Origin: Syncephalis plumigaleata
Lineage: Eukaryota > Zoopagomycota > Zoopagomycetes > Zoopagales > Piptocephalidaceae
Direction of reading: 5' to 3'
DNA length: 44,712 nucleotides
Assembly (NCBI GenBank): GCA_025201365.1
Contig: JAIXMF010000082.1
Location: 1-44,712 of the forward strand
Shown one piece after another: positions 1 through 44,712 of the stretch. The position numbers and the translations under genes are program-made. The notes beneath the pieces are model-generated. The model had not been told where the DNA came from. It ran no database searches and saw only the letters and a list, made by a program, of their open reading frames with translations. The stretch's first letter is position 1; each line of letters starts with the position of its first letter.

Positions 1-166
1 TTCTTATATGAGATCTTATTTTACATAATTAAGATCTACATCACATACCAGCAAATATAAGATGTGCTTCGCACATCTCACTACGTGTATAAATAATTGC
101 GTAGTATTACGACACATTAAATAAAAATTAAGTCTTCACACTATTATCTCCGCCTCAATTTTAACA
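1..166 (+). repeat. 5' LTR of copia element (truncated at window edge)
   Basis: These 166 bases match 4328-4493 base for base by eye, so they are the 3' part of a left long terminal repeat whose first 43 bases lie outside the window. It contains a TATA-like TATAAAT at 88-94, an AATAAA at 119-124, and ends in CA at 166. A perfect 8-bp hairpin (60-67 with 71-78) sits just upstream of the TATA box. It should act as promoter and polyadenylation region of the element. Confidence 0.95.
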
Positions 167-183
167 GATTAAGAGTCTCAGAG
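167..183 (+). other. Primer binding site, tRNA-Lys anticodon-arm type
   Basis: The bases directly after the LTR end read, in reverse complement, CTGAGACTCTTAATC. That looks like the anticodon stem-loop of tRNA-Lys with anticodon CUU (loop CTCTTAA), not a tRNA 3' end. Copia-group elements are known to prime from internally cleaved tRNA fragments (half-tRNA initiator Met in Drosophila copia). The match is judged from memory of tRNA sequences. About 15-17 nt pair; beyond that the match to the D arm weakens. Confidence 0.55.
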
Positions 184-240
184 GCTCTCGCTAATCAAGT
201 GTCATTTTATTCTACTTTCAAAAACAAAAACTTACTCAAT

Positions 241-3200
241 ATGAGTTCATCTCTAAACACCGTCCAAACACTCGACGGCACAAACTATCGTAACTGGAGG
301 ATTCAGATAAAGGGTCTCTTACTCAACCAAGGAATGTACGAAATTACATCCGAAGATCCGCCAGAATCTGAAGACACACAATGGTTCAAGCAAGACGAGA
401 AGGCCAGATCGATTATACTAGTTACCTTGTCAAATAAACTACAGATCCAGATGGAATCATGCCCTACAGCCAAGATTATGCTCCAGAAACTGCATGAACT
501 TCATCAGCCCAAAGGTCATTCGGCTGCTATCCATCTACGCAGGCAACTACTCAACATGAGGAAAGACGCCTCGAAATCTTGCTCAGATTTCATTCATGAG
601 ATCACGTTGATAAAAGACCAATTGGCAGAAACCAGCGCCCCTGCGTCAGATGCAGAAATTATTGCTTTCCTATTTTCAAGCCTACCCCGCGAATACCATC
701 CCCTAATTGTGAACATGGGAGCGAATCTTAATACACTAACGCTCGAGGACGTCCAAAGGCAAATCATTCATGAGGAGCCGAATGTGCTGATGCACGCAAA
801 TCGGTTGGAAGATACTGCATTACGCGTATCAGAGGAACAAGCGCCAAGGAAAAGAATGCGACCGACGTGTACCTACTGCCACAAATCTGGACATACAGAG
901 GACGAATGTTACAAGAAGATAGGATATCCAAATAGAAAACACATTGATAAACCTTCTACCACGTACCTACTTGCATCCAACACCTCACCATCCTCGGTAG
1001 ACAAACATCTATTAGGAACTTGGGTAGTCGACAGTGGTGCAACCCAGCACCAATGCAGCAACAAGGACTGGTTTACCAACTATCAAGCTATTACGCCAAA
1101 AACCGTCTATGCTGCAAATGACTCAACGATGGCTGCCATTGGGATAGGAACCATAGAAGGATACATCTTTCACCAGCGTGACTACGTACATGTCAAATTC
1201 CAAGATGTGTTACACATTCCTACCTTGACCTATAATTTACTGTCTGTACGAAAGCTCCTATCGTTGAACTTTTCCGTATTCTTCACTAGAGACAATAATT
1301 GTACGATAAAGGCTCCAGATAACACCATCATCGGTCAAGCCCACCTCAGTAGCAACCTATTCCTATTAAGTTTTTCACATTCACGCGAGGTCTCGCTCGC
1401 TTCAACGTCGATCAATGCATCCTCCGATATTTGGCATCAACGCCTTGGTCATCTCAATTATGCTTCTTTAATGTTACTCAAGAGCAACGGACTAGTCAAC
1501 AACTTAGCGGTTAATGGGAAATTGACACAACACTCACACTGCACCTCTTGTATACACGGGAAGCAGCATCGTGTCAAAATACCAAAATCAACGGCTACAC
1601 CTCGGTCAACGGAACGACTAATGCTAATCCACACCGACATTTGTGGCCCAATGTCCGTAGCCAGTCATGGAGGGGCAAGGTATTTTGTTATCTTCGTCGA
1701 TGATTTCTCGAGAAAGATCTGGGTCGATTTCTTAAGTGGCAAGGATCAATTCTTGGAGAAGTTAAAGATCTTCAAAAGCATGGTTGAAAATCAGTCTGGA
1801 ATGAAGATCAAAGCGTTGAGATCAGACAACGGAAGAGAATTTGCCGCATCATATGTGCAATCCTTCTTGAGAGAGAGAGGTATAATCTGGCAATCATCTG
1901 CACCTTATACGCCAGAACAGAATGGAGTGTCAGAAAGAAATATCCGAACGATAACTGAACGGGCACGCACCATGCTACACGCGGCTGGACTTGACACCTC
2001 ATTCTGGGCGGAAGCAGTCAACACTGCAGCCCACACGTATAATCTATCACCAAGCAGTGGAACTGGCAATCGTATCCCAGATTCCCTTTGGTTCAACACC
2101 ACACCATCGGTATCTCACCTCCGTGTCTTTGGCTGTCTGGCTTATGCCCTACATCATGGAAATCGTGCAAAATTCGACTCCAAAAGCAGAAAATGCATTT
2201 TTATTGGCTATTACGACGGCAGCAAAGCATACAGGCTATACGACCAAAATTCTAACAAGGTCGTAAAAACGCGGGACGTCGAATTCGTGGAGAATGCGTT
2301 CCCTTCAAAGCAACGCGCATCGACTAACACCCCATGTAACACCGGTCAAGGTCCTACGATCTTCTTTACCACTACCAGTCAGAGTGAACCACCAAGTTCT
2401 CCTCCCACAGTATCCAGGCCAGATGAACCGTTGCCCTCGCAATGTAACCGTGATACTCAATCAAGCCCATCTCCTTTGGTATCCGCGCCAGACGAATCAT
2501 GGTCATCAGAACATAGTAGTACGCCACTTCCTACCACTCCCGAAACAAGCGCATTACAATCAGAATCACCCACACAAGATATGTATACACCAATCACTGA
2601 CAACGATCACACATCACCTATATTCGACACTTCCAACGATACGGATGAGTCCGCAAGTGCTGTAGATGTTTCATCTGATGAATGCAGATCACTCCTGTCA
2701 GAAATAGTGGGTGATGAGCCAACAACAGTTAAACAGGCATTATCTGGAGACAACGCCGACAAATGGATGGTGGCAATGCAAGATGAATTAAAAAGCTTGC
2801 ACGATAATGGCACCTGGCAGCTCACTAGTCTACCCAAGGGACGAAAAGCTATCGGATCTAAATGGGTGTTCAAGGTGAAGCGAGATGAGCATGGCAACAT
2901 CGAGCGATACAAAGCACGATTGGTAGCACAAGGTTTCTCTCAGATCCATGGTATTGACTACCAGGAAACTTTTGCACCAGTAGTGCGATACTCCTCCATT
3001 CGAATTTTAATTGCTATTGCCACGCAATACGATTATCACATACATCAAATGGACGTGACCACAGCCTATTTAAATGGCAATCTAGATGAAGAGATTTACA
3101 TGAGACAACCGGAAGGTTTTCAACGAGGTGACCATGTATGTCTGTTAAGAAAATCGCTCTATGGACTTAAACAGTCAGGAAGAGCGTGGTATTCGGTTAT

Positions 3201-4299
3201 CGATACCTTCTTGAGTACGCTAGGCTTCAAACGAAACGATGCCGATCATGGTGTCTATTCTAAGCATAGTGATAACTCCATTATATTCATTGCCCTATAC
3301 GTCGATGACCTCATAATCATTGGTGACTCAATGCCCTCGATCAATCAACTCAAAGCTGACCTGTCGTCCAGGTTCAGGATGAAAGATCTTGGTGACATTC
3401 ATTACATACTTGGCATTCAAGTCAGTCGTGACAGAAAACGTGGCATCACTACGCTATCTCAGCGCAAATATATCGATGATGTACTAAATCGTTTCAATAT
3501 GACTGATGCGAAGCCAGTAGGAGCACCATTAGAAACAGGCATCAGACTTCAAAAGGGAGATAGCGTCATAGAAAAAGACGAATTAGAATACATGAAAAAT
3601 GTACCTTATAGAAGTGCCATTGGCAGCTTAATATATCTAGCAAACGCTACGAGACCTGATCTAGCGTTTAGCATAAGTCTGCTAAGCAGGTTTCTGTCTG
3701 ACCCTAGACAAGTTCATTGGAACGCAATAAAAAGAATAATGAGATATGTAAAACACACTGCTAATGTCATTTTAAAGTATACTAGAGATACCGGAAAAAT
3801 CATAGGTTACTCAGATTCAGATTGGGCCAGTAGCTTGGACGATCGCAAATCTACAACTGGTTATGTCTTCGCCTATAACAAAACTGCTATTACTTGGAAC
3901 AGTAAGAAACAACCAACGGTTGCACTATCATCCACAGAAGCCGAATACATGGCTATAACGGAGGCTACCAAGGAATCTATGTGGCTAAATAACTTTATTA
4001 TTGGATTACAGCTTCCAGATATACGACCCATCAACATCCAATGCGATAACCAAGGATGCATCGCACTAGGCAGGAACCCGGTACAACACAAGAGGAGCAA
4101 GCATATAGATATCAAGCATCACTACGTGCGAGAGGCCACAAACAACAATTCTATCGAAATCAACTATTGCCCTACAGAGGAGAACGTCGCCGATATATTT
4201 ACCAAAAGCTTGAGCAAACAAAGACATTCACTTCTAGCAGAGCTTCTTGGCTTAGAGGAATCCAAGCATCGCCCTGAGGAGGAGTGTTGGAATTCATAA
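241..4299 (+). CDS. Ty1/copia Gag-Pol polyprotein (intact)
   Basis: A single uninterrupted ORF of 1352 residues from the ATG at 241. The open frame extends upstream to 199 without another ATG. Order of domains: Gag-like region (about 1-200); CCHC zinc knuckle (CTYCHKSGHTEDEC, about 210-223); aspartic protease motif DSGA at 264; GAG-pre-integrase and HHCC zinc region (from about 398); integrase catalytic D466, D529 and E565 with exactly 35 residues between the last two; reverse transcriptase with YVDD (Asp 1022-1023); RNase H with SDSDW (about 1191) and TEAEY. Integrase before RT defines the Copia superfamily. No stop or frameshift is visible, so the element may be autonomous. The last five codons run into the 3' LTR. 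Confidence 0.97.
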   Translation: MSSSLNTVQTLDGTNYRNWRIQIKGLLLNQGMYEITSEDPPESEDTQWFKQDEKARSIILVTLSNKLQIQMESCPTAKIMLQKLHELHQPKGHSAAIHLRRQLLNMRKDASKSCSDFIHEITLIKDQLAETSAPASDAEIIAFLFSSLPREYHPLIVNMGANLNTLTLEDVQRQIIHEEPNVLMHANRLEDTALRVSEEQAPRKRMRPTCTYCHKSGHTEDECYKKIGYPNRKHIDKPSTTYLLASNTSPSSVDKHLLGTWVVDSGATQHQCSNKDWFTNYQAITPKTVYAANDSTMAAIGIGTIEGYIFHQRDYVHVKFQDVLHIPTLTYNLLSVRKLLSLNFSVFFTRDNNCTIKAPDNTIIGQAHLSSNLFLLSFSHSREVSLASTSINASSDIWHQRLGHLNYASLMLLKSNGLVNNLAVNGKLTQHSHCTSCIHGKQHRVKIPKSTATPRSTERLMLIHTDICGPMSVASHGGARYFVIFVDDFSRKIWVDFLSGKDQFLEKLKIFKSMVENQSGMKIKALRSDNGREFAASYVQSFLRERGIIWQSSAPYTPEQNGVSERNIRTITERARTMLHAAGLDTSFWAEAVNTAAHTYNLSPSSGTGNRIPDSLWFNTTPSVSHLRVFGCLAYALHHGNRAKFDSKSRKCIFIGYYDGSKAYRLYDQNSNKVVKTRDVEFVENAFPSKQRASTNTPCNTGQGPTIFFTTTSQSEPPSSPPTVSRPDEPLPSQCNRDTQSSPSPLVSAPDESWSSEHSSTPLPTTPETSALQSESPTQDMYTPITDNDHTSPIFDTSNDTDESASAVDVSSDECRSLLSEIVGDEPTTVKQALSGDNADKWMVAMQDELKSLHDNGTWQLTSLPKGRKAIGSKWVFKVKRDEHGNIERYKARLVAQGFSQIHGIDYQETFAPVVRYSSIRILIAIATQYDYHIHQMDVTTAYLNGNLDEEIYMRQPEGFQRGDHVCLLRKSLYGLKQSGRAWYSVIDTFLSTLGFKRNDADHGVYSKHSDNSIIFIALYVDDLIIIGDSMPSINQLKADLSSRFRMKDLGDIHYILGIQVSRDRKRGITTLSQRKYIDDVLNRFNMTDAKPVGAPLETGIRLQKGDSVIEKDELEYMKNVPYRSAIGSLIYLANATRPDLAFSISLLSRFLSDPRQVHWNAIKRIMRYVKHTANVILKYTRDTGKIIGYSDSDWASSLDDRKSTTGYVFAYNKTAITWNSKKQPTVALSSTEAEYMAITEATKESMWLNNFIIGLQLPDIRPINIQCDNQGCIALGRNPVQHKRSKHIDIKHHYVREATNNNSIEINYCPTEENVADIFTKSLSKQRHSLLAELLGLEESKHRPEEECWNS
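4276..4284 (+). other. Polypurine tract
   Basis: GAGGAGGAG immediately precedes the TGTTGG start of the 3' LTR. This is the expected position and composition for the plus-strand primer of an LTR retrotransposon. It lies inside the end of the Gag-Pol reading frame. Confidence 0.8.
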
Positions 4300-4493
4300 T
4301 TCCCAATGATTGTCGTTGTGCAAATCTTTCTTATATGAGATCTTATTTTACATAATTAAGATCTACATCACATACCAGCAAATATAAGATGTGCTTCGCA
4401 CATCTCACTACGTGTATAAATAATTGCGTAGTATTACGACACATTAAATAAAAATTAAGTCTTCACACTATTATCTCCGCCTCAATTTTAACA
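4285..4493 (+). repeat. 3' LTR of copia element (complete, 209 bp)
   Basis: Begins TGTTGG directly after the polypurine tract and ends in CA, so it has the canonical TG...CA ends. Bases 4328-4493 equal window bases 1-166. The expected 5-bp target duplication on the right would be GTTGT (4494-4498); the left copy lies outside the window and cannot be checked. Confidence 0.95.
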
Positions 4494-4594
4494 GTTGTTA
4501 TTATTTCATTGATGCCATTTTGGAAAGACACTTCAACAATTATGGAAGATCAAAAGTAAGCTTTATTCCTATTGATCAATAAATAATCCATGTA

Positions 4595-6974
4595 TTAAGC
4601 AGAATTCAAAGGTTTGACTGCCTTTCCTAGCTTGCCAATAGCGTATGATAATTTAGCAGCATTTTGATCAAGGTGTGAATCACCTAGAATAGTTTGTTAA
4701 TATACAGTATACATATGCTACGTTGCAATTGCTTACCTATCTCCTTATCATCGAGCGCTTCCATAATAATCGTACGTGAATCAGGGCATTTCTTTGCACT
4801 TTGAGCAGTAGCAGCACGTAATTTGGCCACCCATTTAGCACCATCTATCGTAAGTGGCATTAGTTAGTACAAATTAATCAATAGACCGATTGATTATACT
4901 CACCCCAGTATGGTGCAAAAGGACTATCAGAATAGCTGGTTACAAGGATATTGGGATATGCGACATTAGACTGAATGTTATCATATGGTGAGATTGCTCG
5001 AATAGTCTTATATTCATCCGCTGATTTATCTGGATTGCCCCATGCAGATACGCGTACGGATTCACCCCTAGTGTTTTGATCCATTATTCTATTCAGGACA
5101 TTTAAATACGGCACTATAATATTAAATTAGCATTAATCATTATTCAATGTGCGATCTTTACACTTACTGTCGATAATGGCCACCTTGGCAATATCAGGTT
5201 GCTTATTGATGGCAGCACCAATAGTTGTAGTAGCATCATCATAGCCTTCAAGTACCATTAGATTATGATTGGTATACTTCTCAGATACCAACATATCAGT
5301 GGCAGCCATGAAATCATCAATATTGACCTTCTTCTCGTCGATTGTTGTGTATATGTTTCGTACAACTAAATTCTGTTCTTCCGTTCTTCTGCTATGGGCA
5401 ACTGCACAAACAAATCCACGATTGAGCAACGATACATACTCTGCTCTAAAGTCAACTTCGAACATAGGAGCACCACCACCGTTGCCTACTACCCAAGCGG
5501 GATTCGCACCATTCTTATTCATTCCACGCTTGTAGGCAATGATAATAGGAACGTTGACTTGATTTCCCTTGCTATCTGGCTTGCCTTTAGCATAGATCAG
5601 CTCGGTAACATAATCCGATTCATTGTAGTCAGGTACTGGATCTACATATGTCTTCGTTGCCTTCTTTGTTGCCATGTTGTAGGAATAGGTTGTTCGAGGT
5701 GTGATCAATGACGAGTACTCAAATATGAGCGTATCGCTGTTGTAATCAGCTACTCCTTTATAAGCCGCCCTATATGATTTAGCTGGGAACTCGATATTGT
5801 GTGATTTCGCATTAGGCTGCAGTCTTCCTTCACTGTCATAGTCGTATACGGTAACTTGCTGAGGGATTGCAACCTCATCAAAGATTGCAATATGATTTTG
5901 GAAGGCAGCTATAGTGCTAGTCTTGAGCGTAGCGTTTTCCAGCACTAGCTTATGAGCACTTTTATCATTTAGCTTGTCGATATCGCATACGTATGCTGTC
6001 TTCTTCTTGGTATCCTTAGACTCGGCTACAAGTAAGAACTGCTTGTTCAAATGGTATACCTCCAAATATAATCCAGGCGACAACAATGCTTCAATAGGTA
6101 CCATTTTACTTGCAGTATCATTGGCGGCATCCATATAAAAGTACTGTGGCTTGCCATCTTTTTGATATACGTTTATGAAAAGGTACTGATTGCTCTCGGA
6201 TTTCTTTATGCTAATCGATGATTCTTTTTGGCCGGTGTGAATGACACTATCTTTATCTACGGAAGTGCCGATTGTATGTCGCATTAAGCGAGCACCGTCA
6301 GGACCATTAGTTGTGTATAGAATGCTCTTGCCGGTGCCACTCCATTCGACCCAGAAGCTATCGCTCTCAATCTTGTCCGAAAGTAACTTTCCAGAAGTAA
6401 GATCCTTGAACTGCAAGCTGAATTTTTGACTGATGGGGTTGTTTATAGTAAAAGCAACTATGGTATGATCGCTGTTAGGGCTTGTACCAAATACGTCTCT
6501 GGATCCCTCAGGTAGTGTGTTGGTATCCAGTATAAGTTCCTCGGGAGCATTCGCTACGTTCATCTTCTTTCGATAGTAGACAGAAGACTTAGTATCAGGT
6601 TGCTGCCTATAATAATAGCTGTAATTTCCTGAATACTGAGAGAATGCCGTTGGAGATCGACCTATTACTTTGGCCATTTCATTACGAATCTGATCCTTAA
6701 GCTGTTGATCCTTGGTGAGCACTTGTTGAGCATAGACCTTCTCGGCATTGAGATACTCTTTCACATCCGTACTGTTCCTGCCTTCATCCTTTATCCATTG
6801 GTAAGGATCATCGATAACCTCGCCATGGTACTTGTGCTGGAATGGTTTTGTCTTGGCCACCGGTACTTGTTCCGATTGAGAGGCTGGAAGTGCGTGCAAT
6901 GGTACGGCCGATCCAATAAGTACTGCAAGATAGGCAAGTGCTACAAGCCTGCTTGTATTACGATAGCAGAACAT
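4595..6974 (-). CDS. Secreted S9 oligopeptidase B-like protein lacking its catalytic residues
   Basis: Four exons: 6974-5168, 5113-4904, 4844-4737, 4683-4595, giving 737 residues. The second intron has a TACTAAC branch site. The ATG at 6974 is chosen because it opens a clear signal peptide (hydrophobic core LVALAYLAVLIGSAV, likely cut near residue 32). The S9 N-terminal motif DDPYQW follows, then a beta-propeller-length region, then the alpha/beta hydrolase part with oligopeptidase B hallmarks (VLNRIMD, SPYDN, AKWVAKLR). The nucleophile motif GxSxG reads G577-Y-D-D-A, the RGGGE loop reads SRRTEE, the Asp region reads SDSPF with Asp shifted one place, and the His motif AGHGG reads ALDDK. Inference: a catalytically dead secreted pseudopeptidase, perhaps a binding or decoy protein. 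A minus-strand AATAAA lies at 4562-4567. Confidence 0.88.
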
Positions 6975-8204
6975 TTTAACAGCAAGATAATGGTTGCGAT
7001 AATGCGAGGTAGTGTATTGATTGTTGCAAGAGTAAGATGATAATGATTTATTGCCAAAGACGAATAAAATGCGGCGGTTTAAATAGTATTTACAGTAGAT
7101 TGCTCCAGACATCATTATAACATGCTTGAAATAAAGCTGGTAAGCCTTCAGCATCGTGCAATGTACAACCACGTTTGTCCCGTCAATGTAGTTTTGTCCC
7201 GAGTTACCAAGGGTTCTGTATGTACACGGTGGCTATTTCGAGTTTTGTTGAATGTAAATTTGACATTCTGTCGCATGTGGTTGCAATCCCAGTTATGGCT
7301 GCAATGGATGTTTCATGTTGTAGGTATATTCACCTGAAATGGCCACTGTTACCTATTTGTATCTTGATACATCGTGCCTTTCATATATCCATTGGTCAAT
7401 GTTGAAACATGAACCAGTTATCATTCCATCTGTCAAACGTATTTGCTCATATTTTTAGAAGAGACTGCTAATGGACTCATGGCGTTTACTCGGTACTGGT
7501 TTGCATGAAATCACTGGAGGACTATTAGTGAAGCAGGAGCATGGTTATTTTTAGGAATGTTTGAACAATGCCATAGATGATGTTATTTGTACTCGTATCT
7601 CCTGCTTAATGGTTACTATTGGGTAGTTGCTTGCTTACATTGATAGCACAATAATAATAAGCATGTTGAAAACAAGAACATTTATCCACTTTCAAGTATA
7701 TCAAAGAATGAATACATGAAAGTATGGACATTATAGGAATTGATCAATAGTGATGATTTATTACAATTTACAATTTGAATTAGTCAAAAAAAGGAAGAAT
7801 GAAAAGTGTCATGAAATCGACTCGAGTAACCGAGTAACCAATACAAGTATCCTCACATATTCTGTTTACGTATATGCGATAGAACTATATGATGTGGTTA
7901 TAATACGGCCATAATTATTTCTTCTATAAATATCGAGTCCAAATAGAAAAGGGCCCTCCAGTCTAGCTGAATGATTATTATTATATTACCATTATCTTAC
8001 TTGACCCTTACTTAAATATGAGAAAAAAGGAAGGAAAGAAACAAACAAACAAACAAGGATAAATAAATGATCGGTTGTAGAGAGGATAGCCGCGTTATCT
8101 ATATAGGAGATTATCTATCTATCTATCTAATAAATAATTATAGCGTTGTAAATAACCATACGGTATAGTGTGTGTGTGTGCGTAGAGTAGCGTAATAGCA
8201 ACAA
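6975..8204. other. Intergenic: peptidase-like gene promoter and 3' flank of next gene
   Basis: No supported gene in about 1.2 kb. A minus-strand TATTTAAA at 7078-7085 could be the TATA element of the peptidase-like gene. The right end holds an ATCT tetranucleotide run (about 8110-8128) and a short GT run (about 8167-8180) close to the end of the next gene. The short open frames here have no recognisable content. Confidence 0.5.
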
Positions 8205-11200
8205 TTAAATAAATTCCATCTTTCCACTAGGACCATTAGGAGATGCCATCATGGTGGATGGCATACGACGAAGACCTGAAGTGGCTGTAGTACCACGAAT
8301 AGAACGAGTACTACCTGTTCGTGATGGTGTCGCACTACCACCACTACCATTACTATTACTGCTGTGAATACCGGGGGAGCGAAGTCCCGAGGTACTTGCT
8401 TTCGGTGAGAGTGGAATACCCGACATCTCATTCGATAGTCGATGTGCATGATGTGCGGTAGTCTTACGCAATCCTGGTGATGGAATACCACCACCGGGTG
8501 AACCTGGTGTCGTGGCAGCCGAAGACTGACGACTTACATTGGTGGTACTACGTCGTAGCGTACGACTACCAGGTGTACTAGGTGAGCGTAATCCACTGTT
8601 ACCATTGGCTGAAGTTGAACCAGATCCCAAGTGTTGTCCACCACCATTACCACCGGTAGCAGATGCACCGATTCTCTCCTGTGAAAGACGGCGTATCCTC
8701 GTTGACTGACCATTACTGCCGGTGGAGGGTTCACGCGACATCACGAGCGAGTTACGCTGACTCGATTGGCCCGACATGGTTGACGAGCTGAACGAAGCAC
8801 CGGAGGCACGTCGACTATGCATGCTTAAACGGTGTGTGCCAGCCGGTTCACCGGTATACTCGGCGGAGCGTCTGCGTAGTGCAGCAGCTGTAATCCCGCC
8901 GGTTCCCGATGAGATGCTGTCGTTGACTCCCACACGTGAGCGTGCAGTCGACCGCGGTAAGGCGGATGACGGTGATGTAACGGTATTATTTCCATTCGAG
9001 GGCATTCGTGAATGACGAGTAGCGATGGCTGTAGGTGGACCTGGATCGCGTTCTATCTCGGTTGTTTTACGTCGTAATCCCATACTAAGTCGACTACTAC
9101 CTGTCGTGGCGTTGTCACCGATCTGAGTGGGTCGACGCGTTAAACTGGATTTACCAAGGAACGAGACTACTGAACGAGACTTGGAAGCCAACGGATTAAT
9201 ATTGCCCATACTTTCCATTGGATTGATATCATTCTGCGTGGCAGGTGGCGACTTTACCTCCATGCTCGTACGCTTAGAGAATGAAAGACTAGGAGGACGT
9301 GGTCTAGCTACACTGGCCACGCGAGATAAAAGGGAACCAGATTTCTGGTTGCCACTGTTATTGCTATTGCTGTTATTGTTATTGTTATTGGATTTCGGAG
9401 TAGTAGATTTGATATTTTGTTTAAAGAATCCGGTAACTGCACCACCATCATCGTCACTATCATCGCTACTGTCGTCGCTGTCGGATCTACGACCTAATCT
9501 AAGCAGTTTACCCAGTGGTTTCTTCAAACCTTTGTTACGCTTAGATGAGTTGTTGGTGACTCCAGGTATACCACCAGGAATCCAATCGAGCGATTCATCA
9601 TCGTCGTCATCATCTACTTGATTAACATCGGCTGACATTGTCTTAGCTAATGGTGTGGTAGGACTAGCAATCGACGACAATGATGATGTACGATTGTCTT
9701 GCGCGGATACCGTCTTAGTCAACGGTTTAACCGATGGCGACATAGGCGTGGATGGCGAGGATGGCAAAGTACTATCACGCTGGCGTAATGTCGACTCCAT
9801 TGTAGGACGACGAAAGCTTGGCGTGGAGGGTGAGGCCAATTTAGAATCGGCCATGGTGGGCGAGCGAGGTGATGCCAAAGAACGTCGAGCAGTAAGTGTA
9901 CTATTACTACTACTACCCTTTGGACCTGCGATGTTACTAGGTGACAAGGCACCGGCCGGCATCGTACGTCGTGCCGGTGATGTTGCCGCCGGACTAGGAG
10001 GTTGTCGTACGGGTGATGCAGAACGAGAACGAGAAATAGAGGCGCCACTATTGGGTAGGGCTAGTCGGGATGTTCGTTGTGGAATGCGTTGCGATGTTGA
10101 CAGACTAGTATCCACGGTTAATGGTTTGCCACCATTCTTTGCACGCGACAACTCAGCCATAGATTTACGTGCTCGTAGGGTGGGTTTATTGCCCGTTCCT
10201 TCCGTTGGCGTGGATGTACCGGTGGCCGATGGACTATCTTTACTGGGATTTTGCGGTCGAATCATACCAACTGGGCCAGATTTCGAGGGTGCATGTCCCC
10301 GACGGGGTGCCTTACTTGCAGCACCGGGTGCACTAGGAGCTGCTCGAGATGCAGCAAACAACTCCTTCAAAGGCTTATTACCATTACTGTCATTATTGCC
10401 ATTAGCATTGTTAGATGCTGATGGTAATGGCATTGTCGAGCCTCTTGTCATGCCCTTTAACGAATCAGACATATTGCTATCGGTCGATGGATTACGTGAT
10501 AGTGGCGAGGATACACGTCGACCAAGTCCCGGCCGCTTGTCGGTCGTTCCTGATTTCGCGTTGGAATAGCCCGGCTTCGCTAGCTGACGAGATTCCGTAG
10601 TAGGCTTAGGTGATCTTAACGATTTTAGTCCGGTACCAGTGCCATTGCCGCTGCCGCTGCCGCTGTTGTTACTAATCTTTCGATGATCTTCAAGTGTAGG
10701 TAGGGGTGGTGCACTTGCTTTACGAGCCGAGTTTAACCAAGCATCTGTTACAATACCGGAAGATTCTGAGTTAACCGACAATGAAGATAATGAGGAGCTG
10801 GAGTGATTTAGACTGAATCCACCATGAGAGTTGGGGTTGGCAGTAATAGACGAGGATAGGGGTTTTGAGCCCGGTGAAGCCAAGCCTTCCATCGAGTGGA
10901 ACGATGAGTGTGAAGTAATCGACACCGTCTCGTCTAATTGCCAATTCATCTCTTCGGGGTCAATAAGCGAGGAAGTGGGAGATGAAGAAGCTGGAGAAAA
11001 AGTACCTTCATGGTTAGCAGATAATGTACCAGAATTCATATTACGAAGCGACTTTGACGACGGCAACTTATGGTTATTATTGTCCTCAGATTCCTCGTCG
11101 GTATCCACTTTTGACGTAGATTTCATGGCAACGACGGGAGAACCAATCGATTCGACATCATCGTCATTAAAATCGGGATCCATACTAATGGCGTGACTTT

Positions 11201-12256
11201 GTGCGAGAGGTGATCTCGCTGTGGCAATGGATCCTGCATCTCCATCGGATGTGTCACGCGCTGCCGCATGAAATCGTGAAGTGAGATTGACACGAAGTGA
11301 ATTAGGACCTGCGGCATTGTTGTTGCCACCGCCGTTACTTCCTCCGGCTAGTGAAGGACGTGCTAGACGACGAGTTGGACTGTTGCGTCCACTGGTCCCC
11401 TTCAAATCGGCTACTGATCGATTCTTACGTAGCAAATGTTGTGCTAGTGCAGATGGACCATTTGTGTTAAAGTTTAACTTTGTCGGCTAATTAATAATCA
11501 ATCAGTGTTAATTGGTATAATTTGCATTATAGCAATAGACGATGCTGATAACACTTACGGAACTGAGATCGGTAGCATTTTTCCATTGCGCTTCATTTTC
11601 TAGATCATAACCCTTGAACTCAATCGTCGGACTAGTCACCAAATCATCGGTGTCGTCCATTTGACCATCGTTCTTAACTATACTACCGAGTTCACCGAGA
11701 TCCGGTGTACCGCGCATTCGACTGCCCGGTCGACTAATCGACCATATCGACGAAGGAGCGGGCGAGGGACACCCACCAAGACGGAGGCCTAATGAGTTCG
11801 AGCCACCCGGCGCTAAAAGGCCTGTTTCCTCGTCATCAGGTCCGCTCGTCCCTTCACGTCCAAGGGAGTGTGACCGTGCAGCGGATAATAGTAGAAGCGA
11901 CAAGTCATCGTCGCCTTCTCCTTCCGTATCGTAGCAGCTATCAGTGCCATCGTTAGTGTTGAGCCAGTCGATAGCGCTACTACCATTGTCCTTTACATTG
12001 GGTTTCGACGGCGAGTACAACCTATTATGAAAAAGAAGGATATATATATATATATTGCGACAAATATCAGTAAATGATATCCATTTCAGTAGGTGCCCTT
12101 ATTGATAATAATGACAAACAGCCCATTCATACGCGCTACTTACCATTCTTCCTCATCGCCTTGCACTAGGACATCCAAATTGCCTAGTGTTGATTGTATA
12201 GAGTCATCGGACATGACACTCTCTCGGGCTACTCGATTGAAACGGGAACGATACAT
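8205..12256 (-). CDS. Large Ser/Pro/Arg-rich disordered protein, function unknown
   Basis: Three exons: 12256-12144, 12021-11559, 11486-8205, in frame and giving 1285 residues; the last exon alone is 3282 bp. I do not recognise the protein. The N-terminus is acidic (GDEEEWLYSP; runs of Asp/Glu), and a more ordered-looking segment GYDLENEAQW lies near 175-190. The rest is low-complexity and basic with many Ser-Pro, SGLRSP and LRR-S/T patches, Asn runs, a DDDDDDESLDW patch and a KLLRLGRRSDSDDSSDD patch that look like kinase sites. SGIP followed by LSP near the C-terminus fits the SxIP end-binding motif of microtubule plus-end proteins, so a cytoskeletal or polarity scaffold is possible, but that is inference. 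The gene is real judging from consistent splicing and codon-structured low complexity. Confidence 0.82.
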
Positions 12257-12363
12257 GATGGGATAACGAAGGAATAAGAAGCTACAAACGATAATAAACA
12301 AACAATTCTAAGGTAGTACACGATATGGAGAAAGAAAAAGAGAAAGAAGAATTGATAAATGGA

Positions 12364-12388
12364 GATAGATAGATAGATAGATAGATAG
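12364..12388. repeat. GATA tetranucleotide microsatellite
   Basis: About six tandem GATA units some 110 bp upstream of the start of the Ser-rich gene. GATA motifs are also binding sites for GATA-type zinc-finger regulators, so a regulatory role is possible but unproven. Confidence 0.8.
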
Positions 12389-14184
12389 TCTACAACTACT
12401 ACAACTATTACTATTACTATTACTGAACACACAAGAAGACTAGTGCACTGGCGCAGTTAAAGAAGACTTTCTGCGACCAGCGCACACGATAAATAAGCAA
12501 TATTGTTAGGTATAAAGTAGAGGAGAGACTGGGACGAGTCGGTCAGTAGTGAGTGCCACGATAAAAGAGAAGTTGTCGTGGAAACACAGTGGGTGGTTAG
12601 ATATTGTCCGGCTGCTGCTGAGTAGTAAAGTGAGAACGGAAAAAAAGACCGTCAAATGTGAATATAAATACTGAAGCCTAACCGAGTAATAAATGTTTGA
12701 CGTCTACCTATGAGTTAAGAGAGTACGTTCGTCTAAATAAAATAGAATGGCAATTGTAAGAGTAATGATAATCAAATAAATAAAAGTATTAATGGTAGAT
12801 GCCAGTTAGTAAAAAAATGAAAAAACGATAAGGAAACTTACACCACGCGCAAAGGAATAGGAAGTGTTTGAAGATATGCAATAATGAATGAGTGAGTGAG
12901 CGAGCGAGAACAGTTCCGAGGTGTAGGAACGCGGTTGCCTGTACACATGCAGATACGCCAACACGCCGACACGCGGTTCAAGTCAATCACGAGCAAACTA
13001 GTGCGTAACAAGGCAGCGAGTGTCTTTGTCTCCTAGTAGAATGACGATGCGTGTTGGTAAACGTGGAAGTAATTGAAGGAGAAAAAAAGGAACGGTGACA
13101 ACATCAATTGAAGAAGAAAAAGCCAAGCGAGCACTAGTGTGTACAGTTAGGCGGATAGAAAGGAATCAACTATGTGATTAATAATGGGAGCCACACATAC
13201 ATGCGAGATATATGGATGAAATGAAAGGATAGGCAGCGAGCGAAGAAGGTATGTAATTAACACCTATTTAGTACGATGATGAATGATTTTACTCGTTCTA
13301 CTCCAATACTCTCCATCAATCGGCGTAAAGCATGGTCATGTGCCAACCTGTACTGTTGTACTGGCGTGATAGAGTAGACTAGTAAGTAGAGGAGTAATAC
13401 TGGTAATGGTAATCATCATCATTATTACTGATGTATGAGTATGGCAGCATGAAAGTGACAAGCCAGTCGCTCATGCCATCCCTATTCCTTACGATTACTA
13501 CTGCTATTATTAATAGCTATGCACCACACATACGTACGTACGTACACATATGCACACACATATATACGCATACGTATACGCTATAATCAGTACACAGGTT
13601 GCGGATAGATTGATCACACAAATGGATTAAATTGGATGGGATGCACAACGTGTGGACATCCACGTTTGTAGGCCAAGAGAGGAGACAAGGCGTGCGTGCC
13701 CATTTCCCTTTTTTTCCTTCCACTTTCACTCTTCGCTTCTTAGTCGGGTTTTTGTACAGATGGAAACGCAAATGCGTTCGCTCTCTCTCTCCCTCCCTCT
13801 CCCTCTTACTCTCCTTTGTTTGTACTCTCGTTTGTGGCGGAGCACACGTTGTACAAAAATCATGCGTGTCGTATCAAATGGATATTCAACTAACAAGTAA
13901 TAAACCGCGGAAAACGGAGAAATTATACCGCGACCATAATTATTGTCGTGAAATGAGGTGACATCTCTTTCTTTCTTTCTCTTTCTCTCTCGTGAGTAAT
14001 AAAAGCAATCAATGTAAATCATTACAATTATTTACTAGTGATAGTAGTGATAACAATTGTCATGATAGAATTGTATGCTAGTTAGGATATGCCTAGCATG
14101 CGAGTGGATCTACCGGTATATCACATGGTATACCATTGCTAATAGCATTGCAAACGTGGAGAAAAGGAGTATTACAAAATGACT

Positions 14185-14211
14185 GATGATGATGATGATG
14201 ATGATGATGAA
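14185..14211. repeat. GAT trinucleotide microsatellite
   Basis: About nine tandem GAT units inside the long gene-free region. The poly-Met frame it produces is a by-product and not a gene. Confidence 0.85.
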
Positions 14212-16520
14212 CGACTTGGCAGTTATCGCACATCCTGAGCATTTGCAAGGGTTGCCATTTCATACGCATGTTGTCATAGTAATTAATTTAGTCACTTACC
14301 AGATAGATAATAGGCAACGATACTTGATTCCAAGAGGGAATGAGATAAGAACAACAACAGTAACAATAGTAACAATGAAGACAAAGTACTAGGAATGACG
14401 TGAATAACAGCAATAGACAACGATGATAGATGAGAAGAAGGATGCGATGGAAAGAGATCGAGCGGGGTGTTTCTATAAAATAAAAATGGCCTCACCGTTG
14501 ACCAAAGCGGAACTCGAATATAAATGTAAAAAGGAAATTGAGCAAAATAAAAGTGACACGAATGACGTACTACACTTGGCCTATGCAACGATACTAGTCT
14601 CAAGAACAAATACTGACTATACTCTAGAATATAGCTATGACTAAGCACGAGTGTGGTGTATGTACGCGTAAGTGTATATGAGCTGTAACAATGTACAGAT
14701 AAATGAGTGGTTATACAGTCCAGCAATAACCGAGTAAGTGAATCAGTACAAGTTACTTTTAATGGTGATCAAGTGTTGAATAATCAAGAGGAGGAAAAGA
14801 GGAAGAGGAGAAGAAAAACACCAACTCTATTGCACTGTGTCGTAAAATAATGTAACAACAATTGTGATATAGCTAGTAGGTGTTTTTCTTTATCTACTAG
14901 AAGCAGTAATGGTAGTTCAACGACAATGGCAGCAGTGATAGTAGTAATAATAGTAGTAGTAATGTAAGTAAAGGCAATGATAGTCGTAGTATCGGATGCA
15001 AGACGACGGGATAGCCTAATGTATGCCTAATAATGGTAAACTACCGTAGTCAATGAACAGAAGGGAGTGTAAAGGAAAGAAAAAAGGAAGTGTAAGAAGG
15101 GTGTGCACGACAAGGAAATGCCTTGGATTGAATAATATATAGAAATTTAAAGCAAAATGTAGGGAAAAGAGGTAGAGAGAGAGAGAGCACAAGTTGCTGG
15201 CATGCACTCACTGCTTGGACCAACTAGAGTGGTAAAAAAAGAGAATAGTAAGTCGTTGACCTGTTCAGTTCGACTTGACATGTGCGTGTGCGTGTGTGTG
15301 TGTGTGTGTTCGTCAATGGCTGGCCGTATACATCGAGTGCATGCTATCGCCATTGGTGGTCGTTTAAGTGTCGCCGCTGATTGGGTCTGTCGAGCGTGTA
15401 ACCTGAATTGATTATTGCTAAGGCGAGCGAGGGTTCATTCAAAATAACAACATGGCTGTGCCTTTTCTTGCTCACCCTCGCTCACCCTCGCATCATTGTC
15501 ACATGGCTGTCTAGAATAACCGGCGAATAATGCAAAGGTGTAACACACATGTTGATCGATTATAAAATACAGGCTAATAGCTATAACCGCAGTAGTAATA
15601 GTATCGAATAGAATACGCACATGTATATATGTTTCACTGCAATCATGGCAGCATCATAATCTATATGCGTTGGTATACAATAATCGATGATTGCAATTCG
15701 ATATAATGTTTGTGACAATATGCGCGTTGGCTGCGTTGTTACTTACCCATAGACTCATTAATTAAGACGATCTGAGAACAATGCTAAATGAGTTGCAGCG
15801 TTGAAATACGTAGAAATGTTCAACAACAGTAGTGTGCATGTAAAGAATCGTACTAATGATGTAATCGCTCTAGCATACTAGTACGTAGATACTGCATTGT
15901 TGCGTTGTACTAGACTATTGCTAACGTGTAGCATGCATATTCAAGATTAGTAAAAGTATACTATCATATGTGAGGTTATGAGTGCATGTCACTAGTCTTG
16001 TATTATAGTTGACAGACATATTATTCGTATATTTTTACTAGTACATCTACCGAACAATAACAGCAATGAATATCATTGATTGTTTATGATGGTGTTGTCA
16101 CATCTAACATCATTACCTATTGAACCAACTATTTATATTCTACATACAGGTTCATATAATATGACAAAAAGAACATTCGTAATAGTTGCGTATCTTTGTA
16201 GGTAACCATGCTTGCCGAACATACTGATCACCATGGCAAGGCTGTGTCATATTGTACATAAGCATCATCACCATTATGAAATAAACTAAGCCAGAAAAGC
16301 ATCTCAGATTACTTGGACTTTTCCAACTAGAATGCGAATTTCTTTGCCCATTACACCATTTTGGTTGTTTTTTTCCTCGCATATTTCCATTTTTCTTCAT
16401 CGTTTTCCGGTGAATTCACTGGCATTTCACTCTATCGTCGTCTTATCCAACTCACCTGTCTTTGCGGCTATCTACACTTACGATTATCACGAGTACTCTT
16501 GCTGTACAGAGTTTAGCATA

Positions 16521-18575
16521 ATGATGGTCAAGATCCATCAGCGTATCTATAGTGAGGAAGACTTGGAAGCCGTAGATCGCGCGTTTGAAGAGGCATGCGT
16601 GACATTTCAGCGCGAATTGGACGCCTATCTTGCCGCCACTCCGCGTAAACCACGAAATAAAAAGCACCGACGGGCAAAATCGGTTACGCCAAGTGCCGGA
16701 CGACGTGGACGTATGAGAATGACGGGGAAAGGAAACAGCAGTAATAGCAACAACAACAACAATAATAATGATGATAATGATGATGAAGATGATGAAGAAC
16801 ATTTTCGACTCATGCTTAATAGTTCACCCACTGTGACTAAGCGTCGTCGTCTTTTGCAAATGAAAAATGACGCGGATATTGATTTGATGCCGATACCATC
16901 CTCGCCACTTGTGTCACCTACCAATGAGTTGGAGTCCAACTATATCCCACTATTGATTAACGAGGAGAGTACGGAAGATGAAGATGAAGATGAAGATGTA
17001 GGGGATACAAGATTGGAGACCAATCAAACACCTGAGAGTAATGTCAGCGATGTGAGTAATGATCAAGAGAACGTAATGCCACCATCAATGGAGCAATCTA
17101 TCAGTTCAGTGCCGAATAAGACATCGTTGGACAAACCATCGTTTATTAAGGAAGAGTTGACATTTTCGAATTCGGCCGATGTGGTAAAACTAGCCTCGAA
17201 TGAATATGAACCATGTAAGCTTATTAGGAGATGTATATGTAAATATGCACGCTAACAAGTAGATGTAGATTTTGATTTCCCTAATGGTCGTGGCACATTA
17301 ACCGATAATCAATTGCGAGTTGATCTAGTCTATCCCAATGAGCAAGTGCAGGAATCGTAAGTCGTTTTTGTTATATTTATCCTTTTTGCTTAGTTATATT
17401 AGTTAACACGCGCGTCTATTACTCGTTAGATTCATTCTATGTACGCCAATGTCTCGAGGTCGTCAACCAACAACTGATGGTCAAATGTACTCGCCCATAC
17501 ACGATCTCATCCAGACGATTGAGGTCTTTTGCCGATACGCATTTCGATCACGTTTAGCTAGACAAATTGGCGGTGAGATGAACAGTCCACTAATGGAACT
17601 ATTGATAGCGAGGTCAACGCGGGATGGTGAACGATTTATCACGGCATTGAAACGCTACACGGAATTGGTGCAAGGGGCACGCGCCAAAGGACGCATTACT
17701 CGGCGTCGTGCACTGAGAGAGCTACCATTTGAGCTGGTGTGCCATATCACCTATCAAGTATATAGTCGTATTGTGGCACCACAAGTAGAGTCACTACAAA
17801 ACTACAAAGGTAAATGAGCACTATAGTGGATAGATACATCACTAGTAATAATAGCATTAATACGTGTAATAGCATTCTCAAATTTCGTTTATGGTGAAAT
17901 CAATCCACCATTAATGCGAGAGATTATTCAGAAAGCACGTATTTCGCATGATTCCGTATTCGTCGATTTAGGTTGTGGCATTGGTAATGTCGTGTTGCAT
18001 GTTGCAGCACATACAGGATGTGAAGCCTACGGCGTGGAGATCATGAAAACACCGGCTCGATTGGCCGAGTTACAATTACGCGAATTCCAATCTCGTATAC
18101 GGTAAGTAGTGATAGCAAATGAGCAATAACAAGTGTAATAAGCGATTTGCTAACTTATTACTTCGTATATAGTGGTTATGGTTTTGATACTGGTATTATT
18201 AAAATACTTCAAGGCGATTTCCTTGAACTGGAAGCAGTAGCACAAATACTAAAACGAGCCGATGTACTTTTGGTTAACAATTACGCATTTGATGCACAAT
18301 TAAACCAACGATTACTGCAATTGTTCCTCGACTTGAAAGAGGGAACACGTATTATCTCGCTACGCAACTTTGTTCCACTCGATCATAAGATTACAGTGAG
18401 GAATGCCGGTAGTGCCGAGAGTATTCTAAGCATCACGTCGCACACCTATCCTAGTGGATCGGTCAGTTGGACGAATAGTGGCGGGCAATACTTTATACAG
18501 ACGGTGGATAGAACGGCAGTACAACGATTTTGGCAGAGTATGGAACGATCCCGACCATCTGATATTATTCGTTAA
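16521..18575 (+). CDS. DOT1: DOT1-type histone H3 lysine-79 methyltransferase
   Basis: Five exons: 16521-17214, 17263-17356, 17430-17809, 17873-18101, 18173-18575, giving 599 residues. The start is one of two adjacent ATGs (16521/16524); the frame is open further upstream, so the N-terminus is uncertain. Residues 1 to about 230 are a disordered tail with basic, poly-Asn and acidic runs. The C-terminal half is a DOT1 fold: NFVYGEINPP, the AdoMet-binding loop D421-L-G-C-G-I-G, the acidic VEIMKTPA segment, and N501-N-Y-A-F matching the catalytic NNFAF motif. It would methylate H3K79 on nucleosomes in the nucleus. Unlike SET enzymes it needs a basic tail to contact nucleosomes, consistent with the KHRRAK and RRGRMR patches near the N-terminus. 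Confidence 0.95.
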
Positions 18576-19223
18576 TCCTCTCCCTCTCTCTCTCTCTTCT
18601 ACCATTACTACTACTCTGTAAGCATTCCCTATCCTATGATCGATTACATAGATATATGATATATATGATATATCATTATTGATCGTAGGTTATATTTATT
18701 TTGATAGCATGTCGACAATACGATCATTTGAAATGGATCGTGATTCAATTCATTATTAGTCGCATGCATGTATACGTTTGTGTGTTTATTATTTCTTTAT
18801 TAGATAAGCAATTACTCGATTTCTAACTACTATTACTACACATATTACTTAATAATAAACATATAAAATGTTTAACCCAGTAACAAATTAATGATATGAT
18901 ATGTAAGATATTCCTAATGAATTAGAAATGTATGGGACCTTCATCCTTTCTTCATCAATTAATCGATTGATTTCCAAATATTTCCATCCCCTTCTCACCT
19001 TTCACCTTTTCTTACTACTACTACTACCACTGCTCTACCTGTTACTCTCTTACCTTTATTGATCTTTACTCTACCGGATAGTATCTATATCTATTGTTGT
19101 TCCGTATTCTGGTCCAGTGATTGCCTTACAACTCCTGACTAGTGTTATCATTAAGCGATATTATCTGTCTTTCTATTGAAAGCGTTATCTCTTTTCCGTT
19201 TCCTTATCCAATTAGCCGGCATC
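18576..19223. other. Intergenic between DOT1 and SERF
   Basis: About 650 bp, AT-rich, holding the DOT1 3' UTR and the SERF promoter. It begins with a CT run just after the DOT1 stop and contains an ATATATGAT palindromic cluster at about 18648-18676. Nothing else is recognisable. Confidence 0.5.
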
Positions 19224-19643
19224 ATGACTCGTATGTCCTTATAATGTAAGATAAATCAATAGCTGTGGATTAATTCCTGTTCTATAGGTGGTGATCAACG
19301 AGAACGCGCTCGTGAGAAGAATCGCAAGAAGATGGAGAAGGCGGGTAAAGGCAAACGAGAGGAGGGTGGCTCTAGTTTAACGAAGCGCAAAGAAAAGTAC
19401 GTAATAATCATGCTAGTGTACGAGGATAACATAATAATACTAACCTATCCTTCTTTTACTACTATGAATGAATAGTGACGCGGCAATCATGCGAGAGAAA
19501 CAGAAAGTAAGCAATATTTAACAATTATATAGCTAGATAGATAGATAGTTTATTCATTTACAATAATCAATTATATATTTTATATTTTATATTAGCTTGC
19601 GCAAGAGAAACGAGCAGCCGAAGCATCCTCATCCAAAAAGTAG
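19224..19643 (+). CDS. SERF: SERF / 4F5 small basic protein
   Basis: Four very small exons (19224-19230, 19288-19396, 19476-19506, 19596-19643) give 64 residues. The first exon is only 7 nt. The product starts MTRGDQRERAREKN and ends with an IMREKQKKLAQEK segment, matching the 4F5/SERF family in both length (about 60-70) and order of motifs. SERF proteins are small, highly charged nucleic-acid and amyloid-precursor-binding proteins (MOAG-4 in worms). The gene is too short and too split to stand out as an open frame. An AATAAA lies at 19784-19789, inside the 3' end of the converging SMN gene. Confidence 0.9.
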
Positions 19644-19776
19644 CTCGTCCATAAATAGCACTAATCCTGCGGATGATCTAATGGATCATTAATGTCTTTC
19701 TGCTCCACACGCGACTCTAGTGTTTGTTGCTTTGCCTATACAAGATGGTGAACATCGCAAGATTCGTATCGTATTA

Positions 19777-20708
19777 TCATAGTAATAAAGTAAATGAAAT
19801 CATTCTATATAGTTTGTAGTGTGTGAGTGAGTGAGGGTTAGCACCTACCTGATGAATTGCTGTATAGTAACCGGCGTAATACCAAGCCATGACCATATTC
19901 ATTGTGTCAGGGTCTAATACAAGTATACATGATTAGCATTACAATAATAAGAATATTTATACATATCTATTACCTTGTGGCCATGTAGGATGTGATGCAG
20001 GATCAAATGGCATTGATGGATACTACAAATCATAATGATAATTGTTAATCTAGAGTAATGCTTACTATATTGCTATTATTAATAATATTACCGATGGATA
20101 AGCTTCTGCTGAATAATGATTAGTTTCATTTGGTGTAACTTGTGGATTATACGCTGTTGAATCATATTTGTCGTTATTGTTATAAGATTGTTGTTCAGTT
20201 GAAGTAGCAATATTGGTGGTGCTAGTTACTGATGGTTGCGATAAATTAGACGCAGGTTTAGCTTGATATTTCTTTCTAATCATTTAGAATAAGTTTAATA
20301 ACTGATTGATTGATTGATTGTCAATACTATTAACTTACGGAATTGGTTTCAATTTACGTTTTGTTGGTTTCTTCGCTGTTTGCTCGTCTCCTTTAGCATG
20401 ATATGTCTACAGGTGTATTGCTTAGCTATTCCATGTTATCGAATAAAATAATAACAATCTATTACCTGATATTCATTAACTGCTGCATCCCATGCCTCTA
20501 TAAGTGCACTGTCATCCCATACATCCTCTTCGTGCTCGGCCATATCTGCCATTAATTGGTCATGGTCGTAGGTGTTACGAGACGTGTCAGGTTTGGCGGG
20601 TATTACAGTGGTATTAGCAGCGTCAAGATCTATATAGCCTGTAGGACGTACAACAGGTTCGTATTCCACTTCATAGTGTTCTGTCGTTGCGTTATAGCTA
20701 TCCACCAT
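19777..20708 (-). CDS. SMN1: SMN (survival motor neuron) homologue without Tudor domain
   Basis: Five exons: 20708-20466, 20406-20339, 20275-20092, 20022-19974, 19913-19777, giving 226 residues. Residues about 62-81 (VWDDSALIEAWDAAVNEYQ) are the Gemin2-binding helix of SMN. The C-terminal MNMVMAWYYAGYYTA (186-200) is the YG-box that drives SMN oligomerisation. Between them is a basic linker (KKPTKRKLKPIP) and a Ser/Asn/Gln-rich stretch; there is no Tudor domain, as in fission yeast Smn1. It would nucleate Sm-core assembly on U snRNAs. The extreme C-terminus is uncertain: the frame runs on after AIHQ to a TGA at 19777, but a GTAGGT donor there could instead be spliced. Confidence 0.88.
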
Positions 20709-20908
20709 AGTGATTGCTGTAAGCTGTAGGATATACAGGCACACGTACACGCCAATATAGTTCAATGGAAAAAAGAAGAAGAAAAGTGAATCGCGATCAC
20801 TTAAAAAAGAGACACACACAGAAATAATGAGGAGAGAGTGTGATAGATAGACTATTCCACATTCAACAAGTTTGTCACTTTTCCTACTGATCTCCTAATT
20901 CTTTCGTC
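20709..20908. promoter_or_regulatory. Bidirectional promoter of SMN and PRP6
   Basis: Exactly 200 bp separate the SMN start codon (-) from the PRP6 start codon (+). Both genes serve snRNP assembly, so shared regulation is plausible. No obvious TATA box is seen; there are purine-rich runs on the plus strand near 20768-20840. The call rests on gene layout. Confidence 0.6.
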
Positions 20909-23900
20909 ATGTACAGCATAGCAAAGGATTTCATCGGTAAGCCTGCCCCACCCAACTATGTTGCGGGTCTGGGTCGCGGGTAAGTAGGATAGGAGGATAG
21001 GAAGGGACAGCTATTCAATTCTAAATATTTACTTTACGTGTCATCACTAGTGCTACCGGATTCACTACGCGATCAGATATCGGTCCAGCTAGAGAGAATG
21101 CTAGGTAAGTAGCATCATTACAAATAGTCAAGCGATACACGTTGATATTGATTATTACGCGCTTGTTTATTCGGTAGCGAATCGGCCATGGCAGCTGCTG
21201 CTGCTCAAATGCAACAGGATAAAGAGACCGACACGGAACAGTATCAGGATCCAGATAATGAAGTGGGCCTGTTCAGTTCCATTCCCTACGAGGAGGACGA
21301 CGAGGAAGCCGATCGTATCTACGAGGAGGTCGATAAAACGATGGATGAACGACGACGTGCTCGCCGTGAAGCACGCGAAAAGGAGGAGTTGCTACGTTAT
21401 CGTAAAGAGCGTCCAAAGATTCAGCAGCAGTTTGCCGATTTAAAGCGCGGTCTCGCCGATGTCACTGATGATCAATGGGCGAATCTACCGGAGGTGGGCG
21501 ATCTAGTAGGCAAGAATCGACGATCACGCTCCAATCGTATGGGCGATCGCTTTACACCCGTGTCCGATTCCATTCTACTACGGGCGAAAGAAACAAATCA
21601 AATGACCACCATGCTTGATGAGCGTGAACAAGTAAGTTGAACCGCGTATCTACTGGATATCTATATATATATGATGTTGATATGTTATTATAGAAATATG
21701 GTAATGGATTAGCAACCCCTATGGATTCAGGTACTATGACGAACTTTATTGAAATTGGTCAGGCTCGTGACAAGATGCTTGGTATGAAGTTGGATCAGGT
21801 AAGTTGAAGTTGAGATGGATATATACATGGCATATAATAGCTAATCATTATGAATGATGTTATGATATCTATGATAGGCATCAGATTCAGTGACAGGTCA
21901 ATCTACCATTGATCCAAAAGGTTATTTGACTAGTCTTGACAGTGTTATCATCAAGAATGATGCAGAAATCGGGTAAGTACAAATATGTATATATAGATAT
22001 AAGGTCATTAATAGCAGTTATAATTAGAGATATTAAAAAAGCACGTCTATTGTTGAAATCAGTTATTACCACGAATCCAAAACATGCACCAGGTAAATAG
22101 TGATAACACATCAAGTAATTACAAATAGAATGATTATTCATACGTCAACTTGTTGATTAGGTTGGATTGCTGCTGCTCGATTGGAGGAAGTGGCAGGTAA
22201 AATTGTCCAAGCAAGGAATATTATTACGCAAGGTTGCGAGGAATGTCCAAAGAATGAGGATGTCTGGCTAGAGGCAGCTCGATTGAATGTTTGTATCGAA
22301 TGTGACGCGTGTAATATTGTCCTTATTCTAACATTGCACTATAGTCTAATGAAAATGCCAAGATTGTATTGGCGAATGCAGTAAGACAAGTACCGCAATC
22401 TGTGAAGATCTGGCTACATGCTTTACAATTGGAAACGGAAACAGCGGCTAAGAAGCGTGTATTACGTAGAGGTAAGATAGCGACGGCGATAACAGTAGAG
22501 ATGTCGCATGTGACATGTATTAATTAATATTGTGTTATGCGTGATCATTGTATAGCACTTGAACTGATACCCAACTCGGTTAAACTATGGAAGGCGGCCA
22601 TTTCACTAGAGGAGAATCCCGATGATGCTCGTATATTATTGTCACGCGCGGTTGAACTAGTGCCATTGTCCGTTGAACTATGGCTTGCACTGGCCAGATT
22701 AGAGACGTACGACAATGCGCGAAAGGTGTTGAATCGAGCTAGAACCACCATTCGTACGAGTCATGAGATTTGGATTGCCGCGGCACGTCTCGAGGAGGAG
22801 AATGGCGTTAGCGAACGTGTCGAGAAGATTATCGTTCGTGCCGTGAGTGATCTGACTAAAATAGGCACGGCACTTGGACGAGAGCAATGGCTGCAAGAGG
22901 CCGAGGCATGCGAGAGACAGGGAAGCATTGTTACTTGTCAGGCCATTGTTAAGGCGACGATCGGGTTGAACGTCGACGAGGAGGATCGTAAGTCAACCTG
23001 GATTGAGGATGCAGAGGGTGCACTGGCACGCGGACATGTACAAACGGCGAGAGCCATCTATGCTCATGCACTTTCCGTATTCCCCGCTAAGAAATCGTTA
23101 TGGCGACGAGCAGCCTTTCTGGAAAAGGAGCATGGTACAAGGTAAATAGGACCGTATATATATATATGCCATGACTAATATGAGTTATACTTATTGAATC
23201 ACTATTATATTATTGCTACTATTAGTGCATCACTTGAAGAACTATTACGTCGTGCCGTGCAATACTGCCCACAAGCAGAAATTCTATGGCTTATGCTAGC
23301 CAAAGAGAAATGGAATAATGTTAGTATATGAATAGTTAGTTACAATTATCCAATAACTAATGGTGATGATGTATAATAATATATACTTTAGAATGATGTC
23401 GATGGAGCACGAGCTGTGCTTGCCGAGGCATTCCAGGCCAACACTAATAGTGAGCAGATATGGTTGGCTGCCATTAAACTTGAAAGTGAGAATGGTGAAT
23501 ATGAACGAGCACGTGTTCTATTAGAGAAGGCACGAGAACAAGCAAACACAGAACGAGTAAGTGGTATTATTATCATTGCTGTCACTATCATACTTAATAT
23601 ATATCTCTGTAGGTATGGATGAAATCAGTAGTATTGGAACGACAGCATAATCGAACAGAGGAAGCATTGACATTACTCGATGAGGCAATACGTCGTTTCC
23701 CCACCTTCGATAAACTATGGATGATTCGCGGTCAAATATACGAGAGTATAGGACAGCTGAGTAAGGCACGCGAAGCATTCACGGAGGGCTGTCGACAATG
23801 CGCACGATCCATTCCGTTGTGGATATTATCGGCTAGATTAGAGGAGCAAGCTGGTGTACTCATTAAGGCGCGTGCCATACTAGAACGAGCACGTCTACGT

Positions 23901-24534
23901 AATCCAAAAGAGCCGGCACTTTGGCGTGAATCAGTGGCCATTGAACAACGAGCCGGTAATACAGCAGTGGCTAAAGCATTACTAGCTAAAGGTAAGAATG
24001 GCATAATATCAGTGATATACAATTGACTAATCATACATTGTCATCCCGCTCATATTATATTAGCCTTACAAGAGTGTCCATCTTCTGGATTACTTTGGTC
24101 GGATATGATATTCATGGAGGCAAGACCAATGCGTAAATCGAAATCAGCCGACGCGTTAAAGAAGTGCGACAATGACCCTGTAGTCATTATTGCAGTGGCA
24201 CGACTCTTTTGGGCAGAGCGTAAATTGGACAAGGCACGTACGTGGTTTAGTCGTGCTTGCAAGCTAGATCCTGACAATGGCGATGCATGGGCATGGTGGT
24301 TCAAGTTTGAGTGTCAACACGGAACAACGGTAAGCTACACTAATAGTTTCTATTCTTACTGTTAATTAATTAATGATTGCATATGAATAGGAGCAACGAG
24401 AGGAGGTGCAGCAACGATGTATTGCCGCGGAACCGCGTCATGGTACTCGATGGCCAGCTATTGCCAAGGATATACGTAATATCGGTAAACGTACCGGTGA
24501 TCTATTGCCATTAGTAGCAACCAATTTAGAATAG
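20909..24534 (+). CDS. PRP6: PRP6/PRPF6 pre-mRNA splicing factor of the U4/U6.U5 tri-snRNP
   Basis: Fourteen exons (20909-20979, 21051-21104, 21178-21631, 21694-21798, 21878-21972, 22028-22092, 22161-22288, 22345-22471, 22556-23141, 23226-23319, 23392-23556, 23613-23991, 24064-24329, 24391-24534) splice in frame to 910 residues, close to the usual length. The N-terminus is the PRP1_N domain ([20 protein letters not shown]), followed by a charged helical stretch and then a long array of HAT/TPR repeats (repeated W-aa-A-a-LE patterns). PRP6 bridges U5 and U4/U6 in the tri-snRNP. The ending ([14 protein letters not shown]) matches family C-termini. Thirteen introns make it the most intron-rich gene here. 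AATAAA follows at 24604-24609. Confidence 0.97.
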
Positions 24535-24682
24535 TAATCAGTTCTAAATACACATCTCACATATCACTCAATGCCATATATCATTAAGGATAATCACAAT
24601 ACGAATAAAATAGAATCTATGATATAATCACAAAAGAGCGATTTTTATTAAAGCATTGATGATGCTTGAAGAATGGAGGAAA

Positions 24683-25053
24683 CTAGGAGGATTCCTTGGT
24701 ACGGAGTTCTTCAACGTAATCGATATACTTTTGTTGAGCTTCCGCCTGGGATATACCCTTGTTCTCGGTCCAGGCATCCCATTTGTACTTGCCAGCTGGA
24801 TCAAACAGACCAGGACGGGCGGCTACACGGCAACCATGTACAAGCAAGTAATTTGTTAGTACTTGGTATACTAATACTGTAGTTATTCAATTCATGTAGG
24901 TTCAACTAGTTGCTTACTTTCGTTGTCACCGACGGTAGCTTGCTTGAAAAGACCGTAAAGCTTAAGCTTGGACTCGTTGTTGTCGGCCGATTTGAATGTA
25001 ACTACATCTTTTGCTGCCTGGATGAATGCGGCATTACCGGTAGCTTCAGCCAT
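24683..25053 (-). CDS. ACB1: Acyl-CoA-binding protein
   Basis: Two exons, 25053-24918 and 24822-24683, give 91 residues, the usual size of a single-domain ACBP. The core motifs are all present: KLYGLFKQATVGDN, then ARPGLFDPAGKYKWDAW, then the closing helix YIDYVEELR, with the acyl-CoA-contacting Tyr, Lys and Trp residues retained. It buffers and carries long-chain acyl-CoA in the cytosol. The intron carries a TACTAAC branch site. A minus-strand AATAAA lies at 24644-24649, 34 nt beyond the stop. The gene converges with PRP6 and the stops are about 150 bp apart. Confidence 0.97.
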
Positions 25054-25197
25054 GATGAATATAGAGTGTTAGTTAGAAGAAAGAAAGGTGTGGTAGTAGC
25101 AAGCTAGTGTGCAAATACAATAGAAGAGATAGGGGAAAAGAAAGAAGAGTAGTATTGGGAAGGGGACAAGTTGACGACGGAACTCATGCATTAAATA

Positions 25198-25223
25198 CAG
25201 GCTTTTTCCATCCAATTTGCGCA
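25198..25223 (+). repeat. Left terminal inverted repeat
   Basis: 26-bp left end of the TIR element, preceded by TA. It matches the right end in reverse complement except for two bases at positions 4-5. Confidence 0.85.
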
Positions 25224-25309
25224 GTTAGCCTTCTGTTTTTACGAATAAATGATAGTTATAATAACACTTACAATTACCCTGTATTTTGGGGTGTAGATAG
25301 CGATAACTA

Positions 25310-25507
25310 TCACGGATGTATTGTTTTTTGTTGTTTGGTTCCCTCTTGATCTTGCTCATCATTGCTTGAACGTTTAGAAGGAACAGCACCTCGTTGGAAT
25401 TGTGTTGGAATACCGTTTTCATTGCGAGCACTGTGGATAATCTGAATAAAATTCAGACATGCAGCCATATCCCGATTCCATATACGATAATCAATAGCTA
25501 CTTGTAA
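25310..25507 (-). pseudogene. Fanzor/TnpB-like RuvC C-terminal remnant (copy 1)
   Basis: Sixty-five codons bounded by an in-frame TAA upstream (25508-25510) and a TGA at 25310-25312. The peptide contains YRIWNRDMAACLN and NENGIPTQFQR. WNRD-x-x-A-x-x-N is the last RuvC segment of Fanzor proteins, the eukaryotic relatives of TnpB, and the G-x-P-x-x-F-x-R tail is also typical. Upstream, CTSIVGYC may be a decayed zinc finger. The rest of the protein is missing, so it cannot be a working nuclease. The family call rests on motif memory plus the clear similarity to the copy at 38361-38744. Confidence 0.65.
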
Positions 25508-25721
25508 TTACATGACATGGCAATATCCAACTATACTAGTACACTTGTATCATCTACCTTATAGAATTGATGATGATGGTTATCGCTATCAATAAATGAT
25601 CCATTACTAATACTGAATTGTTATTATTATCATGCTGTGTCAATTGACATTTCTATGATGATAATAGTGCTAACAATTGTGTTAATCTATTTATTAATAA
25701 ACTGCAAATGTTAAAGATAAA

Positions 25722-25747
25722 TGCGCAAATTGGATGGAAAAACACTG
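25722..25747 (-). repeat. Right terminal inverted repeat
   Basis: 26-bp right end of the TIR element, followed by TA. It is the inverted counterpart of 25198-25223, with the outermost CAGTG form common in mariner-like elements. Confidence 0.85.
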
Positions 25748-26506
25748 TAGTTCCGATGTAATGACTTCTATGGGGCAATTATCATATGATAACATAAAAT
25801 GGTAAAAGCATTAACCATTCAGTTGACACGTCATTACAATTGCTTTCTAGTTGATAACCATAATTAGACCTAAATCTGACTTGGTATCAAAATTATCTCA
25901 GATTGGATCGTTATTGTGCGTGTGTGTGTGTGTGAAGACTAAAAGTGACTGACTTGTTAATCCTACAAAATATTGAGCTTATATCCTTATGCCTCATGGC
26001 ATATGTGCATATACGCACATGTGTGTGTGTGTGGTCTCTTGACTTATACTGTTTTAAATTCTTTTGTTCTCTCTCTTCTCTTCTCCTTCCTTTCAGTTGA
26101 TCTATACTCCTTTTCTTTCCACTACTCTACCTCTCTTTCTTTCTTTCTTTCTTTCTTTTTGTCAACCAGTCAACGAACAGATAAACGTGGAATTATACCT
26201 GGTGTTATATTTAATAATTGGATGAGCAAACTTGCACTGTTGCTAGTATCTCCTCTCGATTGTTCGTCTTTCCTTAATAGTTTGTATTAGTGACTACTAC
26301 TACTACTACTACTACTATTACTGTTGTTGTTGTTGTAGTTGTTGATTCGTGGCATACACGCTAAACACACTATACTGCTAGTATCTTACACAGATTGGTA
26401 ACAGTATTCATTACCGTGGACTGTCGTCTTCCTCTTTATTACAGATAGATAGGAGTAGTCTTCTATATATCTATTGTAAACAACTAGGAAAAGTTATACC
26501 ACCGTC

Positions 26507-28847
26507 ATGTCGTTGCGTTCATCGGCTTCAATGGGCGGGCTTCGTCCCGCACCTGCAGTGCGAACTCGTGACATGGAGCGTTCATTGCGTAAAGCGACTC
26601 GTAACCAGCCTCAACCGATAAAGCAGAAACATTTAGATGGTAAGAATGAACGTAATACTAGTTAGACGATATGCTAGATTAACTGATGCATTGTTACTGT
26701 TCTAGTTTTGGTGGCATCAAGTTGGTCGCATGAAGTGCCAATGTCAGACTGCTTTACCCTACTTGATCAGCGTATTCGCGAAAACCATTCCTATGTAAGC
26801 TCATTTGCTAGTTGATCCATTAGTGAACGTTTGACTGATCATAATAGCTAGACGACCATTAAATCACTTATTGTAGTTCATGTATTGATGCGTGATGGCA
26901 GTTCAGATCGAGTAATGGGTTATTTGGTAACCATGCCAGGTCTCCTTAACTTGGATCATTCGCGTGATCGATTTGGTAAGTGAAATAATCTATATATGTG
27001 TGTGCGATTATTGAGTATTGATTATAATTTGATAGGTGGACAATTCGAATATATTCGTGCTTATGCTAGCTATTTGGAGGAGAAAGTCGTGGTGTATCGT
27101 GAATTAAAAATTGATTTTGTACGTGCCTATGCTGGAACATTCGCACGTGCGTCGGATCCGCGTGCACGTTCACGTATAGGCGGTGGTGGTGGCGGTGGCG
27201 GTGGCAATAGTCAACCACCGAGTATTGGTCGTTTACGTCGTCTACCCATAGAGAAAGGCTTGCTTAAAGAGGTGGCCACCGTGCAACGACTTATTACAGG
27301 AGTGTTAAAGTGTCGGGTAAGTGTTGAATAATGGGAAATGAAGTACGCGAGAATATACATTACAATATTAACGTGTGCTACCATGCTAGTTTCATGAAAG
27401 AGACATGGATAATCATTTAACATTGGATGCATTCCGATTGCTTATCCGAGACTTGCTACGTCTTTTCCAAGCAGTGAATGAAGGTGTCATCAATATACTG
27501 GAGCATTACTTTGAGATGGAATATGAACAGGCGGCGGAAGCATTATTCGTGTATAAAAGCTTTGCTCGACAAACTGAACGTGTGGTAGAATATCTGGAAA
27601 TGGCGCGTAAAATGCATTATGCAGTACAGATCAACATTCCACGAATGAAACATGTAAGTAGCGCTAGTATTAATGCATATCAATACTAAACAATATCGTT
27701 GAATGATTATAGCCACCGATATCGCTAGTGGATGCACTCGAAGACTATTTAAGAACAATTGATCCATCGTCATCATCGGCATCAGCAACTCAAAAATCGA
27801 TGCCTAGTTTAGTACGGGCACAGACGTTGGCAGCTCAAGTACCAGGTAGGTATAGATTAGCTTGTAATACTATAAATGCATGATGTGCACGTATACTAAT
27901 ATAGTAACAATCATCTAGTGAATACAGCACCACCAACACGTGCTTCCACCATACCTGTATCGAAACCAGGATTGGAGGTACAACCATGGTCAGCTACATC
28001 TACGGCAAGTCCAGCTGTTCAGCATTCATCACAACAGCAACAGCAACAACGATCATCGCGTACATTGCCACCTAATGCACCACCAGAGATTATTGATTTC
28101 TTTGCCAGTATCGAGGATGAGCAACGATTCCTCGATCAGAACCCGGCACTTGTTGAATCTGCTGTAGCCAACACCGGTAACAATCCATTCCATGGTCAAA
28201 TACCAGCTGCTTATCAGCCCTACAATCCATTCCGACAAACAATGCTACTTACAGATGGTCAGCCTATGGCAACAAGTAATCCCATGTCATCAAATCCATT
28301 TGGTATGGGATCGACAGGATTTGACTCTGCCTTTAACAATAATCAACTGAATGGTCTTGATCTAGCAGTTGTATCGCAGAATAACCTGCACGCATCGTCG
28401 TCACATCATTTGGCAGTGCCGACTAATGAGTTCAACCCATTTGCTACGACAAGTAATTTGAATAACAACTATGCCGCCAGTAATTACACGACATCGTCCA
28501 TTTACACGGCAGCATCATCAACGTCGACATCGCCGGAGCACTCACCTTGGGCCTTGACACCGTATCAAGGACCACCGGCTACCACTGGCCGTATTCGCGA
28601 GTCATTAAATCCATTCTTATTTTCAACGCCGGCAGCAGCCGCTTCTACTTCATGGCTACCAAGCACGTCATCCTCATTGAACACCAGTAACAATATGAGC
28701 AACATGAGCAACATGAACAACATGAATAATCATTTCCAACAACAACAGCAACTGCAACAGCAATCATATCATCATCAGCAACCATATCAGCAACAACAGC
28801 AACTGCAACAGCAACATCAACATCATCACATTCCTAATCTGTTTTAA
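26507..28847 (+). CDS. AP180/CALM-type clathrin adaptor (ANTH domain)
   Basis: Seven exons (26507-26639, 26706-26794, 26852-26975, 27036-27316, 27390-27653, 27713-27845, 27919-28847) give 650 residues. The first about 290 residues are an ANTH domain: SLRKATR with KATRN near the phosphoinositide-binding loop, KSLIVVHVLMRDG, then LLRLFQAVNEGVINILEHYF. A glycine run (nine Gly) interrupts the domain between helices. The tail is disordered, ends in Gln/His repeats, and holds five NPF tripeptides, which bind EH-domain proteins such as Pan1/Ede1. It would recruit clathrin to PI(4,5)P2 membranes in endocytosis, like yeast Yap1801/1802. Start chosen at the first ATG, whose next residues are basic and lead directly into the domain. 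Confidence 0.94.
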
Positions 28848-29317
28848 TTCTATTGATATTAGTTTTCTTTTTTCTAATCAAGTTCAAATGGTGATAGAGA
28901 TGCGCGACGTTAATTGTAATTGAATAACATAGGATATAAGCATTTGAACAACGATATCACAATAGTATTTTATGTAGGCTCTTTGCCAATTATTCACGTT
29001 GTCCTATTGTCATTGGTAGTATTATTTTTCTTGTCGTATAACTTACTCGGTTTCTTTGTGGTGGAAAACTTTATGATGAAATACACATTACATTTTATTT
29101 ATAAAAAAGATTAAGTAATAGCGCGTAGTTAGTGATGTTACGAACACTCAAGTTTATTATGGATATGATGAATCGGCTAGAAGGCGGTATCATTGATAAA
29201 TAGGAGTTATTATGATTATAGTACGATATTGACTTGGTAGATGATGGTATATTTGCTTGGATGACACTACGAATATGCGTGTTACATGATTGATGATTTT
29301 ATACTTGATGAGTCAGT
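28848..29317. other. Convergent 3' region between AP180 and paralogue A
   Basis: About 470 bp of AT-rich DNA between two converging genes. A minus-strand AATAAA at 29153-29158 could serve paralogue A. A 64-codon open frame (28920-29114) has a hydrophobic stretch but no recognisable content and is probably 3' UTR. Confidence 0.5.
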
Positions 29318-31365
29318 TTAGACCATATATCGGATGGTCTCCGTACTCTTAGCATTTGCAGGCATGGTAATACTAGGTCTGGCGTCACTCATGGATAGTC
29401 TCGACGATGATGGTGTCTTTGACTTGATGGAATAGGTTTGGAAAAAGTTCCTGACAGCCCTGAACGTGTTGACCGTTGCACCAGATACCGAATTATGCCG
29501 ATTGGAGACACCCACCACCAGTAACAGAGTGAATGACCGTAGGAGAGCGCTGACATTTCGCGTGATAGCCCAGGCTAGCAATCCCTCAGGATGAAGGGTT
29601 ACACTTTTGATAAGTAAAAGCAAATTTGCAACGAATCCTACGAGGAAGACGAATGCGCAAGTAAATGAAATAATCCATAGCTAAATCAATAGAACAAATG
29701 ATTAGTCACAAGGCATGTATGTTATTATGAACCACGTTGCTATCTAGCTTACCTTTCTTAGCGATTGAAATGTATTCCGACAACCGGACCACGTTTGCAA
29801 ATGTCGTCGAAATATAATGGCTAAATGATTATTTACACGTCATTTAGTTGATTATCCTACAAGGAATGGATTGTATCAATTCCACTTACCATTGTATATG
29901 AAAATACCACAAGTAAACAATTGAAGAATTGCGTTGATGTAGGTGATGACACTAAATGCCGTGCTCACGATTTCATTGAATGGCACAAAGTCCAGAATGA
30001 ACCGGATGCCAAGTACCGTCATCTGCGCTGCATAGCACACGATAATGCCCATTTTGAATGGAAATTTACGATTGGCCTCCACAGCACTAATTACCGGACA
30101 CCTATCGAGGAGCAGTGCATGAGATGATACGTCGATTGAAGAAGATCGATTAGCATTACAACATTAATGATATACTTCTTTCCTTCCTCTTTACTTACCA
30201 GGCTAGCAATAACCAGTAGAAGGTGGCACTGTATAGAATGGTACTTATGCGTACAATAGTATAATTGGCTAGACACATTAATCTTATAGGAATAGCGATG
30301 GTCGATACTAATCGAGCAATTGACAATGTTAATAGAATGAATAATCGAGATTGATGATGCTGCCCATTACTTACGTAGTGTCGACGCTAAACCCACGATG
30401 AAAATAATACTACGTGGATCAAGTGAGAACTTGCCCTGAAATATCAATAATAAAAGGGTTCGTAGTCCACTTAGAAATATAATTGCACCAGCAGCGACAA
30501 GTACTGTATTGCACGCACGGTAACCATTCGATAGAAACAGCTCATTCCACGGACCAAGTTCTACAAATGAATGTTAACAAATGTGATCGATTTCATTATC
30601 GATACTGCCCTGCTGATTTGCTCACCTTGCTTTAAATTAATTGGAATGTATTCCCCAGCTTCATCGTAAGCATCTACAAATTCATCGAAATACTTTTCCG
30701 ATAGGAGTGCCACAGGAATGGGCGGCTGGTCATCAGGAATGAAAACACTCGAGGATATGTAAGGCACGATGGTTGGCGCTCCCTCCACTCCGTGATAAAC
30801 GCCTTTTAATATGTAAAGAAGCGCTTTAGTTGGCGGATAATTATGATATCGTGTAAGATCACCGCCATACGCTTGCACCTCGATTGCCACCTAAGCGTAG
30901 TGCATGTGTAAATGTATGCAAGTATAGTGATTGTTAGCAGATGTATCATCACTTATTATTACTGTTTGTAATTGCTAGTAGAGTACGTACCTGAGTTACA
31001 GTATAACAGCCATGGTCCCGAACGTAATCGTCATCAAGTACAATGACCAATTCGTTAAACGTTGGCACGCCATCAGCGGTTAGCGGATTGTGGAAGCGTG
31101 TCGCTTTGTCAGGACGAAGCAGTGTACATGTGGTGTTATCGGCAAATGACGGATTATAGGCAATGCCCGAGATATTATACGGTGAGTAGTAGCTTTCAAA
31201 TACGTCAAAAGTTGGATAGGTGATGGTACGATTGTTATACGGGAAACTGATCGATGCATTAGCGAAATAAGCGGTATTAATAATAGTAATAGTGATAGTG
31301 ATAGTGATAATAAGGTAGAAGGAGATAATACAGTTTGCAACACGCATATTAACGAGTGAGTTCAT
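29318..31365 (-). CDS. Paralogue A: PA-like ectodomain, seven-helix membrane protein
   Basis: Seven exons (31365-30991, 30890-30626, 30560-30375, 30307-30199, 30101-29890, 29820-29753, 29680-29318) give 525 residues. A hydrophobic signal segment follows the start. The ectodomain (about 40-212) carries YPTFD, a strand then C-Y-T-V-T-Q, and PPIPVALLS, the order seen in protease-associated (PA) domains. Then comes LGPWNELF and about seven hydrophobic helices (first about 227-250), with a Ser-rich basic cytoplasmic tail. The third exon (186 nt) equals the 71 plus 115 nt exons of the three paralogues, so an intron was lost here. No named family is recognised; receptor or transporter are both possible. 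The start could also be the next Met six residues in. Confidence 0.85.
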
Positions 31366-32210
31366 GCTGAGAGGACTGTAGTAAAACACAATTAAATGCT
31401 GGAATAGAATAATATTAATAAAGGCTTTGGTAGAATAATTTCATAAATGGTGCTACTATGGATTTGTAATTAAATAAATGATAGTGAATTATCAAATGGG
31501 ATGCTAATGGAGTAAGGAAAAGATTTGCTGCTTATTATTCGATAGTTGTAAGAAATTGAATGGTGAAGACAAAAAGAAGAAGAGGACGAGGAAGAGGATG
31601 CTGATGCTGATGCTGATGAGGATGAGGATGAAGATGAAGATGATGACAGGGTAGGTACAACTGGAATCATCATCAAATGGATGGACTTAACGGATGATAA
31701 TATATATATATGGTTCTATTGGAGCTTACCGCTCGGTGATATAGGATGAAGCCGTGTTTGAGCCATACTAGCAAAATCCTGTTTATAGGAGAGTATAACT
31801 TGAAGGCATTTGATACAATTCGATACATGCAATGCTGCATGGTGGTAACACAAAAGTGTGACTTCAAACAATAGAACAAAACAAACCGGACACGTAAAGG
31901 TTTACTTGCCATTTTAGAACATTTCATACAGCATGTTTATTAGATGAAGTCAGCAGTATTGTTATTATTAGTACTTATTTATTGCTAACGATAGATGAAT
32001 AAACAGAATATCATACATAACTTTAATAAAAAAGTATATAATAAGGACAGCATAGTAAACTAGACAGAAAAAAGTTGTATTTATAAGGATAGATAGATGG
32101 GGAAGGAAGGAAGGGAGGGAGATAGGTATAATAGTAGGTATAATAGTAGTGGCTATAGCTGTCAAAATGCAACCATCCTACTTGAATGACATTGGAAACT
32201 GTATATACGT
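31366..32210. other. Intergenic between paralogues A and B
   Basis: About 845 bp with the promoter of A and 3' flank of B. It contains a GATGCT/GATGAG imperfect repeat (about 31594-31648), which gives poly-Ser-like frames on the minus strand by chance. No gene is supported. Confidence 0.5.
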
Positions 32211-34315
32211 TTAGTAGTCAGCTTTTCGTTCCGCTCTTCCTTGTTCCAATACGTCATTGTCCGAGTGACCACTGCATAGGGTAGCATCGCTATTCGAGGC
32301 ATCCTCCTGCTCCTCCTTGATTTGTGGCATGGCCACAGTAACGTAGATCTCTTTGCTTGTGGTAGCGTTAGATTTTGGCACGCTACTACCTGACGACGCG
32401 TAGGATTGCTGGGTCGACAAATCGCACGAATCCTCATATCTACTGAGTCCGAATCGTTTCGCGAGACGTCGAATGGGTGTTAGATGCGACGAGTAGGCGC
32501 CTGACGACGGTGCAAAGTCATTACGACGTGGTACACGCTTCGATGGCATACGTACACCAAAGATGAATAGTAGTGCAATGGCTCGTAGCGTGTAGCCAAT
32601 ATTGGTGAATACGTGCATGATTGTTACACGAACAGGCGTTGTACTTCCTTTCGAGCTAACCGTGATAAAGTTACCGATCGACAGGATAAGAATGCCTAGG
32701 AATCCCACTGCACCAATGTAGCTCAGCTTGGTGAGTGCAGTGTAGGTCTTGCCATGAATACGATGTTTACGACCGGTCACGAAGAACACCACGGTGAAGT
32801 AGATGAAAATGAGCGCATTCACCGCTTGCAACGAAGGTATACAATAGACGGTAATCTGGAGCAAGTGTATGCGAACGGAATCGTCGATAATAATCAACGT
32901 GTCGATCACCTGTATAAGGTAGAATGCAATAAGAAGACCACCGGACAAACAGATAATGATACGTTGCGTGGCCACATGACGTCCCGGATGTATGGCGGCA
33001 AAAAGCCAATTCCTAATTATTGCGCGTAGACAATTAGCGATCTAATAGCAATTTAATAGCAATGGCAATAATAATAAGGATAAGGATAAACTTACCATGT
33101 GTATAATAGCAGATAGAATGCCAATGTGAATAAAACTGTGCTAAATTGTCCTATAACTATGCTTGTTTGACGACGTATTGGCATTGGTAGTGTTGTGATA
33201 AACACTATCATCGAATGTTGGTTAGTATTATGGATTGGATTCCGATTACATTTCCATGCTATCACGCTAATACTTACATAGAGTGGAGGTGACACTGATG
33301 GCGAAGATCACATTTCGACGTTCGAGTTTCAGTTGTTTAGCGGCGATTAATTTGCCTACGGCAACTAGTCCGTAAAAGACGAAACCAGCATTCTGTACAG
33401 TAATAATAATTCTATATCAGTTACAAGGTTCTAAATGCATATGTATATGTGTATATACACGCGTATAATGCGACCTACCAGACCGACCAAGATGTAAATG
33501 AAAGCGTAGTATGTAGGACTGGTGAAAATACTATTCCATGGACCGGGTTCTAAGCAAAAGATGGAAAAAACATAACTATGAGTAAGATCTATTTTATAAT
33601 CTAGTCTCATCAATCCTATTGCCTACCGTATTTGACATCAACGGTAATCTGGTAGCTACTACCAACCCGTTGCTTTACCATAAAATCCTCAGTAGAGTCT
33701 GGTAGTACGAGTGCCATCGGAATGGCCGGTGTTCCATCTGGTATACCGACGCTCCTTGCTTGGTACGGTTCGGAGTAGGGACCACCGCGGACGACGACAC
33801 TATCTTCATTGATCCATTTCGCCATAAGGTAAAGCATTAATTTAACCGGTGGATAACCAAGTTCGACAAGTCCACTATTGAATTCGTTGATATTCTCCAC
33901 AACCTGCATCGTGTTGCCACATTAGTCATTTGACAGTAACTTCATATAATTAATCGATTTAGCTTACCTGGGCAATAGTCAGGCATCCCGCCTCTCTGAC
34001 ATCCTCCTCACGAATACCCATGATCGTGGATGTTGCCGGTTTAATGCCAACTCTACTCGCGGGTATAACACCTGCCAATCGTAGGGAGCATGGCTTTGGG
34101 TACTTTGACATTTGCATCGGGAGAAACACGCCCGATTCGCGATATTGCTCCTGACCTCTTGAGGCTTGAAAGTAGTCATAAGTGGGATAAGTAACTACAA
34201 CTGGGGTGGATTCAGTGGTGTTTTGATCCGTTGCTTTCGGCGGTATCGTGAATGTAACATGCGCATTAATGTATTGACACGATGCCAATATGATAACGAG
34301 TAGCATATACCACAT
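32211..34315 (-). CDS. Paralogue B: PA-like ectodomain, seven-helix membrane protein
   Basis: Six exons (34315-33968, 33903-33627, 33549-33479, 33392-33278, 33204-33096, 33012-32211) give 573 residues. It has a signal peptide (MLLVIILASC core), YPTYDYF, a PA-like ectodomain with AGCLTIAQ and AIPMALVLP, the shared GGPYSEPY patch, then PGPWNSIF and seven clear hydrophobic helices (about 221-246, 254-274, 292-315, 330-353, 365-393, 412-436, 450-472). The roughly 100-residue tail is rich in Ser, Lys and acidic residues and carries clustered Ser, suggesting phosphorylation. The large last exon (802 nt) replaces three or four exons of the paralogues, so B has lost the 3' introns. The intron before exon 5 has an ATACTAAC branch site. 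Confidence 0.87.
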
Positions 34316-34515
34316 GCTGAACAAGCAGTATAGTTGAGTAATTGAATGAATAAATGGAAATCAAGAAATAGAGGTGTGAGTGTGTGTAAGCGGACCTGCC
34401 GCAATAATTGGAGAGGTTATACCGTATTTTTTTTAAAAAAGAGTAAAGGCAAACGATAGGTCAACTACACGAAGGAAAGAAATAATGTTAGCTTAACTAG
34501 TGGCAAGTAAGAATG

Positions 34516-34566
<51 letters not shown>

Positions 34567-35734
34567 ACTAGTGAGGCCTGCTCGATATGCCAAAGTAATA
34601 AAGAATACTAGAATATTAGAATGGAAGAGAGAAAAGAGAAAGAGAGAAAAGGTAAATGCTAGAATAGGTGGTTTGCACGAATAGTAGATTAGTAGAAAGA
34701 GTCGGTTTACATGACTTTTTGCTAGCTTACTTGCTACGCCTCGCCATACTCAATATGGTGAAGGGATGAAGAAAGTGAAACGCTACTTGCCAGTTACAAG
34801 TCGGCGTTTATTGAAAGCCGGTGTACTTCCTCTATTACAAAAATAGTATTAACCCTTCCTGTTTCATCATCATCATCATTAGTGTCATCATCAAAAGTTC
34901 CCCCTCCCCTCACTTTCATTCATACAACGGAGTTATTCTCAACTACTAGTTGAACATCCGCAAATAGTTGCATAAATCCGGTCGAGTCGCTATTATTATC
35001 CTCTTATCGCTTCTATATAGAAACACTAAAAAGTTCCATTCCATTAATAACCAATAAGGTATTAATTTGCTCACTAAAAAGGTTCATTGTATCGTGGCAT
35101 GACATGGTGTGATGTGAGGTACAATGTCATTTTGTCGTGTAACTCGCCCATTCTTCACTAGTGATTACACCAACATGTGTTTATTGATCACAATAGCGGT
35201 GTCATTTACACGCGGGCCTATTTGATTGCGACGTACACGTCATGTACATTTAGGGAATACAGACGTATTGCTAGTAGGGAGAACGTTGCTTTGCATTATT
35301 ACATTGTTATAGGAGAGTAACGGGCTTGATAATACAGCTAAGCACTGGCTTGCTCCTCTTCTATCCCAATTATATATTTTCTTATGAATAAAGTATTATA
35401 TCATACTATGACCATAGAGAATAGGACTAGCAAGTATTTATTACACGTTTACATGGAACTTTAGTATAGTGGAGACAAGGGCTTATCAATGGTAAACGGC
35501 GGAATGGCACAAGTGATGCATGTCAATCCATGAATGTTTATTTGCTGTAACACTGCGCCTATGAACCGTATCAACAACGTGACCGGCATAATTCGAAACG
35601 TAAAGTCTACGAGTGATGCCTTATTCGGAAAAATGCCTACCCATAAATTGCATCATGAAAAATACGATACCCATCAGTGCAACATTTACAGCCTAGTGGC
35701 CTATGTTCACATTGTAGAAGAGCGTTTTCTTATT
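34316..35734. other. Intergenic between paralogues B and C
   Basis: About 1.4 kb with the promoter of B and 3' flank of C. It contains a long GA run (about 34522-34562), a CAT run near 34865-34880 and a T8-A6 tract near 34428. No gene seen. Minus-strand AATAAA candidates for C occur near 35537 and 35431. Confidence 0.5.
34522..34562. repeat. GA dinucleotide microsatellite
   Basis: An uninterrupted GA repeat of about 20 units roughly 200 bp upstream of the paralogue B start codon. On the coding strand of B it is a CT tract, which can act as a promoter element or be length-variable. Confidence 0.9.
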
Positions 35735-37820
35735 TTAGGCCAACGTGCTAACTCCTCGACTGAAGAGTTGGCCCCAACTTTTGTTAGGCCTTGTTATGCC
35801 GGGTAGCTCGAGGTCCTCCATTTTCTCCCCGGTCGAAGTCATCTCCGACGCGGTCTCGGTTAGCTTCGACATCATCGATTTACGCGACATCATGGATTGG
35901 CGCAATGGCACAGGATTGTTTAGGGAAACAAGTGCTACTAGACCAATACCGCGTATAATGCCGAATACCGTCAATGTAACAAATACATCCATGTGCTTAT
36001 GGGCATTCCAATTGTTACGCTGACTTAGAGACATGCTTGAATAGATGCCTTGAGCGATCATGTAAAGGAAACCGGGAAGGGCTAATCGTGCCATCTATCC
36101 TATGTGTTAGTCGTTTCGTAAATGTGGATCGGTTCATTAGGATTCCGAATCAAAAGAAATACTTGCCAGATTGAATCGTTTAATTTGTGCTCGGGTAATG
36201 ATGTCGATTGACTGTTGCATTTCCTTGTTCGCCACACCTAATGATTGGTTTAATATGAATAAATGAACGATAATTATGATTATCATTACCTATTCCAATG
36301 AGTAACAAGGCAATTAGCGCATAGATACACATTAATGCAACACGAGCACCGGCTGCTATGCGTAAGGCTTCATCGTGTCCGCTCATGGTGGATCTACCCA
36401 TATTTACTGTATTTGTAATGAAGCAGAACACTTCAACTAGGAGTGCGACATGACAGCTGTAGAATAGACTAGCGATAGCAATATTCATATTACTGATCAT
36501 GTCCCTTATCGTACGATGCCTGCGTTTTATTATCAAGCAGTTAGGGTTAATCGAATTGTTATGATGTATCACTACTACTCACCATATAAGCAACTGAATG
36601 TAGAAGCATCCACCGTAAAATAGGGAATCAAATGTTTTTAGCAAATAGGTCGAAGACGTGACAAGTCGTATTGGAAGTGTAATAGTGAAGCCTTGATAAT
36701 AGTTGATATTAATTGATTAGTTAGTTAGTTAGTTAGTCAGAATGAAGCAAACATGTATATACAAATGGGTCACTTACATATTCCGGCAATGATACCCAGA
36801 AGATGCGCTACTTGTACCGGACCAAACGAGTAATCATTCCTTGCTGCACGCTGTATGAAACGTACTGCACTCACAAGTGTCACCACGGCACTCTGTATGA
36901 TCGATCGGTGTTAGCGAATAGAATGTCGTTGATCCGAATGTGCATTATGCGAAACTTACAAAAGCACAGGCGACATATCTGAACGTAATAAAATCTCGAT
37001 TGAGGAATATCTCATTCCAACGTCCCAGCTCTAATAGTTGAATCATTGTTAGTATAGTCTATGGTGTGGCAAGCAAGCAAAAACAGGAAAGTTACCTTTA
37101 GCAACATTGACCGTCATTGGATATTGCGCCTGTCGTAGTCGTGTGTACACGTTATCGGAAGCAATACTGGGTACGAGTGCAGTTGTTATTGCAGGACTGC
37201 CATCCAAATCAATCAGATGATAGGAGGAGTAGGGATCGCTGTAAGGTCCGCTGTAATCACCGGCTATGTCCTTGTCGACAGTTGTAAATATGAGAAGCAT
37301 ATTGGCCACCGGATATCCGGATCTTTCTAGATTACTGGCATAGGTGGCGACCGCCTTTGTAAGCTAGATTACATTCCATTGTATTAGTATTCACTAATCG
37401 ATCATCGATGCTTGTCAGTGACACGCGATTTACCTGGGCATACGTGTTACAATTGGCTGTCGCCGCGTCCTCCCAATTGATACCGATAACACTACCTTTG
37501 TAGTGGGTCAAATTAGTGTCGGCCAAAATGATGCTGTCGCCGGTACGATTGAAAGCAAGTCCGCAGTTCTGCTGGTTGACAGTCGAACGGAATCGAGGAA
37601 GCAGCAATAATCCGGTGTAGTTGTAGTCTGGCGTCGTAGTCTCAAAGTAATCTTGCGTAGCGAGACTAGGGAAATCACGCAAGAGCGAATCGGTTGCAGT
37701 GTTGTTGTTTTGCACTAGGGTTAGCTTAGCAAAAGTGCCACTAGCACTAATGGCACCGATTATCAGTGAAATACGTGCAATAGCACCGCCAGCAGTGCCT
37801 AGAAGAAGGGAAGGTCTCAT
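35735..37820 (-). CDS. Paralogue C: PA-like ectodomain, seven-helix membrane protein
   Basis: Eight exons (37820-37434, 37363-37096, 37030-36960, 36892-36778, 36691-36583, 36519-36290, 36237-36167, 36094-35735) give 536 residues. A hydrophobic signal segment (ISLIIGAISASGTFA) is followed by a PA-like ectodomain with ATQDYF, CNTYAQ, SGPYSDPYSS and several N-glycosylation sites (NNT, NYT, NRT, NLT), then LGRWNEIFLN and about seven hydrophobic helices. The tail has repeated SRKSMMSK-type Ser/Lys patches. The intron 36166-36095 starts with GC rather than GT, the only non-GT donor in my models; no GT donor nearby keeps the frame. Exons of 71, 115 and 109 nt match paralogues B and D (D has 145 in the last). 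Confidence 0.84.
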
Positions 37821-38360
37821 GGTTGTGTTTATTTGGTGTTGCAAATGATGCTATCGCTATTATTGATTAGGATTGCTAACGAATAAAATGGCTTAATAAA
37901 GCAAAGTAGAATAATGATAATAATAATAATAATGACGAATTCAATAGATATTAGTTTCGTGGCACAGCACGGTTATAATGACGATTTATCGGTTATCGCT
38001 TTGTTTGTTTGTTTAATCAGAAAAGCAAATGATTAGTTAGGATGAAATGCAAGTTCTATAGACTGGCACTGGTTTGTTGACTAGTAGCGAGAGCGAGAGA
38101 GAGAGGGAGAGAAAATAAGAAAGAAGTTAGGATATTGATGTAAAGAAATGAGGAGTAGTCAAACTATACCACTACTAATAATGATTAGGATCATGGAGTA
38201 CGTATGTATTTTTCTCATGTAGTCAGAGGAATAGATTACGAGTATGGTAATGACATCACCATGAAAAGTAATTTTTCCTGAGCGGAATCTAAGCACCGCT
38301 AATTAACAAGTAAACAAGGAAATGACTTATTAGGAATGTGAGTAGCGATAACAAGCACGG
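37821..38360. other. Intergenic upstream of paralogue C
   Basis: About 540 bp. It holds the promoter of C, an AAT run (about 37917-37931), a GA-rich stretch (about 38088-38115), and similarity to the sequence just beyond the Fanzor-like copy 1 stop (GTAGCGATAAC ... CACGG near 38342-38363). No TIR was found here. Confidence 0.45.
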
Positions 38361-38744
38361 TTAAGTTGTTTGTTGTTGTCCATCATTTCTTGAACATTTA
38401 GAAGTAATGGCACTTTGATGAAATTGTGTTGGAACATCGTTTCCATTGCAAATACTGAGAATAATCTGAATAACATTCAGACATGCTGCCATATCCCGAT
38501 TCCATAAATGATACTCGAATCCTTTACCATTCATGTCATCTTTACAATTCTGATGTGTGCATCTAATAGAATAATGAATTAGTATAGTGTTATAGATTGT
38601 ACTCATCTTAAGAAGGCATGACAAGTGACAGTAGGATATCTCGTCAATTAGAAAGACTTGAACACCATGCTTCATTATTATCCACACTTGCATATGATTT
38701 ATTTGTGTATTCTTGATTAAAATAACGTCATTGTATTCCTCCAC
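38361..38744 (-). pseudogene. Fanzor/TnpB-like C-terminal remnant (copy 2)
   Basis: An open frame of 127 codons. It includes GVQVFLIDE, a degenerate cysteine-rich part (CHLSC ... RCTHQNC), then HLWNRDMAACLNVIQI and NDVPTQF, which align directly with copy 1 at 25310-25507. The order strand-DE, zinc-finger cysteines, WNRDxxAxxN matches the C-terminal RuvC/zinc-finger part of Fanzor nucleases. The expected conserved segment after DE and the whole N-terminal half are absent. The frame opens only 30 nt from the F-box start codon on the other strand, so it may now serve as promoter DNA. An independent small gene is possible but less likely. Confidence 0.62.
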
Positions 38745-38773
38745 CCATATCGCCTTTCTTATTCCATTCCACT

Positions 38774-40405
38774 ATGTCTACTACTACTACTACTGAAATA
38801 TCGAGTAATTCCAACTCGTCTTGTAGATTACTAGTTTGTCTGAATAGTCTTCCATTTCATGACCAGCGTGTCTTCCGTAGTCTACTTGGTCATACCGAAT
38901 TATTGCGTTTATCAGCATGTTGTCGCTCGTTAAGAAGCAGTATTCGAAATGACACAGTATTATGGCAAGCACTATACCATAGGGATTTCCTATCGGGAGC
39001 ATATTATACTAAAGAAATGGATTTCGTATTGTGGTGTATACGCACGGATGTCAACAATCCATGTACATCGGATAAACGAGCCGATCTACTAGAGAATGTA
39101 GACTGGTACAACACATATCGTCGACGAGTGAGCACCGAGAATAATTGGCGATATGGACGATGCAACACCATGCATATCGATATGGAACAGGACGAGCGTG
39201 GAGTATCTTATTACAGATATAGTAGTAGTAGCCGTATATTTATTGCGCAGCAAGATCGTTCAAACGAAACATCACGTCATAGCTATGCTTTAGAATATCT
39301 ACCACATTCGAATCTTAGATCAGGCAACAATACTGTGCATAACAGTACAGTATCCACATCGCCAAACATTTTTTCGCTAGATATTGGTAATGAAGATGAG
39401 TATGATTATGTCTCGGGTGATCACTATATAGCTGTATTTCCTAGTAATATCGAGAGCGACACCAACGATAATGTAAAAATACTTTCTCGTAAACATGGTG
39501 GTATTTTCACTACATTCGATGTTCCAGGTCGATATCGAGTGGATACAATCGAGGGCAAATGGGTATTGCTAGTGGACAAATTACAAGTACTAGTTAATGA
39601 TTCGCTAAGTTGGAAAAGTAAGAGTGATAACTATACTATGATGCAATATAGCTAGTACTAATAACCAATACATTCAGCCGATATAATGGTATTCGATATA
39701 GATAATAGTATCATGTGTCCAGGAAACATTGATGATACATGGGAGACGACATGTTTCTATCAAACAACCAATGATACAGCAATAGTATACACGGCAAGAA
39801 TAATCAAAGATAATGATACAGATCGTATTGAATGGGCACTACATCAGTTCTCGAGCAACAATCCTGTTATACAATTGCGAAGTGGCTGGTTTCAACTACC
39901 TGAAATGATGCCGGATATGAGAATATTTGCTCAAAATTCATATGATTCGTATATGATTCTTAGATTACGTGGTCATCCTAATTTTTATCCATATATAATG
40001 CATAGTGTAGCATCCAATGGTCAAAGCCAGGCTCCACGTAATAGTTATATTATGACAGACCAGCATATACTTGCTCCATTGTTAAGAGCTGGATGCAGAT
40101 ATTCGATGTTTGATTCCAGACTGACAAAAGTATGGACAAACTTATCCTACAATGACGATCAAGTATTACGGATTCCAGGTACAAATTTCATCAGACATAT
40201 TATTGGAGATCTTTATATTTTTACTGTAAAAGATCATAATGGTAGAGGAAATCGACTGTTTGTAGATATTAGTACAAAAGAAATAATACGTAAATTGGAA
40301 GCGCCATCCATGGGCTTTGAGTCGGATAATCGTGCAACGGTTGGTACGATATATAGTCCATTTGGCAGCCATACACAAATAATACAAGAATATGGTGGAC
40401 TATAA
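38774..40405 (+). CDS. F-box protein
   Basis: Two exons, 38774-39617 and 39678-40405, give 523 residues. After a Thr/Ser/Asn-rich start, residues about 25-75 form an F-box: LPFHDQRVFRSLLGHTELLR, then SACCRSLRSSI and LWQALYHRDF, which ends as F-boxes typically do. The remaining about 420 residues have no motif I can name; alternating short hydrophobic stretches suggest a beta-rich (possibly propeller) substrate-binding region. F-box proteins act as SCF ubiquitin-ligase receptors via Skp1. The unspliced frame ends early at 39655, so the intron is needed. AATAAA follows at 40414-40419. Confidence 0.82.
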
Positions 40406-41456
40406 CAAACATCAATAAATCATACTATATTAGTTAATAAGAGTAGTATTTATACATCATTGAACCATGGAACATGCTAATACTTTCTATGAACTGGATG
40501 ATTAGTTAGAATAAACTCACCGTATTTCTCTCTCCTCATTTGAGAATGTCAAATACAACAAATTACAAGAGTTATATATTTTCATGTAAGTTTCGCCATA
40601 CTGTTCACTGGAATGGTCTCTTATGGAACGTTCATCCACATGAACAGTATGTGACGCCACATCGTATAAATTATGGAGAAGATCATTGTCTTATTTTGTT
40701 TATTCATTCATTTTGAGGCAACCGCATGATTACACACATTCTCACATACACATTGCTAAATTAATGGTGGATGCCTTTTGTGCCAGTCAACGTTTGTCTA
40801 CGTCCAATCATTATGACCAAATCCTGTTATGCGTTATAGTGAGTTGCCTTTGTTAGTACAAGTACTTGCAGGTTCTGCTTTTGCACCGCGTGTACGCATG
40901 CTGCCGATGCCAGGCTGCATAGAGTGAAATTTGGAACATTCGCAGACTGAACTGCATCCTTTTCCTTCATATTCCTACAACAACACACTATCGTTTACCA
41001 GCAACTATTTGTAACTAATATCGAGTTGCTGTTCCTTCTTCTCCTCCTTCTTTACCCTCTTCTTCGCTATCGTCGTCACTATCGTTGTCGTCTTTATTAT
41101 CTCTCGCTTAGTTCGCTAATATTTACGGTACCACTAATACGTACGGTAACTGCTAATGCTGTTGCAACCACAGTTGTAGGAATATCCCAAATCGAATCCT
41201 TTCTCCTTCGACACCTTAGATTATTTCATCTATCAATTCATCTATTCTTCTGTTTATTTATTTATTTCGTCGAACAAAAAAGGCCGTATTTCCCTGCTGA
41301 TAGTGTATTCACTCGTATCACGTATTGTGTATTATCAAACGGTAACGATAGCGGTGTTACGTGTACTCAATCAATAATTTCTCCCTTGCTTGTTCGGTCG
41401 GTCTAGCAGTCCAACTTGGCAGATATACTGGGGCATAGCACGCCACATTAATCCGA
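40406..41456. other. Intergenic between F-box gene and paralogue D
   Basis: About 1.05 kb with the F-box 3' UTR and the promoter or leader of D. A perfect 11-bp inverted repeat (40597-40607 with 40641-40651) is present. A pyrimidine-rich stretch (about 41025-41100) may be a promoter or leader. No gene is supported; an upstream non-coding exon of D is possible. Confidence 0.45.
40597..40651. repeat. 11-bp inverted repeat with 33-nt spacer
   Basis: CATACTGTTCA at 40597-40607 is matched by its exact reverse complement at 40641-40651. The transcript would form a stem-loop about 180 nt beyond the F-box polyadenylation signal. It could also be an old insertion footprint. Confidence 0.7.
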
Positions 41457-43662
41457 ATGTTATCGTCACACTGGTCTTGCATAATAGCGTATTTCACGCA
41501 AACACGACCACCTATCCATTCCATCGTAATCGCATTCTTACTATCAACGTTATGGCTACCGAGACTTGTCCCGGCCTATGTGGTATTTGGTAATACACAG
41601 CGTAATGTTACGGCACCCACCGTGGACTACTTCCAACAACAAGTCAAGCCGTATGATCGATACGGTCCCATGGTGTTGCCGGCATTTAGCGCAAACGAGC
41701 AATGTGTTTTCAAGTCACCATCGCCAAATCCACTGGTTGCCAATACATTGGCCAAATCAGGATTCAGTACGGTATTGGCAATCAATTGGACTAATGCCAT
41801 GGATTTTGGCTGTCGTAATTACGCTCATGTAAGCTACTAGTTTGCCTATATATGGTCTATTACACATATGCCAGATGAATAAGCATTAATTCGTATTTGT
41901 GTTATTGATCAGGCGGTGCACGCGTTGGAAATGACTGAGGATGCATATCAGCAATCTGGATTCCCATCACCATTTACAATTCTACTAATGATACCTGTAT
42001 TCCTTCCGGGTCCATTCGGTGGCCCGCTCACTGATCGCTACATAGCGCATGACCCACATGTTGGCAACGAGTTTCCAACGACGAACGTCGCCCTAATGAA
42101 CATCAATGACTACGCGCAATTTCTACGAAACAAAACTGACACAACATCCACGCAGTATGTGCGCATCGTCCATGGTATGTGATCGAACAATGATTGACGC
42201 ATGTGCACGCTTGCTAACTAGTTGCTGACTTCTATAGAGCAAGGATCGTGGAATTCCGTATTTCTCTCGAACGAATACGTTGGCTTCAACTGGGCTTTAT
42301 TCTCCATCGTATGTATTGATAAGAAGAGGAAGAGGAGGAGGAGGAGGAGGAAACATTTGATTGACTACACGAATACATATACTTACATTCCTGTCTCTAG
42401 AATGCAATTGTCAGCGTTTATGGCCTGTTCATCTTTGCTACCACGCTATTTCTACGGAAGTTTGCCGCAGATATTCGGAATGTCGTGTTTATCCTTGGTT
42501 TTCTCGCAGTTATCGGTAAGTCGACGTAATATCGAATGGTAGTAATGAGTATTTGGCTAAAACGACCCATGTCACCAGCGAATACGGTAGCAATGGCACA
42601 TCGATACGCTAATTACACGAGAATGACATTGGAGCAAGTATCCAGCTGTCTCTCCTGCATCGCTTTCTACATGTTGTTATATTTATGGTAAGATGGACCA
42701 TTTCATTTACTAGTAATCTCTTATTAAATTTATCATAATGCAGGAGTTCATTATTATCGCAGATTAAACGCGATCGTAGCATGTATCCACTACGCTGTTT
42801 CCTCATATTCGGCGCATTGGTGGCTCTATGGACGGCGGTCAACACGCTTATCTGGCTAAACTACTGGGACACGAGCAGCATCGAGTCGATCATTAGGGTC
42901 AATCGTTACCTTACACCGATCACGCAACTCTTGGTGGCACTACTATTCTGCCTGGTTGGTAAGTTGTATCGTGGAGGACTATCAAGCATCTAGTAATAGT
43001 AATTGAATGTTAGGTTATCGTTTTCGTACTCGTAGAAATCAATGTCGAATGTCCCAAGAGACGCAACAAGCTCTTACCAAGGTAAGCGAGATTGCACAAC
43101 TAGATGATGACGATGATGATCATACAGCTAATGATGCTTGTAACCTTCCTACCAGCTGGCATGGTTAAGCGTGATGGGATTCATCACCTTTTTACTGCAA
43201 GCAATCGCCAACTTCATCAGTGGACCAATCGACAATCTGACGAGTGTATCGGTGGCCGTTATCAATTACACTTTCCTCACGATGGCATTCACCATACGAA
43301 GCGTGGCAATTATCATGATTCTAGGTGTACGTGTGCCTAAACACTTACGTGAAGCAGGTGGCACCTCGGGAATTGTCAGCTCCACCGGTGAACCTGCCAA
43401 CAATCATAGTTTTGCAGACACCGAAGGCAAACGGTATGGCGCGGAAACCCTACAAGCTAAAATGTTTTTCATTCAAACTTACTCGCCTACCTATTCACCC
43501 GCCTATTATCATCATAATGAGGTGAGTCTAGTCATTATTACTATTATTACTAATAATACGGGCATTAATGATGGTCATTCTGTTATGTTTTTAATGTAGG
43601 CTCAACGCTTCTCTGTCAATCTAGCTCCTGATCCACTTGATAATCAATACCAACATCACTAA
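41457..43662 (+). CDS. Paralogue D: PA-like ectodomain, seven-helix membrane protein
   Basis: Nine exons (41457-41828, 41913-42174, 42238-42308, 42401-42515, 42543-42687, 42744-42958, 43014-43081, 43156-43521, 43600-43662) give 558 residues. The start at 41457 places a signal segment (IVIAFLLSTLWLP) ahead of APTVDYF, the PA-like ectodomain (VLAINW, CRNYAH, GGPLTDRY, TTNVALM), QGSWNSVFLS and about seven hydrophobic helices, ending in a polar tail with a TYSPTYSPAYY repeat. Exons of 71, 115 and 68 nt match the paralogues; the next exon is 145 instead of 109, a 12-residue insertion between helices. An upstream exon cannot be excluded. The intron before exon 5 is very short (27 nt), so that junction is the weakest part of the model. 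AATAAA lies at 43685-43690. Confidence 0.83.
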
Positions 43663-43833
43663 TAATAATAGTAATGCTAGTAATAATAAAAGAATGCATT
43701 TCTACTAGTGCTGTTTATTTTAATGAGAATAGAAAGGTTCATCTTCATATACTTGCTAATCACTAGGGAGATTATAGCGACATGGGAAGTATACCGCTGA
43801 ATTATTCGCTATCCATGATCCACTTTATCTATC

Positions 43834-44712
43834 TTAGATACCACGCTGAACACGTCGTTTATAAATGACTAAACTTAGAACAAGTCCAAACATACATCCA
43901 GCGGTTGCAGCGAAGAATCCATCGCGATAGCACATTCTACCACTACAGCCACGCGGTTGATCTTGTCGCGCGTCAAATATAGCGCCAAACATAGCGCTAA
44001 ATAGCTGGCTACCCAGTGCAATCGCCCAACCTAACAAGCCACTAGTAATGAAATGGCAAATAGTAATGTTATTAATCATTATCGCAGCTCGTTTACATCA
44101 CGTTACAAGATCGCTCGTACTACTTACACATTACGACCACAATGCTCAGTGCCCCAGTAATCGCTAACGATAACGGTAACAATCGTGAATATAGCTCCAG
44201 ATGCTACACCTGAAAAAGCGGTTATTACGTAGAACCACAAAACTGAATTAACCTGAGATGCGGAAAATAAAGCACACGTCTGGATTAGAGCTGCCAGCGT
44301 AAAGAAGAACATTCGATTCGTGTTGAATCGTCGTTTACACCAATCCGAAACGTAGCCTGTCATTAGACCGGCTATACATCCGGCAACACTACTGATCATG
44401 ATCGACTTGTTCAGTGTAAGCTGTGCTTGATTACTTTCATCAATGTCGTAGAGTTTCATCGAATACTGCGTCGACTCTTGCCATAACTCCTCCACTACAT
44501 GTCCCACATTGTTAATATACATGAGATCCACACCGACAACCATGCATGTGGCCACCCAGAAAAGCCAGAAATCAACGTCATGCAGTATTTCCTTTAGTGA
44601 AGAAGCAGACGTATGACTAGAATATGATGATAGACTGATCTTTCCCGAGATAAAGTCGTCGTTGTTGCCATCATCATCATCAGCATCATCGTTCTCATAC
44701 GCCGTTATTAAT
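43834..44712 (-). CDS. Major facilitator transporter, C-terminal part (cut by window edge)
   Basis: Two exons are visible, 44712-44128 (open at the window edge) and 44041-43834, covering about 260 C-terminal residues. An acidic, Ser-rich loop (about the first 40 residues) leads into DVDFWLFWVATCMV and DLMYINNVGHV, a pattern of the nodulin-like/Mch1-type major facilitators. Further helices follow, with GYVSDWCKRRF matching the facilitator loop G-x-x-x-D-x-x-x-x-R. The C-terminus ends in a basic KRRVQRG tail. Thus the second half of a 12-helix transporter is here, probably a vacuolar or plasma-membrane solute or monocarboxylate carrier. Substrate cannot be told. It converges with paralogue D; the stops are about 170 bp apart. 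A minus-strand AATAAA lies at 43714-43719. Confidence 0.8.

Follow-up and report, generated by a model that had tools for sequence, protein, structure and literature searches.

The PA fold is what ZNRF3 and RNF43 use to hold R-spondins and what plant VSR1 uses to hold peptides. GRAIL/RNF128, ZNRF3 and RNF43 each have one helix and a RING; VSR1, which sorts vacuolar cargo, combines EGF repeats with a single helix; and SPPL2 has nine helices carrying aspartyl protease motifs. Among proteins with seven transmembrane helices (7TM), class C and class F GPCRs bear Venus-flytrap or cysteine-rich ectodomains, and GOST proteins have a luminal domain joined to the helices. For fungi, the accessible parts of PMC12842992 define 17 GPCR classes, state that the 14 older ones come mainly from Ascomycota and Basidiomycota, and count 141,666 further fungal seven-helix proteins that the profiles of that study did not identify as GPCRs; the same classes are reviewed in PMC13308352, according to whose accessible text most fungal GPCRs are without a known ligand.

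The window, a stretch of 44,712 nucleotides from the fungus Syncephalis plumigaleata (contig C365 among the 383 contigs, 32.6 Mb in all, that were searched), contains four genes of one family, A to D (Table 1). The interval singled out in the earlier note matches the gene ends exactly, with the stop codon of A ending at 29318 and that of D at 43662. The models were spliced manually and then checked with a purpose-written splice-aware profile-to-DNA aligner allowing introns, which in leave-one-out runs recovered 525 of 525 residues of A, 573 of 573 of B and 527 of 546 of D, but only 314 of 533 of C; with the full profile, an acceptor in C moves by 9 nt, which lengthens the protein from the 533 aa of the hand splice to 536 aa. 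The last intron of gene C (window positions 36166-36095) is of the GC-AG type, as is intron 1 of the paralogue L026.

Table 1. Genes and protein regions of the cluster (window positions), and places on other contigs of G000 with adjacent 7tm_3 and RGS matches
Feature	Position	Strand	Remarks
Gene A	29318-31365	-	525 aa, 7 exons, hand-spliced: 31365-30991, 30890-30626, 30560-30375, 30307-30199, 30101-29890, 29820-29753, 29680-29318
Ectodomain of A	30544-31257	-	through E-x-G-x-W-N; introns inside, start approximate; PA-like by homology to modelled L015 (alignment A4)
Seven-helix part and Ser/Thr-rich tail of A	29318-30543	-	helices by homology to L015 model
Gene B	32211-34315	-	573 aa, 6 exons, hand-spliced: 34315-33968, 33903-33627, 33549-33479, 33392-33278, 33204-33096, 33012-32211
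Ectodomain of B	33533-34261	-	through E-x-G-x-W-N, start approximate; PA-like by homology to modelled L015
Seven-helix part and tail of B	32211-33532	-	helices by homology to L015 model
Gene C	35735-37820	-	536 aa, 8 exons, one acceptor corrected by full profile: 37820-37434, 37363-37096, 37030-36960, 36892-36778, 36691-36583, 36519-36290, 36237-36167, 36094-35735
Ectodomain of C	37014-37730	-	through E-x-G-x-W-N, start approximate; PA-like by homology to modelled L015
Seven-helix part and tail of C	35735-37013	-	helices by homology to L015 model
Gene D	41457-43662	+	546 aa, 9 exons, hand-spliced: 41457-41828, 41913-42174, 42238-42308, 42401-42515, 42579-42687, 42744-42958, 43014-43081, 43156-43521, 43600-43662
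Ectodomain of D	41574-42254	+	through E-x-G-x-W-N, start approximate; PA-like by homology to modelled L015
Seven-helix part and tail of D	42255-43662	+	helices by homology to L015 model
7tm_3 and RGS side by side	C12:17602-19230; C46:518287-519792; C1:2987576-2989204		
7tm_3 and RGS side by side	C35:503148-504669; C35:705720-707653; C318:722526-724512; C362:271524-273139		

We found that gene models, motifs, hydropathy, paralogue matches and profile scores well above those of shuffled loci all confirm a cluster of four genes with a shared architecture, as the earlier note had claimed. Specifically, an N-terminal hydrophobic segment, T-x-D-x-F and E-x-G-x-W-N are present in all four proteins; the PT that had been reported at the start of the first motif (PT-x-D-x-F) is found in three, C having AT, and the reported GP...Y patch is likewise clear in three, A reading GAPTIVPY. 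After the N-terminal segment, A, B, C and D show 7, 8, 6 and 8 further hydropathy peaks, respectively, one peak of D (145-163) falling inside the ectodomain, and the structure model of the family member L015, which is of modest confidence, has seven long helices. The tails are indeed rich in Ser and Thr (23.5%, compared with 15.9% for the ectodomains and 13.6% for the helix part, 19 family members pooled) and differ widely in length, and the positive-inside charge pattern over 19 members, together with the N-terminal hydrophobic segments, predicts the expected location of the N-terminus outside.

The PA fold was revealed by structure alone, sequence and profile comparisons having given nothing useful. 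The model of the L015 ectodomain has a PA fold whose nearest folds are the PA domains of GRAIL/RNF128, ZNRF3 and RNF43 (7-13% identity), with the PA domain of plant VSR1 among the best structural matches, and these results support the PA-like ectodomain proposed earlier, for A to D by homology. PF02225, the Pfam PA model, matched none of 18 family ectodomains and gave 23 matches elsewhere in the genome; we therefore call the domain PA-like and do not assign it to PF02225. Comparison by hhalign of the family ectodomain profile A4 (columns 136-157 of 181) with the true PA profile A6 (columns 58-79 of 80) gave a probability of 2.1%, and sequence searches of the PDB yielded no useful match to the family proteins.

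The fold relationship to GRAIL/RNF128, ZNRF3 and RNF43, together with the PA ectodomains that SPPL2 and PA-TM-RING membrane proteins carry, would fit a family of related membrane proteases or ubiquitin ligases. Like SPPL2, the family combines a PA domain with many helices, but the protease motif PAL is absent from all 19 members, G-x-G-D occurs once, in the ectodomain of L020, the L015 model has seven helices, and no RING finger was matched in Pfam scans of A to D; this explanation is already largely refuted and is highly improbable.

For the helix part of L015, the 50 matches listed in a Foldseek search against the PDB were all GPCRs; the 50 listed against VIA comprised GPCRs, a designed GPCR-like bundle and microbial rhodopsins, ion pumps included, and no transporter other than rhodopsin pumps was among the matches listed. 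Those listed from a viral fold library included herpesvirus GPCRs along with other membrane proteins, none reaching E 0.001. The Foldseek matches and the L015 model support a GPCR-like seven-helix bundle, and the structure searches showed a PA fold and no known transporter fold, the two points on which the earlier note had said its reading could fail. Transporters or channels that have acquired seven helices and an outer domain by coincidence are an unlikely alternative: some of the fungal 7TM proteins placed in GPCR class IV may be vacuolar transporters, according to the accessible text of PMC13308352, but these match lists argue otherwise, and a large PA-like ectodomain and a Ser/Thr tail resemble a receptor. 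Taken as architecture, the PA-like ectodomain followed by seven helices is very probably real.

The earlier note knew no named fungal family with this combination, and our searches bear it out. Pfam and NCBIfam (the latter for three proteins) returned chance-level rows only, the best Pfam E value being 0.0085, for one ectodomain against a glyoxalase model. A Pfam scan of 15 helix regions touched 13 families, all at chance level (best E 0.019); none was a 7TM model of class C or F, and the sole fungal signalling 7TM model was PalH (E 0.82). Among 19 members, the class A motif NP-x-x-Y was found in none and D/E-R-Y/W/F/H in two, and no relatives of L015 were found in phages, GTDB contigs and IMG/VR, all non-fungal collections. 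In the open-access literature searched, no relevant paper pairs a PA domain with 7TM, GPCR or receptor by title; 'PA domain' and 'protease-associated' do not occur in the accessible text of PMC12842992 and PMC13308352, nor do these terms or 'GPCR' in that of PMC8778642. Like fungal GPCR classes I-XVII as presented in the accessible parts of PMC12842992 and PMC13308352, the family is fungal, 7TM and N-out; Pth11 also bears an outer domain, CFEM, but this has eight conserved cysteines (PMC13308352, same parts), whereas the family ectodomain has two. With class C and F GPCRs it shares the layout of folded ectodomain, short linker, seven helices and tail, the head here being PA-like.

We estimate at roughly 60% the probability that the family represents GPCR-like cell-surface receptors, a fungal 7TM family undescribed in the sources searched, a reading based on sequence and on a model of modest confidence. 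Slightly better than even, in our judgement, are the chances of the more specific proposal that they form a fungal GPCR class of their own ('PA-GPCRs', with some 40 loci in this one genome), a counterpart of class C/F with a PA ligand-binding head, an E-x-G-x-W-N hinge and one member located between the two G-alpha genes. Such receptors would sit in the plasma membrane, where the outer PA domain may act in ligand binding, a peptide, protein or glycan being the likeliest ligand; the E-x-G-x-W-N linker, which is conserved, would couple this domain rigidly to helix 1 and, acting as a hinge, allow ligand binding to alter the seven-helix bundle; basic inner loops might then relay the signal to one of two heterotrimeric G-alpha subunits, and RGS proteins and putative phosphorylation of the Ser/Thr tail would end it. 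Of the GPCR-like layout claimed earlier, the ectodomain, helix bundle, N-out topology and tail are supported by models and sequence; coupling to G proteins is something we infer.

The genome contains two clear G-alpha genes (PF00503), which lie together on C340 and recur on C257, with a few further places that are weak and below cut-off. The paralogue L025 sits in the 11 kb between these two genes in both haplotypes (G000 C340:1095655-1109204; C257:7715-21000), where about 0.02 family loci would be expected by chance (a post hoc estimate). RGS domains are matched 26 times if alleles are counted, and 7tm_3 is matched ten times next to RGS matches, once above cut-off; on C12, C1 and C46 the two lie in frames of equal length. 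These places probably hold class-C-like 7TM-RGS fusion receptors, and the fungus thus probably has other 7TM-RGS receptors too. A search for STE3 gave no match, and neither did its controls. Four matches to fungal chitin synthase agree with the genome being that of a fungus.

The main rival to GPCR-like receptors is a role in sorting or trafficking, in which the PA domain would bind cargo in the Golgi or endosome as in VSR1 and the 7TM part would be a GOST-like carrier free of G-protein signalling. The VSR1 match agrees with this, as does the scarcity of G-alpha genes, two clear ones against some 40 receptor loci. Nevertheless, a cargo receptor rarely needs some 40 divergent copies, the tails vary greatly in length and are rich in Ser/Thr, one paralogue lies between the G-alpha genes, and no 7TM family was matched convincingly in Pfam; a sorting receptor therefore appears a possible but distinctly less probable explanation.

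Searches with B, D and two paralogues gave 57 match clusters at E 0.001 or better, a count that omits weaker matches and some extra matches within the same genes; we take three of these clusters to contain two genes apiece and 18 pairs to be alleles, leading to an estimate of about 40 distinct family loci, most of the weaker ones known from matches alone. In the profile test, accepted loci other than seed genes and alleles scored 106-427, whereas 40 shuffled loci reached no more than 47 and eight loci of PA genes no more than 44; the candidate L071 did no better than background and was rejected. The family set comprises 22 proteins, namely A to D, L015 and 17 further loci. Two of the 17, L038 and L069, are incomplete; a stop codon interrupts the frame of L037, and for L065, L070 and L079 the ectodomain part of the model is open to doubt. 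Most models share intron phases 0,1,(0),1,2,1,0 and recurring exon lengths (a second exon of mostly 252-268 nt, then 71+115 or 186, 109, 212-218 and 68 nt), B and L023 being without the last two introns. Both B (residues 5-475, E 3.0e-28) and D (49-489, E 6.5e-30) found an unlinked intronless paralogue. L015 (G000 C373:241895-243271) is intronless, a single open frame of 596 aa, in contrast to the several introns at shared places in other modelled members, and is perhaps a retrocopy.

The earlier note had regarded the divergence of the proteins as that expected for sensors of changing ligands, and our data do not support this. Mean pairwise identity among 19 members was higher in the ectodomain (24.6%) than in the helix part (18.7%), a pattern unlike that of a fast-changing ligand site. 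In addition, the cluster is present again on contig C24 in an allelic version. Across the compared portion of the alleles (389 of 525 residues of A, and B, C and D nearly whole), 41 changes are synonymous and 13 nonsynonymous, suggesting, from these small counts, that A to D are constrained. About 6 kb past the allelic cluster lies L008 (G000 C24:162090), by sequence a PA-containing subtilisin-like protease. A tree of 20 of the 22 family proteins had long branches, with three of 17 inner branches well supported; the AU test rejected A to D as one clade (p 0.0044), indicating that the cluster is old or was brought together, rather than produced by one recent tandem expansion.

If the GPCR-like reading is correct, the family, large and equipped with a folded head for ligand binding, would reveal how this fungus perceives its environment, and PA would join the short list of GPCR ectodomains; the PA-like head, of about 180 aa, could be produced by itself and serve as bait for ligands. 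Elsewhere in the window, two neighbouring open frames lie between C and D (38726-40405, + strand), the first showing a weak resemblance to an F-box that falls short of the curated cut-off; a prolyl oligopeptidase-like gene occupies 5133-7232 (- strand); and a 1392-aa open frame at 121-4299 (+ strand) belongs to a Copia-type element with gag, integrase and reverse transcriptase domains.
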